Origin: Armatimonadota bacterium
GTDB lineage: Bacteria; Sysuimicrobiota; Sysuimicrobiia; Sysuimicrobiales; Sysuimicrobiaceae
Length of the DNA: 64,000 nt
Assembly (NCBI GenBank): GCA_031432545.1
Contig: JAVKGX010000001.1
Coordinates: 256,411-320,410 of the forward strand
Reading direction: 5' to 3'
Shown: positions 1 through 64,000 of the stretch, piece after piece
Position numbering within the stretch: position 1 is the stretch's first letter
Layout: every line of letters starts with the position of its first letter
Made by a program: the position numbers and the translations under genes
The notes under the pieces: model-generated
The model's database searches: none
Told to the model about the DNA's origin: nothing
Seen by the model: only the letters and a program-made list of their open reading frames with translations

Positions 1-1
1 G

Positions 2-412
2 ACGGAGGAGGCGTTCGAGGGCGACTGGTTCAAGACCGGAGACCTGGCGCGGCGGGACGCCGAGGGGTTCTTCTACATCGTGGACCGCAAGAAGGACATG
101 ATCATCTCCGGCGGCGAGAACATCTATCCGGCCGAGGTCGAAGATGTCCTGTACCGTCACCCCGCGGTCGCCGAGGCCGCGGTGATCGGCGTCCCGCACG
201 AACGCTGGGGCGAGGTGCCCAAGGCGATTGTCGTCCTGCGCCCTGGACACGCGCTGACCGCCGACGAGTTGTTCCGGTTCTGCGAGCCGCACCTGGCCCG
301 CTACAAGATCCCGCGCCTGCTGGAAGTGGTGCCGGCGCTGCCGCGCAACGCCGCCGGCAAGGTGCTCAAGCGCGTGCTGCGCGAGCACCTCGCGCAGACC
401 GGGGGTGGCTGA
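2..412 (+). CDS. Acyl-CoA ligase (AMP-forming), C-terminal part
   Basis: This is the last 136 residues of an acyl-activating (ANL superfamily) enzyme whose start lies before the window. It would join a carboxylic acid to CoA through an acyl-adenylate. Visible are the hinge region with FKTGDLARRD and RKKDMIISGGENIYP, and the C-terminal catalytic lysine in PRNAAGKVLK. The gene is followed after 3 bases by an alpha/beta hydrolase and then by a complete HAAT-type ABC importer on the same strand. I infer that it activates the imported acid. The substrate (fatty, aromatic or other) cannot be told from this fragment. The family call is secure. Confidence 0.93.
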   Translation, partial: TEEAFEGDWFKTGDLARRDAEGFFYIVDRKKDMIISGGENIYPAEVEDVLYRHPAVAEAAVIGVPHERWGEVPKAIVVLRPGHALTADELFRFCEPHLARYKIPRLLEVVPALPRNAAGKVLKRVLREHLAQTGGG

Positions 413-415
413 CTG

Positions 416-1213
416 ATGCCGTACGCGCAGGTCAACGGCATCCGGCTCTACTACGAGGAGGAAGGAACCGGCCCGCCCCTGCTCCTGCTGGAGGGGCTTG
501 GGTACGCGCTGTGGATGTGGTTCAAGCAGCGGCCCGCGCTGCGAAGACGCTTTCACCTGATCGCCCCGGACAACCGGGGCGTCGGGCTGTCCGACAAACC
601 CGATGCGCCCTACACGATCGATCTGTTCGCCGACGATGCGGCGGCGCTGCTGGATCACCTCGGCGTACGTCGGACGCACGTGCTGGGCGTGTCGATGGGC
701 GGGATGATCGCCCTCAATCTGAGCCTGCGTCACCCCGATCGCGTCGACCGACTGGTCCTCGTCAACACCACGCCGGGCGGCCCCGACGCGGTCCCGATGC
801 CGCCGCAGACCGCGCAGGCCCTGCTGGCCGCGCGCGCACTGCCCCCGCGCGAGGGGCTGCGCGCCGCGATGGCGCTGGCTTTCAGCCCGCCTTACATGCA
901 ATCCCACCCGGAGGAGATCGAGCGCATCGTGGACTGGCGGCTGCAGAACCCGCAGCCGCCCGAGGCGTGGATGCGGCAGTTCGCGGCCGGCCAGGCCTTC
1001 GACGTCTCGTCGCGCCTGCATGAGGTCCGCCACCCCGCGCTGGTGATCGCGGGATCCGACGACCGCGTGCTGCCGCCGGCGAACGCGCAGCTGCTCGCCG
1101 ATCGCCTTCCGAACGCCGAACGTGTGGTCTTCGAAGGGACCGGACACCTGCTGTTCATCGAGCGGTCAGAAGAGTTCAATCGGCTGGTCGAGGAGTTCTT
1201 GCTCGGCCCGTAA
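416..1213 (+). CDS. Alpha/beta hydrolase
   Basis: A 265-residue cytoplasmic alpha/beta hydrolase fold protein without a signal peptide. The nucleophile elbow is GVSMGGM (Ser about 93), the acid lies in GSDDRVLPP near residue 218, and the histidine in GTGHLLFIE near residue 243. The usual oxyanion HGxG is replaced by EGLGY, as in some members of the family. The ATG follows the ligase stop by 3 bases, so the two are probably cotranslated. Likely an esterase, lactonase or C-C hydrolase acting in the same catabolic route as the ligase. The substrate is unknown. Confidence 0.88.
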   Translation: MPYAQVNGIRLYYEEEGTGPPLLLLEGLGYALWMWFKQRPALRRRFHLIAPDNRGVGLSDKPDAPYTIDLFADDAAALLDHLGVRRTHVLGVSMGGMIALNLSLRHPDRVDRLVLVNTTPGGPDAVPMPPQTAQALLAARALPPREGLRAAMALAFSPPYMQSHPEEIERIVDWRLQNPQPPEAWMRQFAAGQAFDVSSRLHEVRHPALVIAGSDDRVLPPANAQLLADRLPNAERVVFEGTGHLLFIERSEEFNRLVEEFLLGP

Positions 1214-1257
1214 CCACCAGCCCGTCCGGAGGACGGAAAACCAGGGGAGGGGGGACG

Positions 1258-2448
1258 ATGAGCACGTGGCGATGGAAGACGTGGGCGGTTCTGTCGGTGC
1301 TGATCCTGCTGGCCGGGTCGGTGCCGGCGCAGGCGCAGCGGCCGACGATCAGGGTCGGCGCGATCGTGCCGCTCACCGGAGCCGCCGGGGTGAGCGGTCA
1401 GTTCATGCAGAGGGGCTACCAGCTCGCTTTGGACGACGTCAACCGCACCGGCGTGCTCGGCCGGCAGGTCGAGCTGATCATCGAGAACGACCGCGGCGAC
1501 CCGCCGACGGGGGCTGCCGCGTACGTGAAGTTGGTCACCCGCGACGAGGTGATCGCGGTCCTGGGCGGGCTGCAGTCCTCGGTCTCGATCGCCGTCGCCG
1601 CGCAGGCACGGCAGCGTCCGGTGCTGATGGCCTGGACGGGCGCGGCGGCCGTCATCGTCGAACAGGCGCTGGCCGACGCGGAGTGGTTCTTCCACTACCA
1701 TCCCTGGCAGTACCACAACGCCGACTCCACCTACCGGTTCATCCGCAGCGCCGGCGCCCGCACGATCTTCCTCGCCTACGAGGACGGTCCGTTCGGCGCC
1801 AGCGCCGTCGACGAGGCACGGGCGTTCGCGCGGCAGTACGGGCTGACGATCGTCGCGGCCGAACCGTTCCGCACCGGCTCGCCCGACCTCACTCCTCTGC
1901 TGACGAAGGCGAGGGGGTCCGACGCTGACGTGTTCCTGTTCGTCGGCTTCGACCAGGACGTGGTGCCGATGGCTACGCAGGCGCGGCAAGTCGGCTACTC
2001 CCCGAAGATGATCCTGGGGTCGCCGCCTTCCTGGCCGGTCGGGTTCGAGCGGTTGCCGGCCGGCAACTACATCTCGGGCGTCGCGCTGTGGACACCGGAG
2101 AACCCGGCGCGGGCCTCGCGCGACTTTGTGCGCCGCTACCGCGAGCGGTTCCGCGAGGAACCGACCTCGTACTGGGCGCCGCTCGCGTACACGAACCTGG
2201 TCACTGTGGCCGACGCAATCCGCCGTGCCGGGTCCACGGAACTGGGAGCTCTGATCCGGGCGATGAGGGCGACGGACTACGACGGGCCGATCGGGATGAA
2301 GCTCACGTTCAAGCGCAGCATCTACGGGCGCAATCAGGGCTTCACGCGTCTGATCGGCTTCCAGTGGCAGAACGGCAAGCAGGTCGTGGTCTGGCCGGAG
2401 GAGATCGCCGGCGGCCGCCTGCTCTACCCGGCACCTTTTGGGAGGTAG
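1258..2448 (+). CDS. HAAT-family ABC transporter substrate-binding protein
   Basis: A 396-residue periplasmic or exported binding protein of the branched-chain amino acid (LivJ/LivK, Peripla_BP_6) type. It has a Sec signal (WRWKTWAVLSVLILLAG, cleavage near AQA-Q) and no lipobox cysteine. The mature start TIRVGAIVPLTGAAGVSGQ is the typical first strand of this fold. The ATG has a strong purine-rich ribosome site (ggggaggggggacg). It heads a permease/permease-ATPase/ATPase set. Proteins of this family bind amino acids, but also aromatic acids, urea or amides. The neighbouring acyl-CoA ligase makes an organic acid ligand at least as likely as leucine. Confidence 0.93.
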   Translation: MSTWRWKTWAVLSVLILLAGSVPAQAQRPTIRVGAIVPLTGAAGVSGQFMQRGYQLALDDVNRTGVLGRQVELIIENDRGDPPTGAAAYVKLVTRDEVIAVLGGLQSSVSIAVAAQARQRPVLMAWTGAAAVIVEQALADAEWFFHYHPWQYHNADSTYRFIRSAGARTIFLAYEDGPFGASAVDEARAFARQYGLTIVAAEPFRTGSPDLTPLLTKARGSDADVFLFVGFDQDVVPMATQARQVGYSPKMILGSPPSWPVGFERLPAGNYISGVALWTPENPARASRDFVRRYRERFREEPTSYWAPLAYTNLVTVADAIRRAGSTELGALIRAMRATDYDGPIGMKLTFKRSIYGRNQGFTRLIGFQWQNGKQVVVWPEEIAGGRLLYPAPFGR

Positions 2449-2475
2449 CGGGCGGACCGACGGGCTGCGGAGTCC

Positions 2476-3336
2476 ATGACCGAGTTGCTGCAGATGCTGG
2501 CGTTCGGCGTCCTGCGGTCGGGGCTGTACGCCCTGACCTCGGTCGGGCTGGCCCTGGCCGTGGGCGTCGTCGGCATCGTCAACTTCGCCCACGGCGAGTA
2601 CCTGATGCTCGGCGGGTTCTTGGGCTACTGGGCGCACGAGCTGTACGGCGTCGACCCGCTGCTGTCGATTCCCCTGGGCGCGGTCGTACTCTACGCGCTC
2701 GGCGCGGCTACGTACCGCACCAGCATCCAGCGTGTCCTGCGCGCACCGCCGCTCAACCAGATGTTGCTGACGTTCGGCATCTCGATCTTCTTGCAGAACA
2801 TGGCGGTGATCCTGTGGTCGGGGGACAACCGCACCACGCCGGTCCCCTACGGGCATCTCTCGGTGGCGCTGGGTGCGATCCGCCTCGGGGTACCACAGGT
2901 CATCGTGTTCGCGGTTGCGCTGGCGGTGACCGCCGCCCTGTACCTGCTGCTCGACCGCAGCCGCGTCGGCAAGGCGATCCAGGCGGTGGCGCAGGACCGC
3001 CTCGGCGCCAGCCTGGTGGGGATCGAGGTGGAGCGCGTGTACTTGCTGGCGTTCGGGATCTCGACCGCGCTGGCCGGTGTTGCGGGCGTGCTGCTCGTGA
3101 TGCAGTTCGCGATCTCGCCCTACGTCGGCCTACTGTACACCCTCAAGGCCTTTGCGATCATCGTGGTCGCGGGGCTGGGCAACATCCGCGGCGTCGTGTA
3201 CGCGAGCCTGGTGCTGGGGCTGGCGGAGGCTTTCGTGGAGTTCTACCTCCCCGGCGGCAGCGGGTGGTCGGAGGCGGTGTTCTTCGTGTTGATCTTCGTG
3301 GTGCTGATCGTGCGGCCCCAGGGGCTGTTCCGATGA
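2476..3336 (+). CDS. livH: HAAT ABC transporter permease (LivH type)
   Basis: A 286-residue inner-membrane permease of the LivH family. It has about eight hydrophobic segments and the family signature GIVNFAHGEYLMLGG near residue 36. The C-terminus ends in the usual VLIVRPQGLFR. The stop codon overlaps the start of the next gene as ATGA, which indicates translational coupling. It pairs with the LivM half of the downstream fusion protein to form the membrane channel. The substrate is set by the binding protein at 1258-2448. Confidence 0.94.
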   Translation: MTELLQMLAFGVLRSGLYALTSVGLALAVGVVGIVNFAHGEYLMLGGFLGYWAHELYGVDPLLSIPLGAVVLYALGAATYRTSIQRVLRAPPLNQMLLTFGISIFLQNMAVILWSGDNRTTPVPYGHLSVALGAIRLGVPQVIVFAVALAVTAALYLLLDRSRVGKAIQAVAQDRLGASLVGIEVERVYLLAFGISTALAGVAGVLLVMQFAISPYVGLLYTLKAFAIIVVAGLGNIRGVVYASLVLGLAEAFVEFYLPGGSGWSEAVFFVLIFVVLIVRPQGLFR

Positions 3337-5093
3337 CGCGCCGGCCAAAGGCAGCGGGGGCGGCGCTCGTCCTGTTGGGTGCGGCCGTGGCGTTCGCTTT
3401 CTGGGCGGAGGAGGCCAGCCCCTACCGCCTGCAGCAGGCGCGCGCGATCCTGATCTTCTCGGTGCTGGCGCTCTCGTGGGACGTGCTGGCGCGGACCGGA
3501 CAGCTGTCCCTCGCGCACGCCGCCTTCTACGGCCTGGGTGGATACACGAGCGCGCTGGCCGTAAAGCTCCTCACCGTCCCGCCGCTTGCGGGCATCGCGC
3601 TGGGCGCTGTTGTGTCGGTGGCGGTCGCCGTCGGGCTGGGCCTGCTGATGCTACGTCTGCACGGGATCTACTTCGCGATCGGCACGCTCGCGTTCACCGA
3701 GACGTTGCGGATCGCCACCAACCAGTTGCCGTTTACCGGCGGCGCCACCGGGCTGGTGACGGTGCCGCTGTTCGGCGGCCGCATCGTCCCGCAGTACCTG
3801 TTCATCCTCGCAGTGCTGACCGCCGCAGTCGCCGCGTCGTGGGTGATCCAGCGGTCGCGGTGGCGGTACGCGTTCACCGCGATGCGCACGAACGAGGGCG
3901 TCGCCCGCGTCATGGGCGTGGACGTGGTGCGCTTCAAGATCGCGGCATTCGGGATCAGTGCGTTCTTCGCCGGTGCGGCGGGCGCCTACTACGCGCACGC
4001 GTTTCTGTTCATCAGCCCCCTGGAGTCCTACAGCCTCGCGGTCTCGGTCGGCGCGCTCGTCGCCCCCATCTTCGGGGGGCTGTACTCGACCGCCGGGCCG
4101 GTGCTGGGCGCCGTGCTGCTGCGGGCCGCGGAGGAAGTGCTGCGTGAGTCGATCCAGAGGGGATACCTCATCCTCTACGGGCTGATCCTGGCCCTGGCGA
4201 TCTTGTTCATGCCCGGCGGCCTGCTGGGGGTCTGGCACCAGGCCGCTGCCCGCGCGCGAGGCCCGTCGCCCGCCGGGCGGGCAGCGCGGGCCGATGGGCC
4301 GGCGGCCGCGCCGGGCGGCGTGGCGGCACCGCAGCCCCCGACGTCGGCAGCGCGCTCGGGCGGTGGCTCGTTGCTGGTTGTCGAGGGCCTCACGAAGCGG
4401 TTTGGCGGCCTGGTCGCCGTCTCCGACCTCTCGTTCCACGTAGAAGAAGGCGAGATCCTCGGGATCATCGGTCCCAACGGGGCGGGCAAGACCACCGTCT
4501 TCAACCTGATCTCCGGTCTGCTCGCGCCGGACGCCGGGCGCGTCGTGTTCGGGGGGGCCGACATCACGCGCGCCCGACCGGAGGACCGCGCGCGGCTGGG
4601 GATCGGCCGCACCTTTCAGTTGATGCAGCCGTTTGCCGACATGACCGTTCTGGACAACGTGGTCGTAGGCGAGTTGTTCGGGCACGCAACCATCAAGTCG
4701 GTGGAGCGCGCGCGCCAGGACGCAGTCTCGATCTGCCGTCTGGTCGGCCTCGAGCCGTTGATGCACCGGTCCGTCGCCGGCCTGGGGGTGGCCGACCTCA
4801 AGCGGCTGGAGCTCGCGCGGGCGCTGGCCACCCACCCGCGGCTGCTGCTGGCGGACGAGGTCCTGGCCGGGCTCACGCCGGCGGAGGCGGCGCAGGCGGT
4901 GCAGACGATCCGCCGCGTGCGGCAAGCGGGCGTGACTGTCCTGCTCATCGATCACGTCATGCACAGCGTGCGCGCGCTGTGCGACCGCGTCATCGTCATG
5001 AACTTCGGCCGCAAGCTCGCCGAAGGGCCGTTCCAGCAGGTCGCATCCGATCCGCGCGTCCTGGACGCCTACCTCGGCTCGGACGACGAATGA
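3333..5093 (+). CDS. LivM-LivG fusion: HAAT permease joined to ATPase
   Basis: A 586-residue fusion. Residues 1 to about 302 form a LivM permease (GQLSLAHAAFYGLGGYTSA, about eight membrane segments). Residues 303-345 are an Ala/Pro/Arg/Gly-rich linker. From about 346 to the end lies a LivG ATPase with Walker A GPNGAGKTT near 380 and Walker B LLLADEVLAGL. The ABC signature is not LSGGQ but LGVADLKRLELARAL, a degenerate C-loop that seems typical of a LivG subgroup. The ATG overlaps the livH stop (ATGA), and the stop overlaps the next ATG in the same way. Similar permease-ATPase fusions are known in this family. Reading is continuous through the linker, so I see no sign of a sequencing artefact. 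Confidence 0.92.
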   Translation: MTRRPKAAGAALVLLGAAVAFAFWAEEASPYRLQQARAILIFSVLALSWDVLARTGQLSLAHAAFYGLGGYTSALAVKLLTVPPLAGIALGAVVSVAVAVGLGLLMLRLHGIYFAIGTLAFTETLRIATNQLPFTGGATGLVTVPLFGGRIVPQYLFILAVLTAAVAASWVIQRSRWRYAFTAMRTNEGVARVMGVDVVRFKIAAFGISAFFAGAAGAYYAHAFLFISPLESYSLAVSVGALVAPIFGGLYSTAGPVLGAVLLRAAEEVLRESIQRGYLILYGLILALAILFMPGGLLGVWHQAAARARGPSPAGRAARADGPAAAPGGVAAPQPPTSAARSGGGSLLVVEGLTKRFGGLVAVSDLSFHVEEGEILGIIGPNGAGKTTVFNLISGLLAPDAGRVVFGGADITRARPEDRARLGIGRTFQLMQPFADMTVLDNVVVGELFGHATIKSVERARQDAVSICRLVGLEPLMHRSVAGLGVADLKRLELARALATHPRLLLADEVLAGLTPAEAAQAVQTIRRVRQAGVTVLLIDHVMHSVRALCDRVIVMNFGRKLAEGPFQQVASDPRVLDAYLGSDDE

Positions 5094-5809
5094 GCGAAGC
5101 GCTGTTGCGCATCTCCAACCTCCAGGCCGGCTACGGAGCCGTGCGCGTCCTGTGGGACGTGAACCTGGAAGTGCGGTCGGGCGAGATCGTGACGCTGGTT
5201 GGAGCGAACGGCGCGGGTAAGACGACGCTGCTGCGAACGATCTCGGGGATCGTGCGGGCGGCGGAGGGTCGGATCGTCTTCGCGGGCCGCAGGATCGATG
5301 GGAAGGCGGTTGCGGAAATCGTACGGCTGGGGATCTCGCACGTGCCGGAGGGCCGGCATGTCTTCTGGGGGCTGTCGGTCGAGGACAACCTGGTGTTGGG
5401 GGCGGCGATGCTGCCGTCGGCCTGGGCACGCCGCGGCGCCTCGCTGCACTTGGTCTACGAACTGTTCCCGCGGCTGCGCGAGCGATCGCGGCAGCCCGCG
5501 GGTACGCTGTCGGGCGGCGAGCAGCAGATGTTGGCGATCGGCCGCGCCCTGATGGCCCAGCCGGCGCTGCTGCTCGTCGACGAGCCGTCCTTGGGGCTGG
5601 CACCGGTCGTCGTCCAGCAGCTGTTCCGCACGCTGCGAGAGGTCAACCGGCAGGGCCTGACTGTCCTGCTCGTCGAGCAGGACGTCCGCCGCAGCCTGCG
5701 CATGTCCCACCGCGCGTACGTGCTCGAGAACGGCCGGATCACCCTCACCGGCCCGGGCCCCGAACTCCTCGACGACCCCCACGTCCGCCGCGCATACCTC
5801 GCGACGTGA
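5090..5809 (+). CDS. livF: HAAT ABC transporter ATPase (LivF type)
   Basis: A 239-residue ATPase, the normal length for LivF. It contains Walker A GANGAGKTT, the signature LSGGEQQMLAIGRAL, Walker B LLLVDEPSLGLAP, and the LivF-specific ISHVPEGRHVF stretch. It has a canonical signature motif, unlike the LivG half upstream, so the two ATPases differ. Its ATG overlaps the stop of the fusion gene. It completes a four-polypeptide importer (binding protein, LivH, LivM-LivG, LivF). No hairpin with a T-tract follows the stop. Confidence 0.94.
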   Translation: MSEALLRISNLQAGYGAVRVLWDVNLEVRSGEIVTLVGANGAGKTTLLRTISGIVRAAEGRIVFAGRRIDGKAVAEIVRLGISHVPEGRHVFWGLSVEDNLVLGAAMLPSAWARRGASLHLVYELFPRLRERSRQPAGTLSGGEQQMLAIGRALMAQPALLLVDEPSLGLAPVVVQQLFRTLREVNRQGLTVLLVEQDVRRSLRMSHRAYVLENGRITLTGPGPELLDDPHVRRAYLAT

Positions 5810-5845
5810 GGGGCGCGTCTCGTGGGCACCGAGGGCCGTCAAGGG

Positions 5846-6220
5846 TCACGACGAGCTGCGGTAGACCTCGTCGGTCTTGGCGGCCATGATGAAGTCGTTG
5901 CGGTGCAGGCCCCGGATCTTGTGGGTCCACCAGGTGACGGTGACGCGCCCCCACTCGGTGAGGATCGCGGGGTGGTGGCCCTCGGCTTCCGCGATCTCGG
6001 CGACGCGGTGGGTGAAGGCCATCGCCTCCGCGAAGTCTTTGAACCGGAAGACGCGCTCCAGCCGCCGGATGCCGTCGCGTTCGACGACCTGCCAGTCCGG
6101 AACCTGCGGATGCAGTTGGGCGATCTCGTCGTCTGTGAGAGTCGGCTCGCCGCCGCGGCAGGCGCTGCATTTCATCTCGCGCAGCGCTGGAACGTGTGCG
6201 CGCTCTTCTGCTTGGGGCAT
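5846..6220 (-). CDS. Pterin-4a-carbinolamine dehydratase
   Basis: A 124-residue protein of the PhhB/DCoH family, which dehydrates 4a-hydroxytetrahydropterin so the pterin cofactor can be recycled. The core has the family signature: EAEGHHPAI, then [11 protein letters not shown], then GLHRNDF. The N-terminus carries a CSAC pair in [10 protein letters not shown], common in a subset of homologues. The start at 6220 is chosen because ggaggtgcgag precedes its ATG; an internal ATG 15 codons later is the alternative. No phenylalanine hydroxylase is seen in the window, so the partner enzyme is not known here. Confidence 0.9.
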
Positions 6221-6334
6221 CTCGCACCTCCGCCTGAGCCAGGTCCCCCTGTCGCCAATGTAGCATGGCGGCCCGCCCGGCGAGGGATGACGTCGGAAGT
6301 GGGCCGTGTTATCTTGACGACAGAGGTGAGCGCA

Positions 6335-6727
6335 ATGGGAAAGGGCGCGACGCTGTACCTGCGAGGGATGCCCGAGTCCCTGGTCCGCGAGGCGAAGGCG
6401 GTGGCGGCGCGCCGCGGGATCACGCTGGCCGAACTCGTCCGCGAGGCCTTGTCCGCGGTCGTCGGCGAGGGGACCGAGGCCGAAGACGAACGAGGTCTTG
6501 AGGACAGCGCGCGGTGGTACCGTGCCAACCGCGGCAGGCTGCTGCGGCGCTACCGGGACCAGTACGTCGCGATCGACGGCAGGAGGGTCATCGACCACGA
6601 CTTCGACTTCGACGCGCTGGCGCGGCGGGTCTTCGCGCGCCTGGGCAACCGAGCGGTGTTCATGCCGAAGGTCACCGCGGCCGAGCGCGTGGCGCGGCTG
6701 CCTTCTCCGATGGTTGTGCGCGAATGA
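6335..6727 (+). CDS. Ribbon-helix-helix-type small DNA-binding protein
   Basis: A 130-residue protein. The N-terminal 45 residues ([20 protein letters not shown], then [13 protein letters not shown]) fit a ribbon-helix-helix (CopG/Arc/VapB-like) fold. The C-terminal 80 residues are basic then acidic, with [17 protein letters not shown], and resemble no domain I can name. Its stop overlaps the ATG of the retropepsin-like gene (ATGA). Upstream aggtg lies 6 bases before the ATG; an in-frame GTG at 6326 is an alternative start. VapB-like antitoxins usually precede a PIN toxin, but the partner here is a protease-like fold. I infer a regulator or antitoxin-like partner, without proof. Confidence 0.65.
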
Positions 6728-7149
6728 TCGGTGACTACCCGTACGACGCGGCCAGGACCCCGCCGGCTCCGGTCTTGCCGCTGGCGGTGATGCCGCCGGT
6801 GGGCACGGACGCCGTAGCGCTGCGGGCGCTGGTCGACTGCGGCGCCGACCTGACGGTCCTGCCCGCGGGTACGGCGGCGCGGGTGCGGCTGCCCCGGATC
6901 GGAGCGCTGACGGTGCGCGGGATCTCTGGGAAGACGGTGAGGGTGCCCCTGTACGCCGCCCGGCTTCGCATGTCGGGCGCGGAGGTCGTGGTCGAGGCGG
7001 CGGAGCTGGGGGCGGAGGCGTTGGTGGGCAGGGATGTCCTCAACGGGTGGGTGGTGACGCTGGACGGGCCGGCGCGGCGGACGCGGATCGGGCTGCCCCC
7101 CACCGCGACCCTCTCCCAGAGGAACGTGACTTTGGGCAGGATGCCCTGA
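6724..7149 (+). CDS. Retropepsin-like aspartic protease-fold protein
   Basis: A 141-residue protein. The segment [15 protein letters not shown] (residues 35-49) matches the active-site loop of single-domain retropepsin-like proteins, and [20 protein letters not shown] matches their conserved C-terminal psi loop. The catalytic triplet, normally DTG or DSG, reads DCG here. Bacterial members of this fold occur as homodimers of about this length. The gene is translationally coupled to the ribbon-helix-helix gene. With Cys in place of Thr/Ser, activity is uncertain; it may be a divergent protease or an inactive binding fold. There are no retroelement genes nearby. Confidence 0.68.
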
Positions 7150-7165
7150 CGGGTGCTCGCCTCCG

Positions 7166-8344
7166 TTGATCAAGTACATCGGTTCGAAGCGCGTCCTCCT
7201 CCCCCGCCTCCTGCGGGTGGTGGAGGCACTGCCGGACGTGCAGACGGTCGCCGACCTGTTCTCGGGGACCGCGCGCGTGGCCCACGCGCTCAAGCGTCGC
7301 GGCTACCGGGTGGTGGCCAACGACCACCTCTGCTACGCGCACGTCCTGGCGCGCTGCTATGTCCAGGCCGACGCCCGCCGGGTCCTGCCCCACGCGCGCG
7401 CGGTGATCGCGGAACTGCGCACCGTCAGGCCGCAGGCCGGCTACTTCACCGAGACGTTCTGCGTCCGCTCGCGCTACTTCCACCCCAAGAACGGGGAGCG
7501 GATCGACGCGATCCGGGAACGCATCGCCGAGATGTGCCTGGAGCCGGACGTGGAGGCCGTGGCGCTGGCGTCGCTGATGGAGGCGGCCGACCGCGTCGAT
7601 TCGACCACCGGCGTTCAGATGGCCTACCTGAAGACCTGGGCGCCGCGCGCGCTGAGGGATCTGGAGTTGCGCGTGCCGGAGGTGCTGCCGGGGTACGGGG
7701 CCGCGCTTCGGATGGACGCGGTCGAGGCGGCCAAGGTCGTGGAGGCGGATTTGGTGTACCTCGATCCGCCGTACAATCAGCACAGCTACTTGGGCAACTA
7801 CCACGTCTGGGAGACGCTGGTGCGCTGGGACAACCCTCCCGTGTACGGGGTCGCGTGCAAGCGGGTGGACTGCCGCGACTACGACAGCGCCTTCAACTCC
7901 AAGCGCCGCATTCACGACGCACTGCGCCGGATCGTGACGTCGGTACGGGCCAGCTACCTGCTGGTGTCGTTCAACAACGAGGGCTTCGTGACCAAAGAGC
8001 AGATGGCCGACCTGCTGGGCGAGCGCGGTTACGTCGCGACCGTTGAGGTGGACTTCAAACGCTACGTCGGCGCGCAGATCGGAGTCTACAACCCACGCGG
8101 CGAGAAGGTGGGCCGTCCAGGTCCCCTTCGGAACACGGAGTACCTGTTCTTGGTGGGTCCGGACGCGGCCGTCGTGCAGCGCGCGGTGGCCGCATCCGCC
8201 GGGAGCATCCGGCCCCAGACGCGCTCCGCACGGTCGGCAGCGCTCGCCTACCGTGGATCGGCGACGGCTCGGCCGACCGCCGGAGGACCCAGAAGGGCGG
8301 ACTGCAGTGGACCGGTGCGAGCTGCCTCAAGAGGTCGTCGATGA
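7166..8344 (+). CDS. D12-class DNA N6-adenine methyltransferase
   Basis: A 392-residue enzyme expected to methylate adenine in a specific DNA sequence using S-adenosylmethionine. Motif X is IKYIGSKR at the N-terminus, motif I is ADLFSGTARVAHAL (about residue 29), and the catalytic motif IV is VYLDPPYNQHSYLGNYHVWE (about 197). YLLVSFNNEG follows near 268. The likely start is TTG at 7166, because motif X begins at the second residue; no clear ribosome site is visible. The last 50 residues are Arg/Ser/Ala-rich and probably not part of the fold. They run over the start of the ankyrin gene by 38 bases. No restriction endonuclease is encoded nearby, so this looks like an orphan methylase. The target site cannot be predicted. 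Confidence 0.87.
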   Translation: MIKYIGSKRVLLPRLLRVVEALPDVQTVADLFSGTARVAHALKRRGYRVVANDHLCYAHVLARCYVQADARRVLPHARAVIAELRTVRPQAGYFTETFCVRSRYFHPKNGERIDAIRERIAEMCLEPDVEAVALASLMEAADRVDSTTGVQMAYLKTWAPRALRDLELRVPEVLPGYGAALRMDAVEAAKVVEADLVYLDPPYNQHSYLGNYHVWETLVRWDNPPVYGVACKRVDCRDYDSAFNSKRRIHDALRRIVTSVRASYLLVSFNNEGFVTKEQMADLLGERGYVATVEVDFKRYVGAQIGVYNPRGEKVGRPGPLRNTEYLFLVGPDAAVVQRAVAASAGSIRPQTRSARSAALAYRGSATARPTAGGPRRADCSGPVRAASRGRR

Positions 8345-8840
8345 GTTCGTCCGCAGGGAGCACGGCGACCTGGACGGCGTGCGGCAGATGGTGCGGGCGC
8401 ACCCGGAACTGGTGAACGCTTGCTCGAGCGCGGGCGAAACGCCCCTGAGGGCGGCCGCCCACGTCGGACACAAGGAGATCGCCGCGTACCTGGTGTCTGA
8501 GGGGGCGGAGTTGGGAATCTGCGCCGCGGCGATGCTGGGCATGGACGACTTCGTTCGCCAAGCCGTCGAAGCCGACCCCGCGCTCGCCAACGCGCGCGGC
8601 GCCCACGGCATCCCGATCCTGTTCCACGCCGCGATCGGCAGCGACCACGAACTGGTACGGTTCCTCGTCGAGCGGGGCTCGGAGGTGACCCTGGCGAGGG
8701 CCGGCGGGCTTACCGACGACGCGCCTTCACCCGGACTGGCGCCGGGTCTCGTCGATCCGGTCGGACCTCGCGACCCGCCGGGCGCCCCGACCGGGCCTGC
8801 AGTCCGGGACAGGGCGCGGGCTAGGGGGGCGAGACGGTGA
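8307..8840 (+). CDS. Ankyrin-repeat protein, possibly C-terminally eroded
   Basis: A 177-residue frame starting at GTG 8307. It opens with an N-terminal helix (LPQEVVDEFVRREHGDLDGV), then ankyrin repeats (NACSSAGETPLRAAAHVGHK; then GIPILFHAAIGSDHELVRFL). This matches a family of small bacterial ankyrin proteins. After about residue 130 the repeat pattern stops and a Pro/Gly/Asp-rich tail follows, so the expected last repeats are missing or replaced. It overlaps the methylase by 38 bases upstream and the convergent secreted-protein gene by 20 bases downstream, which is unusual for intact genes. Function unknown; ankyrin repeats bind proteins. Confidence 0.6.
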   Translation: MDRCELPQEVVDEFVRREHGDLDGVRQMVRAHPELVNACSSAGETPLRAAAHVGHKEIAAYLVSEGAELGICAAAMLGMDDFVRQAVEADPALANARGAHGIPILFHAAIGSDHELVRFLVERGSEVTLARAGGLTDDAPSPGLAPGLVDPVGPRDPPGAPTGPAVRDRARARGARR

Positions 8841-9249
8841 CGGTGGACTTCCGGTCGGACCGACTGCGCGTGGCGCGGACGATCGTCTTACCCGCCAACG
8901 TGTACTGTATGTTGATGCGGTGGACGCGGGAGACGCCCTCGTGGAACGCCGGCGGGAAGAAGACGCGGCTGGTGGCGATGTCGGTCACGTCGGTGAAGAA
9001 CCAAATCCACTCCTTGCGGTCGCGCGGCATCGCCTTTACGTCGTCCATCGCCACGTGGACGTCCGCCGTGGCACCGGTGAGCCGCACGCTGCGGACGGTG
9101 TCGTCGCCGATGAACGACTCGATGAGGTTGCGGATGACGGTGGCGGTGGGCGTGTTAGGGTCCTGGGCGGAAGCCGACCCCCAGCCCGCCAGGAGGATCG
9201 CGCACGCAACCAGCCACGCGCGGATCCGGACGCGCGCACGGCGCCTCAC
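8821..9249 (-). CDS. Small exported protein of unknown function
   Basis: A 142-residue protein with a clear Sec signal peptide (RIRAWLVACAILLAGWGSASA, cleavage before QDPN) and a mature part of about 112 residues. I recognise no domain. The mature region has a regular strand-like pattern and two Trp/Phe-rich stretches (EWIWFFTDVTD, RVFFPPAF). The GTG start at 9249 is chosen because it directly precedes the basic n-region and has aagggggtccag upstream. It is convergent with the ankyrin gene, and divergent from the nitroreductase gene with 90 bases between the starts. Confidence 0.62.
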   Translation of the reverse strand: MRRRARVRIRAWLVACAILLAGWGSASAQDPNTPTATVIRNLIESFIGDDTVRSVRLTGATADVHVAMDDVKAMPRDRKEWIWFFTDVTDIATSRVFFPPAFHEGVSRVHRINIQYTLAGKTIVRATRSRSDRKSTVTVSPP

Positions 9250-9339
9250 CTGGACCCCCTTTTCAGCTGTCTTGGCCGTCCGTTCCGTTTTTCCTCCTGC
9301 TTCCGTAGACTGAAAGCGCAGATCCTCAGGAGGTCGGAT

Positions 9340-9918
9340 ATGACGGAAGCGGCAGGCGTGTTGGAGCTGATCCGCACAAGGCGCAGCGTCGGCAAGTTCC
9401 GCCCCGACCCCGTGCCGAGGGCGATCCTCGAACAGGCGCTGGATGCCGCGGTCTGGGTCCCCAACCACCGCCTGACCGAGCCGTGGCGGTTCTTCGTGCT
9501 GTCCGGCGGCGCGAAGGAACGGTTCGCGGCCATCCGGCGGGACTTCCGCCGCACGCTGATGCCCAACCCCGACGCGCCGGAGGTCCAGGCGGCACTGGAG
9601 CGCGTCTATCGCGACGCGGCCGACACGCCGGTCATCGTTGTCGTGACCTCGCACCTCGCCGACGACCCCGAGGTCCGGGAGGAGGACCTGTGGGCCACGT
9701 TCGGCGCCGCCTACGCGTTCATGCTGGCCCTGTGGAGCTTCGGCGTCGGGACGTACTTCCGTACCGGCGGGCTGCGCGATCACCCGCCGCTGCGCGAGTT
9801 CCTCGGCCTGGGCGCAGACCGCCGCATCGTCGGCGTCGTCTACGCAGGGTATCCCCTGGAAGTGCCGCAGCGCCGGCGCACCCCGGCGGCCCAGAAGACC
9901 GTGTGGATGGACGACTGA
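9340..9918 (+). CDS. Nitroreductase-family FMN oxidoreductase
   Basis: A 192-residue flavoprotein of the nitroreductase family. The N-terminus (LELIRTRRSVGKFRPDPV) carries the Arg-Arg-Ser FMN-phosphate site, followed by WVPNHRLTEPWRFFVL. The C-terminal part has GVVYAGYPLEVPQRRR, also typical. Such enzymes reduce nitro groups, quinones or other acceptors with NAD(P)H; the natural substrate is unknown here. The start at 9340 has a very good ribosome site (caggaggtcggat). It stands alone between a divergent small exported protein and the convergent ccdA. Confidence 0.88.
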   Translation: MTEAAGVLELIRTRRSVGKFRPDPVPRAILEQALDAAVWVPNHRLTEPWRFFVLSGGAKERFAAIRRDFRRTLMPNPDAPEVQAALERVYRDAADTPVIVVVTSHLADDPEVREEDLWATFGAAYAFMLALWSFGVGTYFRTGGLRDHPPLREFLGLGADRRIVGVVYAGYPLEVPQRRRTPAAQKTVWMDD

Positions 9919-9920
9919 TC

Positions 9921-10646
9921 TCAGAGGGCCGGGCGGAACGGGATGATCCGGAACAGCCAGGCGTTGAGCGCGAACAGAGAGTCGGTGACCATCGCACCGC
10001 CCATCACCAACAGCAGCAGCCCTCCGGCGGTCTCGATCGCGCGTCCGTGCCGCGTCACCCAGCGCAGCGCGCCGACGGCGCTTGAGAGGACCGCGGCCGT
10101 GACGAGGAAGGGCAGGCCCAGCCCCAGGGAGTAGACGAACAGCAACCGCGCGCCGTCCTGTACCGTGCCCGCGGTGGTCGCCAGGGTCAGGATCGCGGCC
10201 AGGGTGGGCCCTACGCACGGCGTCCACGCGAACCCGAACGCCATCCCCAACGGCAGCGCGCCCCATATCCCCCACCGGTTCTGCGTGAACGGAATCCGGC
10301 GCTCGCGATACAGGGCGGGGATCCGGAGGACGCCGAGCAGGACGAGGCCCATGGCGATGACGACCGCTCCGCCGGCGCGCGTCAGGGCCGACCGGTACTC
10401 CAGGACCAGAGTCCCCAACAGCGAGGCCGAAGCGCCGAGGGACGTGAAGACGACCGAGAATCCCACCACGAACAGCAGGCTGCCGACCAGAACGCGGGCC
10501 AGGGGGGCGCACCCGCCGCCCTGGAGTTCGGCCACCGACACCCCGGAGACGAACGCGACGTAACCCGGCACCAGCGGGAGGATGCACGGGGAGAGGAACC
10601 CCAGCACCCCGGCCCCGAACGCCACGATCAGACCGACCTCCGGCAT
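9921..10646 (-). CDS. ccdA: CcdA-type cytochrome c biogenesis / thiol-disulfide membrane protein
   Basis: A 241-residue integral membrane protein of the CcdA/DsbD family with six predicted membrane segments. The two conserved cysteines that shuttle electrons are in FLSPCILPLVPGY (about residue 21) and FAWTPCVGPTLA (about residue 145). It moves reducing power from cytoplasmic thioredoxin to the outside, for cytochrome c maturation or other extracytoplasmic thiol proteins. No thioredoxin-like partner or other ccm/res gene is in the window. The ATG at 10646 is preceded by gcaggagggacg. The converging nitroreductase gene ends 3 bases away. Confidence 0.92.
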   Translation of the reverse strand: MPEVGLIVAFGAGVLGFLSPCILPLVPGYVAFVSGVSVAELQGGGCAPLARVLVGSLLFVVGFSVVFTSLGASASLLGTLVLEYRSALTRAGGAVVIAMGLVLLGVLRIPALYRERRIPFTQNRWGIWGALPLGMAFGFAWTPCVGPTLAAILTLATTAGTVQDGARLLFVYSLGLGLPFLVTAAVLSSAVGALRWVTRHGRAIETAGGLLLLVMGGAMVTDSLFALNAWLFRIIPFRPAL

Positions 10647-10808
10647 CGTCCCTCCTGCTGCCGACTCCCCCCGCGGGGCCTGCCGCCGCCTCCGTCGGGG
10701 ACGCCAAGCGCTTCCATCATAGCCCGTTGGACGGGCAGACGTCGTGGCTTGCCGGCGCCGGTGCGTTTCGCCATAGGCATGCCCTATCCGTTCGATAGCG
10801 ACGATCGA

Positions 10809-10838
10809 TTGGGACGGCAGCAGGCGTTGTGCTAGGAT
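10809..10838 (+). promoter_or_regulatory. Probable promoter of korAB
   Basis: TTGGGA at 10809-10814 and TAGGAT at 10833-10838 are separated by 18 bases. TGC directly before TAGGAT gives an extended -10. Transcription would begin near 10845, giving an 88-base leader before the korA GTG. The element lies in the 286-base gap between ccdA (minus) and korA (plus); the rest of that gap shows nothing else certain apart from the hairpin at 10849. Confidence 0.55.
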
Positions 10839-10848
10839 GAACACGAAA

Positions 10849-10874
10849 AGGCGCTGCTGAGGCCGGCAGCGCCT
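10849..10874 (+). other. Stem-loop at the 5' end of the korAB leader
   Basis: A perfect 9-bp stem: AGGCGCTGC (10849-10857) pairs with GCAGCGCCT (10866-10874) around an 8-base loop. It begins about 4 bases after the predicted transcription start. It is not followed by a T-tract (gtttcgcc), so it is more likely a 5' mRNA-stabilising or regulatory hairpin than a terminator. Confidence 0.5.
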
Positions 10875-10932
10875 GTTTCGCCACTCGGGGCCGGGGCGCG
10901 CCGGCGTCGCCGGCGAAAGGAAGGGAAGGGCC

Positions 10933-12813
10933 GTGAGGACGAACCGCCTCAAACTGCTGGTCGGCGGCGTGCAGCTCCGCGACGGTGTGACGACCGTCAC
11001 CGACCTGCTCGGCAAGATCTTCACCCGCGCCGGGCTGTACGCGATCGCGATGGAGAAGGGGTACGCGTCGACGATCTACGGCGCGCACCAGTACGACCCT
11101 ATGCTCGTCACGGAGACGCCGGCGGTCTCCTACGGCGACCCCGACATCGACATCCTCGTCGCACTGGACTACGACACGAACCCCGACGCGAAGCAGCAGC
11201 CCAACCGCGACACCGTCCTGCGTCACGGAGGCTTTTTGCGAGACGGCGGGATCCTGCTGTACGACGCTTCGACAGGCGAGATCCCCACCGACGACCTGGA
11301 AGCGCGCGGGGTCAAGGTGTTCCCGATCCCGGCCCGCAAGATCGCGCATACTGAACTGAAGAAGGAAGTGGTCAAGAACATCATCATGACCGGTGCGCTG
11401 TTCCGGCTGGTGGACTTCGACAACGACACCGCCTATCTGACGCAGCTGCTGGAGGAGCGTTTTTTGCGCAAGGGCCGCGAACTCGTCGATCTCAACCTCC
11501 AGGCGGCCGCCCGCGGGCGGGAGGCGGTCGAGAAGATCCTCGCCGAGCGCGGCTACGAGCTGACGGTGCGGCTGGAGCCCCGTCCGGCCAAGAAGGCGGT
11601 GTACGTCTCGGGCAACGACTGCCTGGGTGCCGGGGCCATCGCTGGCGGCGTGCGCTTCTACGCGGGATATCCAATCACGCCCGCCAGCGGCATCCTCGAG
11701 TTCATGGAGCGGTACCTGCCGAAGTACGGTGGCCGCGTCCTGCAGGGGCAGAACGAACGCGAGAGCATCCGCGCGGCGATCGGCGCGGCGCTGGCCGGCG
11801 CGCGCGCGATGATCGGGAGCTCCGGTCCCGGGATCTCGTTGAAGGTCGAGGAGATCGGCGTCATCGGCGCGACCGAGACGCCGGTGATCGTCGTCGACGC
11901 ACAGCGGGCGGGCCCTTCGACCGGCATGCCGACGCGCCCGGAGCAGGGTGACCTCAACCTCGTCCTGGGATCCGGACACGGCGACATCCCGCGCATAGTG
12001 ATCGCGCCGGGTACGATCGAGGAGTGCTACACGCTGATGCTCGAGGCGTGCGAGCTGTCCGACAAGTACCAGTGCCCGGTGTTCTTTCTCACCGATCTCA
12101 ACCTCTCCGAGGGCAAGAAGACCGTCCTGGAGGAGGTCTTCGCGCACCGGCCGAAGGTCACGCGCCACGCGATCGTCCGCGAAGACGACGTACGGGGGAA
12201 GACCTACCGGCGCTACGAGATCACCGAGTCGGGGATCTCCCCGCGCAGCGTGCCCGGGACCCCGGGGGCGATCTTCAAGACCAGCGGCGCCGAACACGAC
12301 GAGTTCGGGTTCGTCTCGATCGACCCGGCCAAGCGCGCGGCGATGATGGAAAAGCGCATGCGCAAGATGGACACCTACCTGCGCGAGGACTGGAAGCCGC
12401 CGCAGGTCTTCGGGGAGGTGCGCGGCGCGCCCGTGATTGTCGGCTGGGGCAACACCCGGCCCGTGCTCGAAGAGGCCCGTGCGGTTCTCCAGGCGCGGGG
12501 CATAAAGGCCGCGCTGGTGCACTTCACGCACGTCTGGCCGCTGCGCCGGGACGCGCTGGACGCGCTGCTGGCGGACGCCGGCCCCGTGGTCGTCGTCGAG
12601 CAGAACTACAGCGGCCAGTTCGCCGACCTGCTGCAGCAGGAGCTGCTGATCCCCACGCGCCGGGTGCTGAAGTACAACGGGATCCCAATGCACCCGACCG
12701 AGGTGGCCGATGCGGTCCAGAAGGCACTGGAGCGCGAAGGAGCGGTCGTCCGGATCGGAGGCACGGCGCCGGTGAAGGTGGAGGTGGGGCGCAATGAGCA
12801 CGAAGGGGACTAA
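10933..12813 (+). CDS. korA: 2-oxoacid:ferredoxin oxidoreductase, fused gamma-alpha subunit
   Basis: A 626-residue subunit of a 2-oxoglutarate (or other 2-oxoacid) ferredoxin oxidoreductase. Domain order is gamma first (residues 1 to about 190, LKLLVGGVQLRDGVTTVTDL) and then alpha (GYPITPASGILEFMERYLP from about 245; QNERESIRAAIGAALAGARA; GPSTGMPTRPEQGDL). The two-subunit arrangement with this order is the KorAB type found in many bacteria and archaea. The GTG at 10933 has a purine-rich upstream stretch (aaaggaagggaaggg). It overlaps korB by 20 bases. It would oxidise 2-oxoglutarate to succinyl-CoA and CO2, reducing ferredoxin; the specificity is inferred from the family. Confidence 0.93.
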   Translation: MRTNRLKLLVGGVQLRDGVTTVTDLLGKIFTRAGLYAIAMEKGYASTIYGAHQYDPMLVTETPAVSYGDPDIDILVALDYDTNPDAKQQPNRDTVLRHGGFLRDGGILLYDASTGEIPTDDLEARGVKVFPIPARKIAHTELKKEVVKNIIMTGALFRLVDFDNDTAYLTQLLEERFLRKGRELVDLNLQAAARGREAVEKILAERGYELTVRLEPRPAKKAVYVSGNDCLGAGAIAGGVRFYAGYPITPASGILEFMERYLPKYGGRVLQGQNERESIRAAIGAALAGARAMIGSSGPGISLKVEEIGVIGATETPVIVVDAQRAGPSTGMPTRPEQGDLNLVLGSGHGDIPRIVIAPGTIEECYTLMLEACELSDKYQCPVFFLTDLNLSEGKKTVLEEVFAHRPKVTRHAIVREDDVRGKTYRRYEITESGISPRSVPGTPGAIFKTSGAEHDEFGFVSIDPAKRAAMMEKRMRKMDTYLREDWKPPQVFGEVRGAPVIVGWGNTRPVLEEARAVLQARGIKAALVHFTHVWPLRRDALDALLADAGPVVVVEQNYSGQFADLLQQELLIPTRRVLKYNGIPMHPTEVADAVQKALEREGAVVRIGGTAPVKVEVGRNEHEGD

Positions 12814-13654
12814 GATCTGGGACGAAAACGCCGTCCCCAAGCACCGGATCCAGTGGTGTCCGGGGTGCGGGGATTTTGGCGTGCTGGCCGCTCTCAAGCA
12901 GGCGCTGACCGAGCTGGAGATCGTGCCGCACGAACTGCTGCTGATCGGCGGGATCGGCTGCTCCGGACAGATCCGAAACTACCTGAACGGCAACGCGTTC
13001 CACGGCACCCACGGCGGCGCGCTCGCCTACGCGGTCGGCGCCAAGATGGCGAACCCGGACCTGAAGGTCGTCGCGCTGGCCGGTGACGGCGACACGCTGG
13101 CGATCGGCATCGAGAACTTCGTGCACGTCTGCCGGCGCGACCCAGACATGGTGCTGCTGGTGATGAACAACGGCGTCTACGGGCTGACGAAGGGGCAGGA
13201 CTCGCCGACCGCGGGGCTGGGGCAGGAGCGGGAGGAGTTCAGCGAGGAGCACCCCCCGATGGTGGATCCGCTGCTGCTGGCGCTGGCGAGCGAGGCGACA
13301 TTCGTGGCGCAGTCGTTCAGCGGTGACGTGAAGCACGCGACGCGGATGTTCGTCGAAGCGTTTCAGCACCCGGGGTTCGCGTTCATCAACGACTTCTCGC
13401 CGTGCGTGACGTACAACAAGTTCAACACCTACGAGTGGTTCCGTGACCACGTCGAGCACGTTCCGCCCGACCACGACGCGTCCAGCAAGGACGCCGCGTG
13501 GGCGCTGGTCCGCGACTTCGCCCGGCGGGGCAAGGTCCCCCTGGGGGTGGTGTACCGCAACCCGCGCAGGTGCAAGCGCTTCGAGCGGCTCCCGATGTGG
13601 GAGGATGAGCTCGGGGAGGTCGACCTGGAGCCGGTCCTTGCGGCGTTCCGGTAG
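12794..13654 (+). CDS. korB: 2-oxoacid:ferredoxin oxidoreductase, beta subunit
   Basis: A 286-residue thiamine-diphosphate-binding subunit. CPGCGDFGVL near residue 21 is the conserved cysteine-containing N-terminal motif. VVALAGDGD (about residue 92) to VMNNGVYGLTKGQ is the ThDP/Mg motif of the GDG...NN type. It starts inside the last 20 bases of korA, at an ATG preceded by gaggtggggcgca, so the two are coupled. It forms the catalytic half of the enzyme and passes electrons to ferredoxin. No ferredoxin gene is adjacent; an FprA-type reductase at 60426 could connect ferredoxin to NADP. Confidence 0.94.
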   Translation: MSTKGTKIWDENAVPKHRIQWCPGCGDFGVLAALKQALTELEIVPHELLLIGGIGCSGQIRNYLNGNAFHGTHGGALAYAVGAKMANPDLKVVALAGDGDTLAIGIENFVHVCRRDPDMVLLVMNNGVYGLTKGQDSPTAGLGQEREEFSEEHPPMVDPLLLALASEATFVAQSFSGDVKHATRMFVEAFQHPGFAFINDFSPCVTYNKFNTYEWFRDHVEHVPPDHDASSKDAAWALVRDFARRGKVPLGVVYRNPRRCKRFERLPMWEDELGEVDLEPVLAAFR

Positions 13655-13664
13655 GAGGGTCCGC

Positions 13665-13754
13665 ATGGCCTTCGAAGGAGCCCGCCGTCGGTTTCGTCTC
13701 CGCGACAGCGGGCGCATGAGCCGCGCCGGCATCGTCGGTCGTCCGGCCCCGTAG
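13665..13754 (+). CDS. Possible 29-residue peptide
   Basis: A short frame with an ATG at 13665 and a well-spaced ribosome site (taggagggtccgc), coming 10 bases after korB. The peptide is rich in Arg (8 of 29) and has no hydrophobic stretch. It ends 9 bases before the start assigned to the DMT transporter. It may be a leader peptide or simply chance in GC-rich sequence. The ribosome site is the only positive evidence. Confidence 0.25.
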   Translation: MAFEGARRRFRLRDSGRMSRAGIVGRPAP

Positions 13755-13763
13755 TCCCCGACG

Positions 13764-14723
13764 GTGTCGCTGCATCCCTCCGGCGGCGGCGTCCTCGGGA
13801 CGGTCGCTCGTTCGTCACCGGATCGTGCTGCGCACCTCGGTCTGGCGGCGCTGGTGGGGGGCGCCGCCGGCATCGCGTTCGCGCCCATCTTCGTGCGGCT
13901 GAGCGAGGTTGAACCGTCGGCGACCGCCTTCTGGCGCATGGCGTTTGCGTTGCCGCTGTTGTGGCTGTGGCGAGAGCGGGAGCGGCGCGTCCTGCAGACC
14001 GCGCGTCCCCTCGCCCGGGACGTCCCGCGGCTGGTCGCCGCGGGCGTGTTCTTTGCCGGTGATCTGGCGGTCTGGCATTGGTCGATCCGGTTCACGACGG
14101 TCGCCAACGCCACGTTGCTCGCGAACTTCGCCCCGATCTTCGTCGCGCTGGGTGCGTATCTGCTCTTCGGGGAGCGGTTCACCCGCACGTTTTTGGCCGC
14201 GCTCGCTCTGGCCATCTGCGGTGCGATCCTGCTGATGGGAGCGAGCGTGCGGCTGGGCGCGCAGAGCGTCCTGGGCGATGTACTGGGGATCGCGACCGCG
14301 GTGTTCTACGCTTCGTACATCCTCGCGGTCGGGCGACTCCGCGCGCGCCTGTCGACCGCGACGGTGATGACGTGGAGCAGCGCGGTGACCGCGGCGGCGT
14401 TGCTGCCGATCGCGCTGCTGTCGAGGGAGAGCCTGATGGCGCCCTCGCTGCGCGGGTGGCTGGTGCTGGTGGGGCTGGCCGTCATCAGCCAGTTCGTCGG
14501 CCAGAGCCTGATCGCCTATGCGCTCGCCCACCTGCCGGCCGCCTTCTCGTCCCTGGTCCTGCTGCTGCAACCCGTGCTGGCAGCGGTCTTCGCCTGGCTG
14601 TTGCTGGGGGAACGGTTGGCGCCGCTGCAGGTCGCGGGCGGGGCGGCCGTCCTCGTCGCGATCTCGTTGGCACGCGGCGGTGTCCGCAGGGGGCCAGACC
14701 CGGTGCCCGGGCGGCTCAGTTGA
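13764..14723 (+). CDS. DMT-superfamily (EamA) transporter
   Basis: A 319-residue membrane protein with ten predicted segments arranged as two EamA repeats. The first repeat includes FAPIFVRLSEVEPSATAFWR and the second starts near residue 170. Such proteins mostly export amino acids or other small metabolites; the substrate here is unknown. The assigned GTG (13764) has no good ribosome site, so the true start could be slightly different. Its stop overlaps the convergent FmdB gene by 8 bases. A second EamA protein is at 58983. Confidence 0.85.
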   Translation: MSLHPSGGGVLGTVARSSPDRAAHLGLAALVGGAAGIAFAPIFVRLSEVEPSATAFWRMAFALPLLWLWRERERRVLQTARPLARDVPRLVAAGVFFAGDLAVWHWSIRFTTVANATLLANFAPIFVALGAYLLFGERFTRTFLAALALAICGAILLMGASVRLGAQSVLGDVLGIATAVFYASYILAVGRLRARLSTATVMTWSSAVTAAALLPIALLSRESLMAPSLRGWLVLVGLAVISQFVGQSLIAYALAHLPAAFSSLVLLLQPVLAAVFAWLLLGERLAPLQVAGGAAVLVAISLARGGVRRGPDPVPGRLS

Positions 14724-14913
14724 CCCGGCAGCACCCGCCGCCGCAGCAGCCGCCGTCGCCGTTTGCCTTCGCGGTGGCGAACACCGAGACCAAACGGCGA
14801 ACCTCCGTCGCGCCGCAGTGCTCGCAGGTCATCCGGTCGGCGTCCGCACTGCTGGGCACAAGCCGCTCGAACCGTTGCCCGCACTCCGCACAGGCGTACT
14901 CGTACATCGGCAT
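14716..14913 (-). CDS. FmdB-family zinc-ribbon protein
   Basis: A 65-residue protein with the FmdB/CxxC zinc-ribbon pattern: MPMYEYACAECGQRFERLV and then CEHCGATEVRRLVS. It also has a Cys/Gly-rich tail (CCGGGCCRVN), common in this family. These proteins are putative regulatory or metal-binding factors without an established biochemical role. An aaggggtgacc ribosome site lies 5 bases ahead of the start. It is divergent from the hydrolase at 15011. Confidence 0.88.
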   Translation of the reverse strand: MPMYEYACAECGQRFERLVPSSADADRMTCEHCGATEVRRLVSVFATAKANGDGGCCGGGCCRVN

Positions 14914-15010
14914 CGATCGGTCACCCCTTCACCGGCCTTCTACCATTTGATCGTAGCATCGTGTGCGACGCGTGTCGGCTCCCGGGGCAGAATAGGGGTG
15001 GGGGACGGGC

Positions 15011-15685
15011 ATGGAAGCGATGCGGACGGCTCACGTGGAGGTTCCCGTGGAAGGCGTCGTCCTGAGCGGAGACATCGCGGTGCCCGCGGACGCGCGCGGG
15101 GTGGTGCTGTTCGCGCACGGCACAGGGAGCGGCCGGTTCAGCCCACGCAACCGGTTCGTGGCGCAGGCGTTGCAGCGCGCCGGGCTGGCGACGTTCCTCG
15201 TGGACCTGCTGACCGAACAGGAGGAACGGGCGGATTCGCGCACGGCCGAGCTGCGGTTCGACGTCGATCTGCTGGCGCGGCGGGTGGTGGGCCTGGCGGA
15301 GTGGCTGACCCGCGACCCGAACTCGACCGGTCTGCGGGTGGGGCTGTTCGGGGCGAGCACGGGCGCAGCCGCAGCCCTGGTGGCCGCCGCGCAGCGACCG
15401 GACGGGATCGGCGCGGTGGTCTCACGCGGCGGGCGGCCGGACCTGGCGCGCGAAGCACTTGTTCAGGTTCGCGCGCCCACGCTGCTGATCGTCGGAGGCA
15501 GGGACTGGCCGGTGATGCGGTTGAACGAGGAAGCCTACGCCGACCTGCGCTGTCCCAAGCGCCTGGAAATCGTCCCTGGGGCGGGTCACCTCTTCGAGGA
15601 ACCCGGCGCCCTGGAACGGGTCGCCGAACTCGCCGCGGATTGGTTCCGCCAGCACCTCGCCGGCCAGCCCGCCCGACCGGCGTAG
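15011..15685 (+). CDS. Dienelactone-hydrolase-like alpha/beta hydrolase
   Basis: A 224-residue alpha/beta hydrolase. FAHGTGSGRFSPRN (about residue 37) forms the oxyanion region, GLFGASTGAAAAL (about residue 112) the nucleophile elbow with Ser in GASTG, GGRDWPV the acid, and GAGHLFEEPGAL the histidine. This subfamily is often found fused or adjacent to a phosphoribosyltransferase domain, which is absent here. The ATG at 15011 has ggggtgggggacgggc upstream. Substrate unknown. Confidence 0.83.
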   Translation: MEAMRTAHVEVPVEGVVLSGDIAVPADARGVVLFAHGTGSGRFSPRNRFVAQALQRAGLATFLVDLLTEQEERADSRTAELRFDVDLLARRVVGLAEWLTRDPNSTGLRVGLFGASTGAAAALVAAAQRPDGIGAVVSRGGRPDLAREALVQVRAPTLLIVGGRDWPVMRLNEEAYADLRCPKRLEIVPGAGHLFEEPGALERVAELAADWFRQHLAGQPARPA

Positions 15686-15703
15686 GCGCGTCGGCTACGC
15701 GCC
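15685..15703. terminator. Stem-loop between convergent genes
   Basis: GGCGCGT (15685-15691) pairs with ACGCGCC (15697-15703) around a 5-base loop. It lies exactly where the hydrolase (plus) and ACT protein (minus) genes converge. There is no T-tract on either strand, so it could be a weak bidirectional terminator or only a GC-rich hairpin. Confidence 0.35.
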
Positions 15704-16108
15704 GATGGCCCTCGCCGCTTCCTCGTAGTCCTGGGGTCTGACCCAGAGGATCATCCCGTAGCGGCCCCCACCGGCCGAGGTTGCCGCCGCCGCGACGATG
15801 TTGATTCCGGCATCGCCGAGTTTCTTGGCGTACTCCGCGGCCGCACCCACGCGGTCGTCCCCCCGGATCAAAAATGCCCGCTTGGGTCCGGTCAGCTGCC
15901 AGCCCGAGCGGTCCGCGACCGACCGCAGCGCCACGGCGTCCTCGGGTACAAGGTCGAGTTGGGCGTTGCCGCCCTCGACAGGGAACGCGAGATAGGCGAG
16001 GAGGTTCACGCCGCCTTCTCTGAGCGCCGAAAGCACCCGCGCTCCTTCGCCGGGTCTGTCCGGAACGGTCACGTAGTAGTAGTCGACCCGCCGCACCTCG
16101 TCGGCCAT
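15695..16108 (-). CDS. Tandem ACT-domain protein
   Basis: A 137-residue cytoplasmic protein made of two ACT domains (residues 1 to about 70 and 72 to 137). The first has VDYYYVTVPDRPGEGARVLS followed by GGVNLLAYLAFP. The second has AFLIRGDDRVGAAAEYAKKL followed by AGINIVAAAATSAGGG. ACT domains bind small ligands, usually amino acids. No catalytic domain is attached, so this is probably an allosteric or sensory subunit. Neighbours do not reveal the partner. A cacctcc complement gives a good ribosome site before the ATG at 16108. Confidence 0.8.
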   Translation of the reverse strand: MADEVRRVDYYYVTVPDRPGEGARVLSALREGGVNLLAYLAFPVEGGNAQLDLVPEDAVALRSVADRSGWQLTGPKRAFLIRGDDRVGAAAEYAKKLGDAGINIVAAAATSAGGGRYGMILWVRPQDYEEAARAIGA

Positions 16109-16246
16109 GGTTCACCTCCCGCAGGGCGTTCATTCGTCACCAGGATAGGGCGGATCGAGACCCGCTGTACACCGGCGCCGCGGATTGCCGCCCGAGCCCT
16201 GTGCGCCGACCGCATCCGGTGCTGGCGTCGCCTGCGCCGCAGGGTC

Positions 16247-16304
16247 TTGACAGCGGTGGCCGGGCAGTCTAGATTTAGCGAGTGCTAATTTAGTTGTGGC
16301 TAAA
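16247..16304 (+). promoter_or_regulatory. Metal-regulated promoter with two tandem MntR/DtxR-type operators
   Basis: A strong sigma70 promoter: TTGACA at 16247-16252, 17 bases, then TAGATT at 16270-16275. Two head-to-tail palindromes start within the -10 element and cover the transcription start. The first is TTTAGCGAGTGCTAAT (16274-16289), in which TTAGC/GCTAA pair. The second is TTTAGTTGTGGCTAAA (16289-16304), in which TTTAG/CTAAA pair. Both resemble the TTTAG...CTAAA half sites bound by DtxR/MntR repressors. The first gene downstream encodes such a repressor, so autoregulation of the whole metal-transport operon by metal-loaded repressor is the natural reading. Confidence 0.8.
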
Positions 16305-16314
16305 AGGCGCGCAG

Positions 16315-16986
16315 ATGATGACAGAACAGGTCACGCAGGCCACGCAGGACTACCTCAAGGTCATCTACAAGCTCGGCCAGGCCGGTGGCCCGGTGACGAC
16401 CAACGCCATCGCCGACCGCATGGGCGTGGCGCCGGCTTCGGTGACGAAGATGGTGAAGCGGCTCGCCAAGGACGGGCTGCTCACGCACACCCCCTATTAC
16501 GGCGTGCGCCTCACCGGCCGTGGGGAGCGGGCCGCGCTGGAGGTCATCCGCCACCACAGGCTGCTCGAACTGTACCTGACCCAGAGGCTCGGTCTGCCCA
16601 TCGACGAGGCGCACGCCGAGGCCGAACGGCTCGAACACGCGCTGTCGGAGGCCGTCGAGGAGCGGATCGCGCGGGTGCTGGGCAACCCCCGTTCGGACCC
16701 CCACGGCGACCCGATCCCGTCCGCCGACGGGGAGGTCGACGAACAGGTGCACCCAGCTCTCGCCGACGCCACACCCGGTCGCTCGGTCGTCGTCGCGCGC
16801 GTCAGCGACAGCGACCCCGTGCGCCTGAGGCGCATCGCCGCGCTGGGCCTGCTGCCCGGCGTGCGCGTCCGCGTGCTGTCCCGCTCGCCCGACGGCGGGG
16901 TCACGGTCCATGCCGGCGCGGGCCGAGCGCGCCGGGTCTCCGGGCGGGTGGCCCGTGGGATCTTCGTCCGGGAGGTGGCGGGTTGA
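16315..16986 (+). CDS. MntR/DtxR-family metal-dependent repressor
   Basis: A 223-residue regulator with a winged-helix domain (SVTKMVKRLAKDGLL recognition helix), a dimerisation/metal domain, and a C-terminal SH3-like FeoA domain (SVVVARVSDSDPVRLRRIA). Metal ligands follow the B. subtilis MntR set: Asp in TQDYLKVIY, His in RHHRLLELYL, and Glu/Glu/His in HAEAERLEH, where DtxR has Cys instead of the first Glu. This predicts a manganese (or Mn/Zn) sensor. ATG 16315 is chosen over the TTG at 16294, which lies inside the operator. It overlaps the binding-protein gene by 4 bases. Confidence 0.9.
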   Translation: MMTEQVTQATQDYLKVIYKLGQAGGPVTTNAIADRMGVAPASVTKMVKRLAKDGLLTHTPYYGVRLTGRGERAALEVIRHHRLLELYLTQRLGLPIDEAHAEAERLEHALSEAVEERIARVLGNPRSDPHGDPIPSADGEVDEQVHPALADATPGRSVVVARVSDSDPVRLRRIAALGLLPGVRVRVLSRSPDGGVTVHAGAGRARRVSGRVARGIFVREVAG

Positions 16987-17888
16987 CCGCACCCCGCCTC
17001 GCCGCCCTGTGGCTCGTGGCCGTGCTGGCTACCGGCTGCGCCGGGGAGTCCGCGAGCCCGGCCGCGCAGCGTCCGCGCGCGATCGCGACGATCAACATCC
17101 TCGCCGACTTCGCGCGCGGGGTCGCCGGCGACCGGATCGAGGTCAGCAGTCTGATCCCGGTGGGCGGCGACCCGCACACCTACGAGCCGGTCCCCCGCGA
17201 CGTCCAGAGGATCGCGGAGTCCCACATCCTCTTCTACAACGGGCTGGGCCTGGAAAAGTGGCTGCACAAACTGATCGCCAACGCCGGCGGACGGCGCGTC
17301 ATGGTCGAGGTCACGAGGGGGCTGCGGCCCGCGATCCAGACGAGCGGCGCGTACGCCGGCGACCCCGACCCGCACCTGTGGATGGACCCGCTGGCGGCCC
17401 GGACCTACGTCGAGAACATCCGCGACGCCCTGATCGCCTTCGACCCCGACGGCCGGAGCGCGTACGAGGCCAACGCCGCCCGCTACCTGCGGGAACTGGA
17501 CGAGCTGCACCGTTGGATCCAGCAGCAGGTGGCCCAGATCCCACCCGCGCGGCGGAAGCTGGTGACCACCCACGACGCGTTCCGCTACTTCGGGAATCGC
17601 TACGGCTTCGCGGTCGTCGGTACGATCTGGGGGATCAGCACGGAGGACGAACCGTCGGCGCAGGAGATCGCACGTCTGGTGGACAGCATCCGGCGGGAGC
17701 GGGTGCCCGCGGTGTTCGTCGAGACGACGATCAACCCCAAGCTGATGGAGCGCGTCGCCCGCGACGCCGGCGTGCGCGTCGGCCGCAGCCTGTACGGCGA
17801 CTCCCTCGGACCCCCGGGCAGCAACGCCGACACCTACGTCAAGATGATGCGGCACAACGTCGCCGCGATCGTGGAGGCGCTGCGATGA
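16983..17888 (+). CDS. Metal ABC transporter substrate-binding lipoprotein (ZnuA/TroA family)
   Basis: A 301-residue cluster A-I metal-binding protein. The signal peptide ends in a lipobox (VLATGCAG), so it is membrane-anchored. Four ligands can be placed: His in GGDPHTYEP, His in DPDPHLWMD, His in TTHDAFRYFG, and Asp in YGDSLGPPGS. Three His plus Asp is the TroA/ZnuA pattern; classic manganese proteins (PsaA/MntC) have Glu at the third position. There is no His-rich loop of the ZnuA kind. The TTG start overlaps the repressor stop (TTGA). Zinc or manganese are both possible. Confidence 0.9.
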   Translation: MTAPRLAALWLVAVLATGCAGESASPAAQRPRAIATINILADFARGVAGDRIEVSSLIPVGGDPHTYEPVPRDVQRIAESHILFYNGLGLEKWLHKLIANAGGRRVMVEVTRGLRPAIQTSGAYAGDPDPHLWMDPLAARTYVENIRDALIAFDPDGRSAYEANAARYLRELDELHRWIQQQVAQIPPARRKLVTTHDAFRYFGNRYGFAVVGTIWGISTEDEPSAQEIARLVDSIRRERVPAVFVETTINPKLMERVARDAGVRVGRSLYGDSLGPPGSNADTYVKMMRHNVAAIVEALR

Positions 17889-18682
17889 TTCCTTCAGACT
17901 TTCCGCGCACCCGGGAGCAGGACGCCGGCCCGCCCGCGATCGAGACCCGCAACCTGACGGTGTCGTACGGGGGCAAGCCGGCGATCCGCAACGTGACCCT
18001 CGCGATCGAGCCCGGGCGCCTGGTGGGGCTGGTGGGACCCAACGGCGCCGGCAAGTCGACGCTGCTGCGCGCCATCGTCGGCCTGCTCACACCGGACACC
18101 GGGCGGGTGGCGATCTTCGGCCAAAGCCCGCAGGCGGCGCGGCGACTGGTGGCGTATGTGCCGCAGCGCACCGAGGTGGACTGGGACTACCCCATCGTCG
18201 TCGAGGAGGTCGTGCTCATGGGCCGGTTCAACCACATCGGGTGGGTGCGCCGGCCGAGGGCGCTGGACCGGCAGGTCGCCGCGGAGTGTCTGCGGCGCGT
18301 GGGGATGGAGGCGTACGCGCAGCGCCAGATTGGACAGCTGTCCGGCGGCCAGCAGCAGCGCGTGTTCCTGGCCCGCGCGCTCGCGCAGGAGACCCCGATC
18401 ATGCTGCTCGACGAGCCGTTCGTCGGCGTGGACGCTGCCACCGAGGAAACGATCTACCGCCTGCTGGACGCCGCCAAGCAGGAGGGCCGCACCGTCGTCG
18501 TGGCGACCCACGACCTGAGCCGCGCGCAGACGGCGTTCGACCGGTTGGTCCTGCTCAACCAGTATCCGATCGCCTACGGGCCGCCGCAGGAGGTGTTCAC
18601 GCCGTCTCTGCTGCAGCGCACCTATGGCGGCCGTCTGACCCTGCTCGATGCCGCCGACCAGAGGATGGTGATCCGGCCGTGA
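17885..18682 (+). CDS. Metal ABC transporter ATPase
   Basis: A 265-residue ATPase of the Mn/Zn (MntB/ZnuC) family. It has Walker A GPNGAGKST, a Q-loop in VAYVPQRTEVDWDYP (the VDWDYP form is typical of Mn/Zn transporters), the signature LSGGQQQRVFLARAL, Walker B IMLLDEPFVGVD, and the switch ATHD. The ATG overlaps the previous stop (ATGA), and its stop overlaps the GTG of the permease (GTGA). This is the third of four coupled genes behind the metal-regulated promoter. Confidence 0.94.
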   Translation: MIPSDFPRTREQDAGPPAIETRNLTVSYGGKPAIRNVTLAIEPGRLVGLVGPNGAGKSTLLRAIVGLLTPDTGRVAIFGQSPQAARRLVAYVPQRTEVDWDYPIVVEEVVLMGRFNHIGWVRRPRALDRQVAAECLRRVGMEAYAQRQIGQLSGGQQQRVFLARALAQETPIMLLDEPFVGVDAATEETIYRLLDAAKQEGRTVVVATHDLSRAQTAFDRLVLLNQYPIAYGPPQEVFTPSLLQRTYGGRLTLLDAADQRMVIRP

Positions 18683-20196
18683 CGGCCCTGTACGACCTGT
18701 TCGTCAACCCCATGCAGTACGCGTTCATGCAGCGTGCGCTACTGGCGTCGCTGCTGGTCGGCACGATCTGCGCGGTGCTGAGCTGCTACCTGCTGGTCAA
18801 GCGGTGGGCCCTGCTCGGGGACGCGATCTCGCACTCTGTGCTGCCGGGCGTGGCGTTCGCGTACATGGCCGGCCTGCCGTTCTTCACCGGTGCGGTGGCC
18901 ACCGGCATGCTGACAGCGCTGGGCATCTCCGCGGTGGAGCGTCACACGCGCATCAAGGAAGACTCGGCGATGGGCATCATGTTCACCGGCGCGTTCGCGC
19001 TGGGGTTCGTGCTGGTCAGCCGCATCCGCAGCAAGAGCGTCGACCTTTTCCACATCCTGTTCGGCAACGTGTTGGGGGTCTTTGACGCGGACCTGATCCT
19101 CACCGCCGCGACCGGAGCCGTGGTGTTGGCGGTGGTGTTTGCGCTGTACAAGGAGCTCCAACTGTGGACGTTCGACCCGGTCGCCGCCGCGGCGATGGGA
19201 CTGCCGTCCGGCGTGCTCCACTATACGCTGATGCTGCTGCTGTCGATGACCATCGTGGCCTCCCTCCAGACGGTGGGCATCGTGCTCGTCGTCGCGATGC
19301 TTGTGACCCCCGGAGCGGTGGCATTCCTGCTGACGGACCGCATGTCGCGCATGCTCGGGATCGCGGTCGCCGTGGGCGTCGTGTCGGCGCTGAGCGGGCT
19401 GTTCCTCTCCTACCACCTCAACGTCGCCTCCGGCGCGACGATGGTTCTAGTCGCGACGGTCGTGTTCGCGTGCGCGATGCTGCTCAGTCCCCGCGAGGGG
19501 ATCGTGTGGTCGGCGATCCGGCGGCGCCGCGTGGTCTACCTCACGGCGCTGGAGGACTTCTTGAAGCAGGCGTACGTCCTGGACCGCCAGGGGGAGGCGA
19601 CGATCGCGGCCGTCGCGGAGAGATTGGGCACGGGGCTGCGGCAGGCGCGCAGCGCGCTGCGGCGGCTGGCGCGTGAAGGGCTGGCAGACCCCTCCGACGG
19701 CGTGGTGCGCCTGACCGACGCCGGCCGCGCGCGGGCGCAGGAACTGATCCGGTCGCATCGCCTGTGGGAGCGCTACCTGGTGGACGCAGGCGGGCTGTCG
19801 TGGGCGGAAGTGCACGCCGAGGCGGAACGCCTGGAACACCTCGGCACGCGCGAACTGGCCGCGAGGCTGGACGAGGTGCTGGGCCGTCCGGAACACGACC
19901 CGCACGGCGCGCGCATCCCGCGGGCCGGGCAGGACCCAGAACTCCGTGCGGAGCCGCTTGCAGCCCGGCGCATCGGAGACACCGTCGAGGTGGCCGAGGT
20001 GGAAGACGAAGACCCCGACGTGCTGCGCCGGCTCGACGAGAAGGGCATGCGCCCCGGCGCGCGCGTCCACGTCCTGCACAGAAGGCAAGACGGGACCCTG
20101 CGGGTTCGCGTCGACGGCCGGGAGGAAGAAATCGACCCAGCGTTGTCCGACGTCGTGCTGACCCGGCCGGCCGGGGGGACTTCTCGCAACCTTTGA
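18679..20196 (+). CDS. Metal ABC permease fused to a complete MntR-like module
   Basis: A 505-residue two-part protein. Residues 1 to about 280 are an ABC-3 family Mn/Zn permease with about eight segments (KRWALLGDAISHSVLPGVA; LQTVGIVLVVAMLVTPGAVA). Residues 285-505 are a DtxR/MntR-like unit: winged helix (LEDFLKQAYVLDRQGEATIA; ARSALRRLAREGL), metal/dimer domain (RSHRLWERYLV; HAEAERLEH) and FeoA-like domain (GDTVEVAEVEDEDPDVLRRL). The Mn ligands (Asp, His, Glu, Glu, His) are all present. The join is in frame with no stop. The cytoplasmic module could sense metal and gate transport, or bind DNA from the membrane; neither is shown. Related fusions probably exist in databases. Confidence 0.88.
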   Translation: MTALYDLFVNPMQYAFMQRALLASLLVGTICAVLSCYLLVKRWALLGDAISHSVLPGVAFAYMAGLPFFTGAVATGMLTALGISAVERHTRIKEDSAMGIMFTGAFALGFVLVSRIRSKSVDLFHILFGNVLGVFDADLILTAATGAVVLAVVFALYKELQLWTFDPVAAAAMGLPSGVLHYTLMLLLSMTIVASLQTVGIVLVVAMLVTPGAVAFLLTDRMSRMLGIAVAVGVVSALSGLFLSYHLNVASGATMVLVATVVFACAMLLSPREGIVWSAIRRRRVVYLTALEDFLKQAYVLDRQGEATIAAVAERLGTGLRQARSALRRLAREGLADPSDGVVRLTDAGRARAQELIRSHRLWERYLVDAGGLSWAEVHAEAERLEHLGTRELAARLDEVLGRPEHDPHGARIPRAGQDPELRAEPLAARRIGDTVEVAEVEDEDPDVLRRLDEKGMRPGARVHVLHRRQDGTLRVRVDGREEEIDPALSDVVLTRPAGGTSRNL

Positions 20197-20286
20197 GCGG
20201 TCGCCAGACAGCCCTGCGATCCTCCCGGCTCCGGGTAGACGCTCTGTTGGAACCGTCGGCTTGACCCCGGTTGTGGGCCGCTGCCA

Positions 20287-20295
20287 TGCTATGTT
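20287..20295 (+). promoter_or_regulatory. Possible extended -10 promoter of the sugar ABC operon
   Basis: TGC followed by TATGTT (20287-20295) forms an extended -10 about 13 bases before the ATG. A TTGACC lies upstream at 20261 but 23 bases away, too far for a normal -35. If used, the leader would be only a few bases long. The remaining part of the 111-base gap shows nothing else. Confidence 0.3.
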
Positions 20296-20307
20296 CGGAG
20301 AGGGGGG

Positions 20308-21588
20308 ATGACGATGCCACGCAGGCGCGCACTGTTCGTCGCCGCCGTCGTGATCGTCGTCGTCGCGGCGGTCGCACTCTACCAGGTCAGTCGGATGCGG
20401 GCTCCGGCACCGCCGGCCGCGAGGCTGGAGATCTTCTCATGGTGGACCACGGGGGGCGAGGAGGCCGGACTGTTGAAGCTGTTCGAGCTGTACCGGCAGC
20501 AGAACCCCGGCGTGGAGATCATCAACGCCACCGTGGCGGGTGGGGCGGGCTTTGAGGCCAAACCCGCCCTCAAGGCGCGGATGCTGGGGGGCGACCCGCC
20601 GGACTCATTCCAGGTCCACATGGGCCGCGAGTTGATCGACACCTGGGTCGTGACCGGATACATGGAGCCGCTGAACGACCTGTACGCGCAGGAAGGATGG
20701 GAACAGGTCTTCCCGGCCGGCGTGCTGGGCCTGCTGCGGCACGAGGGCAGCTACTGGTCGGTGCCGGTGAACATTCACCGCGCCAACGTATTGTGGTACA
20801 ACAAGCGGACTTTCGAGGAGAACGGCTGGAAGCCGCCGGAGACCTTCGACGACTTCTTCGCCCTCGCAGAGCAGATGCGCGCCAAGGGCATCACCCCGCT
20901 GGCGTTGGGGGACGTCGGCATCTGGGCGTCGGTGCACCTGTTCGAAGTCGTGCTGGCCGGCGTGCTGGGCCCGGACGCGTACAGCGGTCTGTGGACCGGC
21001 GCAACCGACTGGAACGGCCCGGAGGTCCGGCGCGCGCTGGAGATCATGGCGCGCATGCTCACCTACGTCAACCCGGATCACTCGGCGCTGTCGTGGGATC
21101 AGGCCAACGACCTGGTGATCCAGGGCCGCGCGGGGATGACGATCATGGGCGACTGGGTGGACGCCGACAACCTCGCCAAGAACTTCCGGGATTCGGGTTG
21201 GGCGCCGCCGCCGGGCACACGAGGCGTCTTCGTGGCGCTGTCCGATACCTTCGGCCTGCCCAAGAACGCACCCCACCGCGACCAGGCGATCGCCTGGCTG
21301 CGGCTGGTGGGGTCTAGGGCCGGGCAGGAGGCGTTCAATCCCGTCAAGGGCTCGATCTGCGCGCGCAACGACTGCGACCCGGCCCTGTTCGGCCCGTACC
21401 TGCAGTCGGCGATGCAGGACTGGGCGCGGGACCGGATCGTGCCGAGCCTGGCCCACGGGGCGGCGGCGTCCGAGTCCTGGGTGGCCCTGATCAACGACGT
21501 GATGAGCGCCTTCGTCAGCGATCGCGACGTGGCCAAGGCCCAGGCCGCGCTGGCAAAGGCCTGCGTCGACGCGCGGGTGTGCCGCTGA
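20308..21588 (+). CDS. Carbohydrate ABC transporter substrate-binding protein
   Basis: A 426-residue family-1 (MalE/UgpB-like) extracellular binding protein. An N-terminal hydrophobic stretch (RRRALFVAAVVIVVVAAVAL) lacks a lipobox cysteine, so it acts as a signal or membrane anchor. The mature part starts LEIFSWWTTGGEEAGLLKLF, a typical beginning for sugar binders, and contains NIHRANVLWYNKRTFEENGW. Cys residues in SICARNDCDP and the C-terminus (CVDARVC) may form disulfides. ATG 20308 has agagggggg upstream. It is followed by two permeases and no ATPase. Confidence 0.92.
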   Translation: MTMPRRRALFVAAVVIVVVAAVALYQVSRMRAPAPPAARLEIFSWWTTGGEEAGLLKLFELYRQQNPGVEIINATVAGGAGFEAKPALKARMLGGDPPDSFQVHMGRELIDTWVVTGYMEPLNDLYAQEGWEQVFPAGVLGLLRHEGSYWSVPVNIHRANVLWYNKRTFEENGWKPPETFDDFFALAEQMRAKGITPLALGDVGIWASVHLFEVVLAGVLGPDAYSGLWTGATDWNGPEVRRALEIMARMLTYVNPDHSALSWDQANDLVIQGRAGMTIMGDWVDADNLAKNFRDSGWAPPPGTRGVFVALSDTFGLPKNAPHRDQAIAWLRLVGSRAGQEAFNPVKGSICARNDCDPALFGPYLQSAMQDWARDRIVPSLAHGAAASESWVALINDVMSAFVSDRDVAKAQAALAKACVDARVCR

Positions 21589-21647
21589 CCTCACCGACGT
21601 AGCGCCTGTCCGGCGGAGCCACCCCGAGCCCGTGTCGGGCCCGTGAG

Positions 21648-22631
21648 ATGAGGTCGACATCCGATCGAATCCTCGCGGCGGCTCTCGTCGCCCCTTCGAT
21701 CGCCGCCGTGGGGCTGTTCGTCTACGGCTTCATCGGCTGGACGGTGTGGGTGTCGCTGTCGAACTGGTCGGGGCTGCGCCCGGACCTCAGCTGGGCGGGC
21801 CTGAGCAACTACGCGACGCTGTTCGCCAACCCGCGCTTCCACCTGGACATTCGGAACACGGTGGTCTTCACCGCGTTGTTGCTGGCGGCGTGCATGGCGC
21901 TGGGGCTGGGACTGGCGCTGTTGCTGGACCGCGGGGTGAGGGGCGAAAGCGTCTTCCGCAGCATCTTCTTTTTCCCGATGGCGATCTCGTTCATCGTCAC
22001 CGGGGTCGCCTGGCGGTGGCTTCTGGCTCCGGGCGACCCCGCCACCGGCCGGATCACGGGCGTCAACGTCCTGCTCGCCCAGGCGGGTCTGCCCCACCTC
22101 AAGTGGTACACGGACCACACGGTTCTCTACATCACGCCCGACAGCGCACTCGGCCAGGTGCTCGCCGGCATGGGGCTGGGTTTCCTCACCGGTCCGGTCT
22201 TCGGCGTGCCGGTGGCGATGCTGTCCATCGTCATCGCCGCGACCTGGCAAATGTCGGGGTTCGTTATGGCCCTCTACCTCGCAGGGCTGCGCGGCTTTCC
22301 GGAGGAGCTGCGGGAGGCGGCGCGGATCGACGGAGCCGGTGAGTGGCAGGTCTACCGCCACGTCATCCTCCCCTACCTGCGCCCGGTGACTCTGAGCGCG
22401 CTGATCATCCTCGGCCACATCTCGCTGAAGATCTTCGACCTGGTGGCCGCGATGAGCAAGCGTGGGCCCGGCTTCGCCACTGACGTCCCCGCGTACTTCA
22501 TGTTTGAGACCACCTTCCACGCGGACCGGTTCGCCGAAGGCGCCGCCATCGCGGTGGTGATGCTGGTGAGCGTCAGCGTGCTGATCGTTCCGTATCTGGT
22601 GGGCAGCATGCGGCGGGAGAGCGCGACGTGA
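21648..22631 (+). CDS. Carbohydrate ABC transporter permease (MalF type)
   Basis: A 327-residue permease with six membrane segments. The EAA loop is ELREAARIDGAGEWQVYRHV (about residue 220), which contacts the ATPase. A large extracytoplasmic insertion around residues 118-185 is unlike most short MalF-type permeases but seen in some. Its stop overlaps the GTG of the next permease (GTGA). The cognate ATPase must be encoded elsewhere, as with MsmK/MsmX-type shared ATPases. Confidence 0.92.
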   Translation: MRSTSDRILAAALVAPSIAAVGLFVYGFIGWTVWVSLSNWSGLRPDLSWAGLSNYATLFANPRFHLDIRNTVVFTALLLAACMALGLGLALLLDRGVRGESVFRSIFFFPMAISFIVTGVAWRWLLAPGDPATGRITGVNVLLAQAGLPHLKWYTDHTVLYITPDSALGQVLAGMGLGFLTGPVFGVPVAMLSIVIAATWQMSGFVMALYLAGLRGFPEELREAARIDGAGEWQVYRHVILPYLRPVTLSALIILGHISLKIFDLVAAMSKRGPGFATDVPAYFMFETTFHADRFAEGAAIAVVMLVSVSVLIVPYLVGSMRRESAT

Positions 22632-23575
22632 GACCGGCGGGACGCGCGGTCGGCGGCGCACAGGAGCAGGCGCAGGCGCTGGTGATCGCGGCGCGCCCGC
22701 ACCTAGCGGTTGCCCTAGGCCGGGTCTCGCTCTACGCGGCGCTGGTCTTGGCGGCGGCGTTCTACCTGCTGCCCGTCTACGTGCTCTTGATCACCGGCAT
22801 CAAGTCCTACGCGGAGGCCGGGCTGGACCGCATGTGGCACCTGCCGGCGGCCCCCACGCTGGACGGTTTCCGGCAGGCGTACGCCCGCCTGTCGCCGCAC
22901 TTCGTCAACAGCCTGACGCTTACTGTGCCGGCGGCGTTGCTGTCCTCCCTGCTGGGGTCGGTCAACGGCTACGTCCTCGCCAAGTGGCGGTTTCGGGGTG
23001 CGGACGCGGTCTTCACTTTGATCCTGTTCGGGATGTTTATCCCCTACCAGAGCGTCCTGATCCCGCTGGTGCACACCCTTCAGCGGGTGAACTTCGCCGC
23101 GCACGCGCTGGACCTGCCGACCTGGTTGAAGTGGGCCGTACCGGGGTACGGCACGCTGTCGGGCCTGGCGTTCGTGCACGTCGTCTACGGGATCCCGATC
23201 ACCACGTTGATCTTTCGCAACTACTACGCCACGGTCCCCGACGAGCTGATCGACGCGGCAAAGGCCGACGGCGCGGGCCTGCTCGGGATCTACCGGCTGG
23301 TTTTGCTCCCCATCTCGATGCCTGCCTTCGCCGTCGTCCTGATCTGGCAGTTCACGTCCATCTGGAACGAGTTCCTCTTCGCGGTGGTGCTGACTCAGAA
23401 TCCCGCCGTCCGACCGGTGACCGTCGCGCTGTACAACCTCGCCGGCAGCTACATCGTGGAGTGGAACGTGCAGATGGCGGGTGCGCTGCTGGCGGCGGCC
23501 CCCACGCTGTTGGTGTACGTCTTCTTGGGACGGTACTTCCTGCGCGGTCTGCTGGCCGGAGCGCTGCGGGGCTGA
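22628..23575 (+). CDS. Carbohydrate ABC transporter permease (MalG type)
   Basis: A 315-residue permease. After a polar N-terminal tail of about 35 residues come six membrane segments. The EAA loop DELIDAAKADGAGLLGIYRL lies near residue 209. MFIPYQSVLIPL and WNEFLFAVVLTQNP are typical of the MalG/UgpE branch. The GTG overlaps the previous stop by 4 bases. It converges with the LLM oxidoreductase gene 24 bases away; the gap holds only a short GC palindrome (gccggcgccggc). Confidence 0.92.
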   Translation: MRPAGRAVGGAQEQAQALVIAARPHLAVALGRVSLYAALVLAAAFYLLPVYVLLITGIKSYAEAGLDRMWHLPAAPTLDGFRQAYARLSPHFVNSLTLTVPAALLSSLLGSVNGYVLAKWRFRGADAVFTLILFGMFIPYQSVLIPLVHTLQRVNFAAHALDLPTWLKWAVPGYGTLSGLAFVHVVYGIPITTLIFRNYYATVPDELIDAAKADGAGLLGIYRLVLLPISMPAFAVVLIWQFTSIWNEFLFAVVLTQNPAVRPVTVALYNLAGSYIVEWNVQMAGALLAAAPTLLVYVFLGRYFLRGLLAGALRG

Positions 23576-23598
23576 GCGGGCGGTGGGGCCGGCGCCGG

Positions 23599-24513
23599 TC
23601 AGGTGACGACGGTGCGGGCGAGGGCTTCCAGCCCCGCGGCGTCGTCCAGGTCCAGCCACTGGAGCATGACCCGCTGCACGCCGACGCCGCCCAGGGCCTG
23701 CAGTTGGTCTCTGATCTCCGAGGGCCCGCCGACCAGGACGCCACGCGCCCTCAGTTCTTCGACGGTGCGACCGCGCGCGGACGCCCTCTGCTCGATCTCC
23801 GACCGGCTGCGTCCGAACAGCAGCCCGGTCATCATCGAGCGGCGGACCGCGTGGGGCGGACGCCCGTTGCGCACCAGCAGGGCGTCCAGACGGGCACTGA
23901 GTTCTGCGAAGCCCGCCGGCGTCTGGAAGGTGGCGTTCCATTCGCTCGCGTAGCGGGCAGCCAGTGGCAGGGTGCGTCGCGGACCGTTGCCGCCCACCAG
24001 GATGGGAGGACATCCTGGTCGTTGCGGGCGCGGCAGCAGCTGTGCTTCGCGCAGCGTGTAGTAGCGGCCGGTGTAACTGACCGGTCCGTCGTCGCGCAGC
24101 AGGTGTGTGACGACCTGCAGCGACTCCTCGAACCGACGGAACCGTTCAGGGACGTCGAGCAGGTCGAAGCCGAACTTGACGTGCTCGCGTTCCTGCCAAC
24201 CGGCGCCCATCCCCAGGGTCATCCGGCCGCCGGACAAGTCGTCCACCTGGGCGGCCATCCGCGCGGTGAAGACCGGGTGACGAAACGACGCCGGCGTGCA
24301 CAGCGGCCCGAAGGCGATGCGGGTCGTGTGCTCCGCCAGCCACGTGAGCGAGACCCACAGCTCGAGGGAGTCGCGGTCGGGCGGGGCAGCGTTCGTGAAG
24401 TGGTCGGACCGGTACAGGCCAGCGAACCCCAAGTCCTCGACCGCCCGCACGGTGCGTTTCCAGCGTGGCCAGTTCAGTCCGTTCTGGCCTTCGACCATGA
24501 TTGCGACGTCCAT
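23599..24513 (-). CDS. LLM-class flavin-dependent oxidoreductase
   Basis: A 304-residue luciferase-like (bacterial luciferase/F420-dependent) TIM-barrel enzyme. Visible are DVAIMVEGQNGLNWPRWKR, LGFAGLYRSDHF, GGRMTLGMGAGWQEREH and PPILVGGNGPRRTL. Proteins of this type use FMN or F420 to oxidise varied substrates; the cofactor and substrate cannot be assigned. The start at 24513 is chosen for its gggaggagcaacc ribosome site; a longer frame upstream has no such site. Confidence 0.88.
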   Translation of the reverse strand: MDVAIMVEGQNGLNWPRWKRTVRAVEDLGFAGLYRSDHFTNAAPPDRDSLELWVSLTWLAEHTTRIAFGPLCTPASFRHPVFTARMAAQVDDLSGGRMTLGMGAGWQEREHVKFGFDLLDVPERFRRFEESLQVVTHLLRDDGPVSYTGRYYTLREAQLLPRPQRPGCPPILVGGNGPRRTLPLAARYASEWNATFQTPAGFAELSARLDALLVRNGRPPHAVRRSMMTGLLFGRSRSEIEQRASARGRTVEELRARGVLVGGPSEIRDQLQALGGVGVQRVMLQWLDLDDAAGLEALARTVVT

Positions 24514-24588
24514 GGTTGCTCCTCCCGTACCGGGCGGTTTTGACGGGTCAAACGGGCAGTCCTGCCCCCCGTGGTCGCACGATTCCGG

Positions 24589-24617
24589 TTGCGTGCCCAC
24601 ATGGGGCGTGCTAGAGT
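24589..24617 (+). promoter_or_regulatory. Probable promoter of the DEAD-box helicase
   Basis: TTGCGT (24589-24594), 17 bases, then TAGAGT (24612-24617), preceded by TGC as an extended -10. Transcription would start near 24624 and leave a leader of about 137 bases before the TTG start at 24761. Long leaders are common for DEAD-box helicase mRNAs under cold or autoregulatory control, but no specific element is identified in this one. Confidence 0.5.
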
Positions 24618-24760
24618 GAGGCGACCGTCATAGATGCGTTCTGTCTGTCGCAGGCCTTCTTCGTGGTGAGCGGGTCCGGCGGGGCACACGCACGATGCCG
24701 GCACTGTCTCACGCGGCACCGCCGCATCCGGCCCAGAGCCGGAACACGAAGGAGGCTGTC

Positions 24761-25906
24761 TTGACTTCTACGAAGGTCCCGCAAGTGCAGGGGGCGTTCG
24801 CAGACCTGCAACTGCGACCCCACACGCGCACGGCAATCCAGCGCCTGGGCTGGACGGAGCCGACCCCGATCCAGTCGCGCGTCATTCCCTTCGTCCTGGC
24901 GGGCAAGGACGTGGTGGGTCAGGCCCAGACCGGTTCCGGCAAGACCGGAGCGTTCGCGATCCCCATCGTGGACCGCCTCGAACCCACGGTCGGCGCGCTG
25001 CAGGCGGTCGTGCTGACGCCCACGCGCGAACTTGCGGTCCAGGTGTCCGAGGACGTGCGCAACCTCGGCCGCGACCGCCGCATCCGGGTCGTCGCCTTGT
25101 TCGGCGGCCAGGCCATCGGCAGGCAGATCGACGAGCTGCGCCGTCACCCCCAGGTGGCCGTCGCCACACCCGGCCGGCTGCTGGATCACATGCAGCGGGG
25201 CACCGTGCGGCTGGACGCGCTGCGCGTCGCCGTCCTCGATGAGGCCGACCGCATGCTCGACATGGGGTTTTTGCCCGACGTCTCCCGCATCCTTCGGGCC
25301 ACCCCCGGTGGGCGCCAGACGGTGTTGTTCTCGGCGACGATGCCGGAGGGGATCTGTGCGATCGCCCGGCAGCAGATGCAAGACCCGGTGTGGATCCGCA
25401 TCGCCGCGCCGGCACCGACGGTGGCGACGGTCACGCAGTTCTACGTCGAGGTGGCCGAAGAGGACAAGGTCAGGGCGCTGCGCCGGCTGCTGCGGCGGGA
25501 GCGCATCGAGGCGGCTTTGGTGTTCCGGCGCACGCAGCACCGCGCCGAGCGCCTGGCCAGGGTGCTGCAGCGAGACCACAGGGTGGGGGTGCTGCACGGC
25601 GGTATGCGCCAGGGCGCACGGCTGGCGGCGTTGCGTGCCTTCGAGGCGCGCCGCACGCCGCTGCTGGTCGCCACGAACGTCGCGTCGCGCGGGCTGGATC
25701 TGCCCGCGGTCTCCCACGTCATCAACTTCGACATGCCCGAGGACACAGAGACCTACATCCACCGTGTGGGCCGTACGGCGCGGGCCGGCCGGGCCGGGAC
25801 CGCGATCACGTTCGTCGGCCAGCACGACGTCGAGACGTTCGACGAACTCAAGCGCAGGCTCGGGGACGCCCTGCGCCCCCACCCGCTGGACGTCTACGGG
25901 AACTGA
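24761..25906 (+). CDS. DEAD-box ATP-dependent RNA helicase
   Basis: A 381-residue helicase with all core motifs: Q motif (WTEPTPIQSRVIPF), I (AQTGSGKTGAF), Ia (PTRELAVQ), II (DEAD, in VLDEADRMLDMGF), III (SAT), and in the second domain LVATNVASRGLDLP and HRVGRTARAGRAG. It ends shortly after the core, with no C-terminal RNA-binding extension, so it is a minimal RhlE-like protein. The TTG at 24761 is preferred because aaggagg sits 5 bases upstream; an in-frame ATG at 24695 has no ribosome site. Expected roles are ribosome assembly or RNA turnover. Confidence 0.93.
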   Translation: MTSTKVPQVQGAFADLQLRPHTRTAIQRLGWTEPTPIQSRVIPFVLAGKDVVGQAQTGSGKTGAFAIPIVDRLEPTVGALQAVVLTPTRELAVQVSEDVRNLGRDRRIRVVALFGGQAIGRQIDELRRHPQVAVATPGRLLDHMQRGTVRLDALRVAVLDEADRMLDMGFLPDVSRILRATPGGRQTVLFSATMPEGICAIARQQMQDPVWIRIAAPAPTVATVTQFYVEVAEEDKVRALRRLLRRERIEAALVFRRTQHRAERLARVLQRDHRVGVLHGGMRQGARLAALRAFEARRTPLLVATNVASRGLDLPAVSHVINFDMPEDTETYIHRVGRTARAGRAGTAITFVGQHDVETFDELKRRLGDALRPHPLDVYGN

Positions 25907-25956
25907 CTCCCGCGTCCGGGCGCTCTGTCCCGCGGCCCCGGGGCAGCCGGGTACGG

Positions 25957-26046
25957 TGGCGGAGGGGGTGGGATTCGAACCCACGAGGGCTGGTCGGCCC
26001 TAACGGTTTTCAAGACCGTCTCATTCGTCCGCTCTGACACCCCTCC
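25957..26046 (-). tRNA. tRNA-Ser (anticodon UGA)
   Basis: Read on the minus strand, the 7-bp acceptor stem GGAGGGG/CCCCTCC closes a class II tRNA. The anticodon arm is ACGGT-CTTGAAA-ACCGT, giving anticodon TGA (26010-26012). A long variable arm (TAGGGCCGACCAGCCCTC) and the T arm GTGGG-TTCGAAT-CCCAC follow. Discriminator G and an encoded CCA (25957-25959) complete the 3' end. A perfect TATAAT (26059-26054) lies 7 bases before the 5' end. The long variable arm and UGA anticodon identify serine; it is not the selenocysteine tRNA, whose anticodon is UCA. Confidence 0.96.
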
Positions 26047-26068
26047 GCTTTCGATTATAGGGGCAGCG

Positions 26069-26485
26069 TCAGCACACCGGGCGGGAGGCCAACTGGAGGA
26101 TCCGTCTCCAGGAGGCGGCATCCAGGGGCACGACGGACAGGCGCGGCTGGCGGACGAGCGCCAGGTGGGCCAGCTCGGAGTCCGCCTTGATCTCGGCCAG
26201 CGTCACCGGACGGGGAAGGGGCCGCACGGCCCGCACGCTCACGACGACGCGGCGGCCGGTGTGGTCGTCAGGGTCGGGGTGCGCCTCCCTTACCACCTCG
26301 ACGATGCCGACGATGCGTCGTTCGCCTCCCGTGTGGTAGAAGAACGCAAGATCGCCCCGCCGCATCCTCTTGAGGTTGCCCACCGCCTGGGGGTTCGTCA
26401 CCCCGTCCCAGACGTCGGTCCCGGCCCGGACCTGGTCGTCCCACGACCACTCGTCCGGCTCGCTTTTCAGCAGCCAGTACGCCAT
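26069..26485 (-). CDS. EVE-domain protein
   Basis: A 138-residue single-domain EVE (PUA-like) protein. Its start MAYWLLKSEPDEWSWDDQ, then WDGVTNPQAVGNLKRM and GDLAFFYHTGGERRIVGIVE, are the family hallmarks. EVE domains bind modified bases in DNA or RNA; standalone bacterial copies are usually placed in RNA biology rather than defence. It lies next to tRNA-Ser and divergent from mfd. Its ATG is preceded by gagggaggtcggg. The partner nucleic acid is unknown. Confidence 0.92.
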   Translation of the reverse strand: MAYWLLKSEPDEWSWDDQVRAGTDVWDGVTNPQAVGNLKRMRRGDLAFFYHTGGERRIVGIVEVVREAHPDPDDHTGRRVVVSVRAVRPLPRPVTLAEIKADSELAHLALVRQPRLSVVPLDAASWRRILQLASRPVC

Positions 26486-26532
26486 CCCGACCTCCCTCTT
26501 GCTGTGTGCTAACCTTACTTATGGTGCAGGAT

Positions 26533-26581
26533 AGCGGCGTCCGCCGGGGAGGGTCACCCCCCTCTTGTGCCGGCGGGCGCT
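26533..26581 (+). other. Long GC-rich stem-loop just before mfd
   Basis: AGCG and CCGCCGG (26533-26547, with an unpaired GCGT) pair with CCGGCGGGCGCT (26570-26581). An inner GAGGG pairs with CCCTC. The structure ends 22 bases before the mfd GTG and about 13 before its ribosome site. It is followed by tatttgtact, only weakly T-rich. It may influence mfd expression if the promoter lies upstream; no clear promoter could be assigned in this 118-base gap. Confidence 0.4.
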
Positions 26582-26603
26582 ATTTGTACTTGCGAGGGTT
26601 GCT

Positions 26604-29600
26604 GTGTCGCTGCGCGGGTTGGTGCCGCTGGTCGACAAGTGGGAGCCGTTCGTCGCACTGCGCGGGGCCGTGCGCTCGGGCGACGGCATCCCCTGGGTCA
26701 CCGGACCGAGCGGCTCGTACAAGGCCCTGCTAATGTGCGCGCTGCTGTCTGCGGAGGGAGACCGACCCGTGTTCGTGCTTACCGCGGGCCGGGAGGCCGC
26801 GGAGCGGCTGTGCGACGACGTCGCGGCGTTCGCCCCGTCGCTGCGCGACCGCATCCGGTTGTTCCCGCCCGCCGAGTCGCTCCCCCACGACGAGTTGCCG
26901 CCCTCGCCGGAGACCGTGGGGGAGCGGTTGCGCGCGCTGCGCGATTTGGCCAGCAGGCAGCCGGTGGTCGTCGCCGCTCCGGTCGCCGCGGTCCAACGGC
27001 GGGTCGCCCGACCCGAGGTTATCCGTGGCGCCATGCTCGAACTCCGAGCCGATCAGCAGGTCGCGCTCGAATCCGTGGTCGGGCGCCTCGCCGCCGGCGG
27101 GTACGAGCGGGTGTCGCTGGTCCAATCGCAGGGCGCGTTCGCGGCGCGCGGCGGCATCGTGGACGTCTACCCGCCCGGGTCTGAGTACCCGGTGCGGATC
27201 GAGTGGTTCGGCGACGTGATCGAGTCCATCCGCGTCTTCGACGTGCAGACGCAGCGGTCCGAAAGGCGGCAGGACTCCGTTGCGATCCCGCCGGCGGCCG
27301 AGCCGGAGGGCGACCTGTGCGTGGTGGACCTGCTCCCCGACGGCGCCCTGCTCGTGCTCGACGAGCCGGTCGAACTCGAACACCAGGCGCACTCGGTGCA
27401 CCGCGCCGCCCTGGAGGTCGAGCGGCAGCTGTGGGAGCGGGGTGTGGCCCCGCTGCCGTATCTGTCCTGGAACGAGATCCGTGAACGCGCCCGGCGGTTG
27501 CGGGTGCTCCCTGTTTCCGCGCTGCACGGGCCGCCGGAAGGGCAACCGGGGCTGGCGCTGGCAGCCGGGGCCGTCGACCCGTTCGCGGGGCAGGTCGGGT
27601 CTTTGGCCCAGGAGGTCCAGCGTTGGCAGAGGTCCGGACAGCGCGTCGTCGTCGCCAGCGCCCAGGCCCACCGGGTCGCCGAAGTGCTGGCCGACCACGG
27701 AGTGGCGGTGGACACCGCGCCGGACTTGGATGCGCCGCCGGCCCCCGGATCCGCCGTCGCCGTGCCCATAGCGCTGTCCGGCGGCTTTCGCATCGCCGAC
27801 GTCGGTCTGGTCGTCGTCACCGACGCGGAGGTCCTGGGCTGGCGCCGTCGCCGCCGGAAGTTCCGCGTCGCCAAGGAAGGCGCGATCTTGCGCTCGTGGA
27901 CCGACGTCCGACCCGGCGACCTGGTGGTGCACGTCCACCACGGGATTGGACGCTTCGTGGGGGTCACCCGCAAGGCGATCGACGGCGCCGAGCGCGACTA
28001 CCTCCACCTGGCGTACGCGGAGGGCGATGCGCTGTACGTGCCGACCGACCAGATCGGGCTCGTCCAGCGGTACGTCGGCGTCGAAGGCGCCGAGCCACGC
28101 ATCCACCGTCTGGGCACCGCCGAGTGGGACCGCGAGAAGCGAAAGGTGCGGGAGGCGACACAGCAGATCGCGCGCGAGCTGTTGGAGATCTACGCGCGTC
28201 GCGAGATGGCCCGCGGGCACGCCTTCGCCCCGGACAGCCCGTGGCAGCGCGAACTGGAGGCCAGCTTCCAGTTCGAAGAGACACCGGACCAGTGGCAGGC
28301 GATCCAGGACGTCAAGCGCGACATGGAGGCGCCGAAACCGATGGACCGACTCGTCGCCGGCGACGTCGGCTACGGAAAGACTGAGGTGGCGCTGCGGGCG
28401 GCCTTCAAGGCGGTGATGGACGGCAAGCAGGTGGCCGTCCTGGTCCCGACCACGCTGCTGGCCCAGCAGCACTACGGTGTGTTCGCCAGCCGGTTTGCCG
28501 CCTTCCCCGTGCGCGTGGAGATGGTCAGCCGGTTCCGGTCGCCCCAACAGACGCGCGCGGTCCTCGATGGCCTGCGCACCGGTGAGGTGGATGTCGTCAT
28601 TGGCACCCACCGGTTGCTGCAGAAGGACGTGCGGTTCCGCGATCTGGGACTCGTGATCATCGACGAGGAGCAGCGGTTCGGGGTCCGGCACAAGGAACGC
28701 CTCAAGCAACTGCGCGCAAGCGTGGACGTGTTGACCCTGACGGCCACGCCGATCCCTCGGACGCTGCACATGTCCCTGGTGGGCTTGCGGGACATGTCCG
28801 TGATGGAGACGCCACCGGACGCACGCCAGCCGATCCGTACGGTGATCGAGGAGGACGACGACGCGATCGTCCAGGAGGCCATCCGCCGCGAGATGAGCCG
28901 CGGGGGGCAGGTCTACGTCGTGCACAACCGCGTGCAGACGATCGAGCGCGCGGCGCGGCGGATTCAGGCGATTGTGCCCGACGCGCGGGTGGCGATCGCG
29001 CACGGGCAGATGCCCGAAGCGCGGCTGGAGAAGGTCATGGTGGACTTCGTGGGTGGCCGTTACGACGTGTTGGTCTGCACGACGATCGTCGAGATCGGGA
29101 TCGACATCCCGCAGGTCAACACCATCATCGTCCAGGACGCCCACCAGATGGGACTGGCGCAGCTGTACCAGTTGCGGGGTCGCGTCGGGCGGGCCGACCG
29201 TCAGGCGTACGCGTACTTGGTGTACCCACGCGGGGTGCGTCTCACGGAGGAGGCCGCAGCGAGGTTGCAGGCGATGCGAGAATTCGTGGAGCTGGGCAGC
29301 GGCCTGCGGCTGGCCATGCGCGATCTGGAGATCCGCGGCGCCGGGAACCTGCTGGGCCCCGAGCAACACGGACACGTGGCGGCGGTCGGCTTCGACCTGT
29401 ATACTCGGCTGTTGGATGAAGCGATCCGGCGGCTGCGCGGCGAGTTTGTCGAGGAGGCGCCGGATCCGGTGATCGAACTGCGCCTGCCGGCGTTCCTCCC
29501 GGAGTCGTACATCCCGGACGAACCGCAGCGTCTGAGCGTGTACCGACGCCTGGCGGCGCTGCGTTCGTCCGAGGAGGCGGCGGCGCTGCGCGACGAGCTG

Positions 29601-29939
29601 CGTGACCGCTACGGTGCGCCGCCCGAGCCGGTCACGAACCTGATCGAGATCGCGACGCTGCGGGAGCACGCGCGCGCGGTGGGTGCGGTTTCGGTGACCC
29701 AAGGGCCGCGCGGGGTCTTGATCCGCATGCGCGGCGGACTGTCGCCTCGGGAGAAGACCTGGCTGCCCGTGGAGTTCCGCGGACGGGTGCGCGCGGTGCC
29801 GGAGGGATTGCTGCTCACCGACGCTGCGGATGCGTTGGCGGTGCGTGCCGTCCGCGACGTCCTGGACGCGCTCGCCCGTCTGCGGCAGCAGGGCCGCGTC
29901 GGTTCGGAGCGCTTGCCGGCCGGCGGCATCCGGGCGTGA
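26604..29939 (+). CDS. mfd: Transcription-repair coupling factor
   Basis: An 1111-residue Mfd protein, close to the usual length of about 1150. The UvrB-like N-terminal region (LFPPAESLPHDELPPSPETV) is followed by the RNA polymerase-interacting domain at about residues 434-485 (GDLVVHVHHGIGRFVGVTRK). The RecG-like translocase follows (GDVGYGKTEVALRAAF near 590; IIDEEQRFGVRHKE) and then the C-terminal TRCF domain (LPAFLPESYIPDEPQRLSVY). It releases stalled RNA polymerase and recruits UvrA. The GTG at 26604 has gaggg 5 bases upstream; a TTG at 26565 would add 13 residues without a ribosome site. It leads the conserved block that continues to 35184. Confidence 0.96.
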   Translation: MSLRGLVPLVDKWEPFVALRGAVRSGDGIPWVTGPSGSYKALLMCALLSAEGDRPVFVLTAGREAAERLCDDVAAFAPSLRDRIRLFPPAESLPHDELPPSPETVGERLRALRDLASRQPVVVAAPVAAVQRRVARPEVIRGAMLELRADQQVALESVVGRLAAGGYERVSLVQSQGAFAARGGIVDVYPPGSEYPVRIEWFGDVIESIRVFDVQTQRSERRQDSVAIPPAAEPEGDLCVVDLLPDGALLVLDEPVELEHQAHSVHRAALEVERQLWERGVAPLPYLSWNEIRERARRLRVLPVSALHGPPEGQPGLALAAGAVDPFAGQVGSLAQEVQRWQRSGQRVVVASAQAHRVAEVLADHGVAVDTAPDLDAPPAPGSAVAVPIALSGGFRIADVGLVVVTDAEVLGWRRRRRKFRVAKEGAILRSWTDVRPGDLVVHVHHGIGRFVGVTRKAIDGAERDYLHLAYAEGDALYVPTDQIGLVQRYVGVEGAEPRIHRLGTAEWDREKRKVREATQQIARELLEIYARREMARGHAFAPDSPWQRELEASFQFEETPDQWQAIQDVKRDMEAPKPMDRLVAGDVGYGKTEVALRAAFKAVMDGKQVAVLVPTTLLAQQHYGVFASRFAAFPVRVEMVSRFRSPQQTRAVLDGLRTGEVDVVIGTHRLLQKDVRFRDLGLVIIDEEQRFGVRHKERLKQLRASVDVLTLTATPIPRTLHMSLVGLRDMSVMETPPDARQPIRTVIEEDDDAIVQEAIRREMSRGGQVYVVHNRVQTIERAARRIQAIVPDARVAIAHGQMPEARLEKVMVDFVGGRYDVLVCTTIVEIGIDIPQVNTIIVQDAHQMGLAQLYQLRGRVGRADRQAYAYLVYPRGVRLTEEAAARLQAMREFVELGSGLRLAMRDLEIRGAGNLLGPEQHGHVAAVGFDLYTRLLDEAIRRLRGEFVEEAPDPVIELRLPAFLPESYIPDEPQRLSVYRRLAALRSSEEAAALRDELRDRYGAPPEPVTNLIEIATLREHARAVGAVSVTQGPRGVLIRMRGGLSPREKTWLPVEFRGRVRAVPEGLLLTDAADALAVRAVRDVLDALARLRQQGRVGSERLPAGGIRA

Positions 29940-30061
29940 GGTCCGGTTGCCGCACCCGTGGCCGCGCAGCGGATCGTAGATGCAGAAGCACGCGTCCGGC
30001 GCACGAGGGGACGGTCTTGGCCTTGGGGCGGCGCGAACGACGGACGTGAGAGGAGAGTCCG

Positions 30062-31027
30062 ATGAGGAACCCCCTGGGAAGCCTTCTGAGAAACCGGACG
30101 GCGTGGGTGGCCTCGGTGCTCGCGCTGGCCCTGGTGGTGGGCGCGACGGTCGTCGCAGTGCGCGCACTGCGGCCCCGCAGCGCGGTCGCGGCGACGGTCA
30201 ACGGCGAACCGATCTACACCGCCGAGGTGGACCGGTACGTGCGGGAAATCGGCCAGCAGTACGGGATCGACTTCACGCAGGGAGAGGGTCCCAAGCAGAG
30301 GAAGGAACTCGCCGACAGCATCCTCGACCAGCTCATCGACCGCGCCCTGATTCTGCAGGAGGCGCGCAGGCGCAATCTGCTCGCTTCGGACACCGACGTC
30401 GACGCCCGAGTCGCCGAGATCCGTGGAAGCTTCCCCTCCCAGGCCGACTTCGAGAGCGCGCTCAAGGTGCGGGGTCTGTCGGTGGCCGACCTGCGGGACC
30501 GCATCCGGTTCGACCTCACCGCCCAGAAGCTGATCGCGGGCATCAGCCAGCCGCAGGTCAGCGAGGCGGAGGTCAGGCAGTACTTCGCCCAGAACCGCTC
30601 GACGTTCGACCAGCCCGCTCAGGCCCGCGTCCGGCACATCCTCGTCAAGACGGAATCGGAGGCGCGCATCGTGCTGGCGAGACTGCGTGCCGGAGAGGAC
30701 TTCGCCGCCGTGGCCAGGGAACTGAGCCAGGACCCAGGCAGCAAGGACCAGGGAGGGGAACTCGGCCCGATCCAGCGGGGACAGACCGTGCCCGAGTTCG
30801 ACCGGGCGGCGTTCTCCCTGCCCGTCGGCCAGATCAGCGACCCGGTGAAGACGTCCTTCGGGTACCACATCCTGCAGGTCCAGGAGAGGACCGCGGCGAA
30901 GCCGGCCACCCTGGAAGGCGCGCGGGAGCAGATCGTCCGGGTGCTCACAGACCGCAAGCGGCGCGCGGCGTTCGAAGCGTGGCTGAAGACAGCGCGGGAG
31001 CAAGCCAAGATCGTGAAGAACATCTGA
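30062..31027 (+). CDS. SurA/PrsA-type parvulin foldase
   Basis: A 321-residue extracytoplasmic peptidyl-prolyl isomerase. Residues 10-35 are a signal anchor (VASVLALALVVGATVVAV) without a lipobox. A SurA-like N-terminal helical domain follows (ATVNGEPIYTAEVDRYVREI). Then comes a parvulin domain from about residue 190 (QARVRHILVKTESEARIVLA; GGELGPIQRGQTVPEF; FGYHILQVQERT). It helps fold exported proteins. Position between mfd and mazG matches the place of foldase genes in many Gram-positive genomes. ATG 30062 has agaggagagtccg upstream. Confidence 0.93.
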   Translation: MRNPLGSLLRNRTAWVASVLALALVVGATVVAVRALRPRSAVAATVNGEPIYTAEVDRYVREIGQQYGIDFTQGEGPKQRKELADSILDQLIDRALILQEARRRNLLASDTDVDARVAEIRGSFPSQADFESALKVRGLSVADLRDRIRFDLTAQKLIAGISQPQVSEAEVRQYFAQNRSTFDQPAQARVRHILVKTESEARIVLARLRAGEDFAAVARELSQDPGSKDQGGELGPIQRGQTVPEFDRAAFSLPVGQISDPVKTSFGYHILQVQERTAAKPATLEGAREQIVRVLTDRKRRAAFEAWLKTAREQAKIVKNI

Positions 31028-31037
31028 GGGTCGCGTC

Positions 31038-31838
31038 TTGGGCGAGACGAGCTTCGACGACCTGGTGCGCGTGATGGCCGCGCTCCGCGGACCCGGGGGA
31101 TGCCCGTGGGACCGGCAACAGACCCACGAGTCGTTGCGACCTTACCTCCTGGAGGAGGCCTACGAGGTCCTCGATGCCGTCGACGCGCAGGATCCTCAGC
31201 GGCTGCGCGACGAACTCGGAGACCTGCTGCTTCAGGTGGTGTTCCACGCGCGCATCGCCGAGGAAGCCGGTCGGTTCACGATCGAGGACGTGATCTCGGG
31301 GATTCGCGACAAACTGGTGCGCCGCCACCCCCACGTCTTCCCGGACGCCCAGGGACGCATCGCGGAGGGCATCGACACCCCGCACAAAGTGAAGCAACGG
31401 TGGGAGGAGATCAAAAAGTCCGAGCGCGGCGAGCAGACGTCGGTGCTGGACGGCGTGGTCTCTGCGGTGCCGGCGCTGATGTGGGCCCAGGAGATCTACC
31501 GGAGGGTGTCTCAGACCGGCTTCGAGTGGCCGGACGCGCGGAGCGCGCTCGTGAAGGTCGACGAGGAACTGCGCGAACTCACCGAGGCCGTCGAGCGCCA
31601 CGATGCATCCGCGGTGCATGAGGAGGTCGGCGACGTCCTGATGACGACCGTGAAGGTCGCGGCCTTCGTGGGGGTGGATGCCGAGCAGGCGCTGCGCGAC
31701 ACGTGTGCGAAGTTCATCCGCCGCTTCCGCTCCATGGAGAACCTGGCGGCCCAGCGCGGCCACCGGGTCGAGCAGATGTCTTTGCCGGACCTGGAGGGCC
31801 TGTGGCGGGAAGCGAAGGAGAGGGCGGGCAGCGGGTAG
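31038..31838 (+). CDS. mazG: MazG-type nucleoside triphosphate pyrophosphohydrolase
   Basis: A 266-residue protein with two MazG modules. It hydrolyses NTPs to NMP and PPi, clearing abnormal nucleotides. The first module contains GCPWDRQQTHESLRPYLLEE and DELGDLLLQVVFHARIA (the acidic Mg site ExxE...ELGDLLLQ). The second contains VDEELRELTEAVERHD and EEVGDVLMTTVKVAAF. The start is a TTG 10 bases after the foldase stop. In B. subtilis the homologous domain lies in YabN, just before YabO/RqcP, as here, but the tetrapyrrole-methylase half of YabN is absent. Confidence 0.93.
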   Translation: MGETSFDDLVRVMAALRGPGGCPWDRQQTHESLRPYLLEEAYEVLDAVDAQDPQRLRDELGDLLLQVVFHARIAEEAGRFTIEDVISGIRDKLVRRHPHVFPDAQGRIAEGIDTPHKVKQRWEEIKKSERGEQTSVLDGVVSAVPALMWAQEIYRRVSQTGFEWPDARSALVKVDEELRELTEAVERHDASAVHEEVGDVLMTTVKVAAFVGVDAEQALRDTCAKFIRRFRSMENLAAQRGHRVEQMSLPDLEGLWREAKERAGSG

Positions 31839-31891
31839 GGCCGCCGATCGAAGATCGGCTGGGTGGGCCGCAAGCCGTCGACCGCAGAGCC

Positions 31892-34174
<2,283 letters not shown>

Positions 34175-34338
34175 TGGCCGGCCCCCGTGCGTCGGGTCTG
34201 CGGCAGGAGATCGGATGGGTCTTCGGGAAGTTTCCGAGCGAAGGGTCGTAGCGGGGTCGCTGCACGCAGTGCGGGACGCAGCCAGGTCCGGGTCGCCGGC
34301 GACAGGAAGGCGGTCCGGGCCGTCGACGGAGCACACTC
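34175..34338. other. Intergenic stretch without a recognisable gene
   Basis: These 164 bases between the lytic transglycosylase and ftsB contain open frames in several phases, but none has a ribosome site and a recognisable product. No clear promoter or terminator is seen. It probably holds the ftsB promoter. Confidence 0.4.
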
Positions 34339-34692
34339 GTGGCAACACACGCAGCAGCGGCGTCTGCGGGCCGAACCGGACGCACGTCGCGACTCGCGCG
34401 CGGACTGCGCTTGGTCATCGCAGGGGTCCTGGTGGTGTCGTTCGCGGTATCCTTCGGACGGGCCGCATACCGTGTGTACCTGCTGGACCGACAGATTGCC
34501 GAGCTCGAACGGACCCGGTCGTCGCTGGTCGAGGAGAACGGGCGGTTGCGCGAGCAGATCCGGCTGTTGCAGCAGCCGGCGTACATCGAGCGTGTGGCGC
34601 GAGAGCAACTGGGCCTGGTCCGTCCGGGCGAGATCGCCGTCGTCCTGTTGCCCAGACCGACGCCGGACCCAACGCCCGAACCCGTCCCCTGA
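34339..34692 (+). CDS. FtsB/DivIC-family septum formation initiator
   Basis: A 117-residue bitopic membrane protein: a short basic N-terminus, one membrane segment (LRLVIAGVLVVSFAVSFG, about 24-41), then a coiled coil (LLDRQIAELERTRSSLVEEN) and the conserved ERVAREQLGLVRPGEI. A Pro-rich tail ends the protein. It is the FtsB/DivIC part of the FtsQLB-type divisome complex. The GTG start lacks a strong ribosome site. It lies upstream of the S1-domain gene, exactly as divIC-yabR in B. subtilis. Confidence 0.9.
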   Translation: MATHAAAASAGRTGRTSRLARGLRLVIAGVLVVSFAVSFGRAAYRVYLLDRQIAELERTRSSLVEENGRLREQIRLLQQPAYIERVAREQLGLVRPGEIAVVLLPRPTPDPTPEPVP

Positions 34693-34746
34693 GGGGGCTG
34701 GACCCGGTCTTCCGTTGCGTTGACTCGGGCTGGCGGGGGCCGTAGA

Positions 34747-35184
34747 ATGCAGCCGAATTTTCCGGACGGCAAGCCCGCAGGCGACATGGGCGCCGAAGGG
34801 AACGCCACGGTGCAGATCGGCCAGATCGTCGAGGGCGTGGTCGCGAAGATCACGAACTACGGCGCGTTCGTGGACCTCCCCAGCGGCCGCAGCGGGTTGG
34901 TTCACATCTCCGAGATCGCCGACACCTTCGTCCGCGACATCCGGGAGTATTTGCGCGAGGGCCAGACCGTCCGCGTGAAAGTTCTGGGCCTCAACGAGCG
35001 GGGCAAGCTCGACCTGTCCGTCAAACAGGCCCTCAGTCCCGAGGAGCGTGCCAACCGGCAGAAGCAGCGGACGACCTTCGAGGAGAAGCTGAAGGCCTTC
35101 CTCAAGCAGAGCGAGGAGCGGCTGCTCGACCTCAAGCGCAACACCGAGGCCAAGCGCGGCGGTCGCGGGCGCCGCCGGCGCTGA
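34747..35184 (+). CDS. S1-domain RNA-binding protein (YabR-like)
   Basis: A 145-residue protein with one S1 domain at about residues 20-100 (GQIVEGVVAKITNYGAFVDL; GLVHISEIADTFV; VRVKVLGLNERGKLDLSVKQ). A basic C-terminal helix follows (RGGRGRRRR at the very end). B. subtilis YabR has the same layout and the same place after divIC. The start may be ATG 34747 or ATG 34786, 13 codons later; neither has a convincing ribosome site. Likely a ribosome- or RNA-associated factor. Confidence 0.88.
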   Translation: MQPNFPDGKPAGDMGAEGNATVQIGQIVEGVVAKITNYGAFVDLPSGRSGLVHISEIADTFVRDIREYLREGQTVRVKVLGLNERGKLDLSVKQALSPEERANRQKQRTTFEEKLKAFLKQSEERLLDLKRNTEAKRGGRGRRRR

Positions 35185-35246
35185 TCCGATCCCCGAAGTC
35201 CACCTCAGCGTGGTTCCTCCGCGGACCCGTGGTGCTCGGCGCGCAC

Positions 35247-35591
35247 CTACTCCGACAGCCCCAGCAGTTGCGCCACGCGTTCGAACGTCTGCCAGATGAC
35301 CTCGTCGCGGGCGAGGGCACGAGAGGCGTCGCGGATGCCGGTGAGTTCGTCGACCCCGGCCAGCTGGCGCTCCATCTCGGCGATCGCGTCGCGGATCTCG
35401 TTGATCTCCCATCGGAAGGCGACCTCGGGCAAGAGCGCCGCGGCGCGGGCGAGCGCTTCCCGTTCGGTCTTGCGGGCCAGGCGGTCCATCTCGAGCGCTT
35501 CGAGTTTCGTGAAGGCCACCAGCCCGCGGCGCTCGGCGATGGCTTCGTGGATGACGGTGCGGATCTGCGCGACGATCTGCTCTTCGGTCAC
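35247..35591 (-). CDS. Small helical protein of unknown function
   Basis: A 114-residue, almost entirely helical, charged protein without Cys, signal peptide or membrane segment. The sequence has heptad-like regions (EINEIRDAIAEMERQLAGVD) that suggest a coiled coil. I recognise no family. It is the last gene read in the direction of the two ABC exporter genes (36 bases after the stop of the second), so it may belong to their operon. No sequence feature reveals its role. Confidence 0.6.
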   Translation of the reverse strand: MTEEQIVAQIRTVIHEAIAERRGLVAFTKLEALEMDRLARKTEREALARAAALLPEVAFRWEINEIRDAIAEMERQLAGVDELTGIRDASRALARDEVIWQTFERVAQLLGLSE

Positions 35592-35627
35592 GGCGTCGAA
35601 GAGCGCGGTTGACTCGGCCGCGGGTCG

Positions 35628-37460
35628 TCAGTCGCCCGCCGCCTCGGCAACGCGCCGCACCTCCTGGTCCTCGTACTGGAGGCGGTAGAGCTTCGCGTAG
35701 ATGCCACCTTGGGCGAGCAGCTCCCGGTGCGTTCCCTGCTCAGCGATCCTGCCCTTGTGCAGCACGATGATACGGTCGACGTGCTGGATCGTCGAGAGGC
35801 GGTGGGCGATGATGATCGAGGTGCGGTTGCGCAGCACCCGGGCCATCGCCTCCTGGATCAGCATCTCCGTCTCGGTGTCCACGCTGCTCGTGGCCTCGTC
35901 GAGGACCAGGAGGACCTCGGGGTTGTGGGCGATCGCGCGTGCAAACGCGATCAGCTGTTTCTGCCCCACCGACAGGCGCGCGCCGCGCTCGCGCACGTCC
36001 GTCTGGTAGCCTTCGGGCAACCGCTCGATGAACCGGTGGGCGCCGACGTACTCCGCGGCCCTGCGCACCTGTTCCGGCGTGATCTCCCTGTTGCCCAGGC
36101 GGATGTTGTCCTCGATCGTGCCCGCGAACAAAAAGACGTCCTGCAGCACCAGCCCGATGTGGCGGCGCAGCTCCTGCTGGCGCAGCTGCCGTACGTCGAC
36201 GCCGTCGATGCGCACCTGTCCGCGCTGCGGGTCGAAGAAGCGGCAGAGGAGGTTGATGATCGAGGTCTTGCCGGCTCCCGTGTGCCCCACGAACGCTACG
36301 CTCTGACCCGGGTGGATCTCGAACGAGACCCCGCGCAGCGCCCAGCCCTCGTCGTCCTCGTAGGCGAACCAGACGTCGCGGAACTCGATGTGGCCGCGGA
36401 CCTTCGTGAGCGGGACCGGCTGGGGTGGATCTTGGACCGTGACCGGCTCGTCCAGCAGCCGGAAGATGCGTTCGCAGGACGCCATCGCCTGCTGGAGCAG
36501 GTTGAACTTCTCCGACAGGTCCCGGATCGGATCGAAGAAACGCTCCGCGTACTGGATCGCGGCCACGAGGACGCCCAGCGTCACGGCCCCCTGCACGACC
36601 TGCCCGCCCCCATACCACAGCAGGAGGGCGACGGACAGCGTGCCCAGGACCTGAATGGTGGGGAAGAACTGAGCGAAGTTGCGGATGGCCGCCAGGTTGG
36701 CTTCGAGGTAGCTGTTGTTCAGCTCGTCGAACCTGCGGAGGCTGCGCGCTTCCCGGTTGAAGACCTGGACGATGGCCATCCCCATGATGTGTTCGTTGAG
36801 GTAGGCGTTGATCCGGGCCAGACGAACGCGGATGGCACGGTAGGCCTCGCGCGCCCGTACCCGAAACCGGTCGGTTGCCCAGTAGATGAGCGGCAGCACC
36901 GAGAACGTGACCAGGGCCAGCCGCCAGTCCATGTAGAGCATGACGGCCATGATGCCGACAAGCGTGAAGAAGTCGCCGAACACGGCGACGACTCCGGATG
37001 TGATCAGCTCGTTGAGCGAATCCACGTCGTTCGTGATGCGGGTGACCAGCCGGCCCACCGGGTTGCGGTTGAAGAAGCTCACCGGGAGCGACTGCAGGTG
37101 GCGGAACAACTGCATGCGGAGGTCGTACATCACGCGCTGCCCCACGAGCTGCATGAGGTAGCTCTGCAGCCAGCGGGCGCCGAACCCCACGCCGAGGATC
37201 AACAGGTACAAGAGCGCCACACCGGTCAATCCCCGCATCTCGATCCCTGCGGGCGCGCCGACCGCAGGGGCGATGTAGCGGTCGATTGCGATGCGGTACA
37301 GCTGCGGTCCTGCCAGTTCCGTCAGGGAGGCCACCAGCAGGAGGAGGACAGCGACCGCGACGATCGGCCAGTACGGTCGCACGTAGCCCAGCAGGCGCCG
37401 CATGAGCCGGGCGTCGTAGGCCTGTCCGAGGATCTCGTCCTCCTGGAAGTGGGTGCTCAT
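35628..37460 (-). CDS. Heterodimeric ABC exporter, consensus-site subunit
   Basis: A 610-residue half-transporter: six membrane segments (residues about 30-335) and one nucleotide-binding domain. Walker A is GHTGAGKTS, the signature is LSVGQKQLIAFARA (Val in place of the first Gly), and Walker B with its catalytic Glu is VLLVLDEATSSVD. The start overlaps the stop of the upstream exporter gene (ATGA). Together they form a BmrCD/TM287-288-like heterodimer. It may export drugs, lipids or peptides; the substrate is unknown. Confidence 0.93.
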   Translation of the reverse strand: MSTHFQEDEILGQAYDARLMRRLLGYVRPYWPIVAVAVLLLLVASLTELAGPQLYRIAIDRYIAPAVGAPAGIEMRGLTGVALLYLLILGVGFGARWLQSYLMQLVGQRVMYDLRMQLFRHLQSLPVSFFNRNPVGRLVTRITNDVDSLNELITSGVVAVFGDFFTLVGIMAVMLYMDWRLALVTFSVLPLIYWATDRFRVRAREAYRAIRVRLARINAYLNEHIMGMAIVQVFNREARSLRRFDELNNSYLEANLAAIRNFAQFFPTIQVLGTLSVALLLWYGGGQVVQGAVTLGVLVAAIQYAERFFDPIRDLSEKFNLLQQAMASCERIFRLLDEPVTVQDPPQPVPLTKVRGHIEFRDVWFAYEDDEGWALRGVSFEIHPGQSVAFVGHTGAGKTSIINLLCRFFDPQRGQVRIDGVDVRQLRQQELRRHIGLVLQDVFLFAGTIEDNIRLGNREITPEQVRRAAEYVGAHRFIERLPEGYQTDVRERGARLSVGQKQLIAFARAIAHNPEVLLVLDEATSSVDTETEMLIQEAMARVLRNRTSIIIAHRLSTIQHVDRIIVLHKGRIAEQGTHRELLAQGGIYAKLYRLQYEDQEVRRVAEAAGD

Positions 37461-39262
37461 CGTGTCGGTGGTTCGCCTTCGGTTCGCTCGGCCCCGATCG
37501 CCGATCCCGGATCTGCTGCATCCGGCACGTCCGTCGCTTCAAGCGCCTCGCGCAGCAACTGCTTCTCGTACAAATCCGCGTACAGTCCTCCTCGGGCGAG
37601 GAGGGTGTCGTGTGTCCCCTGCTCGGCGATGCGGCCGTCGTCGAGCACGACGATCCAGTCGGCGTCGCGGATGGTGGAGATGCGGTGCGAGATGATGATG
37701 CTCGTCCGAGACGCCATCACCTCGCGCAGCCGATGCAAAACCTCCTCCTCGGTCTGGGTGTCGACGCTGCTCAGGGCGTCGTCGAGGATGAGGATCCGCG
37801 GGTCGCGGGCGACAGCGCGGGCGATCGCCGTCCGCTGCTTCTGTCCGCCGGACAGCGTGACACCCCGTTCGCCGACGACGGTGTCGTAGCCGCGCGGGAA
37901 GTCCTGGATGTCGCGCGCGATGCGCGAGATCTCGGCGGCCTCGCGGACCCGCGTTTCGTCGGGCTCCTCCAGGCCGAAGGCGATGTTCTCGCGCAGGGTG
38001 TCCGAGAACAAGAACGTCTCCTGCTGCACGAACCCGATGGCTCCTCGCAGGGACCGCAACGCCAGGCGGCGGAGATCGTATCCGTCCAGCAGGATCCGGC
38101 CCTTGGTCGGGTCGTACAGCCGGGCGATGAGGTTCACCAGCGTGCTCTTGCCCGACCCGGTCGGGCCGACCACCGCCAGCGTGCTCCCGGCCGGGATCCG
38201 CAGGTCGATGCCGCGCAACACCGGCCGACCGTCGTACGCGAACGTGACGCCGCGAAACTCGATCTCCCCATGCGGCTGTGAGAGCACGATCGGATCCTTG
38301 GGGTCGGCGATGCGGGGTAGGGTATTGAAGATCTCGTCCAGCCTCTCCATCGAGGCGCGTCCCTGCTGCCAGAGGGTCAGGACCCAGCCGAGCGCGATCA
38401 TCGGAAAGCTCAGCCGCGCCAGGTAGTAGGAGAACTGCACCATTTGCCCGAGCGTGATCCGTCCCCGGATCACCTCGCTTCCCCCCTGCCACAGCAGGAC
38501 GACCGCGGCCAGACCCAGGATGAGTCCGATGGCCGGCCACAGGGCCCCCTGAACCCGGGCAAGACGGAGGTTCGTCTCCAAGACGGTGCGGTTTTCGCCC
38601 TCGAACTTCTCGCACTCCGCCTCTTCCTGAGCGAAGGCCTTCACGACGCGGATGCCGCTGAAGTTCTCCTGGGCGCGCGCCGACAGCGAGCTGAACTGCT
38701 CCTGCACGCGGTCGAACCGGCGGTGGATCTCGCGTCCCAGCACGACGAACAGGACGGTCACCAGCGGCAGGACCGACATCACCCACAGCGTGAGCCGCGT
38801 GCTGATCGTCAGCATGAAGGCCACCGAGGCGACCAGCATGATCGCGGTGTGCACCGACCGCATGAGGCCCACACCCGCAAAGCGCATCACGGCACGGATG
38901 TCGTTGACGGCACGGGCCATGAGGTCGCCGGTGCGGATGCCGTGGAAGAACCCCAGGTCCATGCGCTGGAGGTGGGCAAAGAAGTCCCGGCGCAGCTCGG
39001 TCTCGATCTTGTGGGCGGCGCCCAGGATCTGCAGGCGCATCGCGTAGCTGAACGCCGCTTCCACCAGGGCCAGGAAGAGCAGCGTCCCGGCGTACAGGAG
39101 CAGGCGGTGCATGGCCTCGCCGCGGCCGATGCCATCGATGGCGGCACGCAGCACCCACGGCGACAGCTGCGCCATGACGATCGACGCGACGACCGCCGCG
39201 TAACCGAGGCGGTAGGCGCGGCGGTGGCGTCGAACGTATCCCCAGAATCGTCGGCTGAGCAC
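37457..39262 (-). CDS. Heterodimeric ABC exporter, degenerate-site subunit
   Basis: A 601-residue half-transporter with six membrane segments and one nucleotide-binding domain. Walker A is GPTGSGKST, the signature is canonical LSGGQKQRTAIARA, but Walker B reads ILILDDALSSVD: the catalytic Glu is Asp. That is the known mark of the degenerate site in heterodimeric exporters such as TM287/288 and BmrCD. It is the first gene of the pair. The GTG start at 39262 has aggga upstream, and an extended -10 promoter lies about 75 bases ahead. Confidence 0.93.
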   Translation of the reverse strand: MLSRRFWGYVRRHRRAYRLGYAAVVASIVMAQLSPWVLRAAIDGIGRGEAMHRLLLYAGTLLFLALVEAAFSYAMRLQILGAAHKIETELRRDFFAHLQRMDLGFFHGIRTGDLMARAVNDIRAVMRFAGVGLMRSVHTAIMLVASVAFMLTISTRLTLWVMSVLPLVTVLFVVLGREIHRRFDRVQEQFSSLSARAQENFSGIRVVKAFAQEEAECEKFEGENRTVLETNLRLARVQGALWPAIGLILGLAAVVLLWQGGSEVIRGRITLGQMVQFSYYLARLSFPMIALGWVLTLWQQGRASMERLDEIFNTLPRIADPKDPIVLSQPHGEIEFRGVTFAYDGRPVLRGIDLRIPAGSTLAVVGPTGSGKSTLVNLIARLYDPTKGRILLDGYDLRRLALRSLRGAIGFVQQETFLFSDTLRENIAFGLEEPDETRVREAAEISRIARDIQDFPRGYDTVVGERGVTLSGGQKQRTAIARAVARDPRILILDDALSSVDTQTEEEVLHRLREVMASRTSIIISHRISTIRDADWIVVLDDGRIAEQGTHDTLLARGGLYADLYEKQLLREALEATDVPDAADPGSAIGAERTEGEPPTR

Positions 39263-39334
39263 GTGTATCCCTACGAAGGCGACCGGACGGGGTCGGCCCG
39301 ATGAGAAAGGCGTCTGCCGGACAGGACAAAGCGC

Positions 39335-39343
39335 ATTATATCA
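39335..39343 (-). promoter_or_regulatory. Extended -10 promoter of the ABC exporter pair
   Basis: On the minus strand TGA followed by a perfect TATAAT (39343 down to 39335) makes an extended -10, with no good -35 at 17 bases. Transcription would start near 39328 and leave a leader of about 65 bases. The 187-base gap (39263-39449) is clearly more AT-rich than its surroundings; the rest of it holds no gene that I can see and no clear terminator for the fadD operon. Confidence 0.5.
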
Positions 39344-39449
39344 CCGCGGCGGCAGGACCGCTGCGGGGCGTTTACTGGACTATACGAAACTTCACGAGAA
39401 CACGATTCCCAAAGGGGTAAGCTCGACCGGCCGGGGTGGCAGGGTGGGC

Positions 39450-41126
39450 TCAGCGCCTGGCCAGTTCCTCCTCGACGAGCGCGCGGCGCAGGATCTTGCC
39501 GATCAACGTCTTGGGCAGCGCCTCGCGGAACTCGACGACCCTCGGCACCTTGTATCCGGTCAGCCGCTCACGGCAGAAGGCGATGATCTCGTCCGCGGTG
39601 GCGGTGGCGCCCTCCTTGAGGACGACGAACGCCTTCACGACCTCGCCGCGCGCCGGGTCGGGCACGCCGATCGCCGCCGCCTCACGCACCGCGGGGTGTG
39701 TGTAGAGGACTTCTTCGACGTCGCGCGGGAACACCTTGAGGCCGCCGACGTTGATCATCTCCTTCTTGCGGTCCACGATGTAGAAGAACCCGTCTTCGTC
39801 CATCCGGGCCATGTCCCCGGTGAACAGCCATCCCTCCCGCAGGACGTTGGCGGTCTCGTCGGGGCGGTTGAGGTATCCCTGCATCACCTGGGGGCCGCGG
39901 ATCGCCAGCTCGCCCACCTCGTTCGTAGAAAGGGGGCGTCCGCTGTCGGGATCGACGACGCGGGCGTCGGTGTCCGGGAACGGGACGCCGATGCTGCCGG
40001 CTTTCCGGTGCCCGAACACGGGGTTGCAGTGGGTGATCGGAGACGCCTCGGTCAGGCCGTACCCTTCGACGAGGCGGCCGCCGGTGGCCTCCTCCCAGCG
40101 CCGCTGTACTTCCTGCGGCAGCGCCATCGCGCCGCTGATGCAGGCCCGAATCGACCGTAGGTCGTACCTGCCCAGCTTCGGGTTGTTCAGCAGTGCCATA
40201 TACATCGTGGGCACGCCGTGGAACAGAGTCGGTCTGTGCTTGGCGACCGCGTCCAGCACCATCTCCTGGTCGAACCGCGGCACCAGGATGATCGTGGTCC
40301 CGGTCCAGACGGAGAAGTTCATCACCGCCGTCATGCCGTAGCTGTGGAAGAACGGCACGACGGCCATCGAGCGCTCTCCCGCCGGATCGATGTTCGGGAA
40401 CCACGCGATGGCCTGCGCCGTGTTGCACACGAGGTTGCGGTGCGTGAGGATCGCTGCCTTGGGGATGCCGGTCGTACCTCCCGTGTACAGGTAGACCGCG
40501 GGGTCTTGCGGGGAGACCTCGACCGGCGTGAGGGCGGCGTCGGCGAGCAGGTCGGTGAACGGACGCACCCCCGACCCCGGCCGCACCGATACCCACTGCC
40601 CTTCGCGCCGGGCCTTCAGCGGGTACAGCAGCCTCAGCAGCGGCGGCATGTACTCGTTGATCGCGGTGTAGACGATCTCGCGCACCGCGGTGTCCCGGGC
40701 CGCCGCGGAGACGGTCGGGTACATCATCGTGAGCGTGAGGGCGACCTCCGCCCCCGAGTCCCGCAGCTGCTGGGCGACCTCACGTTCGGTATACAGGGGG
40801 TTGTGCGGCACCACGATTCCGCCGGCCTTGAGGATGCCGTAGTAGGCGATGACGAACTGCGGACAGTTCGGCAGGTGCAAAGACACCGGTGTCCCCCTGC
40901 GCACACCCAGCCGCTGCAGGCCGGCGGCGAATCGATTGGCGAGCGCGTCGAGATCGGCGAAGGTGATGCGCCTGCCGAAGAAGATCAGCGCGTCTCGGGT
41001 TCCGTACCGTTGCGCCGCCTCCTCGAGGATCCGGTGCAGGGGGATGGCGCGGTACTCCAGCGTGGCGGGTACGCCGGGGTCGTAGAAGCGTATCCAGGGG
41101 CGCTCGGACAAGAGTTCGGTGGCCAT
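39450..41126 (-). CDS. fadD: Long-chain fatty acid CoA ligase
   Basis: A 558-residue AMP-forming acyl-CoA ligase, the expected length for FadD. The P-loop-like motif is YLYTGGTTGIPKAAILTHRN. Others are VEGYGLTEASP, LFTGDMARMDEDGFFYIVDR, VGGLKVFPRDVEEVL, and the catalytic Lys in LPKTLIGKILRR. It activates fatty acids for the beta-oxidation enzymes encoded upstream in the same direction. The ATG has ctttggaggtgagcc upstream. It is the last gene of the tetR-fadN-thiolase-dehydrogenase-fadD run. Confidence 0.94.
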   Translation of the reverse strand: MATELLSERPWIRFYDPGVPATLEYRAIPLHRILEEAAQRYGTRDALIFFGRRITFADLDALANRFAAGLQRLGVRRGTPVSLHLPNCPQFVIAYYGILKAGGIVVPHNPLYTEREVAQQLRDSGAEVALTLTMMYPTVSAAARDTAVREIVYTAINEYMPPLLRLLYPLKARREGQWVSVRPGSGVRPFTDLLADAALTPVEVSPQDPAVYLYTGGTTGIPKAAILTHRNLVCNTAQAIAWFPNIDPAGERSMAVVPFFHSYGMTAVMNFSVWTGTTIILVPRFDQEMVLDAVAKHRPTLFHGVPTMYMALLNNPKLGRYDLRSIRACISGAMALPQEVQRRWEEATGGRLVEGYGLTEASPITHCNPVFGHRKAGSIGVPFPDTDARVVDPDSGRPLSTNEVGELAIRGPQVMQGYLNRPDETANVLREGWLFTGDMARMDEDGFFYIVDRKKEMINVGGLKVFPRDVEEVLYTHPAVREAAAIGVPDPARGEVVKAFVVLKEGATATADEIIAFCRERLTGYKVPRVVEFREALPKTLIGKILRRALVEEELARR

Positions 41127-41169
41127 GGCTCACCTCCAAAGTCGGGAGTGGATGGCTCGTGGCCCGTCG

Positions 41170-42936
41170 CTACTCCGGGTAGCCTCCCGCACGGATCACC
41201 GCATCCGCCACCTCCCGCTGCAGGGCGACGAGGTTGGCCGGCGTGTAGCGGAGCAGGCGGCGTAGGCCGCTCAGTGCGGTCCGCAGCGCATCGCCCTCGT
41301 CGGTGGCGGCGAGCACGTGGCGCGCCGTCGCCTCCACACGGGGCATCGCGGCGTGGACGTGCGCCCGGGTCATGGCGGCGAAGAGGTCCGCCCGCTCGGC
41401 GCCCCGCCGGTGCGCCTTCTGGGCACGCAGCAGGGCGCTCTCGGCCGCGAAGGCCTCGGTAACGAGGTCGGCGATCCAGGCGAGGATCTCCTGCTGGTGC
41501 TCGAGCTGATCGAGGTGCTTCTGCACCGCCACACCCGCGGCGAACAGCGCGGCCTTCTTGATGGCCTCGACGAGCGCGGCCTCCTCCGCCAGGGGGCCGT
41601 CGGCGGCTTCGGCCGACGGGCTCAGCTCCGTCAGGTCGCCGACCACCCGCTGGATCGCCGGCAGCAGGTTCAGCCGCCCGCGCATCGCCCGCTTGGTCAG
41701 CATGTCGACGATCAGCATGCGGTTGATCTCGTTGGTGCCCTCCCAGATCCGGTTGATCCGGGAATCACGGTAGGCGCGCGCCGCAGGGTAGTCCTCGATG
41801 TAGCCGTAGCCGCCGTAGATCTGGACGACTTCGTCGACGACGCGGTCGAGCATCTCGGAGGCGAATACCTTGTTGATCGAGGACTCGATCGCGTACTCCT
41901 CGAGGGCCCGCACGACCTCTTCGCTGCCGCGGATGCTCCCCACCGCGGACTCGACCAGTCCCCCAGTCCGGTAGACCATGCTCTCGGCGACGTACGTGCC
42001 GATCACGATCTGGGCCAGCTTCTGCCGGATCAGACCGAACTCGGCGATCGGCTTCCCGAACTGCCGCCGCTCGACTGCGTAGCCGACCGCCTGGTGCAGC
42101 GCGTACTTCGCAGCGCCCATACACCACGCGCCCAGCTTGAACCGGCCCAGGTTCAGGATGTTGAAGGCCACCCGGTGCCCCTTACCCACCTCGCCGAGGA
42201 GGTTGGCGACGGGGACCTTCGCGTTCTCGAAGAACAGGCTGCGCGTCGAAGAGCCTTTGACGCCGAGTTTGTGTTCCTCGTCGCCGATCGTCAGACCCTC
42301 GGTGTCGCGGTCGACGATGAACGCGGTGAAGTGCTCGCCGTCGATCTTCGCGTAGGTCACGAAGACGTCGGCGATCGCGGAGTTCGTGATGAACTGTTTC
42401 TGTCCGCTGAGCAGGTAGTGCTGCCCCTCGGGGCTGAGCACCGCGCGCGTCCGGATGGACAGCGCGTCCGATCCGGCCGTGGGCTCGGTGAGCGCATACG
42501 CACCGATCTTCTCCGCACGGGCCATCGCCGGCAGGTAGCGGCGTTTCTGTTCCTCCGTGCCGAAGAACGCGATCGGCAGCATGCCGATGCCCACGTGGGC
42601 CCCGTAGGTGACGGAGAACGAGCCGGCTGAGATGCGCTCGGCGATGACGAGGGACGCCAGGCTGTCCATCCCCCCGCCTCCGTACGCCTCCGGCAGATCG
42701 GGCGCCAGGAAACCCATCTCGCCCAGCCGCCGCAGCAGCATCTTGGTGACGTCCCAATCCTGCTTCTCGATCGCCTCCGCGCGCGGCGCGACTTCGCGTG
42801 CGAAGAAGTCGGAGGCGGCCTTGCGGACCATGCGCTGCTCTTCGTTGAGGTCTTCCGGCGTGAAGACGTCACCGGGGGTTGCGCGGTCGATCAGAAAGCC
42901 TCCTCCGGGCAGGGCCGTGCGTGCCTCGGTCTCCAT
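41170..42936 (-). CDS. Acyl-CoA dehydrogenase (long-chain type)
   Basis: A 588-residue FAD enzyme, longer than short- or medium-chain dehydrogenases and similar in size to B. subtilis FadE and VLCAD. The active-site Glu lies in RIWEGTNEINRML; LTEPTAGSDALSIRTRAV and QKQFITNSAIADVFVT line the flavin site. The C-terminal 170 residues are an additional helical domain. It makes the trans-2-enoyl-CoA of the first beta-oxidation step. The ATG at 42936 has gacggaggtccgtc upstream. Confidence 0.93.
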   Translation of the reverse strand: METEARTALPGGGFLIDRATPGDVFTPEDLNEEQRMVRKAASDFFAREVAPRAEAIEKQDWDVTKMLLRRLGEMGFLAPDLPEAYGGGGMDSLASLVIAERISAGSFSVTYGAHVGIGMLPIAFFGTEEQKRRYLPAMARAEKIGAYALTEPTAGSDALSIRTRAVLSPEGQHYLLSGQKQFITNSAIADVFVTYAKIDGEHFTAFIVDRDTEGLTIGDEEHKLGVKGSSTRSLFFENAKVPVANLLGEVGKGHRVAFNILNLGRFKLGAWCMGAAKYALHQAVGYAVERRQFGKPIAEFGLIRQKLAQIVIGTYVAESMVYRTGGLVESAVGSIRGSEEVVRALEEYAIESSINKVFASEMLDRVVDEVVQIYGGYGYIEDYPAARAYRDSRINRIWEGTNEINRMLIVDMLTKRAMRGRLNLLPAIQRVVGDLTELSPSAEAADGPLAEEAALVEAIKKAALFAAGVAVQKHLDQLEHQQEILAWIADLVTEAFAAESALLRAQKAHRRGAERADLFAAMTRAHVHAAMPRVEATARHVLAATDEGDALRTALSGLRRLLRYTPANLVALQREVADAVIRAGGYPE

Positions 42937-42968
42937 GACGGACCTCCGTCTGTCGTTCGTCCCACCGG

Positions 42969-44150
42969 TCAGGCGCTTGGCTTCTCGAACACCCCGGCGG
43001 CACCCATGCCGCCGCCGACGCACATCGTGACGATCCCGTACCGGGCGTTCCGACGGTGCATCTCGTGCAGCAGCGTGGCCGTCAGCTTGGCACCGGTGCA
43101 GCCGAGGGGGTGTCCCAGCGCGATGGCGCCACCGTTGGGGTTGGTCCTGTCGGGGTCGAGGTCGAGTTGCCGCATCACCGCGATCGTCTGGGACGCAAAC
43201 GCCTCGTTGAGTTCGATCAGGTCCACGTCCTGCAGCCGGATGCCGGCCAGGCGGCACGCCTTGGGGATGGCCTCGACCGGTCCGATCCCCATGATCTCGG
43301 GGGCGACGCCGGCGACGGCGAACGAGCGGAACACTGCCAGGGGCCGCAGCCCCAGCGCGTCGGCACGCCGGGCGCTCATGACGACGCAGGCGGCCGCACC
43401 GTCGCTGGTCTGCGAGGAGTTGCCGGCGGTGACGGTCCCGTCGCGAGCGAACGCCGGGCGCAGCTTCGCCATCTGCTCCAGGCTCGTGTCGAACCGTACG
43501 CCCTCGTCGACCTCGAAGACGATCTCCCGCGGCCGCGGTGCCGGACCGTCGTCCTCCCACCGCCGCACCGTGACGGGGACGATCTCGTCGCGGAACCGTC
43601 CGTCCCGGATGGCTGCCGCCGCCCGCTGATGGCTACGCAGCCCGTACGCGTCCTGCTCCTCTCTGGGGATGCCGAAGCGCCGGGCGACACACTCGGCGGT
43701 GTTGCCCATCGAGATGTAGATCTCGGGCCAGCTCTCCACGAGTTCGGGGTGCGGTGCGAACCGGACACCCACCGAAGGGATCTGGCTCATGCTCTCCGTG
43801 CCGCCGGCCACGACGACGTCAGCCCATCCGGCCATGATCCTCTCTGCGGCCATCGCGATGGCCTGGAGGCCCGACGAGCAGAACCGGTTCACGGTGACCG
43901 CCGGCACCGAGTCGGGGATCCCGGCCCGCAACGCGGCGATGCGGGCGACGTTCAGCCCCTGCTCGCCCTCGGGCATCGCGCAGCCCAGGATCACGTCATC
44001 GACATCGGCGGGATCGAGTCCGGGCGTCCGCGCCAGCGCGCCCCGGATCACCTGGGCGGCGAGTTCGTCCGGACGCGCGTCCTTGAGCGATCCGCGCGTT
44101 GCCTTACCGACCGCCGTCCGGACGGCGGTCACGATGAGTGCGTCCTGCAT
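42969..44150 (-). CDS. Acetyl-CoA acyltransferase (thiolase)
   Basis: A 393-residue thiolase. The acyl-accepting Cys is in [14 protein letters not shown] (about residue 87), His in [13 protein letters not shown] (about 347), and the second Cys in [13 protein letters not shown] near the C-terminus. It performs the last beta-oxidation step, releasing acetyl-CoA. It sits between fadN and the dehydrogenase genes on the minus strand with gaps of 32 and 40 bases. It matches FadA/FadI-type enzymes more than biosynthetic acetyl-CoA C-acetyltransferases, judging from its context. Confidence 0.93.
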
Positions 44151-44190
44151 CGCTTCCCCTCGGCGTCCCCCTGCTCGGAGGGAGCAACGC

Positions 44191-46584
44191 CTAGTTCCGC
44201 AGCGGCCTGCCCCTCTCCAGCATATGCTTGATGCGCTCCTGCGTCTTCCTCTCTCCGAGCAGGCTTAAGAAGGCTTCCCGCTCGAGGTCCAGCAGGTGCT
44301 CTTCGCTCACCCAGGCGCCTTCGGGCACGTCGCCGCCGGTGATCACGTAGGCGAGTTTGCGGGCGATGTGCTCGTCGTACTCCGTGATGTGCCCGCCGAT
44401 CCGCAGGTTGTACAATCCGGCGTACAGGGCGGCCCGCACGCGTTCGCCGCCCACCCGGAACTTGCGGCGCAGCGGCATCCGGTAACCGGTCGCAGCCAAG
44501 GTGAGGGCCACGGCCTTGGCGTCGGCGATCAGCCGGTCGGGGCTCATCGAGATGCCGTCGCCGTCGCGCAGGTAGCCCAGCCGTCGGCACTCCTCCGCTG
44601 ACGTCCCCACCTTGGCGAGCGCGATGTTCTCGAACGCCCAGCGCACCGGCGAGTAGAGGTCGGCTGGCACCTCGTCCGGCACGCGCTCGGCGGCCCGCAG
44701 GGCAGCTTCCTTCGTGCCGCCGCCGGCGGGGATCAGTCCGACCCCCAGCTCGACCAGCCCCATGTAGGTCTCCATGGCCGCCTGCGCCCGCGGCGCGTGC
44801 AGGACGATCTCGCAACCGCCTCCCAGGACACGTCCGCGAGGGGCGACGACGATCGGTTTGCGGGCGTACTTGATCGCCATGTTGACATTTTGGAACGTGC
44901 GCACCGCTAGGTCGAGGTCTTCCCAGTTGTGCTCCTGCGCTTCGATGAGCAAGAACATCAGGTTCGCCCCGACCGAGAAGTCCTGGCCCTGGTTTCCGAT
45001 CACCAGCGCGTCGAACCGGATGTCGGCCTCGCGCAGCGCGCGGTGGAGCATCGAGACGATGTCCTCGCCGATCGCGTTCATCTTGCTGTGGAACTCCACG
45101 CACCCCACACCGTCGCCCAGATCCACCAGGCTGGCACCCGGGTTGCGCGCGACCACCGCGCCCTGGGACTTGCGTTCGGCCAGCACGATCACGCCCTCGG
45201 GCCACGCCACCGGCCGGTAGGCCCGTTCGCGCGGATCGAACGCCTCCAGGGTTCCGTTCCGCCGCCGGTAGAACGAACCGTCGCCTGCTGCCAGCACGTC
45301 GCGCACGAGTTCGGGCAGGGCGACGCCTTCGGCGGTCAGGCGGTTCGCGATTTCCTCGACCCCCAAGACGTCCCACGTCTCAAACGGTCCGAGTTCCCAT
45401 CCGAAGCCCCACTTCATCGCGCGGTCGACGTTGACGATGTCGTCCGCGATCTCCGGGACGCGGCGGGCGGCGTAGGTGAGCACACCCGACATCGTACGCC
45501 ACAGAAACCGCGACGCCCGGTCGCCGGCGGCGAGCACCGCTCGGACGCGGCGCCCGAAGTCCTCGACGTTGCGGACCGCGTCGACCGTGGGGATTTTTGG
45601 TCTCTGGCGCGGACGGTACTCGAGCGTGCGGTAGTCGAGGGCGTGGATCTCACCATCGACGCGCTTGTAGAAGCCCGCACCGGTCTTCTCGCCCAGCAGC
45701 CCGCGCTCAAGCATCTTCTGCACGAAGTCCGGCAACCGGAAGACGTCGCGGTGCTCGTCGTCGTGCAGGCGCTCGTAGGAATTGCGGGCCACGTGCGCGA
45801 GGACGTCCAGACCGACGATGTCCGTGGTGCGAAAGGTGGCGCTGCGGGGTCGGCCGAGCAGCGGGCCGGTGAGCTCGTCGACCTCCTCGATCGTCAACTC
45901 TTCTTCCATCATCACGCGCAGGGCGTGCAGGAAGCCGAAGGTGCCGATGCGGTTGGCGATGAAGTTGGGGGTGTCCTTCGCGTAGACGATGCCCTTGCCC
46001 AGGACGCGGCTGCCGAGGGCGGCCACCCGCCGGACGACGGCGGGGTCGGTCTGCAGGGTGGGGATCAGTTCGAGCAGCTTCAGGTACCGGGGCGGGTTGA
46101 AGAAGTGCGTGCCCAGGAAGTGGCGCCGGAATCCTTCGGAGCGACCCTCGGCGATGTCGTGGATGGGCAGGCCCGAGGTGTTCGTGCTGACGATCGTCCC
46201 GCTCTTCCAGTGGCGCTCCACCCGCTCCATCAGCGCCCGCTTGATCCCGATCTCCTCGACGACCGCCTCGATGACCCAGTCGCAGTCGGCGATGCGCGCC
46301 AAGTCGTCCTCGAAGTTCCCGACGGTCACCAGCTGGGCGCGCTCGGGGAGTGTGAAGGCGGCGGGCTTGGCCGCCAGCGCCCGCTCCAGCCCCGCGCGGG
46401 CGAGGCGGTTGCGCACCTCGCGGTGGTCGAGGGTCAGCTCGCGCTGTCTGTCTTCCTCGGTGAGTTCGGACGGCACGATGTCCAGCAGCAGCACCGGCAC
46501 GCCGGCGTTGGCGAACAGCGCCGCGATCTGGGACCCCATCGTGCCCGCACCCAGGACCGCGGCACCACGGATGTGCTCGAGCAT
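44191..46584 (-). CDS. fadN: 3-hydroxyacyl-CoA dehydrogenase / enoyl-CoA hydratase fusion (FadN type)
   Basis: A 797-residue bifunctional enzyme in the B. subtilis FadN order, with the dehydrogenase first. The NAD-binding motif is [17 protein letters not shown] (about residues 13-29). The 3-hydroxyacyl-CoA dehydrogenase C-domain contains [21 protein letters not shown] second dehydrogenase C-domain lies near 370-450. The crotonase domain follows from about 480 ([40 protein letters not shown]). It runs the two middle steps of beta-oxidation. The gene follows tetR by 18 bases. Confidence 0.93.
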
Positions 46585-46602
46585 GCAGACCTCCTGGCTG
46601 TG

Positions 46603-47190
46603 TCAAGCGCCGGCGCGCAGACCCAAAACGAACAGGTCGGCGAACGCCGCCGCGAACGCGGTGTGCGGAAGCGCACCGTCGGGCCGGAACCACTGCGTGA
46701 ACCAGTTGCACGCCCCGAGGATCGCGAACGTCGCCGTCTTCGGGTCGACCGGACGGAACGCGCCGCTGCGCACGCCGTCGCCGATCAGGTCGCGGAACAG
46801 CGCCTCGTAGCGGTCACGTCGATCGGCCATGCGGCGTCGGCGGTCGGCCGACAGCGACTTCAGTTCGACGTGGAGAATGGTCAGCTCGTCGCGGAGTTCG
46901 GCGGCGACGGCGAGGTGGGCGGCGATCGCGGCGCGCAGCCGCTCGGTCGGCGGACGCTGGGAGAGGGCGACCGGCTCGACCGCGGCGAACAGGCGGCCGA
47001 GGGCGCGCTCCATGATCTCCCAGAGCAGGTCCTCCTTGGCCTCGATGTAGTGGTAGAGGCTGCCGCGCTGGACGCGAAGCGAGGCGGCGAGGTCCTGCAT
47101 CGAGGTGGCGTGGTAGCCGCGCTCCCGGAACAGCCGCACCGCAGCGGCGAGCAGTTCCTCGTGTCTGGGGCGGATCGCTACGTCAGCCAT
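46603..47190 (-). CDS. TetR-family repressor of the beta-oxidation operon
   Basis: A 195-residue regulator. The N-terminal helix-turn-helix is FRERGYHATSMQDLAASLRV then QRGSLYHYIEAKEDLLWEIM. The C-terminal ligand-binding domain matches the FadR/PaaR-like acyl-CoA-responsive group in length. It is the first gene of the operon, and a palindromic operator lies 8 bases upstream of its ATG. I infer that it represses itself and the fad genes, and that an acyl-CoA releases it. It could also act on the divergent flavoprotein gene. Confidence 0.88.
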   Translation of the reverse strand: MADVAIRPRHEELLAAAVRLFRERGYHATSMQDLAASLRVQRGSLYHYIEAKEDLLWEIMERALGRLFAAVEPVALSQRPPTERLRAAIAAHLAVAAELRDELTILHVELKSLSADRRRRMADRRDRYEALFRDLIGDGVRSGAFRPVDPKTATFAILGACNWFTQWFRPDGALPHTAFAAAFADLFVLGLRAGA

Positions 47191-47197
47191 CCAGGCC

Positions 47198-47217
47198 TAC
47201 CGAACGTTTGGTAGATT
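47198..47217. promoter_or_regulatory. TetR operator overlapping a divergent extended -10 promoter
   Basis: TACCGAACGTTTGGTA (47198-47213) is a 16-base palindrome with one mismatched pair, of the ACCGAACGTTCGGT type bound by TetR regulators of acyl-CoA metabolism. On the plus strand TGG followed by TAGATT (47209-47217) is an extended -10 that overlaps its right half and points to the flavoprotein gene. On the minus strand the palindrome lies just before the tetR ATG. One bound repressor could therefore block both directions. Confidence 0.65.
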
Positions 47218-47303
47218 CAGGCTACGGCACCCCGCGCCCGCGCGTCAACGCCCGGGAAGTCACCACGCTCGGATGGCGAGAGGAGGCTGCGGAGGAGACA
47301 ACG

Positions 47304-48674
47304 ATGGACGTCCCGTTGGATGCGATCGCAGGTGCGCTTGAGCGGGCTCTGGGCGCTTCGAAGGTGTCGACGACGGAATCCGTCCTCGACCAGCACGGCC
47401 GGGACGAGGGCTATCCGGAGTCGCGGCGGCCGGTGGCCGTGGCGTTCGCGGAAGACGTCGCCGACGTCCGCCGGGTGCTGGCGGTCGCCCGCGAACACCG
47501 CGTGGCGGTGATCCCGTTCGGCGCGGGCACCAGCCTCGAGGGCGCCCTCGTGCCAACCGGGCCGGCGATCAGTCTCGACCTGCGACGCATGGACCGGATC
47601 GTGGAGGTCGTAGCCGAAGACCTGGCGGCCGTCGTGGAACCGGGGCTCACCTATCAGGCGCTCAACCGGGCGCTGCGGCCGCGCGGCCTGTTCTTCCCCG
47701 TCGACCCCGGCGCGGACGCCTCGCTGGGGGGTATGGCGGCGACCAACGCGTCAGGGACGATGACCGTCCGGTACGGCGGCATGCGGGCGAACGTCCTGGC
47801 GCTGCAGGTCGTGCTCGCCAACGGGGAGGTGCTCGAACTCGGCCGCGCGGTCCGCAAGAGCAGTTCGGGCTACGACCTGCGGGACCTGTTCGTCGGTTCG
47901 GAGGGCACGCTGGGTGTGATCACACAGCTGACCGTCAAGCTGCACCCGCTGCCGGCCCACGTGCACACGCTGCGGGCCTTCTTTCCGTCCGTCGAGCACG
48001 CGGCGCAGACGGCCTACGCCATCATGGCGGCGGGCCTGCCGGTCGCGCGCCTGGAACTGCTGGACGGGTCGGCCTTGCAGGCCGTCAACGCCTTCCTGGG
48101 ACGCCGCTACCCGGAACAGCCGGCGCTGTTCTTCGAGTTCCACGCCTCGACCGGGGCGGCGATCGACGCGGAAGCCTCCGCTGCGCGGGCGATCGCGCAG
48201 GAAGGCGGCGCCGTCCTGGTCGATACCGCGCGCACGCCGGAGGAACGGAGCGCGCAGTGGGAGGCGCGGCACAAGGCGTACTACGCCTTCACCCACATGC
48301 ACCCCGGCTGCCGCTTCCTCACGACGGACGTCGCAGTGCCGCTGTCCCGACTGCCGGAGATCGTCGCCTACGCCCGGGCGGAACTCGACGCGATGGGCCA
48401 GCCCGGCCGGATCGTCGGGCACGTCGGCGACGGTAACTTCCACGCGCTGGTGGCCGCGCCGCCGGACCGCTACGGCCTGGCGGAGGCGTTCAGCGAGAAG
48501 CTGGTGCGCCGGACCATCGAACTCGGAGGGACGGTGAGCGGAGAGCACGGGATCGGACTGCGCAAGCGGCGCTACCTGGCGTGGGAGCACGGTGGGGCGG
48601 TGGCGTGGATGCGCAGGTTGAAAGCAGTGTTCGACCCGGACGGCATCCTCAATCCGGGCAAGGGGGCGGCGTGA
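47304..48674 (+). CDS. FAD-linked 2-hydroxyacid oxidase (GlcD/Dld type)
   Basis: A 456-residue vanillyl-alcohol-oxidase-fold flavoprotein. The FAD pyrophosphate loop is IPFGAGTSLEGALVPTGPAI, with FVGSEGTLGVITQLTVKLHP and the C-terminal SGEHGIGLRKRRYL. It oxidises glycolate, D-lactate or a similar 2-hydroxyacid. No GlcE/GlcF partner is nearby, so it is of the single-subunit kind. ATG 47304 has ggagg 8 bases upstream; the longer frame from 47208 overlaps the operator and has no ribosome site. Confidence 0.92.
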   Translation: MDVPLDAIAGALERALGASKVSTTESVLDQHGRDEGYPESRRPVAVAFAEDVADVRRVLAVAREHRVAVIPFGAGTSLEGALVPTGPAISLDLRRMDRIVEVVAEDLAAVVEPGLTYQALNRALRPRGLFFPVDPGADASLGGMAATNASGTMTVRYGGMRANVLALQVVLANGEVLELGRAVRKSSSGYDLRDLFVGSEGTLGVITQLTVKLHPLPAHVHTLRAFFPSVEHAAQTAYAIMAAGLPVARLELLDGSALQAVNAFLGRRYPEQPALFFEFHASTGAAIDAEASAARAIAQEGGAVLVDTARTPEERSAQWEARHKAYYAFTHMHPGCRFLTTDVAVPLSRLPEIVAYARAELDAMGQPGRIVGHVGDGNFHALVAAPPDRYGLAEAFSEKLVRRTIELGGTVSGEHGIGLRKRRYLAWEHGGAVAWMRRLKAVFDPDGILNPGKGAA

Positions 48675-48702
48675 GCAACCGATCCGCGATCGCCGCCTCG
48701 AA

Positions 48703-51042
<2,340 letters not shown>

Positions 51043-51148
51043 ACTACGCCTCCGTAGGTCCCCGCTGCGGATAGGTTCGCGCGTCGGACAGGGCTTCCTC
51101 CTGGGGGCTCGATCGCACGGGTCGGCGGCCGGATGGACGTTCGTGCCG

Positions 51149-51961
51149 TCACGACATCGCAGAGGGCACGCCCAGACCGGTCAGCGCGCGCAGCGACCGG
51201 ATCGTGACCTCGACGCGGTGCAGGACGCCGCCGTCCGACGGCCATCCGCCGTCGGGTTCCTGCATTTCGAGCAGCCGTATGGCCGCGGCGCGCAAGAGGG
51301 GGTGGTGCAGACCGTAGCCGGCGAGGCCAAGTGTACCGGCCATCCAGGCCAGCTGTCCGGCGGTCGCGTCCTGCACCCACGCCTGCAGCCGTTCCAGCGC
51401 CCGGGCGGCGATCTCGTCCCCACCGTCGAGGTTCGCGAAGAACGCGGCGACCAGCCACAGCGTAGACGGGAACCGTCCCCAGCGTCCCTCGTCGTCCCAG
51501 TGGGCGCGCAGGTACGTCGCGGCGAGCGTCACCGCGTAGTCGGCGTCGCCGACGAGCCGCCGCACCCACAGGCCCGCAAGCGCGGTGCAGTGCGCGCGGG
51601 CGGCCCGGTCGGCGGGGTGGAGGAACGGCGGCGGTCGGTGTTTGAGGATCCCCGGTGTCTCGCTCCACGCGCCATCGGGGCGCTGCATCGCGAGCAGGTA
51701 GGTCTGTACACGTTCGGCCTGCGGCGAGTCGAGGATGCCCAGGTCGTGCATCCAGTCCAGGACGGTGCAGGTCGTGTGGATGGCGCTGGCGCGGCCGGGC
51801 TGCATCTCGTAGGGGAATCCGCCGTCGTCGTTCTGGCGGCTCGCGATCTGCCGGACGACCTTGCCGTCCGGCCCTGCGCGTCCCAGGATCCCCGCCACCC
51901 GCGCCTGCTCCAAGTCGTTGGCGCTGTTTTCCAGGAAGGCGATCGCGCGCGCCAGATACAT
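51149..51961 (-). CDS. Prenyltransferase/squalene-oxidase-like repeat protein
   Basis: A 270-residue protein built of alpha-toroid (squalene cyclase/prenyltransferase) repeats. QNDDGGFPYEM, LLAMQRPDGAWSETPG and LLEMQEPDGGWPSDGG are QW-like motifs. It lacks the DxDD motif and length of true cyclases (over 600 residues), and has no signal peptide. The repeat fold can bind lipids or proteins. It lies 25 bases after pxpA on the same strand, probably in one operon. Function unknown. Confidence 0.75.
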   Translation of the reverse strand: MYLARAIAFLENSANDLEQARVAGILGRAGPDGKVVRQIASRQNDDGGFPYEMQPGRASAIHTTCTVLDWMHDLGILDSPQAERVQTYLLAMQRPDGAWSETPGILKHRPPPFLHPADRAARAHCTALAGLWVRRLVGDADYAVTLAATYLRAHWDDEGRWGRFPSTLWLVAAFFANLDGGDEIAARALERLQAWVQDATAGQLAWMAGTLGLAGYGLHHPLLRAAAIRLLEMQEPDGGWPSDGGVLHRVEVTIRSLRALTGLGVPSAMS

Positions 51962-51986
51962 CGTCGTGACCCTCAACGGTCGGCGG

Positions 51987-52757
51987 TCACAACCATTCCC
52001 CCATCGGGCGGATGTGGACGTGTGCTTCCTCCAGCGCGGCCCGCACCGCGGCGGCGAGCGTCTCCGCACCCGGGGTGTCGCCGTGGATGCAGACGGTGTC
52101 GGCCTCCACGACGATCTCGCCGCCGTCGAGTGTCTGGATGGGTTCCCGGTACGCGATGCGCACCGCGCGGGAAGCGACCTCGAACGGCTGCAGCAAGACC
52201 GCGCCCGGTTCGCTGCGGGGTACGAGCGAGCCGTCGCTCCGGTAGGCCCGGTCGCAGAACGCCTCGCGCGCCACGCGCAGCCCGGCCGCTCGCGCGGCGC
52301 GTTCGGCGGCCGAGCCCGCCAGGACGACGAGGATCGTGTCGGGCGATGCGCCCAGCACGCTCTCGGCGATCGCGGCCGCGAGTTCCTCGTCGCGTGCGGC
52401 GGCGTTGTACAGCGCGCCGTGAGGCTTGATGTGCTGCAAGCGCACACCTTCGGCGCGGGCGATCGCTTCCAGGGCCCCGATCTGCGCGAGCAAGAAGGCG
52501 GCCACCTCGTCCGGCGTCATCGGCAGCGGACGCCGCCCGAAGCCGGCGAGGTCCGGGTATCCGGGGTGGGCGCCGACGGCGACGCCGTGGGCGCGCGCCA
52601 GCCGCACCGTCCGCCGCATCACCACCGGATCCCCCGCGTGCATCCCGCAGGCGACGTTGGCGGAGGTCACATAGGGCATCACCGCCTCGTCGGCCCCCAG
52701 CCGGTAGACGCCGAACGACTCCCCCACGTCGCAGTTGATGTCGAGGTGGCGGTCCAC
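51987..52757 (-). CDS. pxpA: 5-oxoprolinase subunit A (LamB/YcsF family)
   Basis: A 256-residue protein with the complete family pattern: HLDINCDVGESFGVYRLG, TSANVACGMHAGDPVVMRR, VAVGAHPGYPDLAGFGRR, HIKPHGALYNAA, and CIHGDTPGAETLAAAVR. PxpA opens 5-oxoproline (pyroglutamate) to glutamate with ATP, working with PxpB and PxpC. Neither of those is in this window; the neighbours are a toroid-repeat protein and, divergently, a histidine kinase. It could act with PxpBC encoded elsewhere or have another substrate. Confidence 0.92.
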   Translation of the reverse strand: MDRHLDINCDVGESFGVYRLGADEAVMPYVTSANVACGMHAGDPVVMRRTVRLARAHGVAVGAHPGYPDLAGFGRRPLPMTPDEVAAFLLAQIGALEAIARAEGVRLQHIKPHGALYNAAARDEELAAAIAESVLGASPDTILVVLAGSAAERAARAAGLRVAREAFCDRAYRSDGSLVPRSEPGAVLLQPFEVASRAVRIAYREPIQTLDGGEIVVEADTVCIHGDTPGAETLAAAVRAALEEAHVHIRPMGEWL

Positions 52758-52872
52758 AGGTAGAAGCGTACCATCGGGTCGCGTTCCGGGGGTGCACCGA
52801 ACTTGGGCGCTGCCCGGCCCCCTCCAACGCGCTTGTCAACCCTTGCTTTGTCCTCGAAGATAGACGCACAAG

Positions 52873-54855
52873 ATGCGGTCGCGGATCGGGCGACGGATCC
52901 TCGCGGGCTACCTGCTGATCTCGCTGCTGTTGGGATCATTCTTCGGCCTGCTCGTGTATGCGAGCACGCGCATCGTCGACCTCGCCCGCCGCCTCGACGC
53001 GGAGAACCGTGCCGCCGCCGACGTCCTGGCCGCCTCGCTGCTCGCCGAGCGACGCCTCTTCCGCCTCCTGCAGGCAGTCGGCGGCGCGAACCGCGGGGCC
53101 GAGGTCGAATACGGCGTCCTCTCACGCGTGCTCATCACGACGCTCGGCCGCGTACGGCGCGGACTGGCCGAGCCGGAGCACAGCCGCTTCGGCCAGCAGG
53201 CCGACCGCGCGAACATGGCGTTCATGTCTGCAGGGGCGGCGCTTTTGCGCAGCCGTCCGGAAGGATCGACGGTCGCGCTGGCCGACGTCCTGACCCACCA
53301 CCGCGCGTTGCGCGCCCTGCTGGACGACCGGTTCGCGCAGATCCAGGCCGCTGCCCTGTCGGGGGTCGCCGAGCTCACCGCATTCCAGCACGGTGTCCTG
53401 CTGCCATCGTTTTTGCGCAACCTCGCCCTCAACAGCGAGCGCATCTTCCGGTTCAGCCGTGCCGTCACCGCCTCGCAGCAGCTCGAGTTGCTCTTCTGGC
53501 AGCGCGGGGCGGCCCTGCTGGTGCTGTTCGCCGACCCCAGCGCGGGGTACGCCGGACGGCTGACCGACCAAGCGCCGTCGCGGCGGCTGTTCGAAGAGTT
53601 GCAGGGGCTGGTGGTGCTGCCGGAACTGCAGGCGGTGCTGGCCGACACCATGCCGGCGGTCGAGTCGTTCGAGGCCCTCACGCGCACCGCCGCCTCGCAG
53701 GCGCGGGATGGCGGCGTCCCCAGCCGGGAGCTCCGGACTCGCTTTCCATCGGTCATGGCCGCCGTCGTGGAGAGGTTGGAATCGATGCGGTCGCTGATCG
53801 AAGTGGAGCGCGACCGGACGCTGGCGGACATCGCGCTGGTGAACGACTCGATCCTGTCGTTCGTCCTGAGCCTCTCGGTCGTCGGTGCCGTCGGACTGCT
53901 GGCGGGCGGCGCCGTGGCCGTGGTCGTCGCGCGCGCCGTGACGACGTCGCTGGAGTCTCTGCGTGCGGCGATGGAGGCGGTGCGCGGAGGAGACCTGGGT
54001 GTGCGCGTGCCGACCTCCGGAAGGGACGACGAGACCGAGCTGATGGGGGAAGTCTTCAACCGGATGGTCGGCGAGCTACAGGATTCGCGCACCAAGCTGC
54101 GCCAGTACCAGCAGGACCTGGAGCGCATGGTCGAGGAACGCACCCGGCAGCTGCGCGAAGCCCAGGCCCAGCTCGTGCAGTCGGAGAAGCTGTCGGCGAT
54201 GGGAGAGCTGGTCGCGGGGGTCGCCCACGAACTGAACAACCCGCTGACGTCGATCCTCGGCTACGCGCAGCTGTTGGAAGGGGAGTCGGATCTCCCACCG
54301 AAGATCCACCGCAACCTGACGGTGATCGTGCAGGAGGCCGACCGCGCGAGGCGGATCGTGCAGAACCTCCTGACCTTCGCACGGCAGCAGCCGCGGGCGT
54401 GGGATCTCGTGGACGTCAACGCGGCCGTCGAGCAAGCCCTGGCGCTGCAGCGCTACGAGGTGGTGCGCGAGGGGATCGAGGTCGTCACACGCCTCGCCCC
54501 GGACCTTCCGCCGGTGCGGGGGGACCTGCACCAACTGCAACAGGTCTTCTTGAACATCGTCAACAACGCGATCCACGCGATGCGCGGACGGGCGCCGGCG
54601 CGGCTGGAGGTCGTGACGCGACACCGGCGCGACCGGGTGGTGATCGAGTTCGCCGATACCGGGCCCGGGATCGCCCCCGAGCACCTCCACCGGCTCTTCG
54701 ACCCGTTCTTCACCACGAAGAGGATCGGCGAGGGCACGGGTCTGGGGCTGTCGATCTCCTACGGGATCGTCCGCGACCACGGCGGCACGATCACGGCGGC
54801 GAACCGCCGCGAGGGGGGTGCGCGCTTCACCGTGGAACTGCCGGCCGCCGGCTAG
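52873..54855 (+). CDS. Sensor histidine kinase with large extracytoplasmic domain
   Basis: A 660-residue membrane kinase. The first membrane segment is at residues 10-30 (ILAGYLLISLLLGSFFGLLV). A helical extracytoplasmic domain of about 290 residues follows, then the second segment at about 322-356, HAMP (about 356-410), a coiled coil, the phosphoacceptor His 452 in VAHELNNPLTSILGYAQLL, and the ATPase domain (N box VFLNIVNNAIHAMRG, G1 DTGPGIAPEHL, G2 GTGLGLS). No response regulator is adjacent. TTGTCA-N17-GAAGAT at 52833 would put the transcript start only about 5 bases before the ATG, hinting at a leaderless mRNA. Confidence 0.92.
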   Translation: MRSRIGRRILAGYLLISLLLGSFFGLLVYASTRIVDLARRLDAENRAAADVLAASLLAERRLFRLLQAVGGANRGAEVEYGVLSRVLITTLGRVRRGLAEPEHSRFGQQADRANMAFMSAGAALLRSRPEGSTVALADVLTHHRALRALLDDRFAQIQAAALSGVAELTAFQHGVLLPSFLRNLALNSERIFRFSRAVTASQQLELLFWQRGAALLVLFADPSAGYAGRLTDQAPSRRLFEELQGLVVLPELQAVLADTMPAVESFEALTRTAASQARDGGVPSRELRTRFPSVMAAVVERLESMRSLIEVERDRTLADIALVNDSILSFVLSLSVVGAVGLLAGGAVAVVVARAVTTSLESLRAAMEAVRGGDLGVRVPTSGRDDETELMGEVFNRMVGELQDSRTKLRQYQQDLERMVEERTRQLREAQAQLVQSEKLSAMGELVAGVAHELNNPLTSILGYAQLLEGESDLPPKIHRNLTVIVQEADRARRIVQNLLTFARQQPRAWDLVDVNAAVEQALALQRYEVVREGIEVVTRLAPDLPPVRGDLHQLQQVFLNIVNNAIHAMRGRAPARLEVVTRHRRDRVVIEFADTGPGIAPEHLHRLFDPFFTTKRIGEGTGLGLSISYGIVRDHGGTITAANRREGGARFTVELPAAG

Positions 54856-55685
54856 GCTTCGACCACCTCAACCTCCACGCCCGCAGGGTCGGTGAGCCGC
54901 ACGCCGTTTCCGGTCGGGCTGTACCCGATCTCCCGCGGCGCGAGGTGCGCCCGCAGGTCTGTCACCGTGCCCGCGGGCACGCGCCAGGTGTAGCGCACCA
55001 GACCGGTCGCCCCGTCGGCGGCGCGCCGGCGCGATCCCCAGACGTTCAGGCCCACGTGGTGGTGGTAGTCCCCCGCGGCCAAAAACAGCGCACCGGGGTA
55101 GCCGCGCTGGGTCACGCGCAGACCGAGCGCGCCCGCGTAGAACGCCTCGCCCGACCGCAGGTCATCGACGTGCAGGTGGACGTGTCCGAGTCGGGTCTGC
55201 GGGTCCAACGGCGCAGGGGTCCGGGATTCCCGCAGCAGCCCCTGGAGGTCGAGGGCGCGGGTGACCATCTGCAGCTCGCCGTCCCGGACTGGCCAGAGGT
55301 CCTTGGGCCGATCCCGGTACAGCTCGATGCCGTTGCCCTCCGGGTCGCGCAAATACAGTGCCTCGGAGACGCCGTGGTCGGAGGCGCCCTCGATCGGCCA
55401 CTCGGCCTCCAGCAGCCGACGGACGACGGCGGCCAGCGCGGCGCGGCCCGGCAGCAGCAGCGCGAAGTGGTACAGGCCGACCACGCCCGGGGGCCGGACT
55501 GGGGCGTCGGGGTCGTGGTGCGTGTGCACGACGACGCCTCCTTCTCCCGTGGTCAGGCGGTCCGGTTCGACGGGGTCGGGGCGCAGGCCCAGCACGTCCT
55601 GGTAGAAGCCGCGCATCCGCCGCGCGTCCCGCACACGCAACACCAACCCGCCCAACTGGGCGGCCGCCGGCATCTCGAACGCCAC
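54852..55685 (-). CDS. Two-domain VOC-superfamily protein (extradiol dioxygenase-like)
   Basis: A 277-residue protein with two vicinal-oxygen-chelate modules, similar in size and layout to B. subtilis CatE (catechol 2,3-dioxygenase). Module one has LGGLVLRVRDARRMRGFYQD and YLRDPEGNGIELYRDR. Module two has LGHVHLHVDDLRSGEAFYAG and GDYHHHVGLNVWGS. The His residues of module two and a C-terminal Glu would hold the metal. It is the last gene of a six-gene coupled operon and directly follows an alpha/beta hydrolase. Ring cleavage is one reading; a glyoxalase-like role is the other. Confidence 0.82.
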   Translation of the reverse strand: MAFEMPAAAQLGGLVLRVRDARRMRGFYQDVLGLRPDPVEPDRLTTGEGGVVVHTHHDPDAPVRPPGVVGLYHFALLLPGRAALAAVVRRLLEAEWPIEGASDHGVSEALYLRDPEGNGIELYRDRPKDLWPVRDGELQMVTRALDLQGLLRESRTPAPLDPQTRLGHVHLHVDDLRSGEAFYAGALGLRVTQRGYPGALFLAAGDYHHHVGLNVWGSRRRAADGATGLVRYTWRVPAGTVTDLRAHLAPREIGYSPTGNGVRLTDPAGVEVEVVEA

Positions 55686-55688
55686 GGT

Positions 55689-56417
55689 TCACCCCGCCCC
55701 TTCCGCCGCGAGCGCCGCGAGGAAACGACGCAGGGCGTCGCGAAACGCGACGCGGCGCTGTAGCGGCAGCATGTGACCTGCACCCGGTACAACGATCAGA
55801 TCCGACCGCGTCATCCGTTCGTGCAAGAAGCTCGAAAGCGCCGGTGGCGTCACGATGTCGGCGTCACCGCACAGGATGAGGGTAGGCAGGCGAATCTCGT
55901 GGACCCGGTCGCGGACGTCGAACCGGGCGCACGCGCTCAGATCCCGCAGCAGCGTGTCGGGCCCCAACTCCCGTATGGCGGTGCGCACGCGTTCCCGCTG
56001 GCGGGCGTCCGCCCCGGGAACGAACCAGGTCTCCACCACGCGATCGATCGTCCGCAGGGGTGCCCGGTGCAGCCCGTCGAGCACGTCGGGGTCGACCGGC
56101 AGGTGGGCCCCGGTGGAGACGAGCACCAGGCCGCGCAGGCTGTCGGGCGCGTCGAGCGCCGCCCGCAGCGCGACGGCCCCGCCCATCGAGTGTCCGACGA
56201 GGACCACGCCGTGCATCCCGCCGCGGTCGAGGAAGGCGCGCAGCCACGCCGCGTAGTCCTCGACGCGGTCGAACGGTCGGCCTTCCGGATGCCCGGGGAG
56301 GTCGGGGGCGATCGCGATGGGGAAGTCCAGCAGCTGGTTCTGCCAGATCTGTCCCCGGCCGCCTGCGCCGTGCAGGAAGACAATCGCAAGACGCTTGCCG
56401 GGCTGCGGGTGGGTCAC
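55689..56417 (-). CDS. Alpha/beta hydrolase
   Basis: A 242-residue hydrolase. VFLHGAGGRGQIWQNQLLDF forms the oxyanion region, LVGHSMGGAVALRAAL the nucleophile elbow (Ser about 99), ILCGDADIVTPPALS the acid, and VVPGAGHMLPLQRR the histidine. The MhpC/meta-cleavage hydrolase and BioH-like groups share these features. Its start overlaps the stop of the metallo-hydrolase (ATGA), and the VOC gene follows after 3 bases. In ring-cleavage routes such hydrolases act after an extradiol dioxygenase, which fits the neighbour. Confidence 0.86.
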   Translation of the reverse strand: MTHPQPGKRLAIVFLHGAGGRGQIWQNQLLDFPIAIAPDLPGHPEGRPFDRVEDYAAWLRAFLDRGGMHGVVLVGHSMGGAVALRAALDAPDSLRGLVLVSTGAHLPVDPDVLDGLHRAPLRTIDRVVETWFVPGADARQRERVRTAIRELGPDTLLRDLSACARFDVRDRVHEIRLPTLILCGDADIVTPPALSSFLHERMTRSDLIVVPGAGHMLPLQRRVAFRDALRRFLAALAAEGAG

Positions 56418-57049
56418 CCACCTAGACCCACAAGGAAGGGGTTGGACACGCGCTCGCGCCCGACCGTCGTGTGGGGTCCGTGCCCCGGGTACAGGATCGT
56501 GCTGTCGGGCAGTGTGAGGATGCGGGTTTCCAGCGTGTGGCGCAGCGCCTCCCAGTCACCGCCCGGCAGATCCGTCCGCCCGATGCCGCCGGCGAAGACG
56601 ACGTCGCCCACGAACGCCAGACCGTCGCCGACGAGGATCACGTGCCCCGGGCTGTGTCCGGGCGCGGCGACGACCCGCAGCCGCACGGACCCGGCTGCCA
56701 GTTCGTCCCCGTCGGCGATGAAGCGGTCTGGGTCAGGCGGAGGGTCCAGCGGCAGGCCCATCATCAGCTGCGCCCGCACGCTGGCGTTGCGGATCATCTC
56801 CAGGTCGGCCCGCGGGGCCAAGAACGGCGCGCCGGTCACCTCGCGGACCGCGCGGACCGCGCCGACGTGGTCCCAGTGACCGTGGGTGGCGACGATCGCC
56901 TCCACCTGGAGCTCGTGCTGGCGCAGGATCTCCAGGATCACCGGCGCGTCGTTTCCCGGGTCGATGACGAACGCGCGCCGTGTCTGATCGTCCCCGTAGA
57001 CGTAGCAGTTGGTGCCGATCGGACGGGTCTGGATCTGTTCGAGGATCAT
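56414..57049 (-). CDS. Metallo-beta-lactamase-fold hydrolase (glyoxalase II-like)
   Basis: A 211-residue binuclear metal hydrolase. The metal site is THGHWDHVGAVR (HxHxDH), then the His in APGHSPGHVI, Asp in FVGDVVFAGGIGRTDLPGGD, and the last His in LYPGHGPHTTVGRE. This subfamily includes GloB-like proteins. Its start and stop each overlap neighbouring genes by 4 bases. The start at 57049 is chosen because MILEQIQTRPIGTNCYVYG is the usual beginning. The substrate is not known. Confidence 0.9.
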   Translation of the reverse strand: MILEQIQTRPIGTNCYVYGDDQTRRAFVIDPGNDAPVILEILRQHELQVEAIVATHGHWDHVGAVRAVREVTGAPFLAPRADLEMIRNASVRAQLMMGLPLDPPPDPDRFIADGDELAAGSVRLRVVAAPGHSPGHVILVGDGLAFVGDVVFAGGIGRTDLPGGDWEALRHTLETRILTLPDSTILYPGHGPHTTVGRERVSNPFLVGLGG

Positions 57050-58038
57050 GGTCGCTCCGTGGTGACGAAAGACTGCGCGAATGCGATCTCGGTCTGACGG
57101 CGGCCGTAGCCGTGGCTGTCTTCGCCGCGGTACGCGTCGGCGAACCAGCGTGCGGTGGCGGCGATCCACACCCCCGCGGGCGTCGGCTCGTAGCCGAGGT
57201 CGGCGCGGGCGCGCGCGATGTCCATCACGAAGCGTCGCCCGAACGGCGGGGCGTAGTCGGGGAGGGCTTCCTTCCACGCGCCGGGCGCGGCGCGCACCAG
57301 CGTCGGGCGCCGGCCGAGCGCTTCGCCCAAAGCCCACAGATAGTCCACCAGCGTGATGACCTCGCCGCCGGCGGCGTTGTAGGTCTTGCCGAACGCGACC
57401 GGGTTGCCGGCGACGCGCACGACCATGCGCGCGACGTCCTCGCTGTACGCGTGGTTCCATGCCGGCTCGGGGCGCGGATCGCCCACGAGCAGCGGCCCGC
57501 CGTCGAGGATCCGCTGGATCCAAAACCACGGCCGCCGCGTCGGATCCTCCGGTCCCTGGACGACGGTCGGGCGGATCACCGTGTAGGGCAGGCCCCCGGC
57601 GTGGTCGACGAGCGCCCGCTCGGCCCTGCGCTTTCCGGCGACGTAGGGATGGTTGTCCGCACGGGCGTCCACCATCGGCTCGTCTTCGGATGCGTGCGCG
57701 AAGACGCGGTCGCCGGATCGTTCTGCGTACACCGCGCCGCTGCTCGTGAGCACGTAGTGGCCGACGGTCTGGCGGAAGACCTCCAGCGCCGACGACACGT
57801 CGGGCGCGTCGAAGGCGACGTTGTCGAAGACGACGTCGAAGGACCGGCCGCGCAGGGCGGCGCTGAACGCCTCACGGTCCGTGCGGTCGCAGGCGATGTG
57901 CTCGACGCGGTCCCACCAGCCGGGGCGGCGTCGTCCCCGGGAGAGCACCGTCACGCGCCACCCATCGTCGAGGAAGAGCTCGACGGCGTGCTTTCCGAAG
58001 AACTCCGTGCCGCCGATGACCAGGACGGACCGGACCAC
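57046..58038 (-). CDS. NAD-dependent epimerase/dehydratase-family protein
   Basis: A 330-residue extended short-chain dehydrogenase. The nucleotide-binding turn is VLVIGGTEFFGKHAVELF. The active-site residues are Ser in LTSSGAVYAER and the Tyr/Lys pair in HPYVAGKRRAERAL. The GGTxFxG form is seen in atypical epimerases of the CSP41/isoflavone-reductase kind. It may modify a sugar nucleotide or an mRNA-like substrate; the evidence does not decide. It is fourth from the end in the coupled operon, with a 4-base overlap into the metallo-hydrolase gene. Confidence 0.87.
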   Translation of the reverse strand: MVRSVLVIGGTEFFGKHAVELFLDDGWRVTVLSRGRRRPGWWDRVEHIACDRTDREAFSAALRGRSFDVVFDNVAFDAPDVSSALEVFRQTVGHYVLTSSGAVYAERSGDRVFAHASEDEPMVDARADNHPYVAGKRRAERALVDHAGGLPYTVIRPTVVQGPEDPTRRPWFWIQRILDGGPLLVGDPRPEPAWNHAYSEDVARMVVRVAGNPVAFGKTYNAAGGEVITLVDYLWALGEALGRRPTLVRAAPGAWKEALPDYAPPFGRRFVMDIARARADLGYEPTPAGVWIAATARWFADAYRGEDSHGYGRRQTEIAFAQSFVTTERP

Positions 58039-58044
58039 GAGACG

Positions 58045-58368
58045 CTACACCCTCAAAAACTGCTGGAACCGGGGCGCGCCGCGCGCGGCCAGGTCGACCC
58101 GCTCCTGGATGTGGACGAAGGGTTCGAGGTACGCGCGGGCCCGCCGCATCGGCTCGGCGAGGGCCGCGCGCCAGTCGTCGGCTTCGACCCGGTCGGCGGG
58201 CATGCACAACACCGCGTGGGCCTGTTGCCGCCACAGGACGTACTCGTAGGAGGGGAAGGGGGTGGGGCGGAAGACGACGTTGCGCCGGTCGACCTGCAAC
58301 CCGGCGTCGCGCGCAGCCACCTCTAGCCGACGGGCCGCTTCGCGCAGCGGGATCGGTCGCGCGCTCAC
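58045..58368 (-). CDS. Small protein of unknown function
   Basis: A 107-residue protein starting at GTG 58368, which overlaps the stop of the DJ-1/PfpI gene (GTGA). The start of the epimerase follows after 6 bases. It has no signal peptide, no Cys pair and no motif I recognise. The segment YEYVLWRQQAHAVLCMPADR and ARAYLEPFVHIQERVDL look conserved rather than random. Translational coupling on one side and tight spacing on the other argue that it is real and functions with its operon partners. Confidence 0.68.
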   Translation of the reverse strand: MSARPIPLREAARRLEVAARDAGLQVDRRNVVFRPTPFPSYEYVLWRQQAHAVLCMPADRVEADDWRAALAEPMRRARAYLEPFVHIQERVDLAARGAPRFQQFLRV

Positions 58369-58898
58369 GCCACCTTCACACGGGCGAGCAACTCGACGAG
58401 CGCCCGGCAGAACGCGGGTAGGTCGGCCGGCGTCCGCGAGGTCACCAGGTTGCCGTCGACGACCACCTCTCGGTCGACCCAGTTCGCGCCCGCGTTGACC
58501 AGGTCGTCGCGGATGGCGCTCACGCTGGTGACGGTCCGGCCGCGCACGATGCCCGCCGAGATCGGGACCCATCCGGCATGGCAGATGAACGCCACCGGCT
58601 TGCCGGCTTCGTGGATCGACCGCACGAGATCCAGCATGGAGGCGTGGCGACGCATCCGATCCGGAGCGTAGCCGCCGGGGATCACCACCGCGTCGAACGA
58701 GGCAGCCTGCGTCTCGTCCATGCCCACGTCGGCGCGGGCCGGATAACCGTGCTTGCTCTTGTAGGTTTCCCCCGCCCGCGGCCCGACCACCTTCACTTCC
58801 GCGCCGGCCTCCCGCAACCGGAGCACCGGGTACCACAGTTCCAGGTCCTCGTAGAGGTCCTCCACGAGCACCGCCACACGCACGCCGGCAAGGTCCAT
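58365..58898 (-). CDS. DJ-1/PfpI-family protein
   Basis: A 177-residue protein of the PfpI/YhbO group. VRVAVLVEDLYEDLELWYPV contains the conserved Glu, and the nucleophile Cys with its His lies in PVAFICHAGWVPI (Cys about 114). VVIPGGYAPDRMRRH and LVTSRTPADLPAFCRALVEL also match. Members are described as intracellular proteases, glyoxalases or protein deglycases. It is the first gene of the six-gene operon. The ATG has ggcggaggtgcagcg upstream, and a TATACT element (58932-58927) about 28 bases ahead may be its -10. Confidence 0.9.
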   Translation of the reverse strand: MDLAGVRVAVLVEDLYEDLELWYPVLRLREAGAEVKVVGPRAGETYKSKHGYPARADVGMDETQAASFDAVVIPGGYAPDRMRRHASMLDLVRSIHEAGKPVAFICHAGWVPISAGIVRGRTVTSVSAIRDDLVNAGANWVDREVVVDGNLVTSRTPADLPAFCRALVELLARVKVA

Positions 58899-58982
58899 CG
58901 CTGCACCTCCGCCTTCATCTGTGTTCAGTATACCTCCCTGCATAACGAGGGACGGGGGCGCGCGTGCCGAAATCGTGTTGCC

Positions 58983-59900
58983 GTGCGGGCCGATGGCGAC
59001 GGGTTGGTCGGTTATCTGATGGTGCTGGCGGCGGCGGCCTTGTGGGGGAGCTTGGGGATCGCGGTGCGCTTCCTGGACGCGGCGGGTGTCGGCGCGTTCG
59101 AGGCCTCGGCGTGGCGTGCCGGGCTTGCGTGCGCCGGGGCTGTGGCGCTGGCCTGGGCCCGCGGCCGCTCTGTCCGCATCACGGCGCGCGACCTGCCGCT
59201 GTTTGCCGCCTACGGCCTGGTGAGCATCGCGATCTTCTTCGTGACGTACTTCACAGCGATCACGCTCACGACCGTGGCGACCGCCGCGATCTTGCTGTAC
59301 ACCGCCCCCGCGTGGGTGATCGCGCTGTCGGCCATCCTGTTCGGCGAAGACCTGTCCGGCCCCAAGCTGGCAGCCTTGGCGCTGGCGTTCGTCGGCTGCG
59401 CGCTCGTCGTACGCGTCTACGACCCAGCGGCGCTGCGGTTGAATCTGCCGGGCGTCGCGGCGGGCCTGGGGGCCGGTCTGACCTACGGGCTGTACAGCAT
59501 CTTCGGCAAGCACGCGCTGCGTCGGCACGATCCGCTCGTGATCCTCGTGTACGCGTTGGGTTTCGGTACCATCTTCTTGGTGGCAGGCGGGCTGCTGGCG
59601 GGGGTGCCGGCCGGACGTTTCGTCCCCGCGCACGTGCTGCGGGCGCCACTGGCGCTGCTGTACCTGGCGCTGATCACCACGTTGGCGGCCCAGTGGCTGT
59701 ACGTCGGTGGGCTGGCGCGGATCGAGGCCGGGCGGGCCAGCGTCGTCGCGACGTTCGAGCCCGTCGTCGCCGGCCTGCTTGGCTACGTCTTCTTCGGAGA
59801 AGTCCTGGACCGACCGCAACTGCTGGGTGGAGTCCTGGTCCTCTCGGCGGTGTTCCTGGTACGCTCTCAGGCGGTGGCGGGCAGGACGGTCCGGCGATGA
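58983..59900 (+). CDS. DMT-superfamily (EamA) transporter
   Basis: A 305-residue membrane protein with ten predicted segments in two EamA repeats. LMVLAAAALWGSLGIAVRFL opens the first, and GVAAGLGAGLTYGLYSIFGK opens the second. TLTTVATAAILLYTAPAW and EAGRASVVATFEPVVAG are the conserved ends of the repeats. The start is uncertain: GTG 58983, TTG 59004 and ATG 59019 all lack good ribosome sites. It is coupled to the CBS-domain gene by an ATGA overlap. Substrate unknown. Confidence 0.85.
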   Translation: MRADGDGLVGYLMVLAAAALWGSLGIAVRFLDAAGVGAFEASAWRAGLACAGAVALAWARGRSVRITARDLPLFAAYGLVSIAIFFVTYFTAITLTTVATAAILLYTAPAWVIALSAILFGEDLSGPKLAALALAFVGCALVVRVYDPAALRLNLPGVAAGLGAGLTYGLYSIFGKHALRRHDPLVILVYALGFGTIFLVAGGLLAGVPAGRFVPAHVLRAPLALLYLALITTLAAQWLYVGGLARIEAGRASVVATFEPVVAGLLGYVFFGEVLDRPQLLGGVLVLSAVFLVRSQAVAGRTVRR

Positions 59901-60330
59901 ACATCGCGCACATCCTCGCACGGAAGGGCGGTCACGTCTACACGGCCCGGCCCGACCAAACGATCCGGGACGCGCTGGCGCTGCTGGCGCGACACACGTC
60001 GGCGCGCTGGTGGTCGTCGACCCGGACGGCCGGCCGGTCGGCATCCTCTCCGAACGCGACATCGTCCGCGAGGCCGTGCGCGACGAGCGGCTATTCGAAC
60101 GCAGGTTTGCCGACGTCATGACGGCGGAGATCGTCGTCGGGAGGCCCGAGGACGGCCTGATGGTCGTCGCCCATACGATGACCGAGCTGAGGATTCGTCA
60201 CCTGCCTGTGGTCGACGGAGGGCGTCTGGTCGGGATCGTCTCCATCGGGGACGTGGTGAAGGCCCAGCGCGACGCCTACGAGGGCGAGGTGGCCACCCTG
60301 CAGATCCTCACGGAGAGAGCCGGTGAGTAG
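59897..60330 (+). pseudogene. CBS-domain protein with a frameshift
   Basis: An ATG overlapping the DMT stop begins a typical two-CBS protein (ILARKGGHVYTARPDQTIRD). After about 33 residues, near 59992-60000 in gcgcgacacacg, the CBS frame jumps to the -1 phase. There it continues as VGALVVVDPDGRPVGILSER and LRIRHLPVVDGGRLVGIVSI to the stop at 60330. One missing base explains the shift; restored, the protein would be about 144 residues, normal for paired CBS domains. The rest is intact, so this is either a recent mutation or an assembly error in an ACACAC run. CBS pairs bind adenine nucleotides. Confidence 0.8.
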
Positions 60331-60334
60331 ACGG

Positions 60335-60360
60335 CGGAGCGGGTCTTGCGGCCCGCTCCG
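60335..60360 (+). terminator. Stem-loop after the CBS gene
   Basis: CGGAGCGGG (60335-60343) pairs perfectly over 9 bp with CCCGCTCCG (60352-60360) around an 8-base loop, 5 bases after the stop codon. No T-tract follows, so termination would be of the U-less kind or the stem protects the mRNA end. The next gene starts 66 bases later. Confidence 0.5.
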
Positions 60361-60425
60361 TGCGCGTCGCGCCCCGACCGGAGTGGCCTTTCGGTGATCG
60401 CCGGCGCGGGGATTCCCCATTGGGT

Positions 60426-61823
60426 ATGAGCCGACCCGGGAGCGAGGCGCGTCCTGTGCGCGTGGCCGTGTTCGGTGCGGGACCAGCCGGATTCTACGCC
60501 TGCGACCATCTCCTCAACCAGCGGGACGTCGTCGTGGAGGTGGACCTCTTCGACCGGCTGCCCGCGCCCTACGGTTTGGTGCGGTACGGCGTGGCCCCCG
60601 ACCACCAGAAGATCAAGTCGGTGACGGCGGTGTACGACCGGACCGCGTCCCACCCGCGCTTTCGCTTCTTCGGCAACGTCGAGTACGGAAGGCACTTGAC
60701 TCTGGACGACCTCAAGGGGCTGTACCACCAGATCCTCTTCGCCACCGGTGCGCAGGCGGACCGACGGCTGGGGCTGCCCGGTGAGGACCTGAAGGGCAGC
60801 TACTCGGCGACGGAGTTCGTCGCGTGGTACAACGGCCATCCGGATTTCACCCACCTGACGTTCGACCTGCAGCGCGAGGCCGTCGCCGTGGTGGGCGTCG
60901 GCAACGTGGCCGTGGACGTCACGCGGATCCTGCTGCGCTCGACGGACGAACTGGCGCGGACGGACATCGCCGACTACGCCCTGGAGGCGCTCGCGGCGAG
61001 CCGCGTCAGGGAAGTCTACCTCCTGGGCCGCCGCGGCCCTGCGCAGGCCGCTTTCACCAACCCGGAGATCCGCGAACTCGGCGAACTCCCTAACGCGGAC
61101 GCGACCGCGTTGCCCGAGGAGGTGGTCCTGGACGAGCTGAGCCGCGCCGACATCGAGCAGCGCAACGACCGGACCGCCCGCATCAAGGTGGAGATCTTGC
61201 GGGAGTTCGCCAGGCGCACGCCGACCGGCAAACCCCGCCGGCTGATCATGCGCTTTTTGGTCTCGCCGGTAGAGTTTCTGGCGTCCGACGGTCACGTCGG
61301 CGGATTGCGCCTGGTGCGCAACCGTCTTGAGAGGACAGAAGCGGGGACGCTGGTGGCCCGGCCGACCGCAGAACACGAGGACCTGCCGGTGGGGACGGTC
61401 TTTCGGGCGATCGGCTACCGGGGTGTGCCCCTGCCCGGTGTGCCGTTCCACGAGGAGTGGGGTGTCATCCTCAACGACAAGGGACGGGTCCTCGACCCCG
61501 AGACGAAGGAACCCCTGGTGGGGCTGTACGCCGCGGGATGGATCAAGCGGGGCGCGACGGGCGTCATCGGCACGAACAAGCCGGATGCCGCGGAGACCGT
61601 CGCGAACATGGTCGCCGACGTGCGGGTCGGCCGCGTGTTGGCGGCCGACGATCCCGACGCGGAGGCCGCGGAGCGGCTGATCCGGCAGCGCCAGCCCCGC
61701 TGCATCTCCTACGCCGACTGGCGCCGGCTCGACGAACTGGAGGTGGCGCGCGGCAGGGCGCAGGGCAGGCCCCGCGTGAAGTTCACCTCGGTGGAGGAGA
61801 TGCTGGCGGCACTCGGCCGGTGA
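60426..61823 (+). CDS. Ferredoxin-NADP reductase, adrenodoxin reductase type
   Basis: A 465-residue flavoprotein of the FprA/adrenodoxin-reductase family. The FAD site is AVFGAGPAGFYACDHLL, followed by PYGLVRYGVAPDHQKIKSV. The NADPH site is VVGVGNVAVDVTRILLRST, and the C-terminal GLYAAGWIKRGATGVIGTNK is diagnostic. It passes electrons between NADPH and ferredoxin. It could link the ferredoxin reduced by KorAB (10933-13654) to NADP. ATG 60426 is chosen because the FAD motif begins shortly after; the frame extends upstream without a ribosome site. Confidence 0.93.
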   Translation: MSRPGSEARPVRVAVFGAGPAGFYACDHLLNQRDVVVEVDLFDRLPAPYGLVRYGVAPDHQKIKSVTAVYDRTASHPRFRFFGNVEYGRHLTLDDLKGLYHQILFATGAQADRRLGLPGEDLKGSYSATEFVAWYNGHPDFTHLTFDLQREAVAVVGVGNVAVDVTRILLRSTDELARTDIADYALEALAASRVREVYLLGRRGPAQAAFTNPEIRELGELPNADATALPEEVVLDELSRADIEQRNDRTARIKVEILREFARRTPTGKPRRLIMRFLVSPVEFLASDGHVGGLRLVRNRLERTEAGTLVARPTAEHEDLPVGTVFRAIGYRGVPLPGVPFHEEWGVILNDKGRVLDPETKEPLVGLYAAGWIKRGATGVIGTNKPDAAETVANMVADVRVGRVLAADDPDAEAAERLIRQRQPRCISYADWRRLDELEVARGRAQGRPRVKFTSVEEMLAALGR

Positions 61824-61863
61824 CGACCGCATTCGGCGAGGCCGCGCGCCTGCCCGGGTCGGC

Positions 61864-62610
61864 CTACCGCCGAGGGACGGCCCGTGCGCGCGCGGCCGCC
61901 GCAGCGTGGGCGGTCTCCTCGATCCGATCGTCCAAGGGGTGCAGGTCGACTTCGCCGTGGCGACGCCGCAGGGCCAGCCGAAGGACGTGGTCGGCGAAGC
62001 GCGGGTTCTTGGGTAGCAGCGGGCCGTGCAGATACGTGCCGAAGACGTTTCCCTGCACCGCGCCCTCCGAGCCGTCCTCGCCGTTGTTCCCGAACCCGAT
62101 GACCACGCGGCCCAGGGGCTTCGCCGCACCGCCCAGCCGCGTGCGGCCGCCGTGGTTCTCGAAACCCACGAGCGTGCCGACACCCGGCAGGGCGCAGTCC
62201 ACGACGACGTTGCCGACCAGACGCCCGGCGGCCTTGCCCGGGTGTTCGGTCGTGACGTCGAGCAGTCCGATCCCCCGCAGCTGCCCTCCCTCCGCCGGCC
62301 GGTAGGAGTGACCGAGCAACTGGTAACCGCCGCACACCCCCAGCACGACGGCCCCGGAGGCGACGGCCCGCTGGAGGTCGTCGGCGCGGCGTCGCAGATC
62401 CGCGGCCGCCAGCACCTGCTGGCGATCCTCGCCGCCGCCCAAAAAGAACAGGTCGTGGGCGGAGGCGTCCAGCGGGTCGCCCAGGCGCACCGGCGCGATC
62501 GATACGCAGATGCCGCGCGCCTGGGCCCGCCGTCGCAGCACCATGAGGTTGCCACGGTCGCCATAGAGGTTCAGCAGGTCCGGATACAGGTGGCAGATTT
62601 GCAGGTCCAT
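61864..62610 (-). CDS. gatD: Lipid II isoglutaminyl synthase, glutaminase subunit
   Basis: A 248-residue class I glutamine amidotransferase. The nucleophile Cys is in VLGVCGGYQLLGHSY (about residue 95), and the His in FGTYLHGPLLPKNPRFADH (about 192). ICHLYPDLLNLYGDRGNLMV at the start is the GatD pattern. It supplies ammonia to MurT, which amidates D-Glu in the stem peptide of lipid II. It follows murT by 20 bases on the same strand. The C-terminal tail is Ala/Arg-rich. Confidence 0.94.
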   Translation of the reverse strand: MDLQICHLYPDLLNLYGDRGNLMVLRRRAQARGICVSIAPVRLGDPLDASAHDLFFLGGGEDRQQVLAAADLRRRADDLQRAVASGAVVLGVCGGYQLLGHSYRPAEGGQLRGIGLLDVTTEHPGKAAGRLVGNVVVDCALPGVGTLVGFENHGGRTRLGGAAKPLGRVVIGFGNNGEDGSEGAVQGNVFGTYLHGPLLPKNPRFADHVLRLALRRRHGEVDLHPLDDRIEETAHAAAAARARAVPRR

Positions 62611-62630
62611 CGTGGCCACTCCAGCACCGC

Positions 62631-64000
62631 TCAATCTTCCCAGAACCCCCTCACCACGCCGCGCCTGCGCAGCACGCGCCGCAGTTCCAGCATCGCGGTG
62701 TAGGTGGGCACGACGACCAGCGCGCCGCCGTCGGGGACACCCCGCCGGGCCGCCGCCAGCGCGGCGTCGAGGTCGCCGACCACCGTCACGCGCGCGTCGT
62801 CCACGCCGGCATACTTCAGGCGCAGCGCCATCTCCGCAGCCCGGATGCCGCTGACCGTGATCGGCGCGTCCAGGTCGCACAACATCTCGAAGTCCACGTC
62901 CCAAAGCCAGGAGATGTCGTGGCCGTCGGCGGTCCGGTCGTTGATCGCGATGAGCACCGCGGCAGGGCGCTCGGCCTTCAGCGCGCGCAGCACTTCGTTG
63001 AAGCCGGCCGGGTTTTTGGCAAGCAGGATCTGCACGTCGACGCCGTCCCAGCGCAGCCGTTCCGCGCGCCCGAATACCGGCGCGAAGGAGGCGAGCGCCC
63101 GCCGGACGGTCTGCGGGTGGATGCCGATCGCCGCGGCGGCGGCCGTCGCGGCCAGCAGGTTGTAGACGTTGTACAGGCCCGGCAGCACCGTGCGGAGGTC
63201 CATACGGACGCCGTCCCACACCACGGTGGCGTCGGCGCCACGGGTGCCGCGCAGGCAGACGGCCTCCGCCCGAACCCTCAACTCGGGCCGGTGGGCGCCG
63301 CACCGCGCGCAGGTGTAGTCCCCGAGGTGGGAGAGGTAGACCACGCGGTAGTCGTACGGTGTCGCGCAGCGGTAACAGTAGCGTGCGTCGGCCGCGTCCT
63401 CGATGGCCGTGCCGCCGGCGGATTCGTCCTCAATGCCGAACGGGATCGTCTGCGCGCCGAACCGTTCGACGACCGCACCGACCTGGGGGTCATCGGCGTT
63501 GAAGCAGACGACCGTCTCGGGGGGCAACCCCGCAATGGCTTCTCGCCACCGTCCGGCGACGATGTCCACCTCCCCGTAGCGGTCGAGTTGATCCCGGAAC
63601 AGGTTGGTGAGCACGACGACGCGGGGACGCAGCGCATCGATCGCCGCCGGCAGGGTCGCCTCGTCGACCTCGAAGACGCCGACGTCACCCCGCATGCCGC
63701 CCCGCCAGTGCGCACACTCGACGAGCGCGGCGGCAATTCCGGCGGGTAGGTTCGCACCGGCGCGGTTGTGGACGGGTACCAGTCCGGCCTCGGAGAGGAT
63801 GTGGGAGATCAGCCGCGCGGTCGTCGTCTTTCCGTTGGTGCCGGTGACCACGACCGTGCCGTGCGGGAGCCGTGCGCCCAGCGAGCGTACGATCTGTGGG
63901 TCCAGCGTGCGCGCGACGCGCCCGGGCACCGTCGTCCCGCCTCCCAGACCGAGCACGCGGCTCAGACCGGCCGATGCCTTGCCGAGGACGATCGCAGACG
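62631..64000 (-). CDS. murT: Lipid II isoglutaminyl synthase, Mur ligase-like subunit (start outside window)
   Basis: At least 456 residues of MurT. The frame stays open to the window edge, and the residues before GTG 63956 (IVLGKASAGLSRVLGLGGGT) still match the family, so the true start lies outside. VVVTGTNGKTTTARLISHIL binds ATP. FNADDPQV and NDRTADGHDISWLWDVDFE are active-site stretches. A Cys4 zinc ribbon (CYRCATPYDY, then CARCGAHRPE) is inserted in the central domain, as in known MurT proteins. With GatD it makes D-isoglutamine in lipid II, which allows normal cross-linking in many Gram-positive bacteria. Confidence 0.94.
   Translation of the reverse strand, partial: SAIVLGKASAGLSRVLGLGGGTTVPGRVARTLDPQIVRSLGARLPHGTVVVTGTNGKTTTARLISHILSEAGLVPVHNRAGANLPAGIAAALVECAHWRGGMRGDVGVFEVDEATLPAAIDALRPRVVVLTNLFRDQLDRYGEVDIVAGRWREAIAGLPPETVVCFNADDPQVGAVVERFGAQTIPFGIEDESAGGTAIEDAADARYCYRCATPYDYRVVYLSHLGDYTCARCGAHRPELRVRAEAVCLRGTRGADATVVWDGVRMDLRTVLPGLYNVYNLLAATAAAAAIGIHPQTVRRALASFAPVFGRAERLRWDGVDVQILLAKNPAGFNEVLRALKAERPAAVLIAINDRTADGHDISWLWDVDFEMLCDLDAPITVSGIRAAEMALRLKYAGVDDARVTVVGDLDAALAAARRGVPDGGALVVVPTYTAMLELRRVLRRRGVVRGFWED

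Follow-up and report, generated by a model that had tools for sequence, protein, structure and literature searches.

A DtxR/MntR-derived module on an ABC-3 metal permease that appears to have kept its metal site and lost its DNA-reading residues, with a possible role in transport control

Why should the permease of a metal importer end in a repressor-like metal sensor, when its operon already opens with a free repressor of the same family? The question is raised by an operon in the window, by which we mean the whole stretch of 64,000 nucleotides that was analysed. A sequence-only reading had offered two functions for the fused module: closure of transport when the cytoplasm is replete with metal, or repressor-like DNA binding held at the membrane. 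The former, as a proposal about function, is the better supported, for the metal ligands are kept, the DNA-reading surface is lost, and the helix that joins module to permease is of fixed length; the latter is disfavoured on the same observations. The operon and the sequence before it are as follows.

16247..16275, + strand: sigma-70-like promoter, TTGACA-17-TAGATT, from a search for promoter-like sites
16273..16304, + strand: two abutting MntR/DtxR-type inverted repeats, TTAGC-gagt-GCTAA and TTTAG-ttgtgg-CTAAA; putative operator
16315..16986, + strand: free MntR/DtxR-type repressor, 223 aa (PF01325, PF02742, FeoA), with DNA-reading residues intact and an alternative upstream TTG start at 16294
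16983..17888, + strand: ZnuA/PsaA-type substrate-binding protein (PF01297, E 3e-94), whose TTG start overlaps the repressor stop
17885..18682, + strand: ABC ATPase (PF00005; best NCBIfam match MntA of the Deinococcus type), with an ATGA overlap with the preceding gene
18679..20196, + strand: fused permease-sensor gene, 505 codons, whose GTG start overlaps the ATPase stop

The order is thus free MntR, PsaA/MntA-like binding protein, ATPase and fused permease, with overlapping start and stop codons throughout, and the presence of a PF00950 ABC-3 permease domain, a binding protein and an ATPase in one operon identifies an ABC-3 (PsaC/MntB/ZnuB) metal permease system. The binding protein finds its best NCBIfam match in MntC and its nearest solved chain in the Mn-binding MntA 5hx7, which points to Mn(II). 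The ATPase (P0003, 265 aa) has no regulatory domain recognised by Pfam. Since there is a single permease gene, the permease is expected to form a homodimer, with two modules per transporter. No other promoter-like site was found in 16100-20400 (4.3 kb), where shuffles would give 0.1 against the one observed. The inverted repeats adjoining this promoter are conserved in position in 7/7 genomes of the window's family and match no other site in the 2.19 Mb genome at three or fewer mismatches. Judged by sequence, the repeats are likely the operator of the free MntR. The free MntR-type repressor that had been placed at the start of the operon is thus present as described, and is accompanied by a conserved, genome-unique operator-like site. 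A small ORF that by eye is ACT-domain-like (15695-16108, − strand) diverges from the operon.

Is the fusion real? The gene is a single unbroken ORF with no frame break in the window. A frame break or mis-assembly near 19520 was considered and rejected, as the frame is free of stops and the fusion recurs in all seven genomes of the family, which were separately assembled. Residue numbers here follow P0001, the fused protein minus its start residue, so that the full protein is numbered one higher. The parts of the gene are listed below.

18715..19485, + strand: ABC-3 permease domain (residues 12-268; Pfam, and Foldseek to PsaBC 7kyp, TM-score 0.84-0.90 on target length)
19501..19587, + strand: continuous Arg-rich coupling helix (274-302) that links the last membrane helix to the module, where it becomes alpha1 (AlphaFold2; G273-to-292 spacing)
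19555-19557, + strand: codon of ligand D292, within the coupling helix
19603..19716, + strand: winged helix-turn-helix (308-345), fold kept in the AlphaFold2 model, DNA-reading residues lost, recognition helix and wing diverged
19717..19923, + strand: metal-binding/dimerisation domain (346-414; PF02742 and conservation), ligands H359, E363, H378, E382, E385 and H386
19954..20169, + strand: FeoA/SH3-like domain (425-496; PF04023 and AlphaFold2 strands), optional in relatives

Pfam assigns residues 12-268 to ABC-3 (E 2e-83), 345-414 to Fe_dep_repr_C (PF02742; E 3e-25, 88 bits against a 27-bit cut-off) and 425-487 to FeoA (E 3e-11), and the claim that permease and MntR-like module share one gene holds. 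The claimed winged helix is present as a fold in the AlphaFold2 model; the DtxR HTH family model PF01325, which matches the free MntR (P0002), has no Pfam match in P0001. By the marks of a DtxR/MntR repressor, then, the fused module has PF02742 and lacks the N-terminal PF01325, though its fold there is that of a winged helix. The model (40 homologues, pLDDT 91.2) shows the expected domains: a membrane domain, the long helix 274-302, a winged helix at 308-344, a helical dimer domain at 346-399 and a beta-rich SH3/FeoA domain at 434-496. Foldseek, run on an earlier AlphaFold2 model (13 homologues, pLDDT 80), placed PsaBC 7kyp at the top, followed by Mn-bound MntR 5zr6 and IdeR structures; the nearest repressors to the module by structure are D. 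radiodurans MntR 5zr4/5zr6.

It had also been said that every MntR-type ligand is present. By the offsets of the NCBIfam B. subtilis MntR model, the five that were listed (Asp, His, Glu, Glu, His) are indeed there, as D292 (Asp8), H359 (His77), E382 (Glu99), E385 (Glu102) and H386 (His103); the sixth, Glu11, is replaced by lysine. The same replacement is found in the alignment columns of both proteins (K295 in the fused, Lys15 in the free repressor). The HAEAERLEH that the two have in common is a family motif.

The domain search that had been suggested found the fusion in several phyla. It occurs in 9/43 genomes of the window's own phylum, all of one order: the seven of the window's family and two of another. 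A profile made from fusions found it in at least about 70/294 genomes of Planctomycetota, about 37/289 of Verrucomicrobiota, 7/274 of Gammaproteobacteria and one or two of 296 Spirochaetota, these counts being lower bounds, made by eye from matches that cover both permease and module, with the best candidates per genome scored. The FeoA domain is present in 11 of 40 fused proteins. Mapping of 46 loci placed a free DtxR/MntR gene on the same stretch as the fused permease in 32 of them; several of the other loci end at a contig edge. About ten loci have a two-permease operon with a module on each permease, which implies that the modules form a heterodimer; a DtxR-derived module is seen on both subunits at L012:4649-7323, L202, L205, L206, L209-L211 and L215-L217. 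In many other two-permease operons only one permease has a module.

What has selection kept in the fused module? We compared 56 fused with 34 free modules drawn from the same loci, the free ones having been selected with a profile made from fusions, a bias that does not favour the loss of DNA reading described here. All five metal ligands are complete in 50/56 fused modules; H359, E363, E385 and H386 hardly vary among the fused modules, which have E, D or H at position 382. The motif HRLWE, with Trp362, is found in 56/56 fused and 0/34 free modules. At eight DNA-reading positions the fused modules keep 0-4 residues (46/56 keep none or one), and the free modules keep 4-8 (26/34 keep seven or eight). 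Likewise, PF01325 matches 1/40 fused proteins against 30/30 neighbouring free repressors, and PF02742 matches all of both sets (40 fused, 30 free).

A paired comparison is provided by the fused and free copies of the same seven genomes, which have had equal time to diverge. Mean identity is 0.43 in the fused against 0.89 in the free copies for the recognition helix, 0.45 against 0.89 for the wing and 0.54 against 0.71 for alpha1; for the metal/dimer domain it is 0.81 against 0.78, and for FeoA 0.62 against 0.60, with the permease domain at 0.73. A permutation test of HTH against dimer columns gives p = 1e-5 for this contrast. Taken across some 50 operons, the comparison of sequences suggests that the fused module has kept its grip on metal and lost DNA reading. 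It is the standard DNA-reading residues that are lost, and the fused modules may still bind other DNA. Their helix surface is basic (mean net charge +2.8). At three loci (L209:6135-7412, L210:6139-7362 and L211:7217-8431), and in the partner permeases there, the metal ligands are degraded and the Trp of HRLWE is retained.

Was the module copied from the MntR of its own operon? In a tree built on alpha1 and dimer columns, which are few, a tree that is unrooted and has some long branches, a single branch parts all fused from all free modules (SH-aLRT 96), and the dimer domain alone gives the same split (SH-aLRT 73). Fused modules from five phyla cluster together, apart from all 34 free repressors, so the shared HAEAERLEH gives no sign of copying, and recent copying from the operon's own MntR is unsupported. 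The history of the permeases is less tidy. In the permease tree the fusion permease domains are spread over several clades that also contain plain permeases, and 8 state changes are needed, at least 5 of them forced by strong branches. This tree does not single out one clean origin of the fused permeases, as it cannot separate gains from losses; on the sequences, an ancient fusion followed by losses and a transfer of tails are both possible.

The most regular feature of these proteins is the linker. From the invariant G273 to the ligand position 292 in alpha1 there are exactly 20 residues in 97/97 fusions, and the same 20 in 18/18 tails that consist of the winged helix only, even though loops elsewhere in these proteins vary. 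In the AlphaFold2 model the linker is part of the single unbroken Arg-rich helix 274-302 (block pLDDT above 90). A flexible or cleaved tether should vary in length; a helix that transmits movement should not. The tails that have the winged helix and no metal domain (L024:1474-2562 on the − strand, L094, L099, L100, L103-L107, L109 and L114, and further L116, L118, L129, L135 and L182) mostly share a conserved W(S/T) motif and are common in the Spirochaetota sample.

How might such a module act? Metal binding in MntR and DtxR links alpha1 to the dimer domain. In the fused protein alpha1 prolongs the helix that extends from the last membrane helix, and filling of the site with metal could therefore lock the permease, most simply by bringing the homodimer's two modules together. 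We think it reasonably likely, though well short of assured, that the module is a metal sensor coupled to the transporter rather than a repressor, and that it would serve trans-inhibition. The ABC importer, for Mn(II) or possibly Fe(II), would then have two metal sensors that work separately. Transcription of the operon would be repressed by the free MntR (16315-16986) through the operator at 16273-16304. The sensor at the C terminus of the permease would be an old DtxR/MntR-derived domain in which metal binding and probably dimerisation are kept and DNA reading is gone; it would face the cytoplasm, carried by a rigid helix that leads unbroken from the last membrane helix to the metal site. 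Cytosolic metal would fill the site and clamp alpha1 (D292) to the dimer domain (H359, E382, E385, H386), the two modules of the permease homodimer would pair, the transporter would be locked, and import would stop. In this scheme it is metal occupancy, the pairing of modules in one transporter, the direction of inhibition, the identity of the metal and the binding of MntR to its operator that we infer. Trans-inhibition by dimerising C-terminal domains has a precedent in MetNI and ModBC (PMC10710835). Pairing inside one transporter cannot be general, given the many two-permease operons with one module. Some tails lack the metal part and the ligands of L209-L211 are degraded, which speaks against pure sensing, so the tail does more than sense.

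One would think first of the Chlamydia trachomatis protein YtgCR, a permease whose C-terminal DtxR-like domain is released by cleavage as YtgR, an iron-dependent repressor (PMC5599777; PMC7755916). In 2012 permease-repressor fusions were described from 11 phyla, and the Chlamydia authors proposed the same mode for them (PMC5599777). YtgCR is the one studied relative and it does act as a repressor, which is a real counterpoint to trans-inhibition. Its cleavage and metal-dependent repression have been shown, the architecture is the same, and the window's module keeps the winged-helix fold in the model and the fused set its basic helix surface. Could the module here, freed by proteolysis or still attached, be a metal-dependent transcriptional repressor as well? 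We think this unlikely. The fused modules have lost both the PF01325 signature and the residues that read DNA; their recognition helix varies more than any other part, while that of the free copy is its best conserved part; and the operon already has a free repressor with an operator-like site of its own; the invariant linker, unusual for a cleaved tether, also argues against it, though not decisively.

The tail might instead stabilise or assemble the transporter, through permease-permease or permease-ATPase contact, with a metal that is structural and not regulatory. The winged-helix-only tails, with the same 20-residue linker and mostly conserved W motif, speak for such a role, as do the degraded ligands of some fusions; together with the one-module heterodimers, they suggest that the winged helix also docks or assembles. 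As the whole explanation, however, a structural tail seems to us improbable, because it would need neither the complete ligands seen in 50/56 fusions nor a metal domain that changes as slowly as that of the free sensor. Another thought is that the module, lying at the cytoplasmic exit of the channel, takes the ion and passes it on, or that contacts of the FeoA domain present in the window's protein stimulate transport, with no inhibition in either case. FeoA is missing from most fused relatives, however, and the ligand set is that of an MntR-type equilibrium sensor, and we regard this last explanation as very unlikely.

How does trans-inhibition by a permease-borne sensor sit among known systems? 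YtgCR (CT069/CTL0325), compared here by its published description, is likewise encoded in a metal-importer operon and joins an ABC-type metal permease to a DtxR-like module at its C terminus, and the window's module has DtxR-type ligands; the architecture of a permease-DtxR fusion is not new. The differences are that YtgCR's module is cleaved, represses DNA and has been called the only iron-dependent regulator identified, whereas the window's operon has a free MntR with its own operator-like site, and its module has lost the DNA-reading residues and includes FeoA/SH3. A literature search for other permease-DtxR fusions returned the Chlamydia work only. With MntR, DtxR and IdeR the module shares the winged helix, the metal/dimer domain, SH3/FeoA and five of six MntR ligands; it differs in being attached to a permease, in its diverged recognition helix and wing, and in the HRLWE Trp that is invariant in fused modules. 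The permease is like the PsaBC/MntB type (7kyp) in fold and sequence, with about 39% identity over the Foldseek alignment, and unlike it in having some 230 extra cytoplasmic residues. The window's system shares with MetNI and ModBC a dimerising domain at a cytoplasmic C terminus that should bind the substrate brought in and inhibit transport; those importers carry their regulatory domain, which is of unrelated fold, on the ATPase, and inhibition has been shown for them, whereas here the domain is on the permease and inhibition is proposed.

The fusion, then, is real and widespread and its architecture known; what is new is a form that apparently does not read DNA, is length-locked, and stands alongside a separate MntR. 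Trans-inhibition of ABC importers is known for a few substrates only, and in MetNI and ModBC it is the ATPase that carries the sensor. If the proposal is right, feedback on Mn/Fe/Zn uptake would sit in the permease of many importers of the PVC group, Armatimonadota-like bacteria, spirochaetes and gammaproteobacteria, and a transcription factor would have become a channel regulator, its DNA-reading surface abandoned. Do these proteins form one large, cross-phylum family of ABC metal importers, trans-inhibited by a permease-fused, repressor-derived sensor with DNA binding lost, a length-locked helix and a separate MntR, so that the fusions of the 11 phyla are mostly transport valves and YtgCR the exception? 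We hold this to be evenly poised. The findings do question the extension of the cleaved-repressor model of YtgCR to all permease-DtxR fusions, and the free and fused copies of one module, side by side, offer a clean control within the genome.

Other members of these families in the window's genome deserve mention. One DtxR-like protein (L004, G000:C5:90380-90562), with counterparts in the family's six other genomes, has an intact-looking winged helix and lacks the His77, Glu102 and His103 ligands (FERGMT there), and is in this the reverse of the fused module. The genome also encodes a second ABC-3 permease (G000:C1:375561-376337), plain and tailless, with 33% identity. A separate IdeR/DtxR-type repressor (L002, G000:C6:31206-31868) carries the Cys-type ligand motif EACKMEH, and is probably the iron regulator of this genome.
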